Source: Rhizobium sullae (GTDB lineage Bacteria > Pseudomonadota > Alphaproteobacteria > Rhizobiales > Rhizobiaceae). From it: DNA of 64,000 bases. Positions 1 to 64,000 of the stretch are shown here, in pieces. The position numbers were made by a program, and so were the translations under genes. Under the pieces are notes generated by a model. That model was not told where the DNA came from and did no database searches. It worked only from the letters and a program-made list of their open reading frames with translations. Within the stretch, counting starts at the first letter, position 1. Each line of letters begins with the position of its first letter. The stretch lies in assembly GCF_025200715.1 (NCBI RefSeq), contig NZ_CP104143.1:2707501-2771500 (forward strand). The letters run 5' to 3'.

Positions 1-1
1 C

Positions 2-346
2 AAGACCTACCATGTACAGGTCGACCGCATCATGGATGCGGAATCGCTCGCCGAAATGACATACGGCATCCGGAACGACGGCGAAGTGCTGACGGCGACG
101 GCGGCACGGCTCCTGCGGAGCGGCGATAGGAACTCCTGGATTGAGGTGGAACTCGACGAGGGCCGCAACCGGCAGATTCGCCGCATGCTCGAAGCCACGG
201 GCGCCGAGTGCCTGCGGCTGGTGCGGGTTGCGATCGGCGGGCTTGATCTCGGAGAACTGCCGAAGGGCTCGGTCCGCACATTGACCGAGGCGGAACTGCG
301 CGACCTGAAGCGGCGGGCGGGCATGGAAAGAACAGGGCGGAATTGA
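2..346 (+). CDS. Pseudouridine synthase, RsuA/RluB family (C-terminal part, cut by window edge)
   Basis: The reading frame is open from base 2, so the 5' part lies outside the window; 114 residues are visible. It begins KTYHVQVD and contains GRNRQIRRMLEATG, the conserved C-terminal block of the RsuA/RluB/RluE/RluF pseudouridine synthases, which isomerise uridines in rRNA. The catalytic Asp block and any N-terminal S4 domain are upstream and unseen, so the target cannot be assigned. The stop shares one base with the start of the next gene, which suggests co-transcription. Confidence 0.85.
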   Translation, partial: KTYHVQVDRIMDAESLAEMTYGIRNDGEVLTATAARLLRSGDRNSWIEVELDEGRNRQIRRMLEATGAECLRLVRVAIGGLDLGELPKGSVRTLTEAELRDLKRRAGMERTGRN

Positions 347-1047
347 TGCAGATGGATGACATCACGCCGCATGATTTCTGGCAGGAGCTCCATCCGCCGG
401 GCAGCTTCCCGACGGATGGCGATTTCACCTCATTCTATGTTGCGGAACTGGAGGACGGCCGCCAGCTCCGTCTGCCGATCCGGGCGCTTGCCGACGGCGA
501 ACACGCGCTCGCCTCGCTCATCGTCAACCAGGCGAGCTTCGCCGTACTCGATGCGCTGGCCGGGCAACTGGCGGCAAAGATCGATCACTTCGACATCGAC
601 ATCGTCGCGGGCCTGCCGACGCTCGGGTTGACCCTTGCTGCCGCCGTTGCGCAAAAGCTCGGACACGCGCGTTACGTGCCCTTCGGAACCTCCCGGAAAT
701 TCTGGTATCGCGACGACCTTTCGGTCTCCCTGTCGTCGATCACCACGCCGGAGCAGCAGAAGCGTCTTTATATAGACCCGCGTATGCTGCCGCTGCTTCA
801 GGGCCGCCGTGTCGCGCTGATCGACGATGTCATCTCCAGCGGCAGCTCGATCGTCTCCGGTCTGCAACTGGTGGAGGCCTGCGGCATCGAGCCCGCCGTC
901 ATTGCCGCAGCGATGCTGCAATCCGGACGCTGGCGGGAGAAGCTTGCCGCTACAGGCGCCCAATGGCCCGATCGCACTGTCGGCGTCTTTGCGACGCCGT
1001 TGCTCGAAAGGACGGCAGAGGGCCGCTGGCGCGCGCCCACCGCCTGA
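346..1047 (+). CDS. Phosphoribosyltransferase-like protein
   Basis: A soluble 233-residue protein with the type I PRTase PRPP-binding loop RVALIDDVISSGSSI at about residues 162-176, including the two acidic residues and the S-S-G-S segment. Upstream, DIVAGLPTLGLTLAAAVAQ resembles the PPi loop. Such proteins are annotated as adenine/xanthine or orotate PRT-like, but the base specificity cannot be read here. I chose the ATG at 346, which overlaps the previous stop by one base; a TTG three bases upstream is less likely. It could act in purine salvage, but nothing in the neighbourhood proves this. Confidence 0.75.
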   Translation: MQMDDITPHDFWQELHPPGSFPTDGDFTSFYVAELEDGRQLRLPIRALADGEHALASLIVNQASFAVLDALAGQLAAKIDHFDIDIVAGLPTLGLTLAAAVAQKLGHARYVPFGTSRKFWYRDDLSVSLSSITTPEQQKRLYIDPRMLPLLQGRRVALIDDVISSGSSIVSGLQLVEACGIEPAVIAAAMLQSGRWREKLAATGAQWPDRTVGVFATPLLERTAEGRWRAPTA

Positions 1048-1149
1048 TCGTGCGCAACATGAGGATTGTTCGACCTTTCCTCGCGCCCTCCCTATACAGC
1101 CCCCATCGAATGGCTACATTCCGCTGACGGTTGAAACGCGAGCCCACAC

Positions 1150-2895
1150 ATGACGTTCGAGCAAGCATCCCTGCTGATCCTTCTCTCGGCGATGCTCATT
1201 CTGTTCTCGCTGGACCGTGTCCGCATCGAGGTCGTGGCGATCGGCGGCCTGCTTGCCGGATATGTGCTCGGGCTTTACCGCGCCGATCAGGTCTTCGCCG
1301 GTTTCGCAAGCCCCGTCGTCATCACAGTCATCGAGATTCTGTTGATTGTTCAGGTGCTCGCTCACGCCAAACTGTTCGATAGCCTCTCTGTGCGTTTTGC
1401 CGCCATCGGACTATCTGGCTTCGCGGTCATCGCCAGCCTTTCGGTGATCACCGGTTTCATCTCGATCTTCATGAACAACATCGGCGCCTTCGCGATCATG
1501 CTGCCCGTCGCGATCCGCATCGGCGCCGCCATGAATATCCCGCAGCGTCAGCTTATCATGCCGCTTTCCTTCGCAGCACTTCTCGGCGGCCTCATATCGC
1601 TAATCGGAACGCCGGCCAATCTGCTGGTCAGCGATGCATTGGCCAAGGCAACGGGCGCCGGCTTTCATTTCTTCGACTTTGCCTATGTAGGCCTCCCCGT
1701 CGCGATCGCTGGAATTCTGCTGATGGCCGCCTTCGTTCCGCTTCTGCTTCCGGAAGCGGACGGCCAGCCTGCCGATGCGCCGCCAGCCCGGCGGCGCATC
1801 GTGACGGAACGGCGCATTCCTGAGGGTTCGCCGCTTGCCGGCGTGCGGCTTCTCGATTGCCCCCGCCTCTTTGAAATCCAGCCGCACGCATTGATCCGCA
1901 GCGGCCAGTTCGTCTTCGGTCCGCTCGATCAGTCGACCATCGCGGCAGGCGATACCTTGCTTGCCGAAGGCGCCGACACGGTCTTTGCCGATCTGGCAGC
2001 CTCGGCGGCGCTCGTTCCGGAAATCGATGTGAATGGATTGCAGCCGGATTTCACCCGGATTGAAGCCGTTGTCATGCCGGAGAGCACGCTGGTGGGCTCG
2101 CGCATCCGCTCACTGGAGGTCTTCAAAAGCCGGAACGTCGCGGTTGCCGCACTCTCCATGCGGTCGCCACGGATTGAGGGCCGCTTCGAGGATCTGCAGC
2201 TCTCGATCGGCGATATCCTTGTGCTCGAAGGCCCGGCCGAGGCGGTTGCCGAAGCGCTTGAAGAATGCGAGTGCCTGCCGCTCGCCTCCCAGCCCGCAGG
2301 CGAGGCGATGTCGAATGCTTGGCTGCCCTTCGTGATCTTTGCTGCTGGAGTGATGCTTTCCGCTGCCGGTCCCGCCCGCCCGGAGATCGCATTTGCGGCT
2401 GTCGTGCTCGCTCTTGCGCTGATGGGCTATCTCAACATCCGTCAGGCCATGGCGGACATTAACTGGCCGATCGTCATCATGCTGGCCGCGATGATCCCGA
2501 TCGGCTCGGCCGTCGCGACGACGGGCACGGCCGAGATGATCGCCGACTGGCTGAGCCTATTCGTGCCGATATCGATGCCGCTTGCCGGGATCGCACTCCT
2601 GCTTTTCATCGCCATGGCACTCACTCCTTTCGTCAACAACGCGACGGTGGCGATCGTGCTCAGCCCCGTGGCGCTGGAATTCGCGGAGGTGGCGCATCAT
2701 GCCCCGGCGGCGTATCTGATTGCTGTTGCCGCCGGCGCATCGCTCGATTTCCTGACGCCCTTCGGCCACCACAACAATACGCTGGCGATGAGCATCGGCA
2801 GCTACCGCGTTTCAGACTTCCTGCGCGCCGGCAGTCCCCTGGCTGTTGCTTCCTATCTTCTCACCGTTCTTCTTGTTGCCCTGATCTGGCTTTGA
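1150..2895 (+). CDS. SLC13/DASS-family anion permease with two RCK_C (TrkA-C) domains
   Basis: A 581-residue inner-membrane transporter. Residues 1-200 and about 390-581 form two membrane halves. Between them, about 216-285 and 300-375, are two cytosolic RCK_C domains of the kind fused to SLC13-type permeases (for example residues 227-246, SPLAGVRLLDCPRLFEIQPH). The repeated signatures of this fold are present: MNNIGAFAIMLPV with IGTPANLLV in the first half, and FVNNATVAIVLSP with TPFGHHNNTLAM in the second. The family transports sulfate, dicarboxylates or other small anions with cations; the substrate is not predictable. It is preceded by about 100 bp of non-coding DNA that should hold its promoter. 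Confidence 0.88.
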   Translation: MTFEQASLLILLSAMLILFSLDRVRIEVVAIGGLLAGYVLGLYRADQVFAGFASPVVITVIEILLIVQVLAHAKLFDSLSVRFAAIGLSGFAVIASLSVITGFISIFMNNIGAFAIMLPVAIRIGAAMNIPQRQLIMPLSFAALLGGLISLIGTPANLLVSDALAKATGAGFHFFDFAYVGLPVAIAGILLMAAFVPLLLPEADGQPADAPPARRRIVTERRIPEGSPLAGVRLLDCPRLFEIQPHALIRSGQFVFGPLDQSTIAAGDTLLAEGADTVFADLAASAALVPEIDVNGLQPDFTRIEAVVMPESTLVGSRIRSLEVFKSRNVAVAALSMRSPRIEGRFEDLQLSIGDILVLEGPAEAVAEALEECECLPLASQPAGEAMSNAWLPFVIFAAGVMLSAAGPARPEIAFAAVVLALALMGYLNIRQAMADINWPIVIMLAAMIPIGSAVATTGTAEMIADWLSLFVPISMPLAGIALLLFIAMALTPFVNNATVAIVLSPVALEFAEVAHHAPAAYLIAVAAGASLDFLTPFGHHNNTLAMSIGSYRVSDFLRAGSPLAVASYLLTVLLVALIWL

Positions 2896-2969
2896 ACGCC
2901 ATTTGCTTGACATCCCCCGGAATGAAACTAGAGCAAGGATGAACCCGAGCGATAAAGGACCGCCCTGCA

Positions 2970-3914
2970 GTGCGAATTCTCTCCGAAGCCCATTTCCCCG
3001 AACTGCCGAACTATTACCGCGGCAAGGTGCGCGAGAATTACGACCTTCCGGATGGCAGCCGCATCATCATCAGCACCGACCGCCTCAGCGCTTTCGACCG
3101 AATCCTGACCTGTGTCCCTTATAAGGGCCAGGTACTGACGCAGACGGCGCGCTACTGGTTTGAGGCGACGAAGGATATCTGCCCGAACCATGTCATCGCT
3201 TATCCGGACCCGAATGTCGTCATCGGCAAGCGGCTCGACATCCTGCCCGTCGAGGTCGTCGTGCGCGGTTATCTCGCCGGCACCACCGGCACGTCGATCC
3301 TCACTCTTTATAAGAAGGGCGAGCGCGAAATGTACGGCATGCGCCTGCCGGACGGTATGCGTGACAACCAGCGCCTGCCCGAGCCGGTAATCACTCCCAC
3401 CAGCAAGGAATTCGACGGCGGCCATGACGAGCCGCTGACGCCTGGCGAGATCGTCAGCCGCGGGCTGCTGACGGTGGAACAGTGGGAAATGCTTTCCAGA
3501 TACGCGCTGGCGCTTTTCGCCCGCGGCCAGGAAATGGCTGCGAAGCGCGGCCTCATCCTTGTCGACACCAAATACGAATTCGGAACGGACAAGGACGGCA
3601 ATATCATCCTCGCCGACGAAATCCACACGCCGGACAGCAGCCGCTACTGGCTCGCGGACAGCTTTCAGCAGTCCTTCGAAGCGGGCACGCGCCCTGCAAG
3701 CTTCGACAAGGATTTCGTCCGCGCCTGGGTCGCCGAACGTTGCGACCCCTATAAAGATGAGATCCCCGAGATCCCGGTCGAACTGATTGAGCAGACCTCG
3801 AAGGTTTACATCAAGGCCTATGAGGCGATTACCGCCCGGTCTTTCGTGCCGGATGACAGCGGCGAAACCCCGGTTGCCCGTGTCCGGCGCAACCTTGCGC
3901 GCTATTTCCCTTAA
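2970..3914 (+). CDS. purC: Phosphoribosylaminoimidazole-succinocarboxamide synthase (SAICAR synthetase)
   Basis: A 314-residue cytosolic enzyme of de novo purine synthesis that ligates aspartate to CAIR with ATP. The N-terminal block [18 protein letters not shown], the segment STDRLSAFD, the loop [11 protein letters not shown] and the motif [12 protein letters not shown] are characteristic. The length (314, against about 237 in E. coli) and the sequence match the longer yeast-ADE1-like type; rhizobia often carry a second, short purC elsewhere. The start is GTG, with AAAGGA about ten bases upstream, and this is the only start that keeps the conserved N-terminus. Confidence 0.95.
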
Positions 3915-4025
3915 AAGTCCGGGACGAACCGCCCGAAAGCAGCCTCTACGCTTGCGGGTTTTCGCCTGAAGGCGCTAACATCGGCAAATAAGAGGTGCCG
4001 GCCGGAAAGGCCAGCGGGGGAACGA

Positions 4026-4628
4026 ATGGCACGAAGGCCGCGGCGCAAGGCCGAGGAAACGCGGGAAGACATTCTGTCGATGGCCGAATTGCTGTTCCGC
4101 CAGCGCGGTTTCGTCGCCGTATCGATCGCCGACATCGCCTCCTCCCTCGGCATGTCGCCGGCAAATGTCTTCAAGCATTTTCATTCGAAAGTGGCGCTCG
4201 TCGATGCCATCGCCGAGCGGCATCTCGGCAGCGCTACCGAGCGCTTCGGCTCTTTCGACCGAAATCTGCCGCCGAAAGAGCAACTGCTGCGTTTCGTGCT
4301 TCGGCTTCTCGACAGCCACCTTAAGGACATTCAGGAAAACCCCTACATCTTCGAAATGGTGCTGACGACAGTTCAGGCGAAGCTTGAAGCGGGTAATCGC
4401 TACCGCGAGCGAATCGAGCAGAAACTCCAAGAAATCATCCGCGACGGGGTTAGCTCAGGCCGTTATAAATGTGCTGATCCCCGTCGCGCCGCCCATACCG
4501 TTGCCGATGTCCTTGCATCGGTGCTGCACCCCGTGCTGATCGCCCGTGACGATAAGGATGCACTCGTACGCAGGGCTGAGGAGATCGTCTGTTTTGTGGA
4601 TACTGCACTGCAAAATAGCGCTTGCTAA
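4026..4628 (+). CDS. TetR/AcrR-family transcriptional regulator
   Basis: A 200-residue DNA-binding repressor. Residues about 12-60 form the TetR N-terminal helix-turn-helix, with typical segments LFRQRGFVAVSIADIA and ANVFKHFHSK. The C-terminal ligand domain is divergent. It lies immediately upstream of, and codirectional with, an RND efflux operon, the usual position of a local repressor that releases the pump genes on binding a pump substrate. Its stop codon lies inside a perfect inverted repeat that may be its operator. Confidence 0.9.
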   Translation: MARRPRRKAEETREDILSMAELLFRQRGFVAVSIADIASSLGMSPANVFKHFHSKVALVDAIAERHLGSATERFGSFDRNLPPKEQLLRFVLRLLDSHLKDIQENPYIFEMVLTTVQAKLEAGNRYRERIEQKLQEIIRDGVSSGRYKCADPRRAAHTVADVLASVLHPVLIARDDKDALVRRAEEIVCFVDTALQNSAC

Positions 4629-4654
4629 GTGACGATCATTGAATTACGTCACTT
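4627..4654. promoter_or_regulatory. Inverted repeat, candidate TetR operator upstream of the efflux operon
   Basis: Perfect 8-bp arms AAGTGACG and CGTCACTT (4627-4634 and 4647-4654) are separated by 12 bases. The repeat starts in the TetR stop codon and lies about 130 bp upstream of the adaptor-protein start. There is no T-run behind it, so a terminator is less likely. Operator function is inferred from position and symmetry only. Confidence 0.45.
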
Positions 4655-4784
4655 CGGAAATCTTTTCTTAAGTTCGGATCGAAGGGTATTTGAATCCCGG
4701 TAATCACGCTCCTTATATGGGGGCAGCGCTCCTCGATGGAGCCGATGATCCGATCCGCAAATGCCAACCGCAAGGGACTTCAGC

Positions 4785-6005
4785 ATGATACGGCGTGGCT
4801 TCATCATTTCTTCAGCTTTGTTGCTGGGCGCATTACTCACGGCCTGCAGCGACAACGGCAACAACCAGGCCGGCGGCACCGGTGCGCCTGGAGCGGCGGC
4901 ACAGCAGGCAGCCCCCGTCGGCGTCTTGGCGCTGGAGAAGGACACTTTCCCGGTCACGACGATCCTTCCGGGTCGGGCCGAGGCCTATCAGACGGCTGAT
5001 ATCCGCCCGCAGGTCAGTGGTATCATTCGCGAAATCGCCTTCAGGGAAGGTAGCGAAGTCAAGAAAGGCGACCTTCTCTACCAGATCGAAGACGCGCCTT
5101 ATGTTGCAGCCGTCGAACAGGCCAGGGCGGCAATCGCCAAGGCCGAAGCCAGCGTGCCGAGCGCGCAGAGCAATTTCGACCGCTACCAGCGTCTCGTCGG
5201 CAGCGGCGCAACGCAGATCGAATTCGAAACGGCAAAGACCACTCTTCTCCAGGCGCATGCCGAGGTTGAATCGGCCAAGGCCGCCCTTGCCGCTGCGCAG
5301 ATCGATCTCGACCACACGAAGATCATGGCCCCGTTCGACGGCGTCATCGACCAGACGATCTATAACGTGGGTAACGTCGTTGCCGCCAACCAGACGACGG
5401 CGCTGACGACGATCCGCCAGCTTGACCCGATCTACGTTTCGCTGACGGAATCGAGCACCAATCTCCTCAGGCTGCGCGATGCCATGGCATCCGGCACAGT
5501 TCGGGACGGAGGCGGAAATGTCGCCTTCCGGCTCATCCTGGAAAACGGCAAGGAATACGCCCAAACGGGCAAGCTGGATATGTCGAAGCAGATCGTCAGC
5601 GAGACGACCGGCACCTTCATCATCCGCGTGCTCTTCCCAAATCCGGATCTCGTCATTCTGCCGGGCATGTACGTCCGCGCAACCGTCGAACTCGGCGCCG
5701 AAGTCGGCTATGCCCTGCCGCAACTCGCCACCAGCCGTGACGCAACCGGACGCCTGACGGCGCAGTTCATCTCCGCTGACGGCAAGGTCGAGACCCGTGT
5801 CTTCGAAAACGCCTCGCCCTCCAATAATTCCTGGCTTGTGACCGACGGCGTGAAGGATGGCGATCAGCTGATCATAAGCGGTCTGCAGTCGATTGCGCCC
5901 GGCATGCCGGTCACGCCCGTCCCGATGAAGATCAATGAAAACGGTGTGGTCGTGGCTGCCGAGCAGGCAGCGGCCGGTGACGCCCAGAAGCCGGCCGCGC
6001 AGTAA
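4785..6005 (+). CDS. RND efflux periplasmic adaptor (membrane fusion protein, AcrA-type lipoprotein)
   Basis: A 406-residue periplasmic adaptor linking the inner-membrane RND pump to the outer-membrane channel. From the ATG at 4785 it has a lipoprotein signal with lipobox LLTAC (Cys21); AAGGGA lies just upstream, and this start is better than an ATG 24 bases earlier. The biotinyl-lipoyl-like and barrel segments are visible (RPQVSGIIREIAFREGSEV, APFDGVIDQTIYNVGNVV), and helices about 110-180 form the alpha-hairpin. It is 47 bp upstream of the pump gene and plainly in one operon with it. Confidence 0.93.
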   Translation: MIRRGFIISSALLLGALLTACSDNGNNQAGGTGAPGAAAQQAAPVGVLALEKDTFPVTTILPGRAEAYQTADIRPQVSGIIREIAFREGSEVKKGDLLYQIEDAPYVAAVEQARAAIAKAEASVPSAQSNFDRYQRLVGSGATQIEFETAKTTLLQAHAEVESAKAALAAAQIDLDHTKIMAPFDGVIDQTIYNVGNVVAANQTTALTTIRQLDPIYVSLTESSTNLLRLRDAMASGTVRDGGGNVAFRLILENGKEYAQTGKLDMSKQIVSETTGTFIIRVLFPNPDLVILPGMYVRATVELGAEVGYALPQLATSRDATGRLTAQFISADGKVETRVFENASPSNNSWLVTDGVKDGDQLIISGLQSIAPGMPVTPVPMKINENGVVVAAEQAAAGDAQKPAAQ

Positions 6006-6052
6006 GGCGCGCCCGCCTCGAACGTTGACCCAAGCCGCACAGGAATAATTTG

Positions 6053-9000
6053 ATGGCCAAGTTTTTCATCCGACGCCCGATTTTTGCCTGGGTTATTGCG
6101 ATCACCATCATGCTCGCGGGCTTGCTCGGCATCTTTACGCTGTCGATCTCGCAATATCCGGACATCGCGCCCACCACGGTGCGCATCAACGCCACCTATC
6201 GCGGTGCGAGTGCCGAAACCGTCGAGAAATCGGTGACGACGATCATCGAAGACGGTATGACCGGCCTCGACGATCTCACATACATGACGTCGACCTCGTC
6301 GACCGGTTCGGCCAGCATCTCGCTGACTTTCGGAACAAGCGCCGACCCGGACATCGCGCAGGTTCAGGTTCAGAACAAGCTGCAGCTCGTTCAATCGCAG
6401 CTTCCCGACGACGTCATCGATGCCGGCATCAGCGTCACGCGCTCGACGTCCAGTATCCTGCTGGTCGGTTCGCTGGTTTCGACCGATGGAAAGCGGAATT
6501 CCGTCGATCTCGGCAACATCCTGTCGAATCAGATCGAAGATCAGATCCAGCGCCTCGAAGGCGTGGGCAGCATCAATATCTTCGGTTCAGGCTACGCCAT
6601 GCGCGTCTGGCTCGATCCCTTCAAGCTGCAGAAGTACCAGCTGACGCCGAGCGACGTGACCTCCGCCATCGAGGCGCAGAACACGCAGGTCTCTGTCGGC
6701 TCCCTCGGCGCGCAGCCGCTCGTCGAAGGCCAGCAGCTGAACGTGACGATCACGGCGCAGAGCCAGCTGACGACGGTCGCAGATTTCGAGCGGATCATTC
6801 TGAAAGTGGAAAAGGACGGCTCCACCGTCCGCCTCAGCGACGTCTCGCGCGTCGAAATCGGCCAGGAAAGCTACGGCGGTTCATCGCGCTACAACGGCCA
6901 GCCGTCGAGCGGCTTCGCCGTCAATCTCGCGATAGGCGCCAACGCCATTGACACCGCAGAGCGCGTTCGTTCGGCGCTCGACACGATCGGCCGCGGCCTA
7001 CCGGAAGGCGTCGAGATCACCTATCCTTACGACACGACGCCCTTCGTTGAACTGTCTATCGAGAAGGTCGTCCACACCCTCATCGAAGCGATCGTTCTCG
7101 TCTTCGTGGTTCTTCTTGTCTTCCTGCAGAACCTGCGCGCGACGCTGATCCCGACCATCGCCGTGCCGGTGGTCCTGCTTGGTACCTTCGGCATTCTTGC
7201 GGCAACGGGATACTCAATCAACACTCTGACCATGTTCGCCATGGTTCTTGCGATCGGCCTTCTCGTCGACGACGCTATCGTCGTTGTCGAGAACGTCGAG
7301 CGCATCATGTCGGAGGAAAAGCTGTCGCCGCTTGAGGCGACCGAGAAGTCGATGGGCGAAATCACCGGCGCCATCGTCGGCATCGCGCTGGTTCTGACCG
7401 CCGTCTTCATTCCGATGGCCTTTTTCGGCGGCTCCACCGGCATCATCTACCGTCAGTTCTCGGTCACCATCGTTTCGGCCATGCTGCTTTCGGCCCTCGT
7501 CGCCGTCGTGCTGACGCCGGCGCTCTGCGCGAGCATGCTGAAACCCGTCGGCGAACACAAGAAACACCGCATCGGCGACTGGTTCAACCGCAACTTCACG
7601 CGGTCGACCAACGGCTATGTCCGCACTATCGGCTATCTGCTGAAGCGTCCGATCCGGGTCATGCTGGTGTTCCTGCTTGTCGGCGCCGGTTGTGCCTATC
7701 TCTTCACGCGCCTGCCGAGCTCGTTCCTGCCGCAGGAAGACCAGGGCGTTCTGCTGACGATCGTCACTACACCACCCGGCTCGACCACGCAGCAAACGCA
7801 GGCGGTCGTAGAGAAGGTCGAGAGATACTATCGCGAAAACGAGAAGGACGCCGTCGAATCGGTCTTTGGCGCCCTCGGCTTCGGCTTCAACGGCTCCGGC
7901 CAGAACAGCGCGATCGTCTTCACCAAGCTCAAGGATTTTTCACTTCGTAGCGATCCCAATCAGCACGCGCAGGCGATCGTGACGCGCGCTCTGAAGACCT
8001 TCTTCACCTTCCGCGAAGCACAGGTCTTTGCGCTGCTGCCGCCGGCGATCCAGGGTCTCGGTGTATCCAGCGGCTTCTCGATGTATCTCGTCGACACCGG
8101 CGGACACGGCACGGCTGCACTCGACACCGCCTCCAAGCAGCTGATCCAGATGGCCAATGCCAGCGGCAGGGTGGTTGCTCTCCGCAGCAACAACAAGGAG
8201 GTCGAGCCGCAGATGAAGATCGTCATCGATCAGGAGAAGATTGGTGCCATGGGCGTCGATATCTCCGCGGTCAATGCGATGCTTTCCGTTATCTTTACCG
8301 GCCGCGACGTCAACGACTTCACGCTGAACGGCGAGATCAAGCCGGTCTACGTGCAGGGCGACGCGCCCTTCCGGATGCAGCCGACCGATCTCGACCACTG
8401 GTACGCCCGCAACAGTTCGGGTGAAATGGTACCTTTCTCCGCCTTCACGACGACGGAATGGGTCAAGGGTGCGCCGACGCTTGCCCGCTTCAACGCGGTG
8501 AGCGCAATCCCGCTCGAAGGCGCTTCGGCGCCGGGTGTCAGCTCCGGTGATGCGATGGACGAGATGGAGACCCTGACGGCGCAGCTCGGCGGCGGCTACA
8601 CGGTCGCCTGGCAGGGCATTTCCTATCAGGAACGGCTCTCGGGCTCGCAGGCGCCTATGCTCTACGCCATCTCCGTGCTCGTCGTGTTCCTCTGCCTCGC
8701 AGCGCTCTATGAAAGCTGGTCGATCCCCTTCTCGGTCATCATGGCGGTGCCTGTCGGCGTACTCGGCGCGCTGACCGCCGCGACCCTCTTCGGGCAGGCG
8801 AACGACGTCTACTTCAAGGTCGGTCTTCTGACGACGATAGGTCTGGCGGCAAAGAACGCGATTCTGATCGTCGAATTCGCCAAGGACCGGATGGAGACCG
8901 GAATGGGCCTCTTCGAGGCGACGCTGGAGGCGGCAAGGCTGCGTTTGCGTCCGATCATCATGACCTCGCTTGCCTTCATTCTGGGCGTCGTGCCTCTTGC

Positions 9001-9157
9001 CGTCGCAACTGGCGCGGGTTCCGCAGCCCAGAACGCTATCGGCATCGGTGTCCTCGGCGGCATGCTCGCGGCGACTGCGCTCGGGATTTTCTTCGTGCCG
9101 TCCTTCTTCGTCGTCATCCGCCGCCTCTTCTCCCGCCGCCGGAAAATTGGGGCGTGA
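6053..9157 (+). CDS. RND multidrug efflux transporter, AcrB/MexB-type (HAE1)
   Basis: A 1034-residue proton-driven inner-membrane pump of standard length. It starts MAKFFIRRPIFAWVI; I chose the ATG at 6053 over a TTG one codon earlier. The proton-relay aspartates appear as Asp406-Asp407 in GLLVDDAIVVVENV, and the partner lysine in AAKNAILIVEF. Large periplasmic loops follow the first and seventh membrane segments as expected. Likely substrates are hydrophobic drugs, bile-salt-like compounds or plant phenolics, but specificity cannot be read. With the adaptor and the outer-membrane factor it forms a complete tripartite system. Confidence 0.96.
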   Translation: MAKFFIRRPIFAWVIAITIMLAGLLGIFTLSISQYPDIAPTTVRINATYRGASAETVEKSVTTIIEDGMTGLDDLTYMTSTSSTGSASISLTFGTSADPDIAQVQVQNKLQLVQSQLPDDVIDAGISVTRSTSSILLVGSLVSTDGKRNSVDLGNILSNQIEDQIQRLEGVGSINIFGSGYAMRVWLDPFKLQKYQLTPSDVTSAIEAQNTQVSVGSLGAQPLVEGQQLNVTITAQSQLTTVADFERIILKVEKDGSTVRLSDVSRVEIGQESYGGSSRYNGQPSSGFAVNLAIGANAIDTAERVRSALDTIGRGLPEGVEITYPYDTTPFVELSIEKVVHTLIEAIVLVFVVLLVFLQNLRATLIPTIAVPVVLLGTFGILAATGYSINTLTMFAMVLAIGLLVDDAIVVVENVERIMSEEKLSPLEATEKSMGEITGAIVGIALVLTAVFIPMAFFGGSTGIIYRQFSVTIVSAMLLSALVAVVLTPALCASMLKPVGEHKKHRIGDWFNRNFTRSTNGYVRTIGYLLKRPIRVMLVFLLVGAGCAYLFTRLPSSFLPQEDQGVLLTIVTTPPGSTTQQTQAVVEKVERYYRENEKDAVESVFGALGFGFNGSGQNSAIVFTKLKDFSLRSDPNQHAQAIVTRALKTFFTFREAQVFALLPPAIQGLGVSSGFSMYLVDTGGHGTAALDTASKQLIQMANASGRVVALRSNNKEVEPQMKIVIDQEKIGAMGVDISAVNAMLSVIFTGRDVNDFTLNGEIKPVYVQGDAPFRMQPTDLDHWYARNSSGEMVPFSAFTTTEWVKGAPTLARFNAVSAIPLEGASAPGVSSGDAMDEMETLTAQLGGGYTVAWQGISYQERLSGSQAPMLYAISVLVVFLCLAALYESWSIPFSVIMAVPVGVLGALTAATLFGQANDVYFKVGLLTTIGLAAKNAILIVEFAKDRMETGMGLFEATLEAARLRLRPIIMTSLAFILGVVPLAVATGAGSAAQNAIGIGVLGGMLAATALGIFFVPSFFVVIRRLFSRRRKIGA

Positions 9158-9315
9158 GTGTGATAAAAATGCACTGCCAGAATGAAAGACTCGTTGATAC
9201 ATTGCCCGCGGACTGCTTCGGCATGGTGTACCTCGTTGGGACGAAGCGTGGCCGACGGCAAAGCATGATGCTTTTGGCAAGAATTGAGACTTGGTCGAGT
9301 TACAGGAAGAAATGA

Positions 9316-10758
9316 ATGGTATCTCTTCGTTTTGCCACACCGGCACTTTTGCTTTTGCTTGCAGGCTGCGTGAGTGGCCCGGATCACACGCCGCCTGAGA
9401 TGCCTTTGCCGGCAAAGTTCGGCGAGGGCGGGAAGAAGGAGATCGGCGATGTTGCGACGGTGGCCTGGTGGTCGGCCTATCGCGACAAGCAGCTCGACAG
9501 CCTGGTGGCGCGCGGCATCGACCAGAACCTCGACGTGCTGCAGGCGATGGAGCGCATCAATTCGGCGTCCTCCAATGTGACGGTTGCCGGCGCCGGCTCG
9601 CTGCCGAGCCTGGTGGTCGGCGCCTCGCACACGGTGTCGGGCCAGATGGGCTCGGAGCGCACCCGGGTGGGCGCCACCAACACCACCGGCGGCGACGCCA
9701 ACGTCTCCTGGCTGCTCGACCTCTTCGGCCAGTACCGCCGCTCCAAGGAAAGCGCGCTTGCCTCGCTCGATTCGGCCTATGCCAGCGCCGACGTCGCGCG
9801 GCTGGCCTTCCTGCAGGACCTCGTCTCGACCTATATCGACGCCCGCTTCTTCCAGGAGCGCATCGCGCTGTCGAAGGCCAACCTGCAATCGCGCCGGGAG
9901 ACCTATGACCTCACCAAGTTCCAGCTGGAAGCCGGGGCAGCCTCCAGGCTCGACGTCGTCCAGGCCGAGGGCCTGGTGCAGTCGACGCAGGCCGAAATCC
10001 CTAATCTCGAAACCAACTTCCGCGTCTCGGCGCATCACATCGCCACGCTGCTCGGTCTGCCGGCGTCGGCGCTGATGGCCGAGCTGCAGAAGGGTGCTTC
10101 CCAGCCGATCTACCGTGCCGGCATCATCTCCGGCATTCCGGCCGACCTGATCCGCAACCGTCCCGACATCCGCGTGGCCGAGCGCAATCTGGCGGCGGCG
10201 ACCGCCAATATCGGCGTCGCCCAATCGCAGCTTTATCCGTCGATCTCGCTCTCCGGCGCGATCTCGCCGACCTGGGTCAACCCGGCCGGCGGCAGCGGCG
10301 GCGGCCTGACCACCTGGTCGTTCGGCCCGACGCTCAGCCTGCCGATCTTCGACGGCGGCCGCCTGCGCGCCAATGTCGACATCGCCAAGTCGGACGCCAA
10401 AACCGCCTATCTCGCCTGGAAGGCGGCAGTGCTCAACGCCGTCGAGGAGGTGGAGAACGCGCTGTCGGCGGTACGCCGCGACGCCCAGACGGTGGAAGCG
10501 CTGCGCGCCCAGGTCAAGACGACGCAGGAATCGCTGGAACTGTCGACGGCGAGCTACAAGGACGGCGCCTCCTCGCTGCTCGACGTGCTCGACGCCCAGC
10601 GCCAGGTGTCGCTCGCCCAGGCAAGTCTTGCCGCTTCGGTGCAGCAGATGGCCAAGGACTACGTCTCGCTCAACGTCGCCATCGGCGGCGGCTATGCCCC
10701 GGGCGGCAAGGTCAACGCCGTCTCCGCCGCTGTGGCAAAGGGACCCACAAAGAGCTGA
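9316..10758 (+). CDS. Outer-membrane efflux lipoprotein (OprM/NodT family)
   Basis: A 480-residue outer-membrane channel of the RND tripartite pump. The N-terminal signal ends in lipobox LLAGC (Cys17). The two OEP repeats are seen around LDLFGQYRRSKESALASLDS and LPIFDGGRLRANVDIAKSD, with the conserved segment RPDIRVAERNLAAATANIG between them. It follows the pump gene after 158 bp with no gene in between. Its codon use is more strongly C/G-ending than that of the pump gene, so the gene may have been recombined into the operon. A strong terminator follows. Confidence 0.93.
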   Translation: MVSLRFATPALLLLLAGCVSGPDHTPPEMPLPAKFGEGGKKEIGDVATVAWWSAYRDKQLDSLVARGIDQNLDVLQAMERINSASSNVTVAGAGSLPSLVVGASHTVSGQMGSERTRVGATNTTGGDANVSWLLDLFGQYRRSKESALASLDSAYASADVARLAFLQDLVSTYIDARFFQERIALSKANLQSRRETYDLTKFQLEAGAASRLDVVQAEGLVQSTQAEIPNLETNFRVSAHHIATLLGLPASALMAELQKGASQPIYRAGIISGIPADLIRNRPDIRVAERNLAAATANIGVAQSQLYPSISLSGAISPTWVNPAGGSGGGLTTWSFGPTLSLPIFDGGRLRANVDIAKSDAKTAYLAWKAAVLNAVEEVENALSAVRRDAQTVEALRAQVKTTQESLELSTASYKDGASSLLDVLDAQRQVSLAQASLAASVQQMAKDYVSLNVAIGGGYAPGGKVNAVSAAVAKGPTKS

Positions 10759-10784
10759 GCAAGCCATTTCTACGAGTGACAAAA

Positions 10785-10808
10785 AGCCCCGCAATGCGGG
10801 GCTTTTTT
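10785..10808 (+). terminator. Rho-independent terminator of the efflux operon
   Basis: An 8-bp perfect stem AGCCCCGC / GCGGGGCT with an AAT loop is followed by six T residues. It lies 27 bp after the outer-membrane factor stop and ends the TetR-to-OMF operon; an A-run on the other side makes it potentially bidirectional. Confidence 0.9.
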
Positions 10809-10888
10809 ATTGCTTCTCGAAAATTCCCGTGTGCAACCGCGCCATCCCATAAAATGGATTCGACAAGTCACCACGCCTCAGGTAGGTA

Positions 10889-10906
10889 TGATTAAACGAT
10901 TAATCA
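10889..10906. promoter_or_regulatory. LacI-family operator in front of the purine-nucleoside operon
   Basis: The 18-bp sequence TGATTAAACGATTAATCA is palindromic except for one position pair and has the central CG step typical of LacI/GalR-family operators. It ends eight bases before the start codon of the LacI-type regulator, so binding would autoregulate the whole seven-gene operon. The operator role is inferred from sequence and position. Confidence 0.7.
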
Positions 10907-10913
10907 AAGCACT

Positions 10914-11972
10914 ATGAAAACCATGGCTCAGTTGCGCCCGGCACCAAACCTCAGCAGGATTGCCACGTCGCTTGGCGTGTCGGTCGCAACGGTGTCGAAC
11001 GCGCTTTCCGGCAAGGGGCGCGTCTCGGAACAGCTAGCCGGAAAGATCAGGGAACATGCCGCGGAACTTGGATATGTTCCAAGCCAGGCAGGGCGGGCGC
11101 TTCGCACCGGCCGAAGCGGCGTGCTCGGTCTCGTTCTTCCGGATATCGCAAACCCCCTCTTTCCCAAGATTGCGCAGGCAATCGAATTTGCAGCCGCTTC
11201 TGCCGGTTACGGCGTGCTGATCGCCGATTCGCGCGGCAATGTCTCGGCGCAGACGGAGGCGATCAACCGGCTGGTCGAGCGCGGCGTCGACGGCATGGTC
11301 ATCGTGCCCCGCCGCGCAACGCGCATATCCGCGGCAAGCTGTCCTGTGGCCGTCATCGACACGCCATCAACCCCCGGCAATACGGTTGCCGCCGATCACT
11401 GGCAGGGCGGCCAGCTGATCGCCGCCCACCTTGCCGATCTCGGCCATAAGCGGATCCTCATCATCGGCAACAATCCGGAATCAAACGTGCAGAACGACCG
11501 GTCGGGCGGCATCCGTTCGGGCCTTCGCCCGGGCATGAGCGCCGAAACGCTCTGGATCGAAAAGCTCGAGCACCGTGCCGGCAGTGGCTGTCCTCTCGGC
11601 CTGGCAAAAAAAGTCGAGGAGGGGTTCACCGCCTTTGCCGCCTTGTCCGATCTTCAGGCGCTGCGAGCACTCACGGAGCTGCAGCGCGACGGCATCGATG
11701 TGCCTGCCGAGGCCAGCGTCACCGGTTTCGACGACCTCATCTGGTCTCCGGTGATAACACCCGCGCTCACCACGGTAAAAATGGACATGGACCTAATCGC
11801 CGCGATCGCCGTTTCGGCTTTGCTCGACAGCATAAAAACAAACAGCACCCGGGAGGGCGCACTCGTAACCGCGGAGAATGACCGCGTGCCCATGCAACTG
11901 ATTGCCCGCCAATCATCCGGGCCGGTGAGCCCCGGCTCAAGAAAACCTGCAGATGGAGAACTCCTGACATGA
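10914..11972 (+). CDS. LacI-family transcriptional regulator of the purine-nucleoside operon
   Basis: A 352-residue repressor. Residues about 12-60 form the LacI helix-turn-helix and hinge (RIATSLGVSVATVSNALSGK, then ELGYVPSQAGRALRTGRSG). The rest is a periplasmic-binding-like effector domain, with GFDD near the C-terminus. It is the first gene of the operon, just behind an operator-like palindrome, and its stop overlaps the next start in ATGA. The likely effector is a purine or purine nucleoside, judged from the downstream enzymes. Confidence 0.92.
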   Translation: MKTMAQLRPAPNLSRIATSLGVSVATVSNALSGKGRVSEQLAGKIREHAAELGYVPSQAGRALRTGRSGVLGLVLPDIANPLFPKIAQAIEFAAASAGYGVLIADSRGNVSAQTEAINRLVERGVDGMVIVPRRATRISAASCPVAVIDTPSTPGNTVAADHWQGGQLIAAHLADLGHKRILIIGNNPESNVQNDRSGGIRSGLRPGMSAETLWIEKLEHRAGSGCPLGLAKKVEEGFTAFAALSDLQALRALTELQRDGIDVPAEASVTGFDDLIWSPVITPALTTVKMDMDLIAAIAVSALLDSIKTNSTREGALVTAENDRVPMQLIARQSSGPVSPGSRKPADGELLT

Positions 11973-12991
11973 AGACATCCCTCATCGCATCGGCAGCGCT
12001 GCTCGCGCTTGTCCCGTTCGGCGTCATGGCGCAGGAGCGGACGCTTACCGTTTCCGTCTATGCCTTTGCGCAGGACGACTTCAAGACGCTGGTCTACGAC
12101 CCCTTCGAGCAGCAATGCGGCTGCAAGCTCGTCGTCGAGACGGGCAACAGCGTCGAGCGCCTGGCCAAGCTGGAGGCGAACAAGACAAACCCGGTCGTCG
12201 ATATGGCGGTCGTCTCCATGGCAGACGCGCTTTCGGCCTCCCGCAAGGGATTGATCGACAAGATCGACACTGCCAAGCTCACCAATTTCGACAAGCTCTA
12301 TGATCTCGCCAAGGACCCGAACAGCGACGGCATGAGCGTCGGCTATACATTTTACGCCACGTCGATCGCCTACCGCTCGGACAAGATGAAGATCGAGTCC
12401 TGGGCCGATCTTCTGAAGCCGGAATATGTCGGCCACGTCGCCTTCCCGAACGTGACCACCAATCAGGGACCGCCGGCGCTCTACATGCTCGGCCTGGCGC
12501 TCGGCAAGGACACGGCCGACCTCAAGGGTCCGATCGAAGCTGTCGGCGAGAAGAAGGACGATATCGTCACCTTCTACGAAAAATCCTCGCAGCTTGTACA
12601 GCTGATGCAGCAAGAGGAAATCTGGGCAGCCCCGATCGGCCGTTTCTCCTGGGCGGGATTCACCAAGCTCGACGTTCCGGTCGCCTGGGCAACGCCGAAG
12701 GAAGGCCAGACGGGTGGCATGAACGTAATGGTCGTCACCAAGGGCGCGAAAAACCAGGATCTGGCGTTACAGTTCATGGATTTCTGGCTCTCGACCGACA
12801 TCCAGACGAAACTTGCCGAAAAGCTGATCGATAGCCCGGCCAACAAGGACGTGAAGGTTTCCGAAGCCGCCGCAAACAACCTCACTTATGGCGAGGACAC
12901 CGCCAAGAGCCTCAAGCTCATTCCGTCCGCCGCAGCGCTCGACAATCGAGACGCGTGGCTCAAAGAGTGGAACGCCAAGGTCGGCCAGTAA
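11969..12991 (+). CDS. ABC transporter substrate-binding protein (spermidine/putrescine PotD-like family)
   Basis: A 340-residue periplasmic protein with a Sec signal ending around GVMAQE. Its fold-family segments (DFKTLVYDPFEQQCGCKL, SWADLLKPEYVGHVAFPN) resemble the PotD/PotF and Fe/thiamine binding group. The same operon carries a nucleoside hydrolase and an adenine deaminase, so I infer that the ligand is a purine nucleoside or purine rather than a polyamine. Translation is coupled to the regulator gene by an ATGA overlap. Confidence 0.88.
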   Translation: MKTSLIASAALLALVPFGVMAQERTLTVSVYAFAQDDFKTLVYDPFEQQCGCKLVVETGNSVERLAKLEANKTNPVVDMAVVSMADALSASRKGLIDKIDTAKLTNFDKLYDLAKDPNSDGMSVGYTFYATSIAYRSDKMKIESWADLLKPEYVGHVAFPNVTTNQGPPALYMLGLALGKDTADLKGPIEAVGEKKDDIVTFYEKSSQLVQLMQQEEIWAAPIGRFSWAGFTKLDVPVAWATPKEGQTGGMNVMVVTKGAKNQDLALQFMDFWLSTDIQTKLAEKLIDSPANKDVKVSEAAANNLTYGEDTAKSLKLIPSAAALDNRDAWLKEWNAKVGQ

Positions 12992-13066
12992 CGCGCTCGT
13001 GACATCTGGTCCCGGTCTACCGGGACCATTCTCCCGCTGTCTCCCGCCAATTCCGAAAGACGCATC

Positions 13067-13894
13067 ATGTTTCAGAACCGAGCAGAAGCTCTGGCGCTCG
13101 CCCTGCCCGCAGCAGTCTTTGCCGCCATGGTCTTTCTGCTGCCCGTTGCCATCCTGCTTTCGGAAGGTTTTCGGCTGGAAGGCGCCTGGACGCTTTCCGC
13201 CTATGGCGACTTCTTTTCCGGCACGCTGAACCGCACCGTCTTCATCCGCACCTTCAAGCTTGGTCTAGAGGTGACGGCAGTCTCCGCGGTCATCGGCTAT
13301 GCCGCGGCTTTCGTCATCGTCAACCTGCCGCCCAAAGGCAAGGGACGGATGATCGGCCTCATCACCCTGCCGCTGATGATTTCCCCCGTTGCCCGTACCT
13401 ATGCCTGGATCGTCATCCTCGGCCGCACCGGTATCGTCAACAAGGTCGTGACCGGCATGGGTTTCAGCGGCGAACCATTGCGCCTACTCTTCACCGAGAC
13501 CGCCGTCTTCATCGGCCTGCTGCAACTCTTCCTGCCGTTGATGATCCTGTCGCTGGTCAGCGCGCTTGAAAACATGCCGAAGGATGCGATCCCGGCGGCC
13601 CGCGTGCTCGGTGCCAACTGGTTCCAGGTCTTCTGGAAGGTCATCTTGCCGCTAACCCGTGAAGGCCTCGTCGTTGGCGGAACCCTCGTCTTCACCGGCT
13701 CGCTCACCGCCTACATCACGCCCGCCGTGCTCGGCGGTTCCAAGGTGCTGATGCTCGAGACGCTGCTCTACCAGCAGGTCTCGGTCGCCAACAACTTCGT
13801 TTCGGCAAGCGTCATCGCCTTCATGCTGATCGTTATGAGCTTTGCCGCCAACATCCTGCTGAAGCGCCTGGCAACCGCGAGGAACAAGCGATGA
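13067..13894 (+). CDS. ABC transporter permease (PotB-like), first subunit
   Basis: A 275-residue inner-membrane protein with six predicted helices. The EAA loop that docks on the ATPase is seen as AIPAARVLGANWFQVFWKV, followed by ILPLTREGLVVGG. It overlaps the second permease by four bases (ATGA). It forms the membrane channel of the nucleoside importer with the next gene. Confidence 0.92.
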   Translation: MFQNRAEALALALPAAVFAAMVFLLPVAILLSEGFRLEGAWTLSAYGDFFSGTLNRTVFIRTFKLGLEVTAVSAVIGYAAAFVIVNLPPKGKGRMIGLITLPLMISPVARTYAWIVILGRTGIVNKVVTGMGFSGEPLRLLFTETAVFIGLLQLFLPLMILSLVSALENMPKDAIPAARVLGANWFQVFWKVILPLTREGLVVGGTLVFTGSLTAYITPAVLGGSKVLMLETLLYQQVSVANNFVSASVIAFMLIVMSFAANILLKRLATARNKR

Positions 13895-14670
13895 CCGCTC
13901 GCCTTTTCCCGCCGATCGTGCTTTTCCTCGTGCTCACATTCCTGATTGGGCCGTTCCTGATCATCATCGCCGCGTCGCTTTCGGCCGGGGATACACTCTC
14001 CTTTCCACCGCAGGGCCTTTCGCTTCGCTGGGTGTTCAAGGTCTTCACCATTGAGAGCTTCCGCGACAGCTTTTCGATGTCGATGTTGCTCGCCGTCTTC
14101 GGAACGCTCGCCGCCCTCGTGCTCGGCATTCCCGCGGCCTACGCTCTGTCGCGCTATTCGCTGCCCTTCGGTGAAACGGTCCGAACCGTCGTCTCCCTAC
14201 CGATTATCGTACCGGGCATCATCGTCGGCCTTGCCATGCTGCGTTATCTCGTCGTGCCTTTCGGCTTCAACATCACGCTGGCGCTCTTCTTCGCTCACAC
14301 GGCGCTCGTCCTGCCCTATGCCGTGCGCGTCGTCTCCGCGAGCCTTGATAATCTGCGCTCCGACATCGAGGAGGCCGCCGTATTGCTCGGCTCCTCGCGT
14401 CTTGGCGCTTTCTTCCGCGTCGTGATGCCGAATATCCGCGGCGGCATCCTAGCTGCCTTCATCCTCGGCTTCGTCACCAGCTTTAACCAGGTGCCAGTCT
14501 CGCTTTTTTTGTCCGGCCCCGGCGTCCGCACCCTGCCGATCGACATGCTGGGTTACATGGAAACCACCTACGATCCGTCAATTGCAGCACTCTCCTCGCT
14601 GCTCGCCTTCCTTTCCATCGGCATCGTCTTCCTCGCCGAACGCTTCCTGGGATTCTCTCGCTATGTATGA
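13891..14670 (+). CDS. ABC transporter permease (PotC-like), second subunit
   Basis: A 259-residue inner-membrane partner permease. The EAA-type loop is EEAAVLLGSSRLGAFFRVVM, followed by PNIRGGILAAFILGF. It pairs with the preceding permease and overlaps the ATPase gene by eight bases, as is usual in such operons. Confidence 0.92.
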   Translation: MTARLFPPIVLFLVLTFLIGPFLIIIAASLSAGDTLSFPPQGLSLRWVFKVFTIESFRDSFSMSMLLAVFGTLAALVLGIPAAYALSRYSLPFGETVRTVVSLPIIVPGIIVGLAMLRYLVVPFGFNITLALFFAHTALVLPYAVRVVSASLDNLRSDIEEAAVLLGSSRLGAFFRVVMPNIRGGILAAFILGFVTSFNQVPVSLFLSGPGVRTLPIDMLGYMETTYDPSIAALSSLLAFLSIGIVFLAERFLGFSRYV

Positions 14671-15685
14671 TGCCTATCTTCGACTAGAAAAGCTGACGCT
14701 GGCCTACGGCAATACCATCGCGGTGAAGGACCTTGACCTCTCGGTCGGCAAAGGCGAACTCGTCGCCTTGCTCGGCCCGTCGGGCTGCGGCAAGACAACG
14801 ACGATGCGCTCCATTGCAGGTCTGCTCACGCCTGCCTCCGGTCGCATCAATCTCGATGGCGTCGACATCACCCACGTTTCGGCCAACAAGCGCGCCGTCG
14901 GCCTCGTCTTCCAGTCCTATGCCCTCTTCCCGCATCTGACGGTGTATGAGAACGTCGCGTTTGGCCTGCGCTTGAAGGGCATCGGCGGCAAGGATCTCGA
15001 TGCGAAGGTCAGCGCCGGCATCAAGTCTGTCGGCCTTGCCAAGTTCGCCGATCGCAAGCCTGCAGAACTCTCCGGCGGCCAGCAGCAGCGTGTGGCGCTT
15101 GCCCGTTCCATGGTCATGGAGCCGAAGGTGCTGCTGCTCGACGAGCCGCTCTCCAACCTCGACGCCCGCCTGCGTCTGGAAATGCGCGCCGAACTGCAGC
15201 GCGTGCAGAGGGAAACCGGCGTCACCATGATCTTCGTCACCCACGACCAGGTGGAGGCCTTGGCACTTGCGGACCGCATCGTGGTCATGCTGAACGGCGG
15301 CGTCGAGCAAATCGGCACGCCGGAGGAAATCTACAACAAGCCGGTCTCCGCCTTCGTCGCCGATTTCGTCGGCTTCGAGAATGTCTTCAAGCTGGAAAAC
15401 GGCAGGCTTGTCACACCGAACGATGCCATTGAACTCCCCGCTTCTGCCCCACAGGCAGCAGGGCTCGCCTGGCGGCCGAGCGCGGTCGCCCTTGGTTCCG
15501 GTCCTTTCCAGGGCACCGTGCGCGGCACCTCCTTTGCCGGCGGCACGCGTGAATATCTGCTGGATACGCCGCTCGGGCCAATCAAGGCCGAAGTGGATGC
15601 CAGCTGGCCACCTCACGAAATGGGCGCAGCACTTTCCTTCGACCTGCCGCTTGCAGCGGCGGCAACCCTCTCGCGTTTCGGGTGA
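14663..15685 (+). CDS. ABC transporter ATP-binding protein (PotA-like)
   Basis: A 340-residue ATPase. It shows Walker A GPSGCGKTT, a Q-loop in VFQSYALFPHLTV, signature LSGGQQQRVALARS, Walker B VLLLDEPLSNLDARL and a switch His in FVTHDQVEALALADR. The last 90 residues form a TOBE-type regulatory domain. The start at 14663 (MYDAYLRLEK) overlaps the permease stop; a longer frame upstream is out of family. It energises import through the two permeases. Confidence 0.95.
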   Translation: MYDAYLRLEKLTLAYGNTIAVKDLDLSVGKGELVALLGPSGCGKTTTMRSIAGLLTPASGRINLDGVDITHVSANKRAVGLVFQSYALFPHLTVYENVAFGLRLKGIGGKDLDAKVSAGIKSVGLAKFADRKPAELSGGQQQRVALARSMVMEPKVLLLDEPLSNLDARLRLEMRAELQRVQRETGVTMIFVTHDQVEALALADRIVVMLNGGVEQIGTPEEIYNKPVSAFVADFVGFENVFKLENGRLVTPNDAIELPASAPQAAGLAWRPSAVALGSGPFQGTVRGTSFAGGTREYLLDTPLGPIKAEVDASWPPHEMGAALSFDLPLAAAATLSRFG

Positions 15686-15690
15686 CGATC

Positions 15691-16611
15691 ATGGGTGTTT
15701 GGATCGATACTGACATAGGTTTTGACGACATCGCCGCCATTCTGGTGGTCGGTCAGTCCGAACTCAAGATCGACGGCGTCTCGCTCGTCTTCGGCAATAC
15801 GCCGCTGCCGCAGGTGCAGGCGAATGCCGCAGGCGCCGCGCAAGCCTTCGGCTGGACGTTCCCCATCCATACCGGCCGCGCTCAGCCCGTTCTTGGAAAG
15901 CTCGAAACTGCACAGGCAATCCTCGGCGATATCGGTATACCCACCATTGGCAAAGGCCTGCCGTACGCCCCGGCACTTCCGCAAAGCGACGCCTTCACCG
16001 CGCTCTGCCGCTGGCTTGAGGCTGACGGTCCGCGGCGCATACTGGCCCTTGGCCCGCTGACGAATATCGCGGCCGTAGCACTCGCACGTCCGGATCTTGC
16101 CGCCCGCATCACCGAACTCACCTGGATGGGCGGCGGCGTCACCGCTGGCAATCATACGGCCTCGGCGGAATTCAACGCCTTTGCCGATCCCGAAGCACTC
16201 GCGATCGTCATTGCCCACAGCCTGCCGCTGCGGATGGTCGATCTCGACCTCTGCCGAAAGGTGCTCGCCGAGCCGGAATACGTCCAGCCTGTACGTGCCG
16301 CCGGTGGCGCCAACGCCGACTTGCTCGCCGACATGCTTGCCGGTTACATCCGCATTGGCACCAGCCGCGGCCGCCCGGCCATGGCGATTTATGATCCGTG
16401 TGCCGCCGTCGCCTTCGTGGCACCGGATGCGGTGAGCTTCCGCGCTGCCCGCATCGATGTCGAGCTGGCAGGGTCTTTGACCCGCGGCCGCACGGTCGTC
16501 GAAACGCGCGCCACGCATGCCACGTTCAACACCCAGTTCGCTGCTAATATCGATGCCGATAGGGCGCGCACCATCATCCTCGCAGCCCTGGTCAATGAGG
16601 CCCGCAAATGA
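15691..16611 (+). CDS. Nucleoside hydrolase (IUNH family)
   Basis: A 306-residue enzyme that hydrolyses ribonucleosides to base plus ribose. The calcium-binding signature of the family appears at the very N-terminus as DTDIGFDD (usual form DTDxGxDD). MGGGVTAGNHTASAEFNAFADPE contains the conserved G-G and E-x-N-x-x-x-D-P-E segments. I start at ATG 15691; a GTG at 15682 that overlaps the ATPase stop is possible. In context it would release adenine or another base from imported nucleosides for the deaminase encoded next. Confidence 0.92.
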   Translation: MGVWIDTDIGFDDIAAILVVGQSELKIDGVSLVFGNTPLPQVQANAAGAAQAFGWTFPIHTGRAQPVLGKLETAQAILGDIGIPTIGKGLPYAPALPQSDAFTALCRWLEADGPRRILALGPLTNIAAVALARPDLAARITELTWMGGGVTAGNHTASAEFNAFADPEALAIVIAHSLPLRMVDLDLCRKVLAEPEYVQPVRAAGGANADLLADMLAGYIRIGTSRGRPAMAIYDPCAAVAFVAPDAVSFRAARIDVELAGSLTRGRTVVETRATHATFNTQFAANIDADRARTIILAALVNEARK

Positions 16612-18395
16612 ACGCTGAACTTGGCCGGGAACCCGCAGATATCAATGATCCTTCGCTGCGCGCCCGCGCCGTTGCGGCCGCGAGGGGTGCGGCTCCATTC
16701 GACGTGCTGATCGCCGGCGGCAAACTGCTCGACGTCGTCACCAGCCGCTTCCGCGATGCGGACATCGGCCTCGTCGGTGCGCTGATCGCCAGCGTGCATG
16801 CGCCGGGCAGCCGCACCGACGCGACCGAAATCATCGATGCCAGTGGCACGTTCGTTACACCCGGCCTGATCGATACGCATATGCATATCGAAAGCTCGAT
16901 GGTAACGCCCGCCGAATATACCGCGGCGGTCCTGCCGCGCGGTGTGGCGACGATCCTTTGGGATCCGCACGAATTCGCCAACGTGCAAGGCCTTGACGGC
17001 GTACGTTGGGCGATCGAGGCGTCCCGCGCTCTGCCGCTGCGCATGATCCTGCTCGCACCATCTTGCGTGCCTTCGGTGCCCGATCTGGAAATGGCAGGCG
17101 CCGACTTTGATGCTCCGGTGATTGCCGGGATGCTGCGCTCGCCGGCGCTCGGCGGCGTCGCCGAAGTCATGAACATGCGCGGCGTCATCGATGGCGATCC
17201 GCGCATGAGCGCAATTGTCAATGCCGGCCTCGCCTCCGGAAAGCTCGTCTGCGGCCATGCCCGGGGCCTGGAAGGCGCCGACCTCAACGCCTTCATGGCG
17301 GCCGGCATCACCTCCGATCACGAGCTGACCTCCGGCGCCGACCTTCTTTCCAAGCTCGCCGCCGGGATGACGATCGAGCTTCGCGGTTCGCATGATCATC
17401 TCCTGGAGGAATTCGTCGAAGCGCTGAACGGCATCGGCCACATGCCACCGACGGTGACGCTCTGCACCGACGATGTCTTCCCGGATGAGCTCGAAAGGGA
17501 TGGCGGCCTGGATGACGTCATCCGCCGTCTGGTGCGCTACGGTCTGAAGCCGGAATGGGCGCTTTGTGCCGCGACCTTCAATGCCGCCCAGCGGCTGAAG
17601 CGCACGGACCTCGGGCTGATCGCCGCCGGGCGCCGCGCGGATATCGTCCTCTTCGAAGACCTGCAGGATTTCAAGGCTCGCACGGTCATTGCCAACGGCC
17701 GCGTGATGGCACAGAACGGCAGGCTCACTACGCCGGTCCATTCGCTCGACGCGACGCCGCTCGTCAATTCTGTGAAACTCTCACCGCTGAGCGAAGACGA
17801 TTTCAAAATGCCGTCGAAAGGCCACCGCGTCCGCGTCGCCACGATCGACCAACCGCGCTTCACGCAATGGGGCGAGGCCGAAGCCGAGGTGAAAGACGGC
17901 TTCGTCGTGCCGCCGACGGGCAGCACCATGATCGCGGTCGCCCATCGCCATGGCAAGGCGGATGGCCGCCCGCGTATTGGGTTCCTGACGGGCTGGGGTG
18001 AATGGCGGGGCGCTTTCTGCACCACGGTCTCGCACGACAGCCACAACCTCACCGTTTTTGGCGGCAATACGCAGGATATGGCGGCTGCCGCTAACGCCGT
18101 CATCGCCGCCGGCGGCGGCATGGCCGTCGCCAGGGATGGCCAGATCGAAGCAGTGCTCCCCCTGCCGCTTTCCGGCCTCGTCACCGAAATTTCGCTGGAG
18201 GACACCGCCTCCGCCTTCCGCAACATCCGCAAGGCAATGGAAAAGATCGTCGACTGGCAGCCACCCTACCTCGTCTTCAAGGCCTGCTTCGGCGCAACGC
18301 TCGCCTGCAACGCCGGTCCGCATCAGACGGATCGGGGGATTGCAGATGTTTTGACCGGGAAGCTGCTCGAGGGACCGGTGTTGGAAGTTTTGTAG
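16608..18395 (+). CDS. ade: Adenine deaminase (Ade family amidohydrolase)
   Basis: A 595-residue cytosolic metal-dependent deaminase converting adenine to hypoxanthine and ammonia. The metal ligands of the amidohydrolase barrel are seen in PGLIDTHMHIESSMVTP (HxH), in WDPHEFANV and in GHARGL and TSDHELTSGADL. The N-terminal and C-terminal extensions fit Ade of Bacillus/Rhizobium type, not adenosine deaminase. It overlaps the nucleoside hydrolase gene in ATGA and ends the operon. Together the genes make an import-hydrolyse-deaminate route for adenosine-like nucleosides. Confidence 0.95.
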   Translation: MNAELGREPADINDPSLRARAVAAARGAAPFDVLIAGGKLLDVVTSRFRDADIGLVGALIASVHAPGSRTDATEIIDASGTFVTPGLIDTHMHIESSMVTPAEYTAAVLPRGVATILWDPHEFANVQGLDGVRWAIEASRALPLRMILLAPSCVPSVPDLEMAGADFDAPVIAGMLRSPALGGVAEVMNMRGVIDGDPRMSAIVNAGLASGKLVCGHARGLEGADLNAFMAAGITSDHELTSGADLLSKLAAGMTIELRGSHDHLLEEFVEALNGIGHMPPTVTLCTDDVFPDELERDGGLDDVIRRLVRYGLKPEWALCAATFNAAQRLKRTDLGLIAAGRRADIVLFEDLQDFKARTVIANGRVMAQNGRLTTPVHSLDATPLVNSVKLSPLSEDDFKMPSKGHRVRVATIDQPRFTQWGEAEAEVKDGFVVPPTGSTMIAVAHRHGKADGRPRIGFLTGWGEWRGAFCTTVSHDSHNLTVFGGNTQDMAAAANAVIAAGGGMAVARDGQIEAVLPLPLSGLVTEISLEDTASAFRNIRKAMEKIVDWQPPYLVFKACFGATLACNAGPHQTDRGIADVLTGKLLEGPVLEVL

Positions 18396-18403
18396 CTGAC
18401 GCG

Positions 18404-18505
18404 GGAGTTGCCGCTCCCCCTCATCCAGCCCTTTGGGCCGACCAGGGTCGGGCCAACGGTCTCGATCTGTCCTTCAGACCCCGCTGGGGAGAAGAAAGGG
18501 CTACC
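18404..18505. repeat. Intergenic palindromic repeat remnant (RIME/ABC-like)
   Basis: The gap between the two convergent genes contains CCCCCTCATCC at one end and CCGCTGGGGAGAAG at the other, plus the inverted pair GGGCCGACC / GGGTCGGGCC. The same kinds of words occur in the 21.8-21.93 kb gap, as in the mosaic palindromic elements common between rhizobial genes. Family assignment is from memory of such elements and is tentative. Confidence 0.45.
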
Positions 18506-18515
18506 GCAAAACTGT

Positions 18516-19685
18516 CTACGCCACCAGTTCCTGCTCCACCAGCTTCACCCAATAAGCCGCACCATACCCAAGCGCATCATCGTTGAAGTCATAAGCGGTA
18601 TTGTGGTGCAGAGCGCCATCAATGGCAGGCCCGTTTCCGAGCCACACGTAACAGCCCGGCGCATTCTGTTCGAAGAAGGCGAAGTCGTCCCCAGCCGTCG
18701 AAGGCGGAAAGCTGGTGCGCACCTTCTCTCCAAACACCGCCCGTGCGGCAGCCACCGCCCGCTGCGTCGCGTCGGCATCGTTGACGACCGGCGGAATGCG
18801 CCGCTCGAATTGATAGTCAGCGGCAATGCCGTACATCACCGCCGTACCCTCAGCGAGGCGGCCGATCTCCTGCTCAAGTTGGTCGCGCACGTTGGCGGAA
18901 TAGGCCCGCGCGGTCCCGCCGATCTCGACCACGTCCGGGATCACGTTGAGCGCCTTCGGGTCACCCGCCTGCAGTGAACATGCGCTGACGACGGCTGGCT
19001 GCAGCGGGTCGACGACACGGCCGACGATCGTCTGCAGCGAGGCAAGGAATGTGCCTGCTGCGGTAATCGGGTCGCGTCCAAGATGTGGCTTTGCGCCGTG
19101 CGTGCCCGTCCCGCGAAAGGTGATGCGCCAGCTATCCGAAGAGGCAAGCTGCGGCCCTTCGACCACCGCAATCTCATCGACGGCAAGCCCCGGCAGGTTG
19201 TGCAGACCGTAGACGGCATCGCAAGGGAAGAGTTCGAAAAGCCCCTCTTCCACCATCCGCCTTGCACCACCTCTGCCTTCCTCTGCCGGCTGGAAAATGA
19301 AATGCACGGTGCCCGAAAAGCCCGTGCTCGCTGCCAGATGACGCGCCGCGCCGAGCAGCATCGCGGTATGTCCATCATGTCCGCAGGCATGCATCTTGCC
19401 GGGCATGGTCGATCTGTACGGTCGCTCGGCGATCTCCGGCATCGCGAGCGCATCCATATCCGCGCGAAGGCCGATCACTCGCGTGCCGTTTCCCACTTGC
19501 AGTGTGCCAACGACCCCCGTGCCGCCAAGCCCGCGATGCACCTTGATGCCCGCTTCCTCCAGCAGCTTCGCCACGATGCCACTCGTGCGCTCCTCCTCGA
19601 AGCCGAGCTCCGGATGGGCATGCAGATCGCGGCGCAGCGATGTGAGAAAGGCCAGATCGTCCTTGATCCGTGCGGGGATGTTCAT
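18516..19685 (-). CDS. M20-family amidohydrolase (hippurate hydrolase / N-acyl-amino-acid hydrolase type)
   Basis: A 389-residue cytosolic metallohydrolase. It starts MNIPARIKDDLAFLTSLRRD and has DLHAHPELGFEE, the metal-site segments RADMDALA and ACGHDGHTAMLLGAA, and PAEEGRGGARRM with the catalytic Glu pair. This set is typical of the hippurate hydrolase/IAA-amino-acid hydrolase subfamily that cleaves N-acyl amino acids. I chose the ATG at 19685; an in-frame start 36 bases upstream gives an unlikely leader. It is downstream of tctA on the same strand, 85 bp away, so the tripartite transporter may deliver its substrate or take up a product. Confidence 0.88.
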   Translation of the reverse strand: MNIPARIKDDLAFLTSLRRDLHAHPELGFEEERTSGIVAKLLEEAGIKVHRGLGGTGVVGTLQVGNGTRVIGLRADMDALAMPEIAERPYRSTMPGKMHACGHDGHTAMLLGAARHLAASTGFSGTVHFIFQPAEEGRGGARRMVEEGLFELFPCDAVYGLHNLPGLAVDEIAVVEGPQLASSDSWRITFRGTGTHGAKPHLGRDPITAAGTFLASLQTIVGRVVDPLQPAVVSACSLQAGDPKALNVIPDVVEIGGTARAYSANVRDQLEQEIGRLAEGTAVMYGIAADYQFERRIPPVVNDADATQRAVAAARAVFGEKVRTSFPPSTAGDDFAFFEQNAPGCYVWLGNGPAIDGALHHNTAYDFNDDALGYGAAYWVKLVEQELVA

Positions 19686-19711
19686 GGGCCTGGATGTCCT
19701 GTCATGCGAAA

Positions 19712-19732
19712 CGGGCGCCAAAACGGCGCCCG
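19712..19732 (-). terminator. GC-rich hairpin between tctA and the amidohydrolase gene
   Basis: A perfect 8-bp stem CGGGCGCC / GGCGCCCG with a 5-base loop. On the minus strand it is followed by only a short T-run (GTTTCGC), so it may be a partial terminator or an RNA-stabilising hairpin between the two genes. Confidence 0.35.
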
Positions 19733-19770
19733 CGTCGGGTTATCCTTTGTTCAACAAAGAGCGGCGAACT

Positions 19771-21276
19771 TCAACCCTCCTCGACGAAGACCTCTTCGCG
19801 CTTCTTCTTCACGCTCGGCAGGAAGACGACGATGAGGACTGCCGCGGCGATCGCAAGAAGGACCGCGCTAATCGGCCGCGAAACGAAGGTCATCGGATCG
19901 CCCCGCGAAAGGATCATCGCCCGCCGCAGGTTTTCTTCGAGCAGCGGACCCAGCACGAAACCGAGCAGCAACGGCGCCGGCTCGCATCTGAGCTTGGCGA
20001 GGAGGTAGCCGATGAACCCGAAGAAGGCGACGGCATAGAGGTCGTAGACGTTGGAATTGACGCTGTAGACCCCGATCGAGCAGAAGGCCATGATGATCGG
20101 GAAGAGCACGTAGTAAGGCACCGTCAAGAGCTTCACCCAGAGCCCGATCAGCGGGAGGTTGAGGACGACGAGCATCAGATTGCCGATCCACATCGAGGCG
20201 ATGATGCCCCAGAAGAGCGCCGGCTGCTCGGTCGCGACGTTCGGTCCCGGCACGATCCCCTGAATGATCATCGCACCAATCATCAGCGCCATCACCGGAT
20301 TGGCCGGGATGCCGAGTGTGAGAAGCGGAATGAACGAGGTCTGCGCGCCGGCATTGTTGGCCGACTCTGGGCCTGCGACGCCGGCAACTGCACCCTGGCC
20401 GAATTCCTTCGGCTTGTCCGAGATCCGCTTTTCGACCGTATAGGAGGCAAAGGACGCGAGGATCGCGCCGCCGCCTGGCAGGATGCCGAGAGCCGAGCCG
20501 ATCGCTGTGCCACGAAGCACTGGCGCGATCATCTCCTTGAATTCTTCGCGTGAAGGCAGCAGGCTGGAGACCTTTGCTATCAGAACCGTTCGGCTCTTCT
20601 CCCCTTCCAGGTTGCGCAGAATTTCGGCGATGCCGAAGACACCGACAGCAAGTGCCACGAAATTCAAGCCGTCCGCATATTCGCGGATGCCGAGCGTGAA
20701 GCGTGGTGTGCCGGTATAGATATCCGTGCCAACGAGGCCCAGCAGCAGCCCGAGCACCACCATCGCCAGTGCCTTGATGACAGAACCGTGGGCGAGCGCG
20801 ATCGACGACACCAGGCCGACAACCATCAGCGAGAAATATTCCGCAGCGCCGAAGCGCAAGGCGATATCGGTCAGCGGCGGCGCGAAGATCGCGACAAGGA
20901 AGGTCGAAACCGTGCCGGCGAAGAAGGAACCGAGTGCTGCGATCGCAAGCGCCGCCCCCGCCCTGCCGCGCCGCGCCATCTGGTAGCCGTCGATGGCGGT
21001 CACCGCGGAGGAGGATTCGCCTGGCATGTTGATCAGGATCGCCGTCGTCGAACCGCCATACTGTGCGCCATAATAAATGCCGGCGAGCATGATGAGCGAA
21101 GACACCGGCTCAAGCTGGAAAGTGATCGGCAGAAGCATGGCGATCGTCGCCGTGGCGCCGATGCCGGGCAGCACGCCGATCAGCGTACCGAGCAGAACGC
21201 CAATCAGACAGAAAAGAAGATTGGCCGGCGTTGCCGCCGTCGCGAAACCGAGTGCCAGATTGCTGAAAAGTTCCAT
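19771..21276 (-). CDS. tctA: Tripartite tricarboxylate transporter, large permease TctA
   Basis: A 501-residue inner-membrane protein with about 11-12 helices. The two inverted-repeat signatures of the family are visible: [17 protein letters not shown] near residue 40 and [19 protein letters not shown] near 255. [20 protein letters not shown] follows, a hallmark of TctA. It works with TctB and TctC, encoded just upstream, to import a carboxylate. Start ATG at 21276; nine bases separate it from tctB. Confidence 0.95.
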
Positions 21277-21285
21277 CGCGGCCTC

Positions 21286-21747
21286 CTAGAACCGGACCCA
21301 GGGGCCAAAACGCTCGAACGGCAATCCGAGACCGTAACTGAAAACACCGACGGAAAAGGCCGTCAGCAGAGCCGAGAGCAAAATCGCGCGGAGCACCGTC
21401 ATCCGATGCGAGGCGAAGCAGGCAATGAAAGCGGTCAGGAAGATCGAAGGCACGAATCCCAGCCCCCGGACCGTCAGCCCGAAAAAGATCGGCGCAGGCA
21501 GGATGAACAGCATGCCGCGCCAGGCAAGCGGCCCCATCGGCTCGCCCTGCGCGCGGATCGCTTGAACAAAGACGGCCGCGCCGAGAATGATCAGCACCGC
21601 TGAAAGCAGCAGCGGGAAGTAGCCCGGGCCCATGCGGAGCGTCGTCCCCAAATCGAGACTGTAGGATTGGATCGCAAAAAATGCGCCCGTCGCGACGAGT
21701 AGTGCGCCGCAGATGACATTGGTGGCATCGAAACTAACCGATTTCAT
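21286..21747 (-). CDS. tctB: Tripartite tricarboxylate transporter, small permease TctB
   Basis: A 153-residue membrane protein with four predicted helices. It has the weakly conserved TctB pattern, including MGPGYFPLLLSAVLIILG after the first helix. It sits between tctC and tctA in the normal order (C, B, A in the direction of transcription). The first residues MKSVSFDATNVICGALLV give a cytosolic start. Confidence 0.9.
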   Translation of the reverse strand: MKSVSFDATNVICGALLVATGAFFAIQSYSLDLGTTLRMGPGYFPLLLSAVLIILGAAVFVQAIRAQGEPMGPLAWRGMLFILPAPIFFGLTVRGLGFVPSIFLTAFIACFASHRMTVLRAILLSALLTAFSVGVFSYGLGLPFERFGPWVRF

Positions 21748-21814
21748 GGTGTCTCCGTAGGTTGGAGATGGTTTCCCTCAGCGCAAGTGGTTCTCACTCA
21801 TCCGGCTGCCGCCA

Positions 21815-21913
21815 CCTTCTCCCCGCCGGGGAGAAGGGACGTGTGGCACTGTTCCCGCTCACGGAAGTCATGCCGAATGCTTACCAGAGTCTCCTCTCCC
21901 CAGCGGGGAGAGG
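21815..21913. repeat. Pair of palindromic repeats between tctB and tctC
   Basis: Two perfect hairpins are present. The first is CCTTCTCCCC / GGGGAGAAGG with a GCC loop (21815-21837). The second is CCTCTCCCC / GGGGAGAGG with an AGC loop (21893-21913), followed by GGTTAGGGTGAGGGGG. This is the outline of a rhizobial intergenic mosaic element. It lies in the 198-bp gap inside the tct operon and could reduce tctBA transcription relative to tctC. Confidence 0.7.
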
Positions 21914-21945
21914 GTTAGGGTGAGGGGGCCAAATGGCACTACGCC

Positions 21946-22929
21946 TCAGTCGGCATACTCGCCGGCAGCGTCGATCACCGGCTTCCAGCGAGCGATTTCG
22001 CCTTCAAGCTTCGCCTTCAGGGCGGCAGGCGTAGCGTCGGCTTCCGCCGACGGCGCAGTGCCTAGTTCCGCGAAGCGAGCTGCAACGTTCTGGTCCTTCA
22101 ACGCCACTTGCAGCGACTTCGACAGACGCTCGTTGACCTCTGCCGGCGTACCCTTCGGTGTGTAGATGCCGTGCCAGATGCCGACTTCAAAACCGGGCAG
22201 ACCGGCTTCGACGGCCGTCGGGATATCCTTCAGGACGTCGAGACGCTTCGGCGAGGTGACGGCGTAAGCCTTGATCGTGCCGCCCTTGATCTGCTTCGTC
22301 GTGTTGGTCGTCTGGTCGCACATGAAGTCGACCTGGCCGCCGAGAAGATCGGTCATCGCCGGGCCAGTGCCCTTGTAAGGGACAGTCGTCAACGGCGTCT
22401 GGATCGCGCTCATGAACATCATGCCGCAAAGATGCGAGGCGGCACCGATGCCGGCATTGGCGTAGGTCACCGTGTCCTTGTTCGCCTTCACATAATCGAT
22501 CAGACTTTTCAGGTCCTTCGGCTCCAGATCCTTGCGGGCAACGATCGTCATCGGAACCTCGGTGACGAGGCCGACATAATCGAAGGAGCCGAGCGTGTCA
22601 TAGGCAAGCTTGCGGTAGAGCGTGGCGCTGGTCGCCATGCCGATGTGGTGCAGGAGGATGGTGTAACCATCCGGGCTGGCTGCGGCCACCCGTCCCGCGC
22701 CGAGCGTACCGCCCGCGCCGCCGACGTTCTCGACGACGATCTGCTGGCCGAGATCCTTGGACATGGATTCGGCAACGAGGCGGGCAACCGTATCGGTCGG
22801 GCCGCCGGCCGAGAAGGGCACGACCATCGTGATAGTGCGCTCTGGATAGGTCTGCGCGGATGCGCCGTTTGCGAGAAGCGAGACGGCAACGGCCGCCGTC
22901 ATGCCAAGCATGGCTTTCAGGATTTTCAT
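21946..22929 (-). CDS. tctC: Tripartite tricarboxylate transporter substrate-binding protein TctC (BUG family)
   Basis: A 327-residue periplasmic receptor. From the ATG at 22929, preceded by a strong AGGGAGG site, it has a Sec signal ending NGASAQT. The mature protein begins YPERTITMVVPFSAGGPTD, the classic BUG/TctC carboxylate-binding opening, and GGAGGTLGAGRVAAASPDG follows. It captures the substrate for TctAB. The ligand is not predictable, although the adjacent amidohydrolase suggests an acylated or aromatic acid. The two-component genes lie directly upstream on the same strand and probably control it. Confidence 0.94.
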   Translation of the reverse strand: MKILKAMLGMTAAVAVSLLANGASAQTYPERTITMVVPFSAGGPTDTVARLVAESMSKDLGQQIVVENVGGAGGTLGAGRVAAASPDGYTILLHHIGMATSATLYRKLAYDTLGSFDYVGLVTEVPMTIVARKDLEPKDLKSLIDYVKANKDTVTYANAGIGAASHLCGMMFMSAIQTPLTTVPYKGTGPAMTDLLGGQVDFMCDQTTNTTKQIKGGTIKAYAVTSPKRLDVLKDIPTAVEAGLPGFEVGIWHGIYTPKGTPAEVNERLSKSLQVALKDQNVAARFAELGTAPSAEADATPAALKAKLEGEIARWKPVIDAAGEYAD

Positions 22930-23128
22930 CTTTTTCCTCCCTGATGAAAACAAAATACCACCGACGCTTCCCACGCGCCAATGCGAATAGGGCCATTAGC
23001 ACGTCCTGAACCTGCTACCGCAATCAGCCCTGCCCTCCCCTTCGCGCGAATTCCTCACGTGTGCGGCGCAGCATGGGTCGATTCGGAAACAAACGGGTTT
23101 GATGATGTGTGGAAATCCACCCATTCGC

Positions 23129-24457
23129 CTACTCGGAGACGAGTAGCTTCTTGTCCAGCCCGTATTTCTGCATCTTTTCGTACAGTGTCTTCCGGGAGAT
23201 CTGCAGCGACTCGTAGACCGGTTTGAGGCTGCCGCCATGCGCTACAAGCGCACTGGCGATGACGCTGCGCTCGAACTCCGCGACTCGATCGGCAAGGCCG
23301 CTGACCTCGCCCAACTGCCGCTCTCCGTCGAGGCCGAGCACGAAGCGGTCCGCGGCATTGCGCAACTCGCGCACATTGCCAGGCCAATCCCGCTGGGCGA
23401 TGTCGGAAATCACCTCGGGTGGTACCGCCATCTCGTCACGGCCGTAGCGTGCGGCCGCCTCGCGGACGAGTTGGAGGAACAGCAGCGGGATATCCGGCCG
23501 CCGTTGCGCCAGTGCCGGTACGTGCAGCGTCGCGACATTCAGTCTGTAGAGAAGGTCGGCGCGGAAGCGTCCCGCAGCGACTTCGACTTCGAGATCGACC
23601 TTGCTGGTCGCGATGAAGCGCACGTCGAGCGGCACGATGTCGTTCGAGCCGAGGCGGGAGATGACCCGCTCCTGCAGCACCCGCAGGAATTTCGCTTGCA
23701 AATCAAACGGCATCGACCCGATTTCATCGAGCAGGATCGTGCCCCCGCGCCCGTGCTCGAACTTGCCATAGCGAGGCCGCACTGCACCGGGAAACGCACC
23801 GGCTTCGTGGCCGAAAAGTTCGCTCTCGATCAGGTTTGCGGGCAGCGCCGCGCAGTTGATGGCTATGAACGGCCGGCTCGCCCGGGCACTGATGTCATGC
23901 AGCGCCCGCGCGACGACCTCCTTACCCGCTCCCGTCTCGCCGACAATCAACGTATCGGCATCACTCGCCCCGATCGCGCGGATGCGATAGCGCAAATCCA
24001 CCATCACCTGCGTGCGGCCCGGCAGACGCGCTTCGATATCGTCGCGTTTCCCGGCAACGGCCCTGAGCACGCGGTTTTCCAGCACGAGGCTGCGGCGCTC
24101 CATGGCCCGCCTTATCACTCCCGCCAGCATCTGCGGCGTGAACGGCTTTTCGATGAAATCATAGGCGCCCTCGCGCATCGCCTTTACCGCCAGCTGCACA
24201 TCGCCATGGCCCGTGACGAGGATAACCGGCACTTCCACGTCGATCTCGCGGATCTTCTGCATCAGCGTCATGCCGTCGGTGCCGGGCATCCGGATATCAC
24301 TGACGACGACCCCTGCAAAACTATAGCCGATCAGCTCCAGCACATGGTCGGCGGTGGAAAACGTCTCGACGCTGAAGCCCGAAAGCTCCAGTGCCTGCGC
24401 CGTCGACCGGCGCAGCTCCTCCTCGTCGTCCACCAGCAAGATCTTCTGCTCGCTCAT
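23129..24457 (-). CDS. Sigma-54-dependent response regulator, DctD-like
   Basis: A 442-residue NtrC-type regulator. Residues 1-120 form a receiver domain with phospho-acceptor Asp in VVVSDIRMPGTDG and a Lys in IEKPFTP. The AAA+ domain follows, with Walker A VGETGAGKE and Walker B GTILLDEIGSMPF. A Fis-type helix-turn-helix ends the protein. The sigma-54 contact loop reads GAFPGA instead of the usual GAFTGA. It overlaps the kinase gene upstream by four bases and precedes tctC on the same strand, so it probably activates the transporter from a sigma-54 promoter. I could not place a well-spaced -24/-12 site before tctC. Confidence 0.92.
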   Translation of the reverse strand: MSEQKILLVDDEEELRRSTAQALELSGFSVETFSTADHVLELIGYSFAGVVVSDIRMPGTDGMTLMQKIREIDVEVPVILVTGHGDVQLAVKAMREGAYDFIEKPFTPQMLAGVIRRAMERRSLVLENRVLRAVAGKRDDIEARLPGRTQVMVDLRYRIRAIGASDADTLIVGETGAGKEVVARALHDISARASRPFIAINCAALPANLIESELFGHEAGAFPGAVRPRYGKFEHGRGGTILLDEIGSMPFDLQAKFLRVLQERVISRLGSNDIVPLDVRFIATSKVDLEVEVAAGRFRADLLYRLNVATLHVPALAQRRPDIPLLFLQLVREAAARYGRDEMAVPPEVISDIAQRDWPGNVRELRNAADRFVLGLDGERQLGEVSGLADRVAEFERSVIASALVAHGGSLKPVYESLQISRKTLYEKMQKYGLDKKLLVSE

Positions 24458-26247
24458 TCCGCCGCCTCTGGCATCATACCGGCCGCCGATTGCAGATCGA
24501 TGCGGAACACGGCACCTCCTTCCGGATGACTGGCAGCCATCAGGCTGCCGCCGAAATCCTTGATGATATTGTAGGAAATCGAAAGCCCGAGCCCCAGTCC
24601 CTTGCCAACGCCCTTGGTTGTAAAGAAGGGATCGAAGATGCGCTCGGCGATCGCCGCCGGCACGCCCGGTCCATGATCGCGTACCGTCAGCACCACTTTG
24701 CCCTTCTCCTCCAGGGCCGTCACCTCGATCCGCCGGTCTTCGAGACCTTCAACGGCATCGGCCGCGTTCGAAATCACATTCACCAGAACCTGTTGCAGGC
24801 GCACGGACCCGGCACGGACGACGGGCGGACGGGGGCCGAGATCGACCCGCAAGTCGGCATCTGCCGCCTTCAGCCGCCAGGCGATGATCTCCAGCGTATC
24901 GCGGATCGCTTCATCAAGCGGCACCGGGCCGAGCTTCTCGTTCGGCTTACGGGCGAAGTTGCGCAGATGCTTGCTGATGGATGCCATGCGGTCAATGAGC
25001 CCGCCGATACGCTGGATATTGTCCTGTGCCTCCGCCGTCCGCCCGCGATCCAGGAGCACGGCCGCGCTGTCCGTATAGGTCTTTGCTGCGGCAAGCGGCT
25101 GGTTGAACTCGTGCGAGAGCGCCGCCGACATCTGGCCAAGCCCGGCGAGCTTGCCTGCCTGGATGAGATCGGCCTGAGTCTGGCGAAGCTGCTGCTCGGT
25201 CAGCCGCCGCTCGGCGATCTCCTCTTCGATACGGCTGTTGACGCGGGCAAGGTCGGCCGTGCGCTCCTCGACGCGCCGCTCCAGCTCGTTGCGCGCTTCC
25301 GCCTGCAGATGCATGCGCTCGTTGAGCCGCATCCGCCGCTGCCGGAAGATTGCGATCGCCAGCCCGGCGATGCAGAGAATGAGGAAGACGGCGCCAAGCG
25401 CGGTACGCGCCTGCGTGCGGATGGAACCGGTATCCATCAGTACGTTCACGGTCCAGTCCTCGGCCGGCATATAGTGCGAGAGCACGAGGTATTCCTTTTG
25501 CACGCCTTCTTCGACAAGCGACATCAGCTCATGCTCTTCGAAATGGCTGCGCGTGATCGGCAACGCCGTCAACCGCGCGTTCGCGTAGCGGCGGGACGCT
25601 CCGGTGCGCGCGATGCGGTCTGCCGTCAGCGGCAAAATGCCGTTATAGAGCCAACCCGGCTTGCCCGACATGAAGATGATGCCTTCGGGATCCGACACGA
25701 AGATGCGGTATTCGCCGTCGCCCCACGAAGCCTCGATCATGTCGATATCGACCTTGAAGACGATAACGCCGCGGATTTCGGCATCCGCATGGATCGGCGA
25801 GGCGAAGTAATATCCGCGTTTCAGTGAGGTGGTTCCCAACGCATAGAACCGGGACTGGCGCCCGGCAAGCGCATCCTGGAAATAGGGCCGGTAGCTGAAA
25901 TTCTCGCCGATGAAGCTGCCCGGCAGGTCGAAGTTGCTTGCCGCGATCGTCTCGCCATCCGGCTTGATCACATAGATATCGGAGGATTTCAGAAGCCCGT
26001 TGATCTCCTTGAGATAGAGATTCGCCGCATCGCGCAACGCTTGGTCGTCCGGGCGGCTGACCAGTTCCTTGATGTTGTCGTGATCGGCAATCAACGCTGG
26101 CAGCGCCTCATAGCGGTTGAGGTGGCCGCTGAGCGCGGAAACCGCCAACCTGAGCGCCGTTCCGCCTTGGGATGACGCCTCGCCCATATAGGCGCGCGTC
26201 GCCACCGCCCCGCCATAATAGAAGAACGCGAAGACGACAAACGGCAC
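24454..26247 (-). CDS. Sensor histidine kinase, DctB-like
   Basis: A membrane kinase of 597 residues from the GTG at 26247. An N-terminal helix is followed by a periplasmic double-PAS-like sensor region of about 250 residues (containing GENFSYRPYFQDALAGRQS), a second helix near 380 (TALGAVFLILCIAGLAIAIF) and a coiled coil. The H-box is ALSHEFNQPLAAAKTYTDS, and the ATPase domain has NVISNAADAV, DHGPGVP and GKGLGLGLSIS. The frame extends upstream without ATG, GTG or TTG but with a strong Shine-Dalgarno before a CTG at 26286 that would complete the first helix. It pairs with the DctD-like regulator encoded next. Confidence 0.9.
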   Translation of the reverse strand: MPFVVFAFFYYGGAVATRAYMGEASSQGGTALRLAVSALSGHLNRYEALPALIADHDNIKELVSRPDDQALRDAANLYLKEINGLLKSSDIYVIKPDGETIAASNFDLPGSFIGENFSYRPYFQDALAGRQSRFYALGTTSLKRGYYFASPIHADAEIRGVIVFKVDIDMIEASWGDGEYRIFVSDPEGIIFMSGKPGWLYNGILPLTADRIARTGASRRYANARLTALPITRSHFEEHELMSLVEEGVQKEYLVLSHYMPAEDWTVNVLMDTGSIRTQARTALGAVFLILCIAGLAIAIFRQRRMRLNERMHLQAEARNELERRVEERTADLARVNSRIEEEIAERRLTEQQLRQTQADLIQAGKLAGLGQMSAALSHEFNQPLAAAKTYTDSAAVLLDRGRTAEAQDNIQRIGGLIDRMASISKHLRNFARKPNEKLGPVPLDEAIRDTLEIIAWRLKAADADLRVDLGPRPPVVRAGSVRLQQVLVNVISNAADAVEGLEDRRIEVTALEEKGKVVLTVRDHGPGVPAAIAERIFDPFFTTKGVGKGLGLGLSISYNIIKDFGGSLMAASHPEGGAVFRIDLQSAAGMMPEAAE

Positions 26248-26438
26248 CGAAAACAGCGCGAATATCAGCCTGAGTCTGGACGACAGGTCCGGCTCCTCCC
26301 CTTTGCGCCTCCTCCCCCGAGAGGCATACCCGACACTTCAAGTCTAATGACCGGATACCGGATTTCCAAGAGGCGGATTGTCTTGACTCGCACGGGGCCT
26401 GGATATCCTATTGCGCCAACGCGATGAGGATACCCTGC

Positions 26439-27101
26439 ATGAGCGACGAGCAGAACCCCGCCGACAGCAAACTCACCACCTCGAAGCGCCGCTGGGCCGC
26501 CGAAGGCAAGTTTCTCACCGGCCGCATCAGCCGTCCGGAAACCGAGCGTCTGCCGCCCGGCCAGCATCTCGTCAAGAACTGGCCGGTTCTCGACCTCGGC
26601 CAGCAGCCGGTTATTTCACTGGACACATGGCGGCTGGAGGTGCGCGGGCTCGTCGAAACGCCGCTCGACTTCAGCTGGACCGCCTTTCAGACGCTCGAAC
26701 AAAGCACGAAGGTCAGCGACATTCATTGCGTCACCACATGGTCGCGCTATGACAACGAATGGAAGGGCGTCTCGACACGCGACCTTCTCGATCTCGCAAT
26801 GCCGAAGCCGGAAGCCAATTACGTGATGCTGACGAGCCATGACGGCCATACGACCAATCTGCCGCTCGCCGATTTCGCAGCCGAAGACGCGATCCTTGCA
26901 ACGTCGTGGGAAGGCCGGCCGCTGACGCGCGATCACGGCGGCCCAATGCGCTTGGTCGTGCCGCATCTCTACTTCTGGAAAAGCGCCAAGTGGCTTCGCC
27001 GCATCGACCTCATCCCCGCCGACCACGCCGGCTTCTGGGAAAAGAACGGCTACCACATGTATGGCGACCCGTGGCGCGAGCAGCGCTATTCGGACGACTG
27101 A
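26439..27101 (+). CDS. Molybdopterin-dependent oxidoreductase (single-domain sulfite-oxidase-like)
   Basis: A 220-residue protein made essentially of one SUOX-type molybdopterin domain. The Mo-ligand cysteine is Cys97 in VSDIHCVTTWSRYD; GGPMRLVVPHLYFWKSAKWL and GFWEKNGYHMYGDPW are family motifs. No Tat or Sec signal is seen, and the dimerisation domain of true sulfite oxidases is missing, so it resembles the short cytosolic YedY/SUOX-like group of unknown substrate. Start chosen at the ATG 26439 (MSDEQNPADS), five codons inside a longer frame. Confidence 0.88.
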   Translation: MSDEQNPADSKLTTSKRRWAAEGKFLTGRISRPETERLPPGQHLVKNWPVLDLGQQPVISLDTWRLEVRGLVETPLDFSWTAFQTLEQSTKVSDIHCVTTWSRYDNEWKGVSTRDLLDLAMPKPEANYVMLTSHDGHTTNLPLADFAAEDAILATSWEGRPLTRDHGGPMRLVVPHLYFWKSAKWLRRIDLIPADHAGFWEKNGYHMYGDPWREQRYSDD

Positions 27102-27700
27102 CCGCTAAGCAGGCGCTTGGCCGCAATGAACACGCCTAAGAGAATGCCCATAAGCGCCGATAGCGACGCCATGCTTGCCGCGTGCATCGGAATCTCGCTC
27201 CAGCGCGGGCGCACGACATTCGCCGTGTTGAATGTCTCGCCACTGAAGCGGCAGGTGATCAGCGAAAGTCCGCGCCGTACCATCTCGGCATCGGCATCTG
27301 TGATGATCGCCGATGCGGCATCGGCTTCCCGCGGCATGTCGCCCATGGCGATCAGAACGGCCTTGGTTGCCGCGAGATAAGCATGGGCGCATTCGTTGAA
27401 TGGGCTGCGCTCGTCCGTCACACTTCCGGGCATTCGGCCCCAGAAGCAGTAAGAATACTGGATCCGCGCATAGTTCAGCACCCGCCGGAACGGCTCGTTG
27501 GTATCGGTCGCCTGCGAGGCAAGATCGATGATCCGATCCCGGTATTCCGCCATCACCGCCATCTCGCCATGCGAGATTTCCGGGATCGGGATGCCGGTAT
27601 GGCTGCCAGCGGAGTTGCTGCTGTGAGCGATTGCGCTGCCGGTGGCGGACAAAAAAAGTGCCGCCAGGCTTAGTCTTGCCACCCATCGCTTCGCCCTCAT
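27086..27700 (-). CDS. Periplasmic protein with C-terminal membrane anchor, downstream of cbtA (unknown function)
   Basis: A 204-residue protein. From the ATG at 27700 it has a signal peptide (RLSLAALFLSATGSAIA), then a mature segment opening with His/Ser residues (HSSNSAGSH), a mostly helical domain with several cysteines, and a C-terminal hydrophobic helix ALMGILLGVFIAAKRLL. I do not recognise a family. It is the last gene after cbtB-cbtA on the same strand, 115 bp from cbtA, so a role with cobalt uptake is a reasonable inference. Its 3' end overlaps the convergent oxidoreductase gene by 16 bp. Confidence 0.6.
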   Translation of the reverse strand: MRAKRWVARLSLAALFLSATGSAIAHSSNSAGSHTGIPIPEISHGEMAVMAEYRDRIIDLASQATDTNEPFRRVLNYARIQYSYCFWGRMPGSVTDERSPFNECAHAYLAATKAVLIAMGDMPREADAASAIITDADAEMVRRGLSLITCRFSGETFNTANVVRPRWSEIPMHAASMASLSALMGILLGVFIAAKRLLSGQSSE

Positions 27701-27814
27701 CGGTTGACGAGATCGCGGCAATGTTGCCAATTGTTTCCTCATCCCTGTGTTCGTCACAGGAATGAGGAGTTCTCTTTTGACGAGCCCACTAAGAGGCAAC
27801 GCACTAAGTCCGGA

Positions 27815-28549
27815 TCACCGGAACGCCGGACGCATACCCGCCCGCAGCGCCAGACGGCGTTCGGCTAGCGCTCCGAAGACGATCCCGAGAGCCGCCCACA
27901 GGATGACGTGCATGCCGAGCGATGTCGTGCGGAAGCGCCAGAGCACCATCGCCGAATAATACTCCGGTATCTCGTTGATCGGCGGCAGCATGTACTGAAC
28001 GAAGCCAATGAAGACGAGATAGACGGCACCCGCGAGGATCGCAGCGTTCCAAATGCCGAAACGTGCCGAAAGATTGCGCGCCAGCGCCACCGCGGCGATG
28101 AGCGAGGCAACGGAAACGACGATCATCAGGAAGAAAAGCTCGGTGCGCACGCCGATCGTATCCGGACTGCCGACCGCCGGCGGGTTGGCCGGGTATTTGA
28201 CCGCAGGAACGAGGACGATTGCAACGAAAGCGGCAAGCGCGATCACCGCGGCTGTGCCACGGGCGCTGAGCTGGCTGAAACGGCCGTGAACGAAGGCGAA
28301 GGCGAGCGAGAAGAGGCCGCCGACAGCAATCGCATAAGTCATCACGCCGGTGAAGAGGCCGAGACCGGCCTGTGTGGCACGGCTGACGAGTTCAGGCTCG
28401 GCTCCTTCGCCGGCGGCCTGGGCAGCGGCTTCCTCGAAGGCAATTGCCTGATCGACCAGCGGCTCGCCGAATGTATAGGCAAAGGCAAACACCAGAATGC
28501 CAGCGACCGCCCCCGCGAGCATGCCACGGAGCAAAAGAGTTCCAACCAT
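27815..28549 (-). CDS. cbtA: Cobalt transporter subunit CbtA
   Basis: A 244-residue integral membrane protein with five to six helices. It matches CbtA, predicted cobalt permease of B12-regulated loci, with GMLAGAVAGILVFAFAYTFG at the N-terminus, VPAVKYPANPPAVGSPDTIG in the middle and LPPINEIPEYYSA near the end. It lies 12 bp downstream of cbtB, and both follow a cobalamin riboswitch. Cobalt import supplies corrinoid synthesis. Confidence 0.93.
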   Translation of the reverse strand: MVGTLLLRGMLAGAVAGILVFAFAYTFGEPLVDQAIAFEEAAAQAAGEGAEPELVSRATQAGLGLFTGVMTYAIAVGGLFSLAFAFVHGRFSQLSARGTAAVIALAAFVAIVLVPAVKYPANPPAVGSPDTIGVRTELFFLMIVVSVASLIAAVALARNLSARFGIWNAAILAGAVYLVFIGFVQYMLPPINEIPEYYSAMVLWRFRTTSLGMHVILWAALGIVFGALAERRLALRAGMRPAFR

Positions 28550-28561
28550 GTCTGTCGTCCT

Positions 28562-28771
28562 TTAGTGGCAGGGGAAGCCGAGAAGGTGGCGGCCGTCATG
28601 CACGAACTCGTGGACGTAGCCGCCGGAAAACAGCGCCATGGCGCCCTCTTCCGTGCCGACGAAATAGATGGCGATGATCATCAGCAGACCGCCGAAGATC
28701 GCCCAAGGCAGGATTTCCCCTACCGGGATCGGCGCTGGTGCTGCGACGGGCGCGAAAGTGGTGTCAGACAT
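28562..28771 (-). CDS. cbtB: Cobalt transporter subunit CbtB
   Basis: A 69-residue protein with one membrane helix (LPWAIFGGLLMIIAIYFVG) and the C-terminal metal-binding His cluster typical of CbtB, HEFVHDGRHLLGFPCH. The start is ATG 28771 with AGGAGG upstream; the longer open frame runs back into the riboswitch and is not coding. It is the first gene after the riboswitch. Confidence 0.93.
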   Translation of the reverse strand: MSDTTFAPVAAPAPIPVGEILPWAIFGGLLMIIAIYFVGTEEGAMALFSGGYVHEFVHDGRHLLGFPCH

Positions 28772-28816
28772 GTTTTCCTCCTGGAAGACGCGTTCAGTAG
28801 AAAGAGCGTTGTACGG

Positions 28817-28910
28817 TAGGGTCTGACTTCCAGCCTGCTTTCGCAGACTGGTCACAGTGGCGCGACCGCGCCGGATTTTCACCGGCTTCCAAACCCGCAA
28901 CATGACCGTT
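28817..28910 (-). promoter_or_regulatory. Cobalamin riboswitch upstream of cbtB-cbtA
   Basis: The minus strand reads GGAAGCCGGTGAAAATCCGG, then GCCACTGTGACC, and ends in GCTGGAAGTCAGACCC. These are the conserved core, junction and B12-box elements of cobalamin riboswitches. It ends about 45 bases before the cbtB start, so it can hide or expose that start, or terminate, when adenosylcobalamin binds. It would lower cobalt import when B12 is plentiful. Confidence 0.93.
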
Positions 28911-28982
28911 ATATCTACGCGCGGAGAACTGTCAACGAGACTTCATCTGGCTCCCCATCGCATTTCCGGAGAACGAAGGAAC

Positions 28983-29540
28983 GTGCATACCCGGCTCACC
29001 TGGATCTGCCACGACCTGACGAGCGCCGGCCGTAGCGGCCGCTTTCCGCTAGACGAACCGCTTGAGGAAAACGCCGTCGCGAAGACGCGGGCGATTGCCG
29101 GTCAGCTACAGCGGGCCGATCGCGTCCTCACAAGTCCGGCGCTGCGCACGCGCCAAACCGCAGAAGCGCTCTCGCTCAGCTCTCTTCCCGATTCGCTGCT
29201 TGCCGACTGCGATTACGGCCGGTGGAGGGGAGTGGCAATCGCCGACCTGCAGACGCAGGAGCCCGACAACCTGCTCGCCTGGATGAGCGACCCGGAATCG
29301 GCACCGCATGGCGGCGAAAGCATCAGAAAACTCGCAGAGCGGCCGGCCGAATGGATGGAAATGCAAGCAACGCTCGGCGGCCATGTCGTCGCCGTCAGTC
29401 ATGCCGCGCTCATACGCACTGCTATCCTGAACGTGCTGCGGGCCCCGCTCTCCTCTTTCTGGCTTGTGGATATCGAACCCTTATCCGTCATCCGCATGAC
29501 CCATAATGGCAGCCGCTGGGCACTTCGCTTCGGCGGCTGA
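28983..29540 (+). CDS. Histidine-phosphatase-like protein with altered RHG motif
   Basis: A 185-residue protein. The start is a GTG at 28983 with GAAGGA before it, giving MHTRLTWICHDLTSAG. The histidine-phosphatase fold is supported by TSPALRTRQTAEALS, CDYGRWRGVAIADLQ, PHGGESIRKLAERPAEW and the second catalytic block VVAVSHAALIRTAILN. The first catalytic motif, usually RHG, is here CHD, so the nucleophilic His remains but its Arg partner is replaced. It is divergent from the cobalt operon; an alpha-ribazole phosphatase (CobC-like) role in B12 synthesis is possible but only inferred. Confidence 0.75.
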   Translation: MHTRLTWICHDLTSAGRSGRFPLDEPLEENAVAKTRAIAGQLQRADRVLTSPALRTRQTAEALSLSSLPDSLLADCDYGRWRGVAIADLQTQEPDNLLAWMSDPESAPHGGESIRKLAERPAEWMEMQATLGGHVVAVSHAALIRTAILNVLRAPLSSFWLVDIEPLSVIRMTHNGSRWALRFGG

Positions 29541-29660
29541 AGTCGTTATTTCGCTAATTTTTCAAGCATTAAATTAGATCAGCCTTACGCAAGCAAGTTG
29601 CGTCATAGCTATTGAACCCGGTTTACCGGGCGCTAAGTCCTTGCCCCGAGGAGACAGGCC

Positions 29661-29771
29661 ATGACCTATGATTGGAGCGGGGAGCGTACACGGCGCATGC
29701 GTCTTTTGCGGATCGCGACCGCCGTTATTCTCGTCGGCCTTGTCATCAGCGTTCCGTTGCTGATGACATAG
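29661..29771 (+). CDS. Small single-helix membrane protein (36 aa)
   Basis: The frame opens with ATG 29661 behind GAGGAGAC and encodes a charged N-terminus (GERTRRMRLLR) and one helix (IATAVILVGLVISVPLLM). It has normal rhizobial codon use and is followed within 7 bp by a strong terminator, which supports it as a real gene. I infer a cytosol-in bitopic protein of unknown function. Confidence 0.6.
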   Translation: MTYDWSGERTRRMRLLRIATAVILVGLVISVPLLMT

Positions 29772-29777
29772 GCAAAA

Positions 29778-29811
29778 AAGGCGAGCAGTCGTCAAACTGC
29801 TCGCCTTTTCT
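29778..29811. terminator. Rho-independent terminator, bidirectional
   Basis: A perfect 12-bp stem AAGGCGAGCAGT / ACTGCTCGCCTT with a 6-base loop has TTTTC on the right and AAAAAA on the left. It serves the small membrane protein gene on the plus strand and the following minus-strand gene. Confidence 0.9.
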
Positions 29812-29857
29812 TTAAATCTCTATCGAACGGGAATTCAGAACTACCAGGACATTCATT

Positions 29858-30316
<459 letters not shown>

Positions 30317-30383
30317 TCATCAAGCGCGGGCGGCGCGGGAGAAGAAGAGAGCTCCCTGGCGCCCGCGCGACGCGCGAAAGGGG

Positions 30384-30641
30384 TCAAACACGATTTTTCA
30401 TAATGAAAATATCGTGCTCTATTCGCCAATAGAATTCCCTTTGCTTCGCCCAGTCGATCAACTGTGAAATATCGGGATAACGATAGGTTTCCCAGTTCTC
30501 AGGAAGGAAGCACCGGACGTCATCAATCATGATGGCAACCGATTGAAAATTACTCATGTTGGCAGAGATCGATGCGAGCTCATCTACCACTGGGGCAATC
30601 CTGCTCAACTCGATAGGTGATGCCATCCGAGTAGTGTCCAT
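30384..30641 (-). CDS. Possible small hypothetical protein (85 aa)
   Basis: An 85-residue frame with a plausible composition for a soluble protein, including IMIDDVRCFLPENWETYRYP and IDWAKQREFYWRIEHDIFIM. Base composition is less GC-rich than the neighbours. I recognise no family and see no clear ribosome site, so it may not be expressed. The Asp-Asp and aromatic-rich text vaguely recalls HAD-like fragments, but this is not firm. Confidence 0.4.
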   Translation of the reverse strand: MDTTRMASPIELSRIAPVVDELASISANMSNFQSVAIMIDDVRCFLPENWETYRYPDISQLIDWAKQREFYWRIEHDIFIMKNRV

Positions 30642-31497
30642 CGAGCCAGAAGTTTATATCTCGCGTGAGTCTCGGTGAGCGTAATCACTTCGCTCCTTCA
30701 CCACAAAGAGCCCCAACGCATCGGGGCTATTTGTTGACAAAGAGGAACGCCGGGAGACGTTCACAAGATCAACGCATCATACGGACCACGGTTTCCGTAC
30801 CCTATCATACCGATGCTCGGAGATTGAGGCGGACCGCACAGCCACGTGCAAGAGGGAAGCACGGTTACAGGAGAGCTTGGCCGCACGATCCATTCTGCTC
30901 AACATTTGAGGCGGTTGAAAGTTCCCAGTCGTCCGATGACTTAATTTCATCAACCGACACGAAAGCCACGATGCAAAGATCGCCTCACCATTGTAGCCCG
31001 CGCTCGACACCTCTGCGGCATTCCGTTCGTTATTTGCGCATGCGAACTGAAGGCTTCCCGCGCATCGGACGGCGTCCCTCTTAGAAGGGACTGCGCGATA
31101 AGCAGGACGACGCCACGAGTTATGTGATGGAGAGCTGACCGCTCTGCCAGGGCATTCACAAAGATGACGAATTTGTCTGCCGCGGGACAACGACCGGGCT
31201 CGCCATTGAGGGGTTTGAGACGAGCCCTGCCGCATCCTGGCTGCGGTTGTCTGGATCCTACAGTACAGGCATCACGCGACTTCGCTGGGCGAACGGGGAC
31301 GCACGCCAGCCGCGATTAACGGGCGAGCTCGTCGCGCGACACATGGTAAATGCAAAGCGCATCAAAAGGTTCCTGTGCGCTATGAACGTATTGCATCACG
31401 ACATGGCGGGCGTATGCTGCCTTGCCGGCCCCGAGTTTAACGGCTGAGACCGGTTGAGAGACTCGTTGCGCTCTTGCCATTATTGGAGGGGCTATAG
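30642..31497. other. 856 bp without a convincing gene
   Basis: Open frames here have poor codon use and no ribosome sites. The only clear structure is a hairpin at 30709-30728 (AGCCCC / GGGGCT, 8-base loop) followed by ATTTGTTG, a possible weak terminator. The segment looks like decayed sequence at the start of the accessory island. Confidence 0.5.
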
Positions 31498-31728
31498 ATG
31501 TCTCTTCTAGACCTTCTTCCGCTCAATGAAAATGAAATCGAGCTGGTCACAACAGTGGTTCGCCAGTGGTGCGAAGATCATCGTGTCCTGATAGAGAGCG
31601 GCCGCGGCCGCGTAGCCATGACGACAGCAGTGGGTCTGGTGATCTCAGGCGAACGCTCGCCTGAAGCGCTGTCGGAGGCTCTTGGCCGTTGTATGCGGAT
31701 CGAGCAGTACAACCGGCCCCTAGATTAA
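31498..31728 (+). CDS. Small hypothetical protein (76 aa)
   Basis: A 76-residue soluble protein starting MSLLDLLPLNENEIELVTTV, with a good GGAGG ribosome site 11 bases upstream and rhizobial codon use. It includes VRQWCEDHRVLIESGRGRVA and AMTTAVGLVISGERSPEALS. I know no function; short proteins of this look are frequent on rhizobial replicons. Confidence 0.6.
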   Translation: MSLLDLLPLNENEIELVTTVVRQWCEDHRVLIESGRGRVAMTTAVGLVISGERSPEALSEALGRCMRIEQYNRPLD

Positions 31729-32028
31729 GCGCCTGCCTTGTACCGCTGGCGGGAAATGCTTTTCGAAAATTCCAGAACCCAGTGTCAGATTTCCGGAATT
31801 TCGCGACCGGCTACAGGCTACGACCTGTTACCGATGTCTCCGGGTCGGACAAAGGACGTGTGGTAGCGGAGGACCGTAATGGTCACGACAGCCGACAGCA
31901 TGAACGGACCGAGATCAGCCTGGGAACATGGCAGATTGCGCTTAAACAAGCGATAGACCGCTACCGAAACAAACGGAAGGAAAATCGGGCCGCGGACAAC
32001 AACGGCCCGAAGATGGCAGCCAAAAAGC
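31729..32028. other. 300 bp without a convincing gene
   Basis: I see no frame with a ribosome site or a recognisable product, and no clear hairpin or repeat. Confidence 0.4.
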
Positions 32029-32349
32029 TCACGCCGCCTTAGCGATTGGATGCTTCCGCTTCCTGCACTTCCTGAACCAGGTAATCGCCAGCGCTCTCCA
32101 GAACGTGAGCTTATGGCTAGCCGCGAAAATCTTTGCTTCGTCTTCTGCCGTGAAGAGCAGATCCACAATGGCGTTCGTCAGATCATCTGGCGTTATGAGA
32201 TTGGCATATTCCGGGTCGGTCATCAGCAGTTCGACGGCCTTGATCTGAGTTGCTGTCAGCGGCCCACGTTCGGCATTTGCCAGAACATCCAGTATCTCAC
32301 GAGCAACCTTTGGGCCGCGCCGATTGATTAAAGCCTCAATCTGCTTCAC
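32029..32349 (-). CDS. Hypothetical protein (106 aa), third gene of the LigD cluster
   Basis: A 106-residue protein starting at a GTG (MKQIEALINRRGPKVAREIL) that overlaps the stop of the protease-like gene by four bases. It is mostly helical (TATQIKAVELLMTDPEYANL, DDLTNAIVDLLFTAEDEAK) with a basic C-terminus (FRKCRKRKHPIAKAA). No known family. The coupled overlap argues that it is translated with the two genes before it. Confidence 0.5.
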   Translation of the reverse strand: MKQIEALINRRGPKVAREILDVLANAERGPLTATQIKAVELLMTDPEYANLITPDDLTNAIVDLLFTAEDEAKIFAASHKLTFWRALAITWFRKCRKRKHPIAKAA

Positions 32350-32729
32350 CGCGATGGTTTGCCTGGAGCCGGTGCCGGTATCCCCGGCTCAAGTGCGGTT
32401 CCGGTAGATGGCGCGATCTCATTCGCGGGGTGAATCAGAGAATCATCCGGAAAAATAATCGGGATTACGGCAATATCTACCAGTTTAGATTTTAGCGGAC
32501 TCTCTAGCCAAACCGGTTGCCCTTCTCGATCATAGAGCGGCAAATACTCACCTGGCATGAAGTGCAAGTCATTGCCTTTTTTTGTTAGATGAAGCTGAAT
32601 ATGGGTTGGCGACGTCTTGTAGCCCCACAGTGTTTCCTGTGGCTTTTCCGGGTGGCGGCCGCAAATCACATGCCAGTTAGTCACAAGGCACGGCCCTGAA
32701 TTGTCTATCACGAGTGGGAGGACGATCAT
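32346..32729 (-). pseudogene. Truncated trypsin-like serine peptidase domain
   Basis: The 127-residue frame shows the catalytic-His motif VTNWHVICGRHP near residue 20 and the catalytic-Asp segment LVDIAVIPI near 88, as in bacterial trypsin-like domains of about 230 residues. The usual GTGF-type strand before the His is shortened, and the region that should carry the catalytic Ser is absent, replaced by a Pro-rich tail (EPGIPAPAPGKPSR). It is therefore probably inactive. Its ATG overlaps the ligase stop in ATGA. Confidence 0.55.
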
Positions 32730-33769
32730 TCAATCTCGTAAATTGCCGCATTGTCCTGCACCTCGCGCAGGCCCTTGTATGACGAATGCCGCAGGTTTCC
32801 ATCGTGCGTCCACGCCCGGTACTCGATCTCGGCAATCAGCGTCGGCCTCACCCAAACGATATCCTTCCGCCGGCCTTCGTATTCGACCGTCGGTCTTTTC
32901 ACCTTTATGCGATCCAGCTTTTCGCGCAGCTCTCGCGCGGTGCGCTCGTTGAAGCCGGTCCCGACCGAGCCGACATAGACTAGGTCGTTACCTTTTCGCG
33001 CCCCCAGCATGAGCGAGCGAATGCCGGCGCGTGCAACCGTGGAGAGCTCATAGCCGACGATCACAAAGCTGTCGCTCTGGAGGCATTTCACCTTCACCCA
33101 GTCGCCGAGGCGCCCGGAGCGATAGGTGCTGTGCCGATTCTTCGCAATGATGCCTTCCAGGCCATGCTCGCAGGCAGCGGCGAGCAGCTGCGCGCCGTCG
33201 GCCTCGACCTGTTCGGAAAGTCGAACATCGCGCTCCTGGCCGGTGATCAGCCCTTCGAGCAGATGGCGTCGCGCCGACAGCTCCATTTCGGTCAGGTCAC
33301 GACCATCGAAATAAAGCAGATCGAACGCCATGAAGAGTGCTTCACCTGAGTTGCGCTTGCCGCCCCGGCCACCGAGTGCTTGCTGCAGCAGTCCAAAATT
33401 CGGCCTTCCCTGTTCATCGAGAACGACTGCCTCGCCATCAAGGATTGCCGTCGCCACGCCGAGCTGCTTGGCGGCCTCAGCGATCGCAGGAAAGCGATGT
33501 GTCCAGTCATGCCCGCCCCTGGTCATGATCCGGACGCGCTTCGGTTCTATGTGCACCGCGAGGCGATACCCGTCCCATTTAATTTCGAAGACCCAGTCAG
33601 GTCCCTTTGGCGGCTTCGCTTTTGTGAGCGCCAGACAAGGCTCGATGCGTACAGGCATGGGATCAAGGGGCAGGTTCGGCTGCGCTGGATCACGGCGCTT
33701 GCGCGGCCGGGATCGAACCGGCGCATCGGCATCGCTAAGGAGAGGCTTTGACTGGGGAGGCTTGGACAT
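32726..33769 (-). CDS. ATP-dependent DNA ligase, LigD ligase-domain type (stand-alone)
   Basis: A 347-residue ligase. The adenylation motif FEIKWDGYR places the catalytic lysine at Lys64; DGEAVVLDEQGRPNF, FDLLYFDGRDL and EGIIAKNRHSTYRSGR are nucleotidyltransferase motifs III-IV, and GRLGDWVKVK is motif V. The C-terminal OB domain ends in EIEYRAWTHDGNLRHSSYKG as in LigD. The phosphoesterase and polymerase domains of full LigD are missing, and no ku gene is near. Rhizobia carry several such paralogues used in end joining. I chose ATG 33769; a frame start 39 bases upstream gives an atypical leader. Confidence 0.88.
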   Translation of the reverse strand: MSKPPQSKPLLSDADAPVRSRPRKRRDPAQPNLPLDPMPVRIEPCLALTKAKPPKGPDWVFEIKWDGYRLAVHIEPKRVRIMTRGGHDWTHRFPAIAEAAKQLGVATAILDGEAVVLDEQGRPNFGLLQQALGGRGGKRNSGEALFMAFDLLYFDGRDLTEMELSARRHLLEGLITGQERDVRLSEQVEADGAQLLAAACEHGLEGIIAKNRHSTYRSGRLGDWVKVKCLQSDSFVIVGYELSTVARAGIRSLMLGARKGNDLVYVGSVGTGFNERTARELREKLDRIKVKRPTVEYEGRRKDIVWVRPTLIAEIEYRAWTHDGNLRHSSYKGLREVQDNAAIYEIE

Positions 33770-33888
33770 GGACCGGCTTGACCCTGCGCTGCAGTTGCGC
33801 CATGTCATATGTGGCTCGGGCGGGAGCTTTCCATAATCATTGCAGGGCGTTTGACCTCAAACGAGGAGAGGATGACGTATGGCCGTGC

Positions 33889-34194
33889 TCAAAGCTGTTC
33901 AGCGGCCTCGACCATAAATTCGCGCATCTTCGCTGCGACGTCCTGCTCGCTGATACTGTGACCTGCCGCTTGAAGATCAGCTAGAGCTTTCGAGAGAACT
34001 CCAGCGTCCCCACCACCTTTGAAGCGGGCATCAGTGATTTCATCAGCGTAACCTGCAACGTCATCCCGACCAATGAGGCCTGCGATCCACTTCGCCAAAA
34101 GCCTGTCATGACGAGATTTGAGCTTGAGGGTCCTCTCGGCGTCCTGGAAGTATTGGTCTTCCATTGCCTTTTTGCGGTCTCTAAAATCGGCCAT
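33889..34194 (-). CDS. DUF1476 protein, ATPase inhibitor subunit zeta-like
   Basis: A 101-residue helical protein starting MADFRDRKKAMEDQYFQDAE behind an AGGAGGAAAAT ribosome site. It continues LKSRHDRLLAKWIAGLIGRD and ends REFMVEAAEQL. This matches the alphaproteobacterial zeta subunit, whose N-terminus inhibits F1-ATPase hydrolysis. It is divergent from the usual sequence and lies in an island away from ATPase genes, so I infer an accessory paralogue. Confidence 0.8.
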   Translation of the reverse strand: MADFRDRKKAMEDQYFQDAERTLKLKSRHDRLLAKWIAGLIGRDDVAGYADEITDARFKGGGDAGVLSKALADLQAAGHSISEQDVAAKMREFMVEAAEQL

Positions 34195-34743
34195 TATTTT
34201 CCTCCTCATTTGTGTTATCGCGAATCCGCTCAACGGGCCTATGGACCATAGGCGACAAATCCACGTATCTCGAAGGTTGATCTTTAGAGATCGGCAATAT
34301 TTCGCCCCTGAAGTAATCTAACACAGTTAAACGCTCAGTACCCGAAATTAACTTGACGATTGGCGATGTTCATGCCGGCCGCAAAGCGCCACGCGCATGA
34401 TAACGAAGCGGGAGAACCCAGTGGTAGTTGTTGAAACGCCGAGGTCGATCAGCAGGATCGATGAACCGGAAGCATATCGACAATCAGCGTCGGCTTCGCC
34501 TATCGTCGACGCCTGTACCGCCCATCGCAAGGCGTCACCTTCACAATGCTCTCGGAAGCTGCTCGAAAATCAAATTCCGGCTTATCGTCCCAAACCTTAT
34601 CCAATATTTTTGAAGCGATCGCACTTTTGTCCTTGGGCAAGAACCGCGCGCAGTACGCCAGGATCGTCCTCGGCACGTCTTGACGCGATCCCGCCAACGC
34701 CAGCTAATGAAAACCTTCCAGAGGACAAGCAGGCGACAAAGCA
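34195..34743. other. 549 bp without a convincing gene
   Basis: The best frame is a 65-residue minus-strand one at 34500-34697 (with FLPKDKSAIASKILDKVW), which lacks a ribosome site and any known family. No repeat or RNA structure stands out. Confidence 0.4.
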
Positions 34744-35967
34744 ATGAAACGCGCGGTGATTTACGCTCGGTACTCGACCGATTTGCAGAACGACAAGTCG
34801 GTCGAGGATCAGATCAGCCTTTGCCGGGACTATGCCACGCGACACGGTTTCGAGGTTGTTAATGAATTCTTCGACCGTGCGAAGTCGGGCGCATCGATGT
34901 TCGGGCGCCCCGGCCTCGCCAATCTGATGCAGGCTGCCGAGCGTCAGGAGTTCGACGCCGTCATATCGGAATCGCCCGATCGCATTTCGCGCGATATCGC
35001 TGACCTCGCCCACGTCCACAAGACCACTGAAATTTCGCGACATCGAAATGAACTGCGTCAACGGTGGCCATATGGATACCGTCCAGATTGGCATGTACGG
35101 CATCGTCGGCCAGATGCAGCGCGAAGAAGGCGCGAAGAAAGTAAGGCGGGGAATGACCGGCGTCGTACGGTCTGGACGCAATGCAGGTGGCAAGGCTTAC
35201 GGCTATGCGCCAGTTGCGGGAAAAAAGGGAGAGTTGGCAATCGTCGAGCAGGAAGCTGACGTTATTCACCGGATCTTCGAAATGTATATCACCGGCATTG
35301 CGCCGCGCTCGATCGCAGCTGCGCTCAATGCTGAAGGGATCGCCGCACCGCGCGGCAAGCAATGGAATGCATCCACCATCAACGGCAACGGTCAGCGCGG
35401 CAATGGCATCCTGCGCAACCCGATCTATGCCGGCCAGATCGTCTGGAATCGCGTCTATATGGTCAAAGACCCCTCGACCGGCCGCCGAGTGTCGCGGATC
35501 AACAGCGACGACAAGATCGAGACTGTCGACGCCCCTCACCTTCGCAGCATTGACGAAGAATTGTTTCAGGCCGCGAAGGAGCGCAAGGAAGCGACGGGCG
35601 GTCCCCATGCTCGACAGGCGCCGAAGAACAAGCGTCTGCTGTCCGGCCTGCTGAAGTGCGGCCAATGCGGCGGCGGCCTGTCGATCTTCGGTTCTGATCG
35701 CAGCGGGCCGCGCGTGGTTGCAGCACTCACAAGGAATCGGGCAGCTGCTCGAACGGCGGCCGGTACTATGTGGAAAAGATCGAACGCGACGTCGTCGATC
35801 GCTTGCGGGAGGTGTTCGCCGACACCTCGATTATTGACGCCTACGTCGAGGAATACAAAGCCGAGAGCAAGCGAATCGCCATGGAGCGACGCAACAGCCG
35901 CGGCGCGAAGGAAAACGTGCTATCGGACGTGCAGGGGCAGATTACACGTGTCATCGAACAGGTGTAG
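34744..35967 (+). pseudogene. Large serine recombinase, broken by two single-base frameshifts
   Basis: The gene starts MKRAVIYARYSTDLQNDKSV, the resolvase/invertase catalytic domain with Ser in ARYST, and continues to ISESPDRISRDIADLAHVHK. An extra base near 35029 shifts the frame: removing it restores TTKFRDIEMNCVNGGHMD. The recombinase domain and zinc-ribbon (LLKCGQCGGGLSIFGSDRSG) follow. A missing T near 35719 shifts again, since VVCSTHKESGSCSNGGRYYV is expected. The last part ends IERDVVDRL...QITRVIEQV and is shorter than usual. The product is inactive as it stands, and it probably once integrated this island. Confidence 0.88.
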
Positions 35968-36535
35968 TTTGTCACCGCACACCGGAATTTGTGGGAATTA
36001 CCGGGAAGAAGCGGGAACTGGCGGAAAAGCCTTAGAACGCGGTGGTTTTGAGGAATGGTCACTGGGACTTTGAGCTACCACATCCTTGTCAGCGCCGCGC
36101 GACGGAGCGGATGTGCTACCGGCCCAACGGCAGATCCGAGCGGCTTGGCTCAATTCAACCATGAAGACTCTCCATCCGACTTTTACTGTCTTTAAATAAT
36201 TGAAAAATAACGATCTGCTTGGTTGTCGGCAGCTATCGACCGCGCACAGCATCTGATCGATTGAGACAAAAAGCCAATTTAGATTTCCACATCCGCATGG
36301 AAATTCTCAGCAACCAAACTGAAAGCCCGGAAAACATCGAGTTTTGACAGCGTCGCGTGCGACCCGCAGGGTCCGAGATTTCCATATGCCCCGCGCCACT
36401 ATCCGTCACGTTAGCTGCGCGTCATTCGCGTACCAGGCAGACATAGTGGGCGCGGTCGGAACTTGCGCCCTTCTGAGTTGTAGTGATATCAAGCGTCGTA
36501 TCTAGGAAAAAAGTGATAAACATCGCTCAGCACGA
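35968..36535. other. 568 bp without a convincing gene
   Basis: This is the AT-richer stretch between the recombinase remnant and the secreted-protein gene. I see no supported gene, RNA or clear repeat. Promoter elements for the next gene may lie at its right end. Confidence 0.4.
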
Positions 36536-37432
36536 ATGGGGGATAAAGTGCTTCGAACGTCTTGCGGTACGCTGCTTTTGGCGCTTCTTGCGGGTACGAG
36601 CGCCGCTCAGTCTGACTGTGGAACATCCGAATTTGATCGGACGCTACCTCGGGCAATTCGCGGCACTGTAACCTACACTGACCTAAATTTCGAATGGGCG
36701 TCAGACGTCGACCGGAAGGACGGAGCGAACTATGTCTGGCATTATATCAAGAATAGTCCGCAATCATCCCCGTTGAACTTCAACTGGAAAAAGGCCGGCT
36801 TAAGGCATCAATTTGTCAAACCGCTTCCACCTGGGGAAACTGCATGCACCCAATATCCCGTAGCTGAGCTCAACAACATCGACGATGATGCGCCAATCAC
36901 CTACGGAAACAATAATACCGTGCAGCGAGCTTCGATTTACGGGAAGAACGATGCTGGAATAGCTGCGGGGCAGCAGCGATACACTAGCAAAATTTCATCA
37001 TCGTATAGCGACGAGAGCGGGGTGAAGAGACATTTCGAAGTTTCATTTTTCTTCGATTCCGACGGCGCGTCGGTGACCAAGATGGGCCTAGCTGCCCCAG
37101 AAGATTTATATGTAGCTATAGCCAATGTCGGCGACTATTGGTCGGAATTAACCATCGATAGCCTGGCTGGAGCCGCTAAACAGCAAAAGGGAGAGGTCAA
37201 CTTTCAGACACTGCCTGCATTTGCTGCCGATAAAGGGGACGCCGGATCATTTTTCGCCGACTGGGAAAAAATCGGTTCTGAAGCGATTATCGTCAAAGGC
37301 TCTATCCAAGAATTTGGTGCTGGCAAATCAAGTGGAACGACAGGTCTTACAGAAATGGTTATTTTCGACGACCAAAAACAGCCTATTGCATCAACCTTTG
37401 TTGCACTGCCAGTTACCAAGTTCGCTCCATGA
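36536..37432 (+). CDS. Secreted protein of unknown function (298 aa)
   Basis: A 298-residue protein with an N-terminal signal peptide (LRTSCGTLLLALLAGTSAAQ) and a mature domain rich in Asn, Asp, Ser and Tyr without repeats. Two Cys, in QSDCGTSEF and GETACTQYP, could form a disulfide. Segments include DLNFEWASDVDRKDGANYVW and KRHFEVSFFFDSDGASVTKM. I recognise no family. Codon use is more AT-rich than in the core genes, which indicates transfer. The stop overlaps the next gene in ATGA, so the two are coupled. Confidence 0.65.
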   Translation: MGDKVLRTSCGTLLLALLAGTSAAQSDCGTSEFDRTLPRAIRGTVTYTDLNFEWASDVDRKDGANYVWHYIKNSPQSSPLNFNWKKAGLRHQFVKPLPPGETACTQYPVAELNNIDDDAPITYGNNNTVQRASIYGKNDAGIAAGQQRYTSKISSSYSDESGVKRHFEVSFFFDSDGASVTKMGLAAPEDLYVAIANVGDYWSELTIDSLAGAAKQQKGEVNFQTLPAFAADKGDAGSFFADWEKIGSEAIIVKGSIQEFGAGKSSGTTGLTEMVIFDDQKQPIASTFVALPVTKFAP

Positions 37433-37776
37433 CGACTAAAGATTTTGGCATCACAGCATGCCTATCGCTCGCGGCGGCTACTATGTCTTATCTTGGGCTA
37501 AATGTGCCCGAGGGATACGAAGCACTTCACTTGGTGAGTGCCGTTGCAATGGCTTCCGGCTATGTTTTTGGAAGAGATTTCCAGCATTCTCAACAATCTT
37601 ACCTGATTATAACGTGCGCTGTCATTTCGGCCATCTCCGTCACGGCTTATTATATTTCGATCAATTACGTTGGTGCGGGAATCCGGCTGACGATCTTGCT
37701 GTCGTTACTAGCGTTTTGTTCGTTCTGGCCTGCGAGCTATATTCTAGCGATTGCGCACAACAAGCCAGCAAAATAG
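37429..37776 (+). CDS. Small multi-helix membrane protein (115 aa) coupled to the secreted protein
   Basis: A 115-residue protein with about four hydrophobic stretches: FGITACLSLAAATMSYLGL, LHLVSAVAMASGYVFG, YLIITCAVISAISVTAYYIS and TILLSLLAFCSFWPASYILA. It overlaps the secreted-protein gene by four bases and is likely made in step with it. No family recognised. The pair may form a membrane-anchored complex, an immunity pair or an envelope sensor; this is speculation from layout. Confidence 0.6.
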   Translation: MTTKDFGITACLSLAAATMSYLGLNVPEGYEALHLVSAVAMASGYVFGRDFQHSQQSYLIITCAVISAISVTAYYISINYVGAGIRLTILLSLLAFCSFWPASYILAIAHNKPAK

Positions 37777-37942
37777 GCTCCAGAATGGGTTTCCGTCGCG
37801 GTCGTTGGTTGCCTGAGGATGGGCGACTGGCGCTTTCCGCGATTGAGATTTCCATAATGTTATTATGAGGCGAGGACGGCACACGCTGAAGACGTAGGAA
37901 GAATCATGATACCGTGGGTCAAAGTCATTTTTTAGGTGCCAC

Positions 37943-39682
37943 GTGATCGACTTGCCTCCATACGATGCTCTTGCCCTCTCCCTCCACCACAGCCCAGGCG
38001 TTCATGCGATTTTGGTCGGCTCTGGACTTTCGCGCGCAGCTGGAATCCCAACCGGCTGGGAAATCACCCTCGACCTAATCCGGCGTTTGGCGGCGCTCGA
38101 TGGCATAACCAAGCATGATGAATGGGCGAAGTGGTATCGCGACAAATACACCAGAGAACCGAATTATTCGGAGATTCTCGATGCGTTGGCTTCAACACCT
38201 GCTGAGCGCCGTGCGATCCTCCATAGTTACATCAATGCTCCGGAAGGAGATGATACGCGCAGGCCGACGAAGGCACATCATGCGATCGCCCAACTGGTAG
38301 TTTCCGGCGCAGTGCGGGTGATTGTCACGACAAACTTCGACAGGTTGATTGAGAATGCCCTCCGCGAAGCTGGAATCGAGCCCACAGTGATCGCCAGCGA
38401 TGACGCGATCGCTGGTGCGACGCCCTTGGTCCACGCGGAATGCACAGTGATCAAGGTCCATGGCGACTATCTCGATGCGCGAATTAAGAATACGGACGCG
38501 GAGTTGGCGGGCTATTCGCCGGCGATGAATGCCCTTTTAGACCAAGTTTTCGACCAGTTCGGTCTGCTTGCAGTCGGATGGTCGGGCGAATGGGACACGG
38601 CGTTGCGATCAGCCATCCTACGCGCGCCTTCACGGCGATATCCGTTCTACTGGGCGGCGCGCGGCGATGTGCGCGGGCTCGCGCAGGACATGCTAAATCA
38701 GCGTGGCGGCCGGAGCTTCCCGATCGCTGACGCTGATAGCTTCTTCGTAAAGCTGAACGAGACGCTTGAGGCCCTCAAGGCGGCATCTCGCCCGCACCCG
38801 CAGAGTGTCGAAATGGCTGTCGCCTTGGCTAAGCGCTACTGCCGAGACGATCAATTCGCAATGGAATGGGCGGAGTTCCTTCATGCCGAGGTCGAGAGCG
38901 TACGAAAATACGTTTCTGGCCCAGATTATCCGACCGCCAATCCGACAAGCGAGACGCTAAACAGTATCGTCGCTACATTCATGGTGCGTACAGAGGTGTT
39001 GCGACGCGCGTGTTTGATCTGTGGACGGTGGGGAACCACTGAAGCTAACAGAGCGGTGGTCCGATCAATTCAGTCCCTGAGCTTCGCTGCAGAATCTCAG
39101 GGCGGATACACATGGTACATCAACCTACGCGAATTCGGCGCGAGCATCGTCTTCTATTGGAACTTAGCTGGTCTCATTGACCGAGAGGATTGGAAAGCAA
39201 TTAACGGCTTGCAAAGCGCTGAAATTAAAGCCGACGGGCGCAATGCGAAGCTCGTGAGCGTCTTGCCATTCCTATCCAACAGCATGGACTGGAAAATCCT
39301 GCCAGGCGTGGAACAAAACCGGACACCCGTCAGCGCTTATCTCGCCAGGCAATTCGTTGTGGAAGCAAGAGACATTGCCCTCGCGGAATCCCGAGCTGAA
39401 GAATTATTTGACCGAACCGAAATCTCAATCTGCTTGGGATTCGCCCATGACCGGAATGAAGCAATGAAGACGTCGGGCATTCACTTCTGGACGCCCACGG
39501 GCCGGTTTATTTGGAGGAGGAGCGGTGAGGCATTTGAAACTGAGTTGAAGCGGATCGACGGTCTCACGGACACGGATCCCTTCTTCAAAGCAGGTATGTT
39601 GGGCGGAAGCAAAGCGAGCGCGGCACCCACACTGCAAGCCGTTCGTGAATTTCGTCAACGCATCGGCAATAACTACTGGTGA
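37943..39682 (+). CDS. SIR2-like domain protein, candidate NAD-dependent defence effector
   Basis: A 579-residue protein. The N-terminal 270 residues form a SIR2-like Rossmann domain: ILVGSGLSRAAGIPTGWEI (nucleotide-binding loop), VRVIVTTNFDRLIENAL and TVIKVHGDYLDARI with the catalytic-type His in HGD, then LLAVGWSGEWDTALR. The C-terminal 300 residues are not recognised and may sense a trigger. SIR2 domains of this kind deplete NAD in several anti-phage systems. The start is GTG 37943 behind AGGTG. A terminator follows at about 100 bp. It lies beside the left side of the Mu-like prophage. Confidence 0.85.
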   Translation: MIDLPPYDALALSLHHSPGVHAILVGSGLSRAAGIPTGWEITLDLIRRLAALDGITKHDEWAKWYRDKYTREPNYSEILDALASTPAERRAILHSYINAPEGDDTRRPTKAHHAIAQLVVSGAVRVIVTTNFDRLIENALREAGIEPTVIASDDAIAGATPLVHAECTVIKVHGDYLDARIKNTDAELAGYSPAMNALLDQVFDQFGLLAVGWSGEWDTALRSAILRAPSRRYPFYWAARGDVRGLAQDMLNQRGGRSFPIADADSFFVKLNETLEALKAASRPHPQSVEMAVALAKRYCRDDQFAMEWAEFLHAEVESVRKYVSGPDYPTANPTSETLNSIVATFMVRTEVLRRACLICGRWGTTEANRAVVRSIQSLSFAAESQGGYTWYINLREFGASIVFYWNLAGLIDREDWKAINGLQSAEIKADGRNAKLVSVLPFLSNSMDWKILPGVEQNRTPVSAYLARQFVVEARDIALAESRAEELFDRTEISICLGFAHDRNEAMKTSGIHFWTPTGRFIWRRSGEAFETELKRIDGLTDTDPFFKAGMLGGSKASAAPTLQAVREFRQRIGNNYW

Positions 39683-39717
39683 AAGCCGAAAATCGCGTTG
39701 AATTAAAGTGCGTGTGG

Positions 39718-39737
39718 CCTTAAGTTCAATCTTAAGG
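39718..39737. repeat. Inverted repeat CCTTAAG / CTTAAGG
   Basis: Perfect 7-bp arms with a 6-base loop (TTCAAT), 35 bp after the SIR2-like gene. No T-run follows. It could be an operator, part of a recombination end or a weak hairpin; no function can be assigned. Confidence 0.4.
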
Positions 39738-39783
39738 TTAGGGACGGACGCATATAATGTAATCTATAGTTTAGTAATATCTC

Positions 39784-39810
39784 AAGCGCCGCCTCTTTAG
39801 CGGCGCTTTT
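39784..39810 (+). terminator. Rho-independent terminator after the SIR2-like gene
   Basis: A perfect 9-bp stem AAGCGCCGC / GCGGCGCTT with a 7-base loop is followed by T residues on the plus strand. It closes the SIR2-like transcript about 100 bp after its stop and just before the prophage repressor gene. Confidence 0.85.
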
Positions 39811-39911
39811 CGGTTCCGGAGGTTGGCTCCGCGGCCGCCGATCAATGACATCTCAAGAATCGTCGCCGTGCTTCCAGCGCGAGCGGTTCTTTGCGCGCTA
39901 CAGCTAGACAA

Positions 39912-40436
39912 TCATGAAGCCGAGCGTTTGCCGGTGCCGGGCTTGCTCGTTGCCTCTTCGAGCCGCTTTCGTAGTTTGTTTTCGACCCATGGAAGGAGGG
40001 ATGACACCTCATCCTGATCGCGAATGTCATCAGCCTTTTTGATCAGATCGTTGTAGAGATTTCCGGCCTCCACCGCGACCTTTTCCGCCGCTATGCGAAT
40101 ACCGGTGGCACGATGAACCGCTGTGACAATACCCGCCAAACGGTCCAGCAATTTCGTATCGAATGATGCGGTTGGCGCCGGCGCGGCCGACGGGTCATCG
40201 AACATTTCGCCCTCGCCCGTGACGATCCAGTTCACGTTTACCCCGTAGCGCTGACGATAAAGTGCCAGGACGTCGCCGTCCGGTGTTCTTTCACCGCGCT
40301 CATAGTGCGCAAGCGCGCTTTTACTAACGCCGATGGCCGAGGCCAAGACATCACGATCCTCTATTTTCAGCGTGTTCCGCAGCTCTCTTAAGCGGCGGCC
40401 CATTGGCGTTTTTGGTTCAACTTCCGGCCTAGCCAA
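39912..40436 (-). CDS. Prophage repressor (Mu c-like; HTH_XRE-type)
   Basis: A 174-residue protein with a Cro/CI-type helix-turn-helix at about residues 14-70 (ASAIGVSKSALAHYERGERT) followed by VNWIVTGEGEMF, typical of phage repressors. The C-terminal half is helical and has no peptidase Ser/Lys dyad, so RecA-type self-cleavage is unlikely. It is transcribed away from the early genes, as is the repressor of Mu-like phages, and should maintain lysogeny. Confidence 0.85.
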   Translation of the reverse strand: MARPEVEPKTPMGRRLRELRNTLKIEDRDVLASAIGVSKSALAHYERGERTPDGDVLALYRQRYGVNVNWIVTGEGEMFDDPSAAPAPTASFDTKLLDRLAGIVTAVHRATGIRIAAEKVAVEAGNLYNDLIKKADDIRDQDEVSSLLPWVENKLRKRLEEATSKPGTGKRSAS

Positions 40437-40547
40437 TTAGTCACACATAAAATCACATCTGGCCTTTACAAAAATCCAAACGTAATTTAACCCTATCTAA
40501 GTCGCCTGATTTGATCGACGACATTTGCACATGAACGACACACAAAA

Positions 40548-40569
40548 AGCGGATGCGCCAACATCCGCT
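40548..40569 (-). terminator. Hairpin in the ner leader; terminator-like on the minus strand
   Basis: A perfect 8-bp stem AGCGGATG / CATCCGCT with a 6-base loop. On the minus strand it is followed by TTTTTG, like a terminator facing the repressor gene. On the plus strand it lies directly in front of the ner ribosome site (GAGGAG) and could influence translation. Confidence 0.6.
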
Positions 40570-40585
40570 CCTTGAGGAGTAAGAA

Positions 40586-40870
40586 ATGACAAAAGCCCCG
40601 ACGTGGGACCGTCATTCCATTCTCGCCGAGCTTCGTCGCAGGGGAATGACCCTGGCGGGGCTCGCCGAGATGAAGGAGCTAAGTAAGAGCGGCTTCCGTA
40701 ACATCTGGACCCGCCCCAATTCTCGCGTTGAACAAGCTATTTCAGACTTCCTTGGTGTGGAAGTCGAGAAGCTCTTTCCCGACCGTTATCCGAAGCGCCG
40801 CTCCCACATACTCGCCTCGGATTATCTGTCCCCGTCCAGCAACGGCACTCCAACTAGGAGTGCTGCATAG
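40586..40870 (+). CDS. ner: Ner-like early transcriptional regulator
   Basis: A 94-residue DNA-binding protein of the Mu Ner/Nlp type, with WDRHSILAELRRRGMTLAGL, a helix-turn-helix around GLAEMKELSKSGFRNIW, then AISDFLGVEVEKLFPDRYPK, the usual Ner ending. In Mu, Ner represses early and repressor promoters. It is the first rightward gene, divergent from the repressor, with GAGGAG eight bases upstream of the start. Confidence 0.88.
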   Translation: MTKAPTWDRHSILAELRRRGMTLAGLAEMKELSKSGFRNIWTRPNSRVEQAISDFLGVEVEKLFPDRYPKRRSHILASDYLSPSSNGTPTRSAA

Positions 40871-41042
40871 ATGCGGACGGGCGGGAATAGCTGCTCTAGC
40901 CTTTGCCATCTGCGCCACCTCATACGAGGTGCTCAGCAAAGCGGCAACACACCCTTCGACGATGGTCCGCTCCGGCTGGCAGCGACCGATCCCGCCCGCT
41001 CCACCTTTCCACAATCGCCGAACTTTCCGAGTCTCGCAATGA
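40860..41042 (+). CDS. Possible small early membrane protein (60 aa)
   Basis: A GTG-started frame overlapping the ner 3' end by 11 bases, with a hydrophobic helix (GRAGIAALAFAICATSYEVL) and a Pro-rich tail. Its stop overlaps the start of the next small frame in ATGA, which supports translation. A competing longer frame at 40871-41206 covers the same DNA, so only one of the two readings can be right over this segment. Confidence 0.35.
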   Translation: MLHRCGRAGIAALAFAICATSYEVLSKAATHPSTMVRSGWQRPIPPAPPFHNRRTFRVSQ

Positions 41043-41206
41043 CGAAACGCGCCGGCAAAATCGACACGCGCAATCCGTTCATTCCCTCACACTCCCGCCT
41101 CACTATTGCTGCCGATCTTCTCCTGGTTCTCGTCGTGCTCTCGATGACACTGGTCGCGGTCTCGGCACGCGTAGCTCAGCAGCTCATAGGGTCTAGTACA
41201 TGGTAA
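41039..41206 (+). CDS. Small single-helix phage protein (55 aa)
   Basis: Encodes MTKRAGKIDTRNPFIPSHSR followed by a membrane helix (LLLVLVVLSMTLVAVSARV). The frame is open back to an ATG at 40871, directly after the ner stop, so a 111-residue product is an alternative. Its stop overlaps the next gene by seven bases. Function unknown. Confidence 0.5.
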   Translation: MTKRAGKIDTRNPFIPSHSRLTIAADLLLVLVVLSMTLVAVSARVAQQLIGSSTW

Positions 41207-41553
41207 ATCCCTACTCCGAAGAAGAACGCCTCCAAGCCATGATGGCAGCCGTTTTTGGCTCTGTCCGGCAGCATTTCTCCCATCTGGCAGTCCGCGACGT
41301 CATCGACCCGCCTCACCGCTGGTTCGATGCCGCCCTCGCCCGTCAGATCGCGACCTACATTCTTGTCGTCGAGTTCGATATCCCCAGGCGCCGCGTCGCA
41401 ATGATGCAAATGCGCGGCCGAACCCAGATCCTCATGGCGGTCCGCACGGTCGATGAACGGCTTCAGGACCCTCCATTCAAGCGCGCGTACGATCAGATGG
41501 CTGCGCGCGCCAAAGACATGCTCATGCAGGAAATTAAGAGGGCGGCAGCATAA
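41200..41553 (+). CDS. DnaA domain-IV-like HTH protein
   Basis: A 117-residue protein whose central part, RQIATYILVVEFDIPRRRVA and RGRTQILMAVRTVDERLQD, resembles the DNA-binding domain IV of DnaA, with spacing like the DnaA signature. The AAA+ part is absent. Such proteins recur in early regions of alphaproteobacterial Mu-like phages; a role in binding phage or host DNA is inferred. ATG 41200 overlaps the preceding frame. Confidence 0.7.
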   Translation: MVNPYSEEERLQAMMAAVFGSVRQHFSHLAVRDVIDPPHRWFDAALARQIATYILVVEFDIPRRRVAMMQMRGRTQILMAVRTVDERLQDPPFKRAYDQMAARAKDMLMQEIKRAAA

Positions 41554-42401
41554 TGGCCGAGTTTAAGCGTCTCAAAATTTCAGACATCTTTGTCCCTGAA
41601 CGCCTACGGGCCGTCGAAGAAGAACATGCGCTTGCCATCGCTCAGTCGATGGTGGAGCACGGCCAGATCAATCCCATCACCGTGCGCAGGACACCTGCGA
41701 AAGGTAAGGGCGCCACGCCATACACCGTCGTCGCAGGCGCTCATCGCCTTCGTGCCGCAGAGATCAATGACGACGCCGAGATCGATACAATCGTCGTCGA
41801 TGCCGACCAGGCTGAAGGCCAGTTGATCGAGATCACTGAAAACCTCTTCCGCAATGAGCTGTCCGTCATCGACCGCGCCATCTTCGTGGCCACATACAGG
41901 GATGTTTGGGAAAAGGCCCACGGCAAGATCGAGGCTGGCAGACCGGGAAATCGCGCAAACCTTGCGCAATTGTTTGAGGGCGAGCGAGGCACAGGTTTTA
42001 CGAGCCATGTAGCCGATCGCCTCGGCCTGTCGCGCAGGTCCGTCGAATACCTCAACAAGATCGCACAGAACCTGCACACGGACCTACGCATCGCAGTTCG
42101 CGGCACTTCCGTCGCCGATAACCAATCTGCCCTGCTTGGCCTCGCCAAGATGGAACCGAAGAAGCAGCGCCAGGTGGCGATCGCATTTAAGGCCGAGGGT
42201 GACCTTAAGAAGGCGCTTAATCTTGTCGAACCCGCACCGCGCCCTGCGTCGAACGCGGCGGCCCAGCAGGCGGCGCTGCTCTCCAAGCTTGTCGCCGCCT
42301 GGGAAGACGCAAGCGAAGACACCCGCGATCAATTCCTGCAGCACATTGGTCTGGCCGGCGACCCGCTCATGACCGAGATCGCAGAGGAGGCCGCTGCGTG
42401 A
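41553..42401 (+). CDS. ParB-like partition/nuclease-domain protein
   Basis: A 282-residue protein. The N-terminal ParB/Srx domain has SMVEHGQINPITVRR, the nucleotide-binding box GAHRLRAAEIND and ITENLFRNELSVIDRAIFVA; a helix-turn-helix follows (VADRLGLSRRSVEYLNKIAQ). The C-terminal third is a helical tail. Its start overlaps the previous stop by one base (TAATG). In the phage it may bind DNA ends or promoters; no ParA is encoded near it. Confidence 0.85.
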   Translation: MAEFKRLKISDIFVPERLRAVEEEHALAIAQSMVEHGQINPITVRRTPAKGKGATPYTVVAGAHRLRAAEINDDAEIDTIVVDADQAEGQLIEITENLFRNELSVIDRAIFVATYRDVWEKAHGKIEAGRPGNRANLAQLFEGERGTGFTSHVADRLGLSRRSVEYLNKIAQNLHTDLRIAVRGTSVADNQSALLGLAKMEPKKQRQVAIAFKAEGDLKKALNLVEPAPRPASNAAAQQAALLSKLVAAWEDASEDTRDQFLQHIGLAGDPLMTEIAEEAAA

Positions 42402-42859
42402 GCAAGCACCCTGGTCAACTCGACTTCTGGCTGGAACCACTGTTTCCTGTCCGCGCGCCATCTGCAACGCTCGACCTTTCACGGTTCCGTTCAAAGCTGA
42501 AACGGGCGATGGCTCAGGCAATTCGAGAATGCCCACATGGCCGGGAGGTGATTGCCGCCCGCATGGCCCAATATCTCGGCCTGCCAAACCTCTCGCGCGC
42601 GACGCTCGACGCATACACGGCCGAGAGCAAGGAAACCCACGACGTCAGCCTGGTCCGCTTCAAGGCCTTCGTTCGCGCCACAGGCGCCAACTGGCTTTGG
42701 GACATGGTCGTCTCCGAAGATGGTCTCATCGTTCTCGAAGGCGATGAAGCGCGCCTCGCCGAAATTGCCCGCCTTCAGCAAGAGCAGGCGAAAGTGGCGG
42801 CGGAGCTAAAGATACTGCGTTCCCTTCCCGTCAACATCAAGCGCAGGGGCAGATCATGA
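42398..42859 (+). CDS. Phage early protein of unknown function (153 aa)
   Basis: A 153-residue protein between the ParB-like and transposase genes, with four-base overlaps on both sides (GTGA, ATGA). It has a helical part that may bind DNA (IAARMAQYLGLPNLSRATLD, FKAFVRATGANWLWDMV) and a C-terminal coiled coil (EARLAEIARLQQEQAKVAAE). The segment resembles a repressor-like HTH with dimerising tail; no family assigned. Confidence 0.7.
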   Translation: MSKHPGQLDFWLEPLFPVRAPSATLDLSRFRSKLKRAMAQAIRECPHGREVIAARMAQYLGLPNLSRATLDAYTAESKETHDVSLVRFKAFVRATGANWLWDMVVSEDGLIVLEGDEARLAEIARLQQEQAKVAAELKILRSLPVNIKRRGRS

Positions 42860-44901
42860 AAGAGTTCTTCACCGTCGCCGAGCTGGCCGCAGCAAATCTG
42901 CCCGATCTTCCGAGGGCGGAGAAGAGCTTGGACAATTTTGCACGTGCCAGATGGCGCGGTGATGATCAGCTCGCCCGCAAGGCGCCCGGCAAGACGAAGC
43001 CGGTTTGGGAATATCACTATTCGTTGTTGCCGCCATCCGCCCAAACCCGGCTGGTGATCGTGCATGACACGCCAGCCAATGATCGAGATGATGCCAGCGC
43101 CGTGCGAAAAGCCGCCCTGTGGGCGCGCTATGAAGGGCTTTCACACGAGCATAAGGCCATTTGTGAATGGCGCTTGAATACCATTGTTGAGGTCGAGAGC
43201 CTTGAGCGTGTGGGCGTCACTTCGTCAGCCGCCATAGCGATCGCTACGAAGAAGGCTGGTTGCAGCAAGTCTGCATATTACGAGTGGCGGGAAATGTTGC
43301 TCGGCACCAATCGCGAAGATTGGCTCGCTGCGCTGGCGCCTTCCTTCCGCACCGAGGGCGCTCGTGCCGACTGCGACGAACGAGCCTGGGACTATCTCAA
43401 ATCGGATTATTTGCGCCCCGAGGCGCCGGCCTTTTCGGAGTGCTACCGCCGCATGGCCGCCACCGCGGCAAAGCACGGTTGGGCGCCCATCGCCGCCGAG
43501 CGCACCCTGCGCCGCCGCCTGAACGCAACGGTCTCGAAAGCAGTCCAGACGCTCGCCCGCAAAGGCAGGGAAACTGCCAAGAAGCTTTACCCTGCGCAGC
43601 GACGACTGCGCCAGCACCTCCACGCCATGCAGATGGTCAACATGGACGGGCACAAGCTGGACGTCTTTGTGAAGGTGCCCTGGTCAGAAAAGCCGGTCCG
43701 CATGTTCCTGCTCGGTATTCAGGATCTCTATTCCGGCAAGATTGTCGGCTGGCGCCTCTCCGACAGCGAAAACAAGGAAACCGTGCGCCTGGTGATCGGC
43801 GACATGGTCGAGAACTTCGGCGTTCCTGATGCCATGTTTCTCGACAATGGCCGCGCCTTCGCTTCGAAGTGGATTTCCGGTGGCGTTGCCAACCGCTTCC
43901 GTTTCAAGGTCCGCGACGAGGATCCGCAGGGCTTGCTGGTTACCCTCGGGGTCGAGCTGCATTGGACAACGCCCTATTCTGGCCAGTCGAAGCCGATCGA
44001 ACGCGCCTGGCGCGATCTCGCCGAGAAGATTGCGAAGCATCCCTTTTGTGCTGGCGCCTATGTCGGCAACAAGCCGGACGCGAAACCGGAGAACTATGGA
44101 TCGCGCGCCATTCCACTCGATGGCTTCCGCGCTCACGTCTCCGCGCAGATTGCGGCCCACAATGCTCAGCTTGGCCGCACCGGTGGCGACTGCAAAGGTC
44201 GAAGCTTCGACCAAACCTTTGCTGACAGCATGGGCCTCGACAGCACCATTGTCCGCTGGCCGACCGCTGCACAAAAATCGCTCTGGCTTCTCGCCTCGGA
44301 GGTTATTCGAGCCAAGAAGGGCAGCGGCGAGATCCACTTCCAAGGCAATCGATATTGGAGCCGCGAACTGAACCAGTTTGCCGGCCAGAAGGTGACGATC
44401 CGCTTTGATCCCGACAACCTTCACCAGGTCGTCAAAGTCTACGACCTAAGCAACGTCCTGATATGCGACGCCGATTGCATTGAGGATGCCGGCTTCAACG
44501 ATCAAGAGGCAGCACGTCATCACGCGCGAAAGCGACGCGACTATGCGAAGGCCGTCACAGCCGAGCGCGACGCTCACGCTGCCCTATCAGCCAGCCAGTT
44601 GTCTGACCTCTATTACAAGGGCGACGTTGCCGAACCGGCCCCGAAACCCGAACCAATCCGCCCGCGCGTCACGCGGCTTGCGACCGCCGCAGCGGTCGCG
44701 CTCAAACCAGCAGCGGCGATCTCCGAAGACGAGGTGGAGGACACATTCTCGAAGGCACTCGCACGGATCTCCGGCGGCGCCTCGATCATCGAATTTCCGC
44801 AAGGAAATACCCCGACAGGTACTGCGTCCGGGGCCAATGAGCCGAAACGTGCAGCGTACGGTTCCAGAAAAAAGAAGGGCGGGGAAAACCCCGCCCGATA
44901 A
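42856..44901 (+). CDS. Mu-type transposase A (DDE recombinase)
   Basis: A 681-residue homologue of MuA. The N-terminus carries the Mu-type DNA-binding segments (EFFTVAELAAANLPDLPRAE, KPVWEYHYSLLP). The DDE catalytic triad is visible as Asp264 in VNMDGHKLDV, Asp330 in MFLDNGRAF and Glu382 in SKPIERAWRD, with spacing close to MuA. A beta-barrel (FAGQKVTIRFDPDNLHQV) and a basic C-terminal tail follow. It catalyses integration and replicative transposition of the phage with MuB. All key residues are intact. Confidence 0.96.
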   Translation: MKEFFTVAELAAANLPDLPRAEKSLDNFARARWRGDDQLARKAPGKTKPVWEYHYSLLPPSAQTRLVIVHDTPANDRDDASAVRKAALWARYEGLSHEHKAICEWRLNTIVEVESLERVGVTSSAAIAIATKKAGCSKSAYYEWREMLLGTNREDWLAALAPSFRTEGARADCDERAWDYLKSDYLRPEAPAFSECYRRMAATAAKHGWAPIAAERTLRRRLNATVSKAVQTLARKGRETAKKLYPAQRRLRQHLHAMQMVNMDGHKLDVFVKVPWSEKPVRMFLLGIQDLYSGKIVGWRLSDSENKETVRLVIGDMVENFGVPDAMFLDNGRAFASKWISGGVANRFRFKVRDEDPQGLLVTLGVELHWTTPYSGQSKPIERAWRDLAEKIAKHPFCAGAYVGNKPDAKPENYGSRAIPLDGFRAHVSAQIAAHNAQLGRTGGDCKGRSFDQTFADSMGLDSTIVRWPTAAQKSLWLLASEVIRAKKGSGEIHFQGNRYWSRELNQFAGQKVTIRFDPDNLHQVVKVYDLSNVLICDADCIEDAGFNDQEAARHHARKRRDYAKAVTAERDAHAALSASQLSDLYYKGDVAEPAPKPEPIRPRVTRLATAAAVALKPAAAISEDEVEDTFSKALARISGGASIIEFPQGNTPTGTASGANEPKRAAYGSRKKKGGENPAR

Positions 44902-44937
44902 TCGGCCAATGGCCTACAAAAGCAGGAACCCACTATC

Positions 44938-45975
44938 ATGAATGAAAGAATTGGCACAAGCCAAATCAAGAACGCCAGCCCGACATGGGAGCGCCCATTC
45001 AAGGCGCCCGAACTGTCGGCGAACCGCACTAAGGACGACGTTACCACCTGGTGGTCGCTTGTCGATCGCGTGATTGAGATCGCGACGGTCAATGGCTTCA
45101 CGAAGTCAGAAGTCGCTCGACGCATGCAAATGCCGGAAGGTACCTTCAGCCAATGGTTCTCCGGCAAGTACGCTGGCCGTCTCGATACCACCAACAAACA
45201 GGTCGAACAGTGGTTGTTGGCGATGGAGGAGCAAGCCGGCCTTGCAGCTTCCATTCCGACATCGCCGGGCTTCATCAAAACCCGAATATCCGCGGAAATT
45301 ACCGAGACGCTGGCTTGGGCACAGATGACCGCCGACATGGTCATGATCACGTTGGCGGCCGGCAACGGCAAGACGGCGGCTTGCCGTCATTATTGCGCGA
45401 CCCGCCCGCATGCCTATCTCGCGACGATCTCTCCGCACACCAAGACCGTCCACGGCATGCTCGTCGAACTGGCCGCCGAACTGGACGTCCAGGAGCATAA
45501 TCCGGCAAAGCTCACCCGCAAGATCGGCATGAAATTGCAGCGGATCGGCAGCGGGTCGCTGCTCATCATCGACGAGGCCCAGAACCTTGTTGATGACGCG
45601 ATTAACCAGCTCCGGCATTTCGTCGATGTCTATCAGTGCGGTGTTGCGCTGGTAGGGAACAACGAGGTTTACACCCGCTTCACGAAGCGCTCCGATGGCC
45701 CGTCCTACGATCAGCTCAAGAGCCGTCTCGGCAAGCGTTTGAAGCGCGACAAGCCGAGGGTCGAGGATCTGCAGGCATTCATTGCCGCCTGGGGCGTTGC
45801 CGACCTCGATTGCGTCAAACTCCTGACCGGTATCGGCATGAAGGGCGGCGCTCTTCGTCAGATCGATAAGACACTGAAGCTTGCTTCGATGCTCGCCATG
45901 GGTGCCCAAGAACCCTTGGCAAAACAACATATCGAGGCCGCCTGGAAAAACCGCGACGTCGAGGACATGGCATGA
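44938..45975 (+). CDS. MuB-type transposition target-selection ATPase
   Basis: A 345-residue AAA+ protein. An N-terminal helix-turn-helix (GFTKSEVARRMQMPEGTFSQ) precedes the ATPase with Walker A AAGNGKTAA at about 140-148 and Walker B LLIIDEAQNL at about 208-217. A C-terminal domain follows (AWGVADLDCVKLLTGIGMKG), as in MuB. It binds target DNA and activates the transposase encoded 36 bp upstream. Confidence 0.95.
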   Translation: MNERIGTSQIKNASPTWERPFKAPELSANRTKDDVTTWWSLVDRVIEIATVNGFTKSEVARRMQMPEGTFSQWFSGKYAGRLDTTNKQVEQWLLAMEEQAGLAASIPTSPGFIKTRISAEITETLAWAQMTADMVMITLAAGNGKTAACRHYCATRPHAYLATISPHTKTVHGMLVELAAELDVQEHNPAKLTRKIGMKLQRIGSGSLLIIDEAQNLVDDAINQLRHFVDVYQCGVALVGNNEVYTRFTKRSDGPSYDQLKSRLGKRLKRDKPRVEDLQAFIAAWGVADLDCVKLLTGIGMKGGALRQIDKTLKLASMLAMGAQEPLAKQHIEAAWKNRDVEDMA

Positions 45976-46265
45976 AAGCTGTCCTCAAACTGAGTGACGA
46001 ACTCCAACTACTCAGGGGCGAGTTCTCGCCTTTCGCCCGGCGCGGCGGCTACCTCGAACCGGAGACGGTCCAGCAATTGCGCCAGCGCCTGCGACTGCTC
46101 AGCAAACTCGCCAACGCCATGGAAATGGAGTTGGCCTACTTCCGGCTGATGGAGAATGGCCGCCTCGGCCGCGAAGCGATCGAACAACTGTCGACCGAAA
46201 GCTTGGTCGAGATGGTCAAGGATCCCGAAGGCAAGATCATCCGCCCGGATTTCGGGCGGAAATGA
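45972..46265 (+). CDS. Phage early protein of unknown function (97 aa)
   Basis: A 97-residue helical protein overlapping the MuB-like gene by four bases. It has GYLEPETVQQLRQRLRLLSK and EMELAYFRLMENGRLGREAI and ends with VEMVKDPEGKIIRPDFGRK. A hairpin-like inverted pair (CGCCCGGATTTCGGGCG) overlaps its 3' end. No known function; probably a phage accessory factor. Confidence 0.7.
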   Translation: MKAVLKLSDELQLLRGEFSPFARRGGYLEPETVQQLRQRLRLLSKLANAMEMELAYFRLMENGRLGREAIEQLSTESLVEMVKDPEGKIIRPDFGRK

Positions 46266-46319
46266 TGACACGCCAGGAGGCCGCGAAGCGCCTTCGAACC
46301 ACATTAAGAGGACTTTGAA

Positions 46320-46973
46320 ATGAATGCTGTAATTCTTGAAGAGCGCCTGGCCGTAGGCGTGACGGTCATCAACGGCAAGGACTATATGACTGACGCCAAG
46401 GGCGGCTTCGTGCCGCTCGAACAGGTTAAGCCTGCCGACAAGCTCGAAGATGAAATGGTCCGCAAGATCATCGCCTACGCCGAAGACCTTTCGGCACAGA
46501 TCGGACGGTTTCGCGGTCACACGATGACCGATCTCGGCGAGTTCGATGCATTGATTGCCCAGGAATACAACGCGAAGATCGGCGGCGCCAAAGGCAACCG
46601 CACATATCAGACCGTCGACGGCCTGATGAAGGTCCAGGTGCAGGTGTCGGATTTCATCGACTTCGGACCGCAGCTGCAGATCGCCAAGAAGCTACTCGAC
46701 GAATGCTTGATGGAATGGTCGGCAGATAGCCGACCGGAGATTCGTGCCGTCATCACCAAGGCCTTCAACACCGAGAAAGAAGGTCAGGTGAACCGCTCGG
46801 AAATCTTCATGCTGTTGCGGCTCGATATCGACGATCCTCGTTGGCAGGATGCGATGCGCGCGATCCGCGAAGCCATGCGCATCACCGGCTCTAAGGAATA
46901 CGTCCGCTTCTACAAGCGCGAAAAGCCTACCGATCGCATGCAGGCGATCACCATCGATCTCGCTAAGGCATGA
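46320..46973 (+). CDS. DUF3164 family phage protein
   Basis: A 217-residue protein found in the early region of many Mu-like phages. It has INGKDYMTDAKGGFVPLEQV, EDEMVRKIIAYAEDLSAQIG, ALIAQEYNAKIGGAKGN and a C-terminal EIFMLLRLDIDDPRWQDAM. The function of DUF3164 is unknown, although it is consistently next to the transposition genes. The start follows AAGAGGACTT. Confidence 0.88.
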   Translation: MNAVILEERLAVGVTVINGKDYMTDAKGGFVPLEQVKPADKLEDEMVRKIIAYAEDLSAQIGRFRGHTMTDLGEFDALIAQEYNAKIGGAKGNRTYQTVDGLMKVQVQVSDFIDFGPQLQIAKKLLDECLMEWSADSRPEIRAVITKAFNTEKEGQVNRSEIFMLLRLDIDDPRWQDAMRAIREAMRITGSKEYVRFYKREKPTDRMQAITIDLAKA

Positions 46974-46983
46974 GGTGCCGATC

Positions 46984-47634
46984 GTGACATCATCGATCGC
47001 CGCTATTCACGTCGCCAAGAAACAACTCGGTCTGGACGACGAAACATACCGCGCCAAGCTCTCACTCATTACTGGCAAGCAGTCTGCCAAGGAGATGAGC
47101 GAGAGCGAGCGGCAGAAGGTCTTGACGGTCTTCCGCAATGAAGGTTTCTCCCAAAGCGTCGTCGCAAGACGATCCAACGGCCGCCAGAAATTGAGCGGCA
47201 AATATGCGCCCAAGCTGCAGGCACTCTGGATTGCGGCTTGGAATCTCGGGATCGTTCGCAACCGCGACGACGATGCCCTGCTCGCCTTCGTCAAGCGGCA
47301 AACCAACATCGACCATACGCGGTTCCTGAGCTACCAAGATGACGCGCGGCGAGCAATCGAAGCCCTCAAAGGGTGGATTGCTCGCGAAGCCGGCGTGAAC
47401 TGGAGCAACGTCGAAATTGGTTCTAGCTGGCAGGCAAGGGAGGGCTTTAAGATCGCCCTCGCCCAATGGGAGAAGCTCGGCGGCGAAGAGCTTCGCCGTC
47501 CGTTCTCCGCCTTCGTGACCACGGTCCAATCGATCACCGGCATTTTTCCGCAGGACATGACGGATCACGACTGGATCCCGGTTATGAACGCGCTGGGCAA
47601 ACGTATTCGCGCCGGTCGCGGGAGCAAGCAGTGA
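46984..47634 (+). CDS. GemA-like regulatory protein (DUF1018, Mu gp16 family)
   Basis: A 216-residue protein. From a GTG start at 46984 behind GAGGTG it begins MTSSIAAIHVAKKQLGLDDE and shows the DUF1018 pattern TYRAKLSLITGKQSAKEMSE, then KYAPKLQALWIAAWNLGIVR. In Mu the related GemA modulates host gene expression and supercoiling. The stop overlaps the next start in GTGA. Confidence 0.85.
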   Translation: MTSSIAAIHVAKKQLGLDDETYRAKLSLITGKQSAKEMSESERQKVLTVFRNEGFSQSVVARRSNGRQKLSGKYAPKLQALWIAAWNLGIVRNRDDDALLAFVKRQTNIDHTRFLSYQDDARRAIEALKGWIAREAGVNWSNVEIGSSWQAREGFKIALAQWEKLGGEELRRPFSAFVTTVQSITGIFPQDMTDHDWIPVMNALGKRIRAGRGSKQ

Positions 47635-48026
47635 GTAGCTCGCTTCCCGGCATCCTTGCTGATATCGCGGACATCGCCGACGCGGAAACCGCCCTGTTGA
47701 TCGCGCAAAGCCACGGCGGTATCCGCGTATCGATCCCGCCGCGTGCCGAGCCCGATCATTGGCTGACGGAGCTGCTCGGCATCGAGCTGGCCGATCGCAT
47801 TTGCAGAGGGCTTGCGATCCTCGACGCGGACGGCAAACTAAAAGGCGTACAGCGGGAAGTTATCCCACTCGGCCCGGCCTCGGTCCTGAAAGCGGCCCGC
47901 CGTCGTGCCGCCGACGCTCTCAGCGCCGGCAAGAGCGCCCGCGACGCGGCGCAAATATCGGGCTTGCATGAGCGCACGATATTTCGCATGAAGGCATCTG
48001 ATAGTGACCAAGGCGAGCTTTTCTAG
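47631..48026 (+). CDS. Mor-family middle/late transcription activator
   Basis: A 131-residue protein beginning at GTG 47631 (MSSSLPGILADIADIADAET). The length and the domain plan match Mu Mor: a dimerisation part with HWLTELLGIELADRICRGLA and a C-terminal helix-turn-helix, KSARDAAQISGLHERTIFRM. Mor activates the middle promoter and C the late promoters in Mu; no separate C gene is visible here. Just after its stop lies a perfect palindrome that I propose as its binding site. The gene ends the early cluster. Confidence 0.8.
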   Translation: MSSSLPGILADIADIADAETALLIAQSHGGIRVSIPPRAEPDHWLTELLGIELADRICRGLAILDADGKLKGVQREVIPLGPASVLKAARRRAADALSAGKSARDAAQISGLHERTIFRMKASDSDQGELF

Positions 48027-48040
48027 CCCTTGATCCTGCA

Positions 48041-48056
48041 GGCTGACAGGTGTCAG
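48041..48056. promoter_or_regulatory. Late-promoter activator site 1 (palindrome GCTGACA-GG-TGTCAGC)
   Basis: A perfect inverted repeat with 7-bp arms and 2-bp spacer, 15 bp after the Mor-like gene and 81 bp before the endolysin start. The same arms occur at 58179-58194, before the protease gene. About 25 bp downstream is CATAGT, a possible -10. I infer a binding site for the phage activator. Confidence 0.65.
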
Positions 48057-48136
48057 CCCGCCTAAGTACCCCTCCCATTGCATAGTCCGAGCGTCATCAG
48101 CGGCCACACCGCCGCTTCTGTTTGGGGCGCTCGCAT

Positions 48137-48853
48137 ATGCAATTCGACCTATGGCTTAACACTCGCCTCCGTGCTCACGGTGCGTATGACGGCGTTGTCG
48201 ACAATGTTCATGGTCGTGCAACGATCGCAGCGCTCAAGAGGTTTCAGAAAGCCGACGGGCTGACCCCAAGCGGCATGGCCGATGAAGCAACCGTCAACGC
48301 ACTGCGCCTCGATCCGCAGGGCCGTGCCTTCCATGTCCTTCCTGCTCCGAGAACTCCTGAAGAACCAGTATGGATGCGCGAAGCTCGCCGCCTCATGGGC
48401 GTCAAGGAAATTCCCGGCTCGGCTTCGAACCCAACCATCATCGGTTGGGCGCGGCGTCTCGGCGGCTGGGTAGCAGACTTTTATCGCAACGATGACACGC
48501 CGTGGTGCGGTCTCTTCCTCGCTCACTGCATCTCCATGACGCTGCCGGAAGAGAAGCTGCCCGCTAATCCCCTTGGCGCGCTCGAATGGAACAAGTTTGG
48601 CATTCCGCTAGCGACGCCTGTCCTTGGCGCCATTCTCGTTTTCAAACGGCCGGGTGGAGGGCATGTTGGTCACTATGCCGGAGAGGACGGCGATTTCTAC
48701 TGCGTCCTCGGCGCCAACCAATCGAACACCGTCAAGCTCTCCATGATCGAGAAAGAGCGCTGCGTGGGCATCCGATGGCCGAAGACAGCACCGGCGCCGA
48801 TCGGCGGGCGTTTGCGCGCCAATGCGGGCGGGGTTTCGCGTAATGAAGCCTAG
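48137..48853 (+). CDS. Endolysin: peptidoglycan-binding domain plus NlpC/P60-CHAP-like peptidase (TIGR02594 type)
   Basis: A 238-residue protein. Residues 1-58 are a PG_binding_1 domain (YDGVVDNVHGRATIAALKRF, TPSGMADEATVNALRL). The rest matches the TIGR02594 endolysin type, with MGVKEIPGSASNPTIIGWAR, the catalytic Cys124 in DDTPWCGLFLAH and His176 in GGGHVGHYAGED. It cuts cell-wall peptides for lysis. No signal peptide, so it needs the holin. I start at ATG 48137; an earlier TTG is unlikely. Confidence 0.88.
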   Translation: MQFDLWLNTRLRAHGAYDGVVDNVHGRATIAALKRFQKADGLTPSGMADEATVNALRLDPQGRAFHVLPAPRTPEEPVWMREARRLMGVKEIPGSASNPTIIGWARRLGGWVADFYRNDDTPWCGLFLAHCISMTLPEEKLPANPLGALEWNKFGIPLATPVLGAILVFKRPGGGHVGHYAGEDGDFYCVLGANQSNTVKLSMIEKERCVGIRWPKTAPAPIGGRLRANAGGVSRNEA

Positions 48854-49115
48854 CGTCCGGAACGGCTTCAAGCCGAGCTATCGCATGACCAGGCGCTGGA
48901 ACTGGATCAGCTTCGTGCTGTCCTGGGCGATCCTCCTCACCATCGTCATTGCCGCCATCCAGGGCTCCCAGGAGGCCGTCGCTCTGGCGCCGGTCTTCGT
49001 TCCCAGCCTCTGCGTGATGATCGCCGCCCTAATCGGCATCCACCGCTACACCGGCGCGATGGACTATCAATCCGCGATGTCAACGGGGACGGCGGCCGAA
49101 AGCGAGGAGCGCTGA
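48843..49115 (+). CDS. Holin-like two-helix membrane protein
   Basis: A 90-residue protein with a basic N-terminus (KPSYRMTRRWNWI) and two helices (FVLSWAILLTIVIAAI and APVFVPSLCVMIAALIGI) and a charged tail. It overlaps the endolysin gene by 11 bases and the spanin by one. Holin function is inferred from position and topology. Confidence 0.65.
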   Translation: MKPSVRNGFKPSYRMTRRWNWISFVLSWAILLTIVIAAIQGSQEAVALAPVFVPSLCVMIAALIGIHRYTGAMDYQSAMSTGTAAESEER

Positions 49116-49474
49116 TGGAGCTGCTTTCCAAACCCCTCGCGATCGCGCTTGCCGCCGGCGCACTGCTGCTCGCAGCTGCAGGCGTCGGCTACCTGACCGT
49201 CCGTGAAATCGGCGCCATAACAGAGGACGCGGCGAGCGCCGCGAAGCAGCTGTCGGATGCCACCTGGACGGCCAAGATCGAGAAGGCCAACGCCGAAGCA
49301 AACCAGAAGATCGCCGACCAGGCCAAGGCGGTCATTCAGATCCAGGCGGACGCGGCCGATCGCGTCAACGCCGCCTCCCAGCAGCTTGAAGAAGTGAGGA
49401 AACGAAATGCGGCTCTGCCACATGGCGACGATATTGGTCTCAGCGCTGAGCGGGTCCGGCTGCTCCCAGACTGA
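49115..49474 (+). CDS. Inner-membrane spanin (Rz-like)
   Basis: A 119-residue protein with one N-terminal helix (AIALAAGALLLAAAGVGYL) and a long coiled coil (IEKANAEANQKIADQAKAVI, DRVNAASQQLEEVRKRNA), the layout of i-spanins. The o-spanin gene starts inside its 3' end in another frame. The pair fuses the inner and outer membranes in lysis. Confidence 0.8.
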   Translation: MELLSKPLAIALAAGALLLAAAGVGYLTVREIGAITEDAASAAKQLSDATWTAKIEKANAEANQKIADQAKAVIQIQADAADRVNAASQQLEEVRKRNAALPHGDDIGLSAERVRLLPD

Positions 49475-49688
49475 TCCTGCGCCGCCGGTGGTCATTACCA
49501 AAACCGTGGCCGTCGCGCTGCCGCCCGAAGCGCGCAAGCCGACGCCCGCGCTTGCGCCGAAGCCTGACCGCGACATGCCGCAGCAGGAGGTCCTGGACAA
49601 TTGGTCCGCTGACCGCACCGCGCGCAATACCGGTGAATGGCGCCGGGCCGCATGTGTCGCCGCCGTCGATGCGGCGGGCAAGCCATGA
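49407..49688 (+). CDS. Outer-membrane spanin lipoprotein (Rz1-like), overlapping the i-spanin gene
   Basis: A Pro-rich short lipoprotein with lipobox LSGSGC and tail APPVVITKTVAVALPPEARK. It begins within the i-spanin gene in the +1 frame (68-base overlap), as in other overlapping Rz/Rz1 pairs. An internal ATG at 49422 is an equally good start (88 aa). The pairing with the gene before is the main support. Confidence 0.75.
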   Translation: MRLCHMATILVSALSGSGCSQTDPAPPVVITKTVAVALPPEARKPTPALAPKPDRDMPQQEVLDNWSADRTARNTGEWRRAACVAAVDAAGKP

Positions 49689-49906
49689 ACGGAAACGCTC
49701 TCTTCGACCTTGCGGAGATCCGCGCCGAGGAAGAGCGCGAGGCACAGATCGCTGCGGCCTCCCGCTCGCTCAAGCAGGCCGGATCGGTCGATTGCGAGGA
49801 TTGCCCCGCCGAGATTTCACCTGAACGCCGGCGGGCGATGCCCTCGACCGTCCGTTGTTTTGATTGCCAGCAGCGTTTCGAGCAGCGCATGCGAAGGAGC
49901 CGCTGA
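49685..49906 (+). CDS. DksA/TraR-type C4 zinc-finger protein
   Basis: A 73-residue protein with a helical N-terminus (DLAEIRAEEEREAQIAAASR) and the zinc-binding pairs CEDC and CFDC in the C-terminal half (VDCEDCPAEISPERRRAMPS, VRCFDCQQRFEQ). This is the short DksA/TraR family of Mu-like and other phages, which binds the RNA polymerase secondary channel. It overlaps the o-spanin by four bases and the next gene by one. Confidence 0.88.
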   Translation: MNGNALFDLAEIRAEEEREAQIAAASRSLKQAGSVDCEDCPAEISPERRRAMPSTVRCFDCQQRFEQRMRRSR

Positions 49907-50268
49907 TGGAACTCGAAACCCTGAAATCTTGGTTCGGCTTCTTCGCCCTCCTGATCTCTGTCGCGACATCGGCCTGGCACATCATCTCGTCCGGCTCGAA
50001 GAAGACCGCCAGCGATCTGAGCGAATTCAAGAAGCAGGACAAGGACGAGAAGAGCGCGATCCTCTCCGTGCTGCAGGCGCTGGAGAAGCGAACGCAATCG
50101 CTTGAGAGCGACATGAAGCACCTGCCGGACGCGAAAGCGGTCATGGAGCTTCAGATCAAGATCGAGCAGCTCTCCGGTCAACTCGGCCGGATGGAGGAAA
50201 ACCAGAAGGGAATGTCTCGGACTGTCCTGCAGGTGCAGGACTTTCTGATGAAGGGTGCGGTAGCATGA
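49906..50268 (+). CDS. DUF2730 phage protein (Mu gp25-like), membrane-anchored coiled coil
   Basis: A 120-residue protein with a membrane helix (SWFGFFALLISVATSAWHII) and a coiled coil (LEKRTQSLESDMKHLPD, IKIEQLSGQLGRMEENQKG). This matches DUF2730, which sits between DksA-like and terminase genes of Mu-like phages. GAAGGAG precedes the ATG. Function unknown. Confidence 0.82.
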   Translation: MELETLKSWFGFFALLISVATSAWHIISSGSKKTASDLSEFKKQDKDEKSAILSVLQALEKRTQSLESDMKHLPDAKAVMELQIKIEQLSGQLGRMEENQKGMSRTVLQVQDFLMKGAVA

Positions 50269-50564
50269 GCGACTTCAACGAATTTCTCACTCTCGATGCT
50301 CGGCTGGTTATCCTCCGCGCGCTCAACGACCAGTCCGATGGGCGGCTGAATGACAGCCTGCTCGCCGACGTCCTCGACACTTACGGCCATCATCGCTCTC
50401 GCGACTGGATCCGGCAGCAGCTCCGTTTCCTCGCAGATCTCGGCGCCGTGAAAAACACCGACATCGGGCCGGTCATGGTGGCCGCGATCACCCGTCTGGG
50501 TGCCGATCACGTCGAGCGCCGCACTCAGCTCGAAGGCGTGAAGCGCCCGTCGATTGGAGCCTGA
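50265..50564 (+). CDS. Mu gp26-like phage protein (VpaChn25_0724 type)
   Basis: A 99-residue winged-helix-like protein starting MSDFNEFLTLDARLVILRAL, with LLADVLDTYGHHRSRDWIRQ and LRFLADLGAVKNTDIGPVMV. This is the conserved small gene before the small-terminase homologue in Mu-like phages. It overlaps its upstream neighbour by four bases. DNA-binding fold inferred; role unknown. Confidence 0.8.
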   Translation: MSDFNEFLTLDARLVILRALNDQSDGRLNDSLLADVLDTYGHHRSRDWIRQQLRFLADLGAVKNTDIGPVMVAAITRLGADHVERRTQLEGVKRPSIGA

Positions 50565-50565
50565 T

Positions 50566-51147
50566 ATGCGGAGCCGCCTTTCCGGTATCGAGCTACTGCC
50601 TGAAGAGTGCGGCGAAATCGTCGCCTGGGCGGCCGAGGCGTTGCAGGACCGCGACCGGACGCAGACGGACATCTATCAGGAATTCCATGCCAGGATGGAG
50701 GCGCTGCAGAAGGAGTATCGCGGCGAACTGGACTTCCGTATTCCGAGCTTCTCGGCCTTCAACCGCTACAGCATCAAGCTCGCAACCGTCACGTTGCGCA
50801 TGCAGCAAACCCGCGAGATCGCCGCCACCCTGGCGAAGAGCTGGGACATAGAGGCGTCCGACAACCTGACGCTGATCGCCGCCGAGGCGATCAAGACCCT
50901 CGTCTTCGAATTGCTGACCTCCAAAGGCGAGGCCGGTATCGATCCGAAAGGTGCCATGTCGCTTGCCAATGCGCTGCGCTCGGCCGCGCAGGCGCAGGGC
51001 ATTTCGACGGCCCGCCGGCAGAAGATTGAAACCGAGTTCGCCGAGAATGCGAAGCAGGCCGTGGCACAGGTGCAGAAGAGTAAGGGGCTGTCGGCTGATG
51101 CCGCCGAAGAAATCCTGTCGAAAATCCTCGGGGTGAAGGCAGAATGA
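50566..51147 (+). CDS. Mu gp27-like protein (DUF3486), probable small terminase subunit
   Basis: A 193-residue helical protein. It starts MRSRLSGIELLPEECGEIVA and has a potential helix-turn-helix (FSAFNRYSIKLATVTLRMQQ). DUF3486 proteins stand before the large terminase in Mu-like phages and are thought to recognise packaging DNA. I start at ATG 50566; a TTG 12 bases upstream is less likely. Confidence 0.85.
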   Translation: MRSRLSGIELLPEECGEIVAWAAEALQDRDRTQTDIYQEFHARMEALQKEYRGELDFRIPSFSAFNRYSIKLATVTLRMQQTREIAATLAKSWDIEASDNLTLIAAEAIKTLVFELLTSKGEAGIDPKGAMSLANALRSAAQAQGISTARRQKIETEFAENAKQAVAQVQKSKGLSADAAEEILSKILGVKAE

Positions 51148-52757
51148 CGGCGCCCATCACAAAAGAGCAATGGGCCGAGGCCCGGCGAACCGCCACCGAG
51201 GTTCTGCCGGGCCTCGTCAAAGAGGTCGGCCTTCCGAAGGCACTTCTCCCTTATCAGGGGCGCGCGATCGCGCTGCTGGAAAGCACAGCTTGCCGCGTGC
51301 TCTTCATCGAAAAGTCCCGCCGTATCGGCCTGACATTTGGCTTTGCGGCTTATGCCGCCCTGCGCGCCGGCCGCGCCAAGAGCGCCGGCGGCATGGACGT
51401 GATGTACATCTCCTATTCGCAGGAGATGACCCGCGAATTCATCGACGCCTGCGCCATGTGGGCGCGCGCCTATTCCGACGCTGCGATCGAGGTCGGCGAG
51501 TTCCTATTCGACGACAGCGACAAGGATGGCGCCCGCTCAATCCAGGCGTTCCGCATCCGCTTCGCGTCCGGCTTCGAAATCCTGGCACTTTCCTCGGCAC
51601 CACGCACGCTTCGCGGCAAGCAGGGCGTTGTCATGATCGACGAGGCGGCCTTCGTTGACAGCTTGCCGGAGCTGCTGAAGGCGGCACTCGCCTTCCTGAT
51701 GTGGGGCGGCCAGGTCGTCGTCTGCTCGACGCATGACGGCACCGAAAACGAGTTTAACAAACAGATCCAGGCGATCCTTTCCGGCCGCTCGAAATACAGC
51801 CATCTACGCATCGACTTTGACCAGGCGCTTAAGGAAGGCCTTTACGAGCGCATCTGCCTGGTCAATGGGATCGAGTGGACGCCCGAAGGCGAAGCGGGCT
51901 GGCGACAGGAGATCATCGACTTCTACGGTGACGGCGCCGACGAAGAATTGTTCTGCATTCCGACGGCCGGCAGCGGCGCATGGCTTGCCGCGCCGCTGAT
52001 CGAAGCCCGCATGTCAGCGCAGTCTCCGATCATCCGTCTGGAATTGCCGCGCGACTACTTGCATCTGTCCCGACTTGAACGAGCCATTCATATGGCCTCG
52101 GCAATCAGCGATCTCGGAAGTGCCCTCAAGCAGCTCGATCGCGCTCGTCGCCATGCCTTTGGTTTCGACTTTGCCCGTGTCGCCGACTTGTCGGTTGGCA
52201 CCCTGCTGTCGATCGACCGGCTTCTGAAGCGCGAGGAAGCGTTGACGCTGGAGATGCGCAACGTGCCGGGTGACGAGCAGAAGCTGCTCACCCGAATGAT
52301 CCTGGAGAACGCGCCGCGTCTGGTCGGCGCGGCCTTCGACGCGACTGGCATGGGCTGGACCGTCGCCGAAGACATGGGCCGCATCTTCGGCATCCGCACA
52401 CCGGATTATCCCGGCGGCCTCATCGAGGCGATCAAATTCTCGCAGGACTGGTATCGCTTCCAAATGCCGCCGCTGAAGGCAGCCTTCGAAGATGACGCGA
52501 TCGCCATCACGAAAGACGATGAGCACGTGACTGACCTTCGTGCCGTGAAGGTTGTCGCCGGCATCCCAAAAGTGCCGGACGTCCGTACCGGCGAAGGTGC
52601 CAAAAAGCGTCACGGCGACTTCGCCATCTCGCTCGCGCTCGCCCATTACGCCAGCCGCCAACAATGGACGGAATACGATTATCAGTCTGTCGCAAGCCTC
52701 GCCGGGAAAGGCGACGATGACGACGCAGAAAGCGAATATGGGAGGCGGCATTGGTAA
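51144..52757 (+). CDS. Terminase large subunit (Mu gp28-like)
   Basis: A 537-residue DNA-packaging motor. The ATPase part has a Walker A-like loop FIEKSRRIGLTFGFAA at about residue 55 and Walker B GVVMIDEAAFVDSLPEL at about 163-179, followed by VVVCSTHDGTENEF. The C-terminal nuclease part starts around FGFDFARVADLSVGTLLSID, with AAFDATGMGWTVAEDMGR. Overlap with gp27 is four bases. It packages host-flanked phage DNA by headful. Confidence 0.93.
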   Translation: MTAPITKEQWAEARRTATEVLPGLVKEVGLPKALLPYQGRAIALLESTACRVLFIEKSRRIGLTFGFAAYAALRAGRAKSAGGMDVMYISYSQEMTREFIDACAMWARAYSDAAIEVGEFLFDDSDKDGARSIQAFRIRFASGFEILALSSAPRTLRGKQGVVMIDEAAFVDSLPELLKAALAFLMWGGQVVVCSTHDGTENEFNKQIQAILSGRSKYSHLRIDFDQALKEGLYERICLVNGIEWTPEGEAGWRQEIIDFYGDGADEELFCIPTAGSGAWLAAPLIEARMSAQSPIIRLELPRDYLHLSRLERAIHMASAISDLGSALKQLDRARRHAFGFDFARVADLSVGTLLSIDRLLKREEALTLEMRNVPGDEQKLLTRMILENAPRLVGAAFDATGMGWTVAEDMGRIFGIRTPDYPGGLIEAIKFSQDWYRFQMPPLKAAFEDDAIAITKDDEHVTDLRAVKVVAGIPKVPDVRTGEGAKKRHGDFAISLALAHYASRQQWTEYDYQSVASLAGKGDDDDAESEYGRRHW

Positions 52758-54382
52758 GTTCGCGCACTTCGTCCATCCTCGGTCCGGACGGCCGGCCGAT
52801 CGCCATTCAAACGCTTTCCGAGGAGGTCGCCACGCCGACCGTCGCCGGCGTACGCCGCACGCATGAAGAGCGGGTGGCATCCGGTCTGACGCCGGAGAGA
52901 CTCGGCGCCATCTTGCGCGAGGCGGCCGAGGGCAATGCTCGAAACTACCTCACCCTCGCTGAGGAGATGGAAGAGCGCTATCTGCACTACGCCTCGCAGC
53001 TGCAGACCCGTCGCCTGGCGCTGGAAGGCATCGAGGTGACGGTCGAGGCGAATGGCGCTGCGGCAAGGATCGTCGATGCTGTTACGGAGCTGATCCAGGA
53101 CGATGGTTTTGATGAAGCGCTTGGCAATCTGACGGATGGCATCTCGAAGGGTTACGCCGTCGTCGAAATGATGTGGGAATATGAGCGCAAGGCTCTGCGT
53201 CCGGTCACCTATATTGAGCGCGATCCGCGCTTCTTCCAACTCGATCGTCTGGCACTTCGCGAACTGCGTCTCGCGGTCGACGGCTCTATTGATGGCGAGG
53301 AACTGCCGCAAGCGAAGTTCCTCCGGCATATGCCGCGCACCAAGATGGGGCTGCCGCTTCGCCGAGGCATGGCACGGCCGGCGGCCTGGGCTTACCTAAT
53401 CCAGCAATTCACCTTGCAGGATTGGGCGGCCTTCTCCGAAGTCTATGGCATGCCACTGCGCGTCGGCAAGTACAATGCCAATGCCAGCGCGGGCGACAAG
53501 CGCACGCTGTTGAAGGCGGTTGCCTCGATCGCCAATGACGCCGCCGCGATCATCCCGCAGGGCATGGACATCGAATTCCACGAGGTCAGCGGCAACAATG
53601 GCGCCGCCGTCTTCGGTGGTCTGCTCGAATATGTCGACAAGCAGATCTCGAAGCTTGTCGTTGGCCAGACGATGACGTCCGACGATGGCTCTTCGCTCGG
53701 CCAGGCGAAGATCCACAACGAGGTACGTCTTGATATCCTGAGGGCCGATGGAAAGCAGCTTGCGCGGACGGCTAACCGCGACCTTATCCGCCCCTTCGTC
53801 GACTTGAACTTCGGACCGCAGGAGCATTACCCGACAGTTCAGCTGCTCGTCCCGGATCCTGAAGATGTCGTGGCACTCACGGACGCCGTCGCCAAGATGA
53901 TGCCGTTCGGCCTTCGCGTGAAGCAGGCCGAGATCCGCGAGAAAATCGGCCTGTCGGATCCGGTTGACGGTGACGAGCTGCTGATCGCAACCAACGAGGC
54001 GCCAGCGGAGACGAAAAAGGCCGGTCCAAAAACCGCTCCGGCCAACGATGATCGCAAATCGAAAACGGCCGCGCTTTCAGCGATCGTCCTCGATCACAAG
54101 CGCGCCTGCCGTTGCGGCGCCTGCACCGCATTGCTTGCCGCCGAGGCCGGTCAGCCTGATGCGCTCGACCAGGTTGATGCCCTGTTCGCCTCGGCTGCGG
54201 ACGATTGGGAGACGATGGCTCGGCCGATCGTGCAGCCGATCGTCGATATCTTGGCCTCTGCAGGCAGCTTCGAAGAGGCTTTGAAACTGATCGAAGCCGC
54301 TGGACCGGACGCATCGAAGATGGCGGAGCGGCTTTCGCGGCTGACCGCGATCGCGCGCGGCATCGGCGACATCGCGGATTGA
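52751..54382 (+). CDS. Portal protein (DUF935, Mu gp29-like)
   Basis: A 543-residue portal subunit. The family text is visible: YLTLAEEMEERYLHYASQLQ, YAVVEMMWEYERKALRPVT, VYGMPLRVGKYNANASAGDK, and VGQTMTSDDGSSLGQAKIHN. The start is TTG with GGGAGG upstream, overlapping the terminase by seven bases. A Cys-rich stretch (RACRCGACTALL) near residue 450 is an addition whose role I cannot tell. It forms the DNA entry ring. Confidence 0.92.
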   Translation: MVSSRTSSILGPDGRPIAIQTLSEEVATPTVAGVRRTHEERVASGLTPERLGAILREAAEGNARNYLTLAEEMEERYLHYASQLQTRRLALEGIEVTVEANGAAARIVDAVTELIQDDGFDEALGNLTDGISKGYAVVEMMWEYERKALRPVTYIERDPRFFQLDRLALRELRLAVDGSIDGEELPQAKFLRHMPRTKMGLPLRRGMARPAAWAYLIQQFTLQDWAAFSEVYGMPLRVGKYNANASAGDKRTLLKAVASIANDAAAIIPQGMDIEFHEVSGNNGAAVFGGLLEYVDKQISKLVVGQTMTSDDGSSLGQAKIHNEVRLDILRADGKQLARTANRDLIRPFVDLNFGPQEHYPTVQLLVPDPEDVVALTDAVAKMMPFGLRVKQAEIREKIGLSDPVDGDELLIATNEAPAETKKAGPKTAPANDDRKSKTAALSAIVLDHKRACRCGACTALLAAEAGQPDALDQVDALFASAADDWETMARPIVQPIVDILASAGSFEEALKLIEAAGPDASKMAERLSRLTAIARGIGDIAD

Positions 54383-54385
54383 TGC

Positions 54386-55609
54386 ATGGCCGAAATCCGC
54401 AGAGGCTTTACGGCGCCGAAAGAAGTCACCGGCTATTTCGAGGGTAAGACGCTGAAGCCGGCCTTCTCCTGGCTCGACGTCTGGGGCGAGGAACACGCCT
54501 ATGCCTTCACCGTTGCCAAGGCCACGGAAGCGGAGGTGCTTTCCGTCTTTCACCAGACAATCGGCGACGCGATCCGGAGTGGCAAAGGCTTCGAGCGCTG
54601 GAAGGAAGATGTCCAGGTCGAACTTCGAAAGCTCGGCTGGTGGGGACCCCGCATGGTCGGTGATCCGACCGGCGAGCAGCCGGACCGGATGGCGGACTTC
54701 TCCAGCTCGCGGCGTTTGAAGACGACCTTCTGGTCAAACATCAACTCGGCGCGTGCGGCCGGGCAATGGGAAAGGGCGCAGCGTACCAAGAAGGTACTGC
54801 CATATATTCTGTATGTCCGGACCACCTCTGGCGATCCCCGGCCGGAGCACCTTGCGTGGGTCGGAATTATTCTTCCGGTCGATGATCCGTTCTGGCGGAC
54901 GCACTGGCCGCCGAATGGCTGGGGCTGCAAATGCCAAGTGCGGCAGATATCGGCACGGGAGGCGGAAAGGCTCCTCGGCCGCGCGCCGAAAGACGGCGGG
55001 ATCATCTATCGCAGCTCGCCGCCCGATCTCGGCCCCGATGTTCAGCATCGGAATCGCCGGACCGGCGAGCTGACGATGGTGCCGCCTGGCATCGATCCGG
55101 GCTGGCAAACCAATGCCGGCCTATCGCGAGCGACTACGCTGATCCAGAACCTTGAAGAGCGCCTCGCCACGACGCCGGCCGCCAGTGCCACCGAGATCCT
55201 GACTGACCTTTGGAAGGACCCTTATCTGCAGCTTGCACCGCGCCTTGAGCCGAAGGTTTGGCTTCCCGCCGGCGTCTCTGATCAGCTTGCCGAAGATCTC
55301 GGCGCCAAATCGCCCGTCGTGTCGATCACCGGCGCGGCGATCGCCGATCGTATCGAGCGTCATAAAATGTCCATCGAGGATTTTTCATTCCTGCCCGAGA
55401 TCCTCGATCAGGCTCTTGTTATGCCCGATCGGAAGGGCAGTGACCGTGGCCGCACGCTTTACCGGATGATCGGGAAAGTCTTCTGGCGCGCCTTCGTCAG
55501 TGTCTCCGAGAACGGCTATCTACGCGTCAACTCTCTGCACCAGAAGAACCGCAAAGAGTTGAAGGCCGAGTTCGATCGGCTTGGAAAAGATTGGCCATTT
55601 GGGGAGTGA
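54386..55609 (+). CDS. Phage head morphogenesis protein (MuF-type) with C-terminal PBECR-like domain
   Basis: A 407-residue minor head protein. Residues about 1-210 are the Mu F domain, with TTFWSNINSARAAGQWERAQ, LPYILYVRTTSGDPRPEHL and WPPNGWGCKCQVRQISAREA. The last 130 residues (VWLPAGVSDQLAEDLGAKSP through RVNSLHQKNRKELKAEFDR) match the PBECR-type nuclease-like domains often fused to MuF proteins. A role as injected effector or toxin is inferred, not shown. In many Mu-like phages the virion-morphogenesis or protease gene follows directly; here a reversed cargo gene follows. Confidence 0.88.
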   Translation: MAEIRRGFTAPKEVTGYFEGKTLKPAFSWLDVWGEEHAYAFTVAKATEAEVLSVFHQTIGDAIRSGKGFERWKEDVQVELRKLGWWGPRMVGDPTGEQPDRMADFSSSRRLKTTFWSNINSARAAGQWERAQRTKKVLPYILYVRTTSGDPRPEHLAWVGIILPVDDPFWRTHWPPNGWGCKCQVRQISAREAERLLGRAPKDGGIIYRSSPPDLGPDVQHRNRRTGELTMVPPGIDPGWQTNAGLSRATTLIQNLEERLATTPAASATEILTDLWKDPYLQLAPRLEPKVWLPAGVSDQLAEDLGAKSPVVSITGAAIADRIERHKMSIEDFSFLPEILDQALVMPDRKGSDRGRTLYRMIGKVFWRAFVSVSENGYLRVNSLHQKNRKELKAEFDRLGKDWPFGE

Positions 55610-55814
55610 GGCGCGGCAGGGAGGGACCGCTTCCCGGCCTGTCCGGGCTCCCTCCATTGGGCATCGAGGCCACCGGGCTTCACTGCCGCGCTAACATACA
55701 ATAATCCACCTTCCTTCTGATCGCAATCGGCGCCTTTTTCAATGAATTGAGAAATACTCAGCGTTCGCTGCAACCGGTCCCCAGCACACATCCAGACACG
55801 CAGCTCGCCCTTTT

Positions 55815-57947
55815 CTACTCCGCACTTTCAGCAACCGGCTGTTCCTTGTTCGGCTGCTTCCTCGCAGCATCACCGACCCTTACAGCCAGATGAGAGGAGT
55901 TGAAAATCTTGGCGACGGTTTCGGAGTTCTTTGCTTCATCTTCGTCATACTTCCATGGCCAAACCAATGGCAGTAGACCGTCGATGGCGATGTCAGTCTC
56001 TACGCTATCAAGAATCACATACCAGCGATCGCTCCTGGTATCGTATTTGTGCTTAGCGCCGATCGCATCTGCGGCGCGCGCGGCATTCGCATCGCATTTT
56101 GCGGTCACCGCATAAGTGAGACCACCGTTCGCTGTCGGAATCGAGAACGCCTTTATCGCCTTGCCGGTGGCGGTGATCTCTTTTCGAAGTTTGAGAATTG
56201 TTGCGGATATTTCTTCCAGCGCCGCGCTCGAGAAATCGTAGAGATCGATTACCACTGCCGCTATCCTCGGATCCGCCGTCTTAAGCTCATCGAGAAGCTC
56301 AGAAATAATTGGGATTTTAAGACGCTCTAACACACCGAGCGGCCGTTGCGCTTTGATTCCAACGTCGGACGCCATCATGTAATCATCGATCGCCGTTGCG
56401 AAGTCCCGCTCCAGCATCATGAAGTCGGCTTCATCCGGCAAAGCGAGCTTGGCGCTAAGATGGTAGCCGAGGAAGTTATACTCACTATCTGAATGTACTC
56501 TGTCAAAAACCTCTGACCGGGATTTGAGATAAAAGAGCATCTCGATGGGAGTGGGCAGAATGCGCGTGACGCAATCCAGTACGCCGAGATCCCAAATTAC
56601 GGGCGCGATGTCCTTGTCGCGTTCAAGCAGCTGTCCCGAAAGGAACGTGGACGCCGGAAATGGATCGCTCAAGATCACAATCGGAAAAAGACGCGGCAGT
56701 GTCGGAAACTCAAGTACCTTACCGTCCTTGGCAATACATTTTGCACCCTTGCGAATAAGCTCCAGGCATCCGAGTGCCTGCTGATACGGGGCTTGGATGG
56801 CCCCCTCAAAGTCTACCCTCAGCGCATCCGTGTCGCCGGCCCGTGCCTTCAGGGTTACCCGTTTGGATTTCGCCTGGACAACGAGAACGAATTCGCCATA
56901 GACAACCAGCACATCGACTTCTCCGGCAATATCCTTCGACCCATCTCGAATCGTGACGTTCTCGAAGACATTTTCCTTTCCAAAGACCCGCCCGAACATG
57001 TGTGCTGCGGTATGCTCCAAGAAATCTCCGCGATGCTTCGAGGTCGTGTTGCAATACGCCTTGTCCGCCATCATCCAATAAAATGGGCTTTCATAAATCG
57101 TCTCAAAGAGACGATACTGGTTTGGCACGTAAAGGTTCTCGCCAAATTCAATGATCGGCGCAATTGCGACTGCGTTTATTGCAAAGGGGTCGGTAAATCC
57201 GGCATTTGCGCCCGTGACGGGTGTCGCGAACTTCGCGAAGAACGCATCAGCCTTTGCACCAAATTTCTTGCGCACCTCGGCCTTCGAAATCAGCAGACTG
57301 CTAGTGAGTTCCCCTTTCGTGAACTCACGCCCTTCTTCGCGTAGGTGGCCAACTGCAGTCATATTGGAGTTGACGCGGTCCACGATGAATTTTGCGATGT
57401 CAATCATCGGACGAACCGATAGCCCTGCATTTTGCAGGAGCCATATCGCGTCCTCCTTATAGCGCTGCCTACTCAGACCTGGGAACTGATGAAGATATAG
57501 ACTTTCCGCCCCGTAGTAGATTGCCTCGCGCGCCGTCAGACCAATTGCGTCTGGACGTTCAATGAATGTCTCAGAGCCCGGGTCGAAAGCCGGGGCACAG
57601 TCTAGCAGAATGCGGTCATGAAACTCACGCAGCAGCTCATCCGCACGCGGCGCAAATGTATCATCGACATTGTACACCGCATGAGTCCGTTCATCCGGTG
57701 ATTGGACGACAAGACCGAGCAGGAGCATCAGCTCGTTCTTATTGAGCTTTGAAGTTGACCATCGATGATCTGGGTCGTCAACGACACGGCCGTCCTGCAC
57801 GTCAATTCTGACAACCCAATCTCGATAGATAATTGCCGAGATTTCGTGGAGGGCACCATCCTCCCGTGCAAGTGCAACTAGGTCCGCGAAAATCTCGGCA
57901 GAGGATCGCGGTTCCGGTCTTCGCAATTCACCTTCCTGTTCCGTCAT
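55815..57947 (-). CDS. Prophage cargo protein with PD-(D/E)XK nuclease-like core (710 aa), candidate defence gene
   Basis: From the ATG at 57947, behind GAGGGGAAA, it encodes 710 residues. At about 311-360 the text FLEHTAAHMFGRVFG, then AGEVDVLVVYGEFVLVVQAK, fits the restriction-endonuclease fold: Glu311, Asp345, and Gln358-x-Lys360, like NERD or Mrr-type nucleases. The N-terminal 300 residues and the C-terminal 350 are not recognised. The open frame upstream of 57947 is noise. It lies opposite to the phage late genes between two head genes, with a private promoter region, as cargo genes do. DNA cleavage is predicted, not proven. Confidence 0.75.
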   Translation of the reverse strand: MTEQEGELRRPEPRSSAEIFADLVALAREDGALHEISAIIYRDWVVRIDVQDGRVVDDPDHRWSTSKLNKNELMLLLGLVVQSPDERTHAVYNVDDTFAPRADELLREFHDRILLDCAPAFDPGSETFIERPDAIGLTAREAIYYGAESLYLHQFPGLSRQRYKEDAIWLLQNAGLSVRPMIDIAKFIVDRVNSNMTAVGHLREEGREFTKGELTSSLLISKAEVRKKFGAKADAFFAKFATPVTGANAGFTDPFAINAVAIAPIIEFGENLYVPNQYRLFETIYESPFYWMMADKAYCNTTSKHRGDFLEHTAAHMFGRVFGKENVFENVTIRDGSKDIAGEVDVLVVYGEFVLVVQAKSKRVTLKARAGDTDALRVDFEGAIQAPYQQALGCLELIRKGAKCIAKDGKVLEFPTLPRLFPIVILSDPFPASTFLSGQLLERDKDIAPVIWDLGVLDCVTRILPTPIEMLFYLKSRSEVFDRVHSDSEYNFLGYHLSAKLALPDEADFMMLERDFATAIDDYMMASDVGIKAQRPLGVLERLKIPIISELLDELKTADPRIAAVVIDLYDFSSAALEEISATILKLRKEITATGKAIKAFSIPTANGGLTYAVTAKCDANAARAADAIGAKHKYDTRSDRWYVILDSVETDIAIDGLLPLVWPWKYDEDEAKNSETVAKIFNSSHLAVRVGDAARKQPNKEQPVAESAE

Positions 57948-58178
57948 TTTCCCCTCTCGGTGCGCGATGCAGTGAAACCAGCCAACCCGGCAGCGCTCTC
58001 GCCTGCAACCAAACTTAGAAATCGCCACAGGCGCGCACAAGAGGCGTCGGCCGGCCGGATACCCGTAACTGACCCGAAAAACGCGCCCACGGGCTTTGAA
58101 AGGCCTTTGATTTTGACGCACGCACGTTATGCTAGGAGACGAAAGCGGTTCGCGGCCGCTTGAGGCGGCAAATAACCG

Positions 58179-58194
58179 GCTGACAGCTGTCAGC
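58179..58194. promoter_or_regulatory. Late-promoter activator site 2 (palindrome GCTGACA-GC-TGTCAGC)
   Basis: Perfect 7-bp arms identical to those of the site at 48041-48056, with a different 2-bp spacer, 37 bp before the protease start. About 27 bp downstream is GTATTG, a possible -10. This would restart late transcription after the reversed cargo gene. Confidence 0.65.
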
Positions 58195-58230
58195 CCCAAG
58201 GCCGCTACCTGATCTGGCAAGTATTGCCTC

Positions 58231-59250
58231 ATGATCACTTGCACCGCAACCACCCCCCCGATTTCTTGTTTGGCCGCCGCCTCGGCAACCGTCGAGGCCG
58301 AAGCTCTCGCCATGACCTCCGTCACGGCGATCGACGTTTTCGCGGCCGACGCGAAGGCGGCTGATGCCAAGACTGGTCCGGAGTGGATCAAGCTCACGCC
58401 GCGTGGCGCCTTCACCAGCCGCGACGGTCGCTCCTTCATTGTCGAGCCGGAGCTACTCGTCGAGCGCTTCAATGCCGACAAGGTTGCCGTTCCCCTCGAT
58501 CTCGACCACGCCACCGTCAAGAAGGCGATGTTTGGCGAGGCTGCGCCGGCAGTTGCCTGGATCGAGGAGCTGCAGGCGCGGCCGGAGGGTCTTTATGGCC
58601 GCGTCAACTGGCTGCAGCCGGGCCTCGACGTGCTCACCGCTCGCTCCCACCGCTACATCTCACCGTCTCTCAAGACAGACGAAACTGGCAAGGCCGTCTG
58701 GCTGCATTCGGCCGCCCTGGTCGCGGCACCTGGAATTTCCATGCCGGCCGTCGCGTCGGCCGATCTCAACGTCAAGAAGGAAACCACCATGCTGAAGGCA
58801 ATCGCCCGAGCCCTCAATCTCACGCCGGAAGCCAGCGAGGCGGCCTGTCTTTCAGCGATCGGCGATCTCGGCAAGCGCGTCGACCCGAAGGTTCACGAGC
58901 AAACGCTCGCCACGCTTTCGGCCACGACGACCGAGCTGAACATGCTGAAGGCGGCGCAGCGCAAGGAGAAGGTCGATACGCTGCTCGAAGGTGCACTGAC
59001 GGCCAAGAAGATTTCGCCGGCCCAGCGTGAAAGCTACGAGGCCCTCTGCGCCACCGACGACGGCCTGGCGCAGGTGACGAAGCTGATCGAAACGCTCGGC
59101 GCCGGCCTGCAGGCTTCCGGCCTGGACAAGAAGACGCCGCCGGACGCAACCGTTTACACGCTATCGGCCGAGGACCGGGACATCATGAAGCAGCTCGGCG
59201 TCACCGAAGAGGAATTCCGCAAGGCCAACGGCCTTCCGGCCGCCGCCTAA
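58231..59250 (+). CDS. Mu I-like prohead protease
   Basis: A 339-residue protein. The protease half (about 45-180) has EWIKLTPRGAFTSRDGRSFI, VAVPLDLDHATVKKAMFGEA and SHRYISPSLKTDETGKAVWL with AAPGISMPAVASA near its end, as in Mu gpI. The C-terminal half is a helical scaffold. No good ribosome site precedes ATG 58231, and the activator palindrome is only 37 bp away, so the leader must be very short; an internal ATG at 58312 is an alternative start. Confidence 0.88.
   Translation: MITCTATTPPISCLAAASATVEAEALAMTSVTAIDVFAADAKAADAKTGPEWIKLTPRGAFTSRDGRSFIVEPELLVERFNADKVAVPLDLDHATVKKAMFGEAAPAVAWIEELQARPEGLYGRVNWLQPGLDVLTARSHRYISPSLKTDETGKAVWLHSAALVAAPGISMPAVASADLNVKKETTMLKAIARALNLTPEASEAACLSAIGDLGKRVDPKVHEQTLATLSATTTELNMLKAAQRKEKVDTLLEGALTAKKISPAQRESYEALCATDDGLAQVTKLIETLGAGLQASGLDKKTPPDATVYTLSAEDRDIMKQLGVTEEEFRKANGLPAAA
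58789..59250 (+). CDS. Internal in-frame scaffold protein (Mu Z-like)
   Basis: An ATG inside the protease gene, preceded by AGAAGG at an eight-base spacing, opens the same frame for 153 residues (MLKAIARALNLTPEASEAAC onward). In Mu the scaffold Z is made from an internal start in gene I, and the position and ribosome site here repeat that plan. Confidence 0.6.
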   Translation: MLKAIARALNLTPEASEAACLSAIGDLGKRVDPKVHEQTLATLSATTTELNMLKAAQRKEKVDTLLEGALTAKKISPAQRESYEALCATDDGLAQVTKLIETLGAGLQASGLDKKTPPDATVYTLSAEDRDIMKQLGVTEEEFRKANGLPAAA

Positions 59251-59277
59251 TCCACCAACCAACCGCCGGAGACGTCA

Positions 59278-59679
59278 ATGACGGCAATGTCGCAGGCCCG
59301 CTCGATCGTCGAAATCGAGGGCAAATTCACGAGCGCCCCGATGAAGGGCGCCACCACCATTCTCCAGGGCGCCATCGTCGTCACAGAGAATAGCCTCGCA
59401 ATGCCGGGCAAGACGGCCGTAGGCCTGACAGTGCTCGGCATTGCCGAAGAGACTGCCGTTAATTCCGGCGCAGACGCCGCAAAGAAGGTGAACACCCGTC
59501 GCGGCACCTTCAAGTTCTTCAATCTCGCAGCGGACGCGATCGTCGCCGGCGACGTCGGCAAGGACTGCTATCTGGTCGACGATCAGACGGTGGCGAAGAC
59601 CAGCGGAACCAATACCCGCTCCGTGGCGGGCAAAATCATCAACGTCGAGAGCGACGGCGTCTTCGTCAAAGTCGGCTGA
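59278..59679 (+). CDS. Head decoration-like protein (DUF2190 type)
   Basis: A 133-residue beta-rich protein beginning MTAMSQARSIVEIEGKFTSA, with ATTILQGAIVVTENSLAMPG and GDVGKDCYLVDDQTVAKTSG. This fits the decoration or stabilising protein encoded between scaffold and major capsid genes. A second ATG at 59287 could be the start. Confidence 0.7.
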   Translation: MTAMSQARSIVEIEGKFTSAPMKGATTILQGAIVVTENSLAMPGKTAVGLTVLGIAEETAVNSGADAAKKVNTRRGTFKFFNLAADAIVAGDVGKDCYLVDDQTVAKTSGTNTRSVAGKIINVESDGVFVKVG

Positions 59680-59708
59680 CGTTTCCAACCACCTGAGGGG
59701 CTACCAAT

Positions 59709-60605
59709 ATGACGCGTGTCATTACTCCAGACCTTCTTGCGGCCGCGCAACGCGGTTTCAAGACATCGTTCCAGAAGGGCTTTGCCGGCGTAACCGCGAT
59801 GTACGCAAGCGTCGCCACGATCGTTCCGTCGAACTCGTCGGAAGAGGTTTACGGCTGGCTCGGCGATATTCCGAAGCTGCGCGAATGGATTGGCGATCGC
59901 CATCTGAAATCGCTCGAAAGCAAGGGCTATTCGATCAGGAACCGCAAGTTTGAAGCTACGGTTACCGTTCTCAAGGACGACATCGAAGACGACAAGCTCG
60001 GCCTCTACGGCAGCCGGTTTGAGATGCTCGGCAACTCTGCTGCGCAACATCCAGACGAAATCACCTTCGAGCTGATCAACAGTGCCTACGCAACCGCCTG
60101 CTACGACGGCCAGAATTTCTTTGATACCGATCACCCTGTCGGCAAACCTGGAAGCGTTCAGTCGGCGTCCAACATGCAGGGTGGAAGCGGCACGCCTTGG
60201 ATCCTTGCCGATCTTTCGCGCCCGCTTAAGCCGTTCATCTTTCAGAAGCGTCGCGACTACAATTTCATCGCCAAAGAAGACAGCAAGACATCCGATCATG
60301 TCTTCATGCGCGACGAATATATCTACGGCACCGATGCTCGCGTCGCCGCTGGCTTTGGCTTCTGGCAGATGGCCTTTGGTTCGAAAGAAACCCTCGACAA
60401 GCAGAGCCTGCAGGACGCCTACACACGGCTCGCGAGCTTCACCGATGACGAAGGCAGAAAGCTCGGCATCAAGCCCACCCACCTGATCGTTCCAACGACG
60501 AACGTCTTCGCTGCACGCGAGTTGATCCTTGCGGCGCAAATCGATGGCACCTCGAACACGATGGCGAACCTCGTCCAGATCATCGAAGCGCCTCTCCTCC
60601 AGTAA
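59709..60605 (+). CDS. Major capsid protein (Mu T-like, gp34 family)
   Basis: A 298-residue protein with the Mu major-head signature: RVITPDLLAAAQRGFKTSFQ, YGWLGDIPKLREWIGDRHLK, KFEATVTVLKDDIEDDKLGL, and DGQNFFDTDHPVGKPG. The GAGGGGCTACC ribosome site fits strong expression. It builds the icosahedral shell. Two GC-rich hairpins follow the gene. Confidence 0.95.
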   Translation: MTRVITPDLLAAAQRGFKTSFQKGFAGVTAMYASVATIVPSNSSEEVYGWLGDIPKLREWIGDRHLKSLESKGYSIRNRKFEATVTVLKDDIEDDKLGLYGSRFEMLGNSAAQHPDEITFELINSAYATACYDGQNFFDTDHPVGKPGSVQSASNMQGGSGTPWILADLSRPLKPFIFQKRRDYNFIAKEDSKTSDHVFMRDEYIYGTDARVAAGFGFWQMAFGSKETLDKQSLQDAYTRLASFTDDEGRKLGIKPTHLIVPTTNVFAARELILAAQIDGTSNTMANLVQIIEAPLLQ

Positions 60606-60609
60606 CCAG

Positions 60610-60668
60610 GCGCGGCCCACGCGGCCGCGCAGGACAAACGCCGGCGGCACTCCTCCCAGTCGCCGGCG
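60610..60668. repeat. Two GC-rich hairpins after the capsid gene
   Basis: The first is GCGCGGCC / GGCCGCGC with a 5-base loop (60610-60630). The second is CGCCGGCG / CGCCGGCG with a 14-base loop (60639-60668). There is no T-run, so they more likely protect the abundant capsid mRNA or dampen read-through than terminate. Confidence 0.5.
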
Positions 60669-60724
60669 GTTCTTCGACAAGCAGCATTACCGCTGCTTTT
60701 CCGAGAACCGCCAAGGAGACGAAC

Positions 60725-60976
60725 ATGGCTAAGGCACCTACGAGTTCCACCGAAAAGACGAGACGCGTCCCGAAGATCGTCGTCACCGCTCCGGGCGGTC
60801 CGCGCCGCCGCGCCGGCTACGGCTTCGACAAAGCCGAGACGACCTTCACCGAAGAGCAGCTCGGCGAAGCCGGAGAGAAGTTGATCGAAGCCTGGCGTGC
60901 CGATCCGCTCCTGAAGGTCGACATGCGCGTCGACGAAGAACCCGAGCCGGATGCCAACCACAGCGACAGCCAATAA
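60725..60976 (+). CDS. Small phage head-tail region protein (83 aa, Mu gp35-like position)
   Basis: An 83-residue protein with a basic N-terminus (APTSSTEKTRRVPKIVVTAP) and FTEEQLGEAGEKLIEAWRAD in the C-terminal half, as in the HI1506/gp35-type proteins that follow the capsid gene in Mu-like phages. The acidic tail is short. Function unknown. Confidence 0.75.
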   Translation: MAKAPTSSTEKTRRVPKIVVTAPGGPRRRAGYGFDKAETTFTEEQLGEAGEKLIEAWRADPLLKVDMRVDEEPEPDANHSDSQ

Positions 60977-61040
60977 CCCCAGCGAAAAGCAACCGGCGGG
61001 GCGGCGATCTGGCCGCCCCGCACCGCACCTGGAGACACCG

Positions 61041-61499
61041 ATGCCCGCATTTGCCACCATCGCCGATATCGAAGCCCGCTTTCCGAGCGAGTTGCTCCTT
61101 GTTGCGGCGAACGAAGAGACGGGCCTTCGCGACGACGTGCGCATCGGTCACGGGCTGGACGATGCCTCGACCGAAATCCGCGCCATCCTCGCCGCCCGCT
61201 ATTCGGCAGCCGACCTTGCCGCGCTCGACGAAAACTCGCTTGCCGTCGTCAAGGTCTATTGCATCGACATCGCCTTCTACCGGATCGCTCTCTCCTTCAG
61301 CCGCTCGACCGATAACATCAAGGAACGCTACGACCAGGCGATCAAGCGCCTTGAAGCAATCGCTTCCGGCAAGGGCGCGCTCACCACCACCAACAGCGGT
61401 GCCGGCCCGGTCGAGGACGGCAGTGATGTCGGCCAGAACGAAGTCATTCTCGAAGCGCCAGAGCGCGTCTTCACCAGGGCGAGGCTCGGCCGGATATGA
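61041..61499 (+). CDS. DUF1320 phage protein (Mu gp36-like)
   Basis: A 152-residue protein starting MPAFATIADIEARFPSELLL behind GGAGACACC. It has DDASTEIRAILAARYSAADL and VVKVYCIDIAFYRIALSFSR. This is the conserved DUF1320 pattern, probably a head-tail connector. It overlaps the next gene by four bases. Confidence 0.88.
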   Translation: MPAFATIADIEARFPSELLLVAANEETGLRDDVRIGHGLDDASTEIRAILAARYSAADLAALDENSLAVVKVYCIDIAFYRIALSFSRSTDNIKERYDQAIKRLEAIASGKGALTTTNSGAGPVEDGSDVGQNEVILEAPERVFTRARLGRI

Positions 61500-61975
61500 G
61501 CGGGATCTCGATCACCGTCGACGCAACCGATCTCGACGGCATCTTGAAGAAGCTTCGGCCGCTCTTCGATTTCGACGGCAGCGAACTGATGAGCGCGATC
61601 GGAGCACTCGGCGAGAGCCAGACGCGCCGGCGCCTGACGGACGAAAAGACCGCGCCGGACGGCACGCCCTGGGCTCCCAACATCGAAGGCACGTCGATCC
61701 TCACGAAAACCGGCGAGCATCTGCTAGGCTCGATCGCCTGGACGGCGTCTGCCGACGAAGCCGAGTGGGGTGCCTCCTGGGAATATGCCCACGTCCACCA
61801 GGAAGGCATGACGATCGTTCCGACGAACGGCGAGCTGCTCGTCTTTTCGATCGGTGGCCAGACCGTGAAGGCGAAGAAGGTCGAGATCCCGGCGCGTCCG
61901 TTCGTCGGCATTTCCTCCAGCAACGCCGATGAGATTATGGACGTCATCACCGACGCATTCGGGTTCCTGCAATGA
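61496..61975 (+). CDS. Phage virion morphogenesis protein (Mu G / P2 S-like)
   Basis: A 159-residue protein with the family pattern RRRLTDEKTAPDGTPWAPN, then ILTKTGEHLLGSIAWTAS, WEYAHVHQEG and EIPARPFVGISSSNADEIMD. Members act in neck or tail completion. It is coupled by ATGA overlaps on both sides. Confidence 0.9.
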   Translation: MSGISITVDATDLDGILKKLRPLFDFDGSELMSAIGALGESQTRRRLTDEKTAPDGTPWAPNIEGTSILTKTGEHLLGSIAWTASADEAEWGASWEYAHVHQEGMTIVPTNGELLVFSIGGQTVKAKKVEIPARPFVGISSSNADEIMDVITDAFGFLQ

Positions 61976-62601
61976 TCCAGCCGACCTCGCTCGCCCAGCT
62001 CCTGGCATCGAACCCTCTAGCAGACACTCACGACGCGATCGTCGAAACGCTGAAAGTCCTTCTGCCGGGCGTCAATGTCGTTCGCCATCCCGGCAAGGTC
62101 GATATCGCCGAGCTGGTTCAAAAGACGATCGTCAATGCGCCCGGCATCGGCGTCGGCTGGAGCCGCGTCCGCCCGGCCATGCTGGCTGACGGTTCCTATT
62201 CCGTCGCCGTCGAATGGACAGTCTATATCGTCGCGGAGGCCAAACCCATCGCGAACCGCCGCGTCGAGAAGGAAGCAGTCGCCATGGCTATCGGCGGCCA
62301 GGTACTGAAGATCCTCGCCGACTTCCGCACCTCGACCTGGGGCCGCACCGGCGTGGTGCCGATCACCTCGGAAAGCCCGGCACCGGAGCTGAAGCCGCTC
62401 TTCACAGTAAGGAACGAAAGCCAGGGCACCGTCTACTACACGGTGAGCTGGACACAGCTCATCGTCGATATTGGCGCCGGCATCTTTCCGCAGCCGGCCG
62501 GTACCGTCGATCTGGAAAACGGCGCGATCAACTGGCCGGCACAGCAGGACATCGCCGATATGGCGCCGTGGATCCCCGGTATGGAGGTCGACGATGCGTG
62601 A
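61972..62601 (+). CDS. DUF1834 phage protein (Mu gp37-like)
   Basis: A 209-residue protein with VPITSESPAPELKPLFTVRN and QGTVYYTVSWTQLIVDIG, typical of DUF1834, a tail terminator-like neck protein in Mu-like phages. Overlap with the baseplate gene is eight bases. Function is inferred from position. Confidence 0.85.
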   Translation: MIQPTSLAQLLASNPLADTHDAIVETLKVLLPGVNVVRHPGKVDIAELVQKTIVNAPGIGVGWSRVRPAMLADGSYSVAVEWTVYIVAEAKPIANRRVEKEAVAMAIGGQVLKILADFRTSTWGRTGVVPITSESPAPELKPLFTVRNESQGTVYYTVSWTQLIVDIGAGIFPQPAGTVDLENGAINWPAQQDIADMAPWIPGMEVDDA

Positions 62602-63133
62602 TGCCGTCGCCACCGAATTCCGCCGCCTGCGCATCCAGCTCGATCGGGCCGAGCGCCGCATCGCAACCGGCCGTCTTTCCGGCAAGGTCGCGGAGGTCGA
62701 TCCAGAAAAGCGCCTCCTGCGACTGAAGATCGGCACGAGCAGCTCCGGCGAGAACATCCTATCGCCTTGGGTGCGCTGGCAGGAAGCAGCCGCCGGTGGT
62801 CTTCGCATCCACTCCGAGCCGGCGATCGGCGAGCAGATGGACCTTGTCAGCCGATCGGGCACGGTCGGCGACCTGTCGATCGCCGTGCCCGCCACCTACG
62901 ACAAGGATCACCAGGCGCCCTCGGCCTCGTCCGACACGGCCGTCTTCGAGCGCGGCGCGGGACGCCTGGAAATCGGCGCCGACGGCATTCTCCTGAAGGG
63001 ACCGGTCAAGGTCGAAGGCCCGGTGGAGATCGAGGGCGATCTGCTTCGCCACAACGGCAGCAATGTCGGCAGCACCCACGTTCACGGCGGCGTCGAAAGA
63101 GGCGGTGCCAACACAGACGTTCCATCCAACTGA
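62594..63133 (+). CDS. Baseplate assembly protein V (spike)
   Basis: A 179-residue protein. An OB-fold N-terminus (GRLSGKVAEVDPEKRLLRLK, SPWVRWQEAAAGGLRIHSEP) leads into GEQMDLVSRSGTVGDLSI. A beta-helix stalk follows (ILLKGPVKVEGPVEIEGDLL) and a metal-binding tip with HVHGGVERG. This is the P2 gpV/Mu gp45 spike plan. I begin at ATG 62594, the first start after the overlap. Confidence 0.9.
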   Translation: MRDAVATEFRRLRIQLDRAERRIATGRLSGKVAEVDPEKRLLRLKIGTSSSGENILSPWVRWQEAAAGGLRIHSEPAIGEQMDLVSRSGTVGDLSIAVPATYDKDHQAPSASSDTAVFERGAGRLEIGADGILLKGPVKVEGPVEIEGDLLRHNGSNVGSTHVHGGVERGGANTDVPSN

Positions 63134-63142
63134 GGAGTATCC

Positions 63143-63358
63143 ATGGCCAAGGCGCCTAAGACATCCGCCACCGCAACCACTGCCCCCGTCACCGCCACGG
63201 CCGAACGCGTCACCTATGACATCACCGAGGCCGCGCCGCCATTCATCGCGGGCCAGCGCGTTGGCGACCGCAAGGAGATCGAGTTGACCGAGGACCAGGC
63301 ACGCAACGAGCTGCTCTCCGGTCACATCCGCCCGCAGGGCATTACAAAGACCGCTTAA
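63143..63358 (+). CDS. Small phage protein (71 aa)
   Basis: A 71-residue protein with a low-complexity Thr/Ala N-terminus (TSATATTAPVTATAERVTYD) and a folded C-terminal half (GQRVGDRKEIELTEDQARNE). GAGGAG stands before the ATG. It lies between V and W in the baseplate run; its function is unknown. Confidence 0.7.
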   Translation: MAKAPKTSATATTAPVTATAERVTYDITEAAPPFIAGQRVGDRKEIELTEDQARNELLSGHIRPQGITKTA

Positions 63359-63384
63359 AGCGGATTTGAGGGGTATTCGAAGGC

Positions 63385-63789
63385 ATGGCCGGGGCAGTCC
63401 GCTACAGGAACGGTTTCAATGCGCAGACGGGTGAGCGGTTGCACGGCGCCGCGCACCTGGCGCAGTCGCTCGGCAAAATCTGGGGCACCCGGATCAACGA
63501 GCGCGTCATGCTGCTCGCCTTCGGTTCCGACCTTCGAAGCTTGCTTTCGGAAGACCTGACGCCGTCGATCGCGCTCTTGATCTACAACGAGCTGGTCGTT
63601 TCGGCGGCCAAATGGGAGCCGGAATACGTGCTGACGCAGCTGCAGCTCGTCTCGATGACGCAAGGCGGCGCGCTCGGGCTCAGGCATGCCGGTCTCTACT
63701 TTCCGGAAGGCCGTTTCGGCAACTTCGATATCGCTGCCGCTCTGACCCTGCCGGCCACCCCGCTTGCCTGGAAGGGAGCTGCCGCATGA
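63385..63789 (+). CDS. Baseplate protein W (GPW/gp25 family)
   Basis: A 134-residue protein beginning MAGAVRYRNGFNAQTGERLH, with LAQSLGKIWGTRINERVMLL and FGSDLRSLLSEDLTPSIALL, the lysozyme-like GPW_gp25 wedge fold of contractile-tail baseplates. It overlaps the next gene by four bases. Confidence 0.88.
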   Translation: MAGAVRYRNGFNAQTGERLHGAAHLAQSLGKIWGTRINERVMLLAFGSDLRSLLSEDLTPSIALLIYNELVVSAAKWEPEYVLTQLQLVSMTQGGALGLRHAGLYFPEGRFGNFDIAAALTLPATPLAWKGAAA

Positions 63790-64000
63790 CGATCGATCTT
63801 TCGACACTTCCTCCGCCGGCGATCATCGAGGAGCTGGACTATTCGGCTATCGCCGCCGCCTACAAGGCCCGCTTTGTTCAGACGTGGCAGGCGGTCAGAG
63901 CTGCACATCCGGAGCTGAACCTTCCGGCCTACGATGTCGAAATGCTGGAAACCGATCTCGCGGTCATCATCGCCGAAGCCGAAAGCTACCGCGATACGGT
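63786..64000 (+). CDS. Baseplate assembly protein J (N-terminal part, cut by window edge)
   Basis: The first 71 residues are visible: MTIDLSTLPPPAIIEELDYS, then AAYKARFVQTWQAVRAAHPE and EMLETDLAVIIAEAESYRD. This matches the N-terminus of gpJ/gp47-type baseplate proteins and follows W as in P2. The rest lies outside the window. Confidence 0.85.
   Translation, partial: MTIDLSTLPPPAIIEELDYSAIAAAYKARFVQTWQAVRAAHPELNLPAYDVEMLETDLAVIIAEAESYRDT

Follow-up and report, generated by a model that had tools for sequence, protein, structure and literature searches.

Why should a long gene on the reverse strand lie between two head genes of a Mu-like prophage in Rhizobium sullae? The DNA analyzed here, a stretch of 64,000 nucleotides of contig NZ_CP104143.1 that we refer to as the window, contains MuB-like, terminase, portal, decoration, and capsid genes recognized by PHROGs, and within this Mu-like setting a single-copy gene of the genome is placed between MuF and the head maturation protease (Table 1). 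An earlier sequence-only reading had proposed that this cargo gene encodes a restriction-endonuclease-like protein and serves the prophage as an anti-phage gene.

The reversed gene between the two head genes was found to be intact. It starts with an ATG at position 57947 and continues for 710 codons without an internal stop, whereas the longest stop-free frame in the block-shuffled segment did not exceed 288 codons in 200 trials. A chance ORF was ruled out by these shuffles and by the 273 homologues of the protein. The remark that the DNA is more AT-rich was likewise correct, as the GC content of the cargo ORF was 0.530 compared to 0.613, 0.622, and 0.647 for MuF, portal, and protease, with GC3 values of 0.582 versus 0.725, 0.739, and 0.800, respectively. 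The major capsid gene had a GC content of 0.564. A ribosome site of its own had also been suggested, and the purine-rich GAGAGGGG located immediately 5' of the ATG is likely to fill this role. A promoter scan returned no sigma-70-like site for the cargo gene.

Table 1. Positions of the cargo gene, its domains, its neighbors, and the slot borders in the window.
Feature	Position	Strand	Basis
NERD/PD-(D/E)XK cargo gene, 710 aa (P0001)	55815..57947	-	ORF call, homologues, model
N-terminal mostly helical domain, residues ~8-276	57120..57926	-	Model; partly within Upx alignment
PD-(D/E)XK (NERD-type) nuclease core, residues ~299-426; E311, E343, D345, Q358, K360	56670..57053	-	Pfam, alignment, model
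C-terminal region, residues ~460-697, helices then beta-beta-alpha-beta-beta	55857..56570	-	Model
Purine-rich GAGAGGGG before the cargo gene, its likely ribosome-binding site	57951..57958	-	Read from sequence
MuF / minor head protein, left neighbor	54386..55609	+	phrog_220, E 3.9e-73
Head maturation protease, right neighbor	58231..59250	+	phrog_328, E 5.6e-64
Exchanged segment, cargo gene alone inside	55695..58015	.	DNA homology to related phages
Conserved structured element, ~83 nt, non-coding, directly after MuF; left slot border	55610..55692	.	Covariation, folding; closer relatives
Conserved pre-protease block GGGCTTTGAAAGGCCTTTGA..., palindrome GGCTGACAGCTGTCAGCC; right slot border	58091..58195	.	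Conservation; function inferred

At the protein level, the residues named beforehand as a nuclease core (Glu311, Asp345, and Gln358-x-Lys360) were located where they had been placed, and E311, E343, D345, Q358, and K360 are invariant across 43 aligned sequences, the query included. The PD-(D/E)XK motif E...D...(E/Q)xK is therefore present as E311, D345, and Q358-A-K360. The anticipated restriction-endonuclease fold was recovered as well: the predicted structure has a PD-(D/E)XK core with a pLDDT of 89, and the fold of the model resembles nucleases such as Can2 and Card1, both of which are triggered nucleases. Pfam NERD (PF08378) remained below its gathering cut-off (18.4 vs 22.1 bits, E 0.0031), and the same label is precomputed for several close homologues. 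The protein had no significant match in NCBIfam, PHROGs, or PADLOC (best E 0.022, to the viperin-associated NERD model), and membership in a PADLOC, NCBIfam, or PHROG family was ruled out on this basis.

A Foldseek search of the PDB with the model gave a sole match below 1e-3, the protein Upx (PDB 9wuf, E 3.6e-6). The alignment lies between residues 15 and 564 and includes the N-terminal part and the nuclease core, at low TM-scores of 0.33/0.21, an rmsd of 11.7 over the whole alignment, and approximately 10% identity. The Upx chain was matched neither by sequence search nor by profile at E<=10. Both domains flanking the core had been described as resembling nothing known. For the N-terminal domain, this has to be revised, as part of it lies within the Upx structural alignment; for the C-terminal region, where the model is weak, the statement stood, and no informative fold match was obtained. 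Distant members of the NERD family (L003, L004, L050, and L051) display a SEC-C-like C-terminal motif, which the window protein does not have.

The same reading had assumed that Mu-like late operons run from MuF to the protease without interruption. This assumption failed. With a MuF profile, 540 IMG/VR stretches encoding a relative were retrieved and the best 80 loci were kept, of which 76 (72 distinct slot sequences) allowed the MuF-protease gap to be measured; L090, L119, L130, and L148 were left out because their contigs ended before a protease was encountered. All 76 gaps were at least 133 nt long and, with approximate lengths as the protease starts were extrapolated by tblastn, they ranged from 133 to 4128 nt with different occupants: 41 were shorter than 450 nt, 28 measured 450-1199 nt, and seven reached 1200 nt or more, so that 35 of the 76 spanned at least 450 nt. 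The slot hence has one mark of a hotspot, namely content that varies while the phage genes on both sides are conserved. The NERD protein itself had no match in the slot or flank of any of the best 80 MuF loci (of 540), and the search for the gene at the same position that had been recommended earlier gave no sign of a required head component.

All seven gaps of at least 1.2 kb were GC-poorer than the rest of their locus, each with different genes. Five of them carried known or candidate PADLOC systems, two by candidate (PDC) models, and several known defence systems at one site are a further mark of a hotspot. The slot of L112 (6402-8025) holds a complete-looking Pycsar pair within the Mu-like head operon (PycTIR 2.2e-120, PycC 1.5e-105), while PifA (2.2e-129) was recognized in L143, the PDC-S20 KAP NTPase (1.3e-77) in L107, PDC-M19B (1.5e-34) in L099, and Dsr1 (8.1e-80, the best stretch being the first 315 residues) in L145. 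L107 additionally contains a gene with weak similarity to SIR2 (3.8e-4 in PADLOC; 1.5e-3 in Pfam, which does not reach the cut-off). The two remaining slots gave no significant PADLOC match and encode DUF2806 and DUF2971 proteins (L100) and a Schlafen AlbA_2 protein (L139). At E<=1e-20, PADLOC models matched 6 of 17 slot ORFs and none of 104 ORFs sampled from 372 non-slot ORFs, a contrast that is only indicative because the control ORFs are mostly core phage genes and form a lenient null. The 17 scanned ORFs include the same protein from L100 and L028, and the scan covered the larger ORFs of the large slots, leaving out smaller ones such as a 178-residue ORF in L099. Besides PDC-M19B, the L099 slot (6386-9035) encodes a protein of 378 residues that has an ARNDFLHG motif and was matched by neither Pfam nor PADLOC.

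An ORF of 140-176 residues on the reverse strand was found in 19 of the 28 mid-sized gaps. By eye, a hydrophobic, signal-peptide-like start was noted for a reverse-strand ORF in 17 of the 28; examples of the small ORFs are L075:6329-6772, L076:6340-6852, L077:6335-6772, L082:6364-6786, L101:6342-6776, and L106:6339-6794. The large slot of L112 has a signal-peptide-like reverse-strand ORF as well (8022-8543). The ORFs of 140-176 residues might encode surface or periplasmic exclusion proteins.

The extent of the exchanged DNA was deduced from the points at which homology to related phages breaks off. Compared to L107, the closest relative found among the best 80 loci (MuF 83% and protease 94% identical at the protein level), DNA homology ends at 55548, returns as a 91-bp island at 55603-55693, and resumes at 58028. 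Compared to L112 and L072, it extends to 55689-55694 and resumes at 58016. The exchanged unit therefore comprises approximately 2.3 kb and only the cargo gene. The island shared with L107 (7962-8052 there, 93% identity) is the structured element that forms the left border, and in L107 it sits between two cargo genes. By a short pattern, the element was also observed just after MuF in 24 of the 76 slots, e.g., L072, L081, and L112.

Several predicted pairs of this element are preserved by two-sided, compensatory changes. In a three-armed structure, taken from the window's own sequence and thus favoring the window, 86.4% of cells were paired compared to at most 51.5% when the structure was slid, and it surpassed shuffles on four of five measures; for further pair types, it performed no better than shuffles (461 of 500 reached the value). 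When each sequence is folded singly, the window and L072 differ in the inner arms, and no Rfam match was obtained for the element. The right border, located 36-140 nt before the protease, consists of TTTGAAA-like repeats and the palindrome GGCTGACA-GC-TGTCAGCC, and in 53 of the 76 loci, a TGAC-N4-GTCA palindrome occurs no more than 250 nt ahead of the protease. By analogy to PI of phage Mu, a late promoter would be expected there, and this block is a candidate late-promoter or activator site, possibly bound by a late activator.

Homologues of the cargo protein, with at least 273 database members, are sporadically distributed over plasmids, conjugative elements, and other prophages. At E<=1e-3, the census of the family gave matches in 12 of 394 genomes (five with E below 1e-50), that of the order in 12 of 397 (eight below 1e-50), and that of the class in 4 of 385 (all four below 1e-50); each census includes the genome of the window. 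A homologue is present on 33 of 72,556 plasmid records, 19 of the 33 being from Agrobacterium. Nine plasmid regions were read, and no recurring partner gene emerged. Recombinase or integrase genes occur in five of them (L055, L057, L059, L061, and L062) and transposases in L056; a type I restriction system is found in L062, a Fic protein with a member of an abortive-infection family in L063, a PDDEXK nuclease with a DUF4209 protein in L061, and a P-loop NTPase with a toxin-antitoxin pair in L060, while L058 has no such mobility or defence gene in the region. Elsewhere, the homologue is flanked by a Fic protein on one side and a conjugative coupling protein on the other (L048), or it lies near an integrase (L002) or next to a transposase (L049). 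Eight IMG/VR contigs encode a homologue, at least two of them with phage genes unlike those of the window prophage (a tape-measure gene in L064, a P22-type portal in L069), and a search of 50,697 phage records gave no match. The Mu head genes of the window were not matched in any of 35 further NERD locus records, which represent approximately 30 places as some were fetched twice and many of which have only around 1.5 kb of flank.

These data can be weighed against several explanations. With a location between two head genes, and as phages do encode nucleases, the protein could act in the lytic cycle or in morphogenesis, either associated with the head or degrading host DNA. However, the gene had no match in the best 80 MuF loci, although MuF is kept in all and the protease in 76; it runs on the opposite strand with a differing base composition, and its homologues reside on plasmids or at chromosomal loci in which these head genes were not matched, which leaves this role highly improbable. 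A required head component was ruled out, given the lack of a match in the 80 MuF loci and the NERD loci without these head genes. A protein for housekeeping or DNA repair acquired by chance would agree with the title of Grynberg and Godzik 2004, in which NERD is called a DNA-processing-related domain, but we give this idea very little credence considering the sporadic occurrence (12/394, 12/397, and 4/385 genomes), the recurrence on plasmids and viral contigs, and the catalytic residues kept intact within a prophage.

A counter-defence gene helping the phage against host immunity, like the anti-CRISPRs of D3112, appears quite improbable. AcrF2 does lie between gene G and the protease in D3112, and an excerpt of PMC4378225 places anti-CRISPR genes in the low-GC region RGP G; the accessory ORFs of RGP G described there, however, mainly have 34-100 codons compared to a nuclease of 710 residues, the homologues are solitary on plasmids and chromosomes, and the slot occupants that PADLOC recognizes are defence systems. 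An abortive-infection effector, a nuclease that stays silent until a phage product triggers it and that then halts the cell by cutting the nucleic acid of host and phage alike, is rather unlikely, yet to be taken seriously. Its fold similarity to the triggered nucleases Can2 and Card1 speaks in favor of such an effector. So do Pycsar and PifA in the relatives' slot, which, as stated in a portion of PMC10884400, sense the major capsid protein and act by abortive infection. The searches revealed no sensor or ligand-binding domain, which argues against it and does not prove absence.

We favor the reading that the cargo gene is a single-gene defence cassette, an exchangeable cargo of the Mu-like prophage, with a probability of roughly 0.75. 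The commitment to a single-gene prophage defence nuclease was made because of the hotspot-like position and company, the nuclease fold and residues, and Upx as the best solved match, and the context of the slot is stronger evidence than the features of the protein. What was established directly is an intact gene with conserved catalytic residues, a confidently modeled nuclease fold, a slot whose content is exchangeable, and known defence systems in the relatives' copies of this slot, and the initial view of a prophage-borne anti-phage gene is supported by those systems together with the fold and residues. At slightly better than even odds, the MuF-protease gap would be a general defence-cargo hotspot of related Mu-like phages, bordered by the structured element and the promoter-like block. 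On the same reading, the 710-residue NERD protein would be an immune nuclease that works as a single gene and has gone unrecognized; it may be distantly related to Upx, and plasmids, conjugative elements, and prophages would have carried it into several bacterial phyla.

For the mode of action, we infer expression in the lysogen, DNA cleavage, discrimination between self and non-self, a trigger, and protection. The protein would be made in the lysogen from its own start region on the strand opposite to the late operon, and its putative metal-dependent PD-(D/E)XK (NERD-type) site (E311, D345, Q358-x-K360) would cut the DNA of superinfecting phages or other incoming DNA. The N-terminal helical and C-terminal domains may provide recognition or keep the enzyme inactive in uninfected cells. 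That invading DNA is cut directly is a tentative choice, just short of an even bet; the main alternative, to which we give lower odds, is triggered abortive action, in which DNA damage arrests the cell.

If the favored reading is true, there is one site in a group of transposable phages from which defence genes can be collected by reading the DNA between two head genes, as was done with P2 and P4, and the proteins related to the cargo protein, at least 273 in the databases, would make up a further candidate family of immune nucleases. Although part of an operon for building the virion, the slot holds systems such as PifA and Pycsar, which are capsid-sensing according to part of PMC10884400. 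The question of how a prophage tolerates its own defence system therefore becomes directly testable.

Known NERD-domain defence proteins (Mokosh type I, Nhi-like, and viperin-associated NERD) are fused to or located beside helicases, kinases, or viperin. The window gene, unlike these, stands alone, and the viperin-associated NERD model reached only E 0.022; the type of nuclease domain is common to all of them, as far as an excerpt of PMC10952713 describes it. The hotspots of P2 and P4, as described in PMC9122126, are small high-turnover loci between two conserved phage genes with diverse anti-phage systems, like the MuF-protease slot, but in other phages and at other positions, and the section of that paper on other species names P2-related prophages of Vibrionaceae and Bacillus prophages and no Mu-like ones. 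RGP G of Pseudomonas Mu-like phages is a low-GC accessory region with anti-CRISPR genes (excerpt of PMC4378225), and the annotated order in D3112 (portal, F, G, AcrF2, two small ORFs, protease) suggests that it is the site between G and the protease. In both cases, low-GC accessory genes separate the head gene block from the head protease, although RGP G has short same-strand genes after gene G, whereas the window has a long reverse-strand nuclease directly after MuF. That Mu-like prophages carry defence genes is already known: a passage of PMC9519451 reports experimentally found defence systems in E. coli prophages, some of them Mu-like, and this passage gives neither the MuF-protease position nor the window protein. 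In the texts consulted, we found no description of the MuF-protease position as a defence site in Mu-like prophages. Upx, finally, is a single protein, as is the window protein, and the alignment of the two covers the N-terminal part and the nuclease core. They differ in length (1212 vs 710 residues) and, at approximately 10% identity, have no detectable sequence relation. Upx is counted among immune systems in a portion of PMC12629846.
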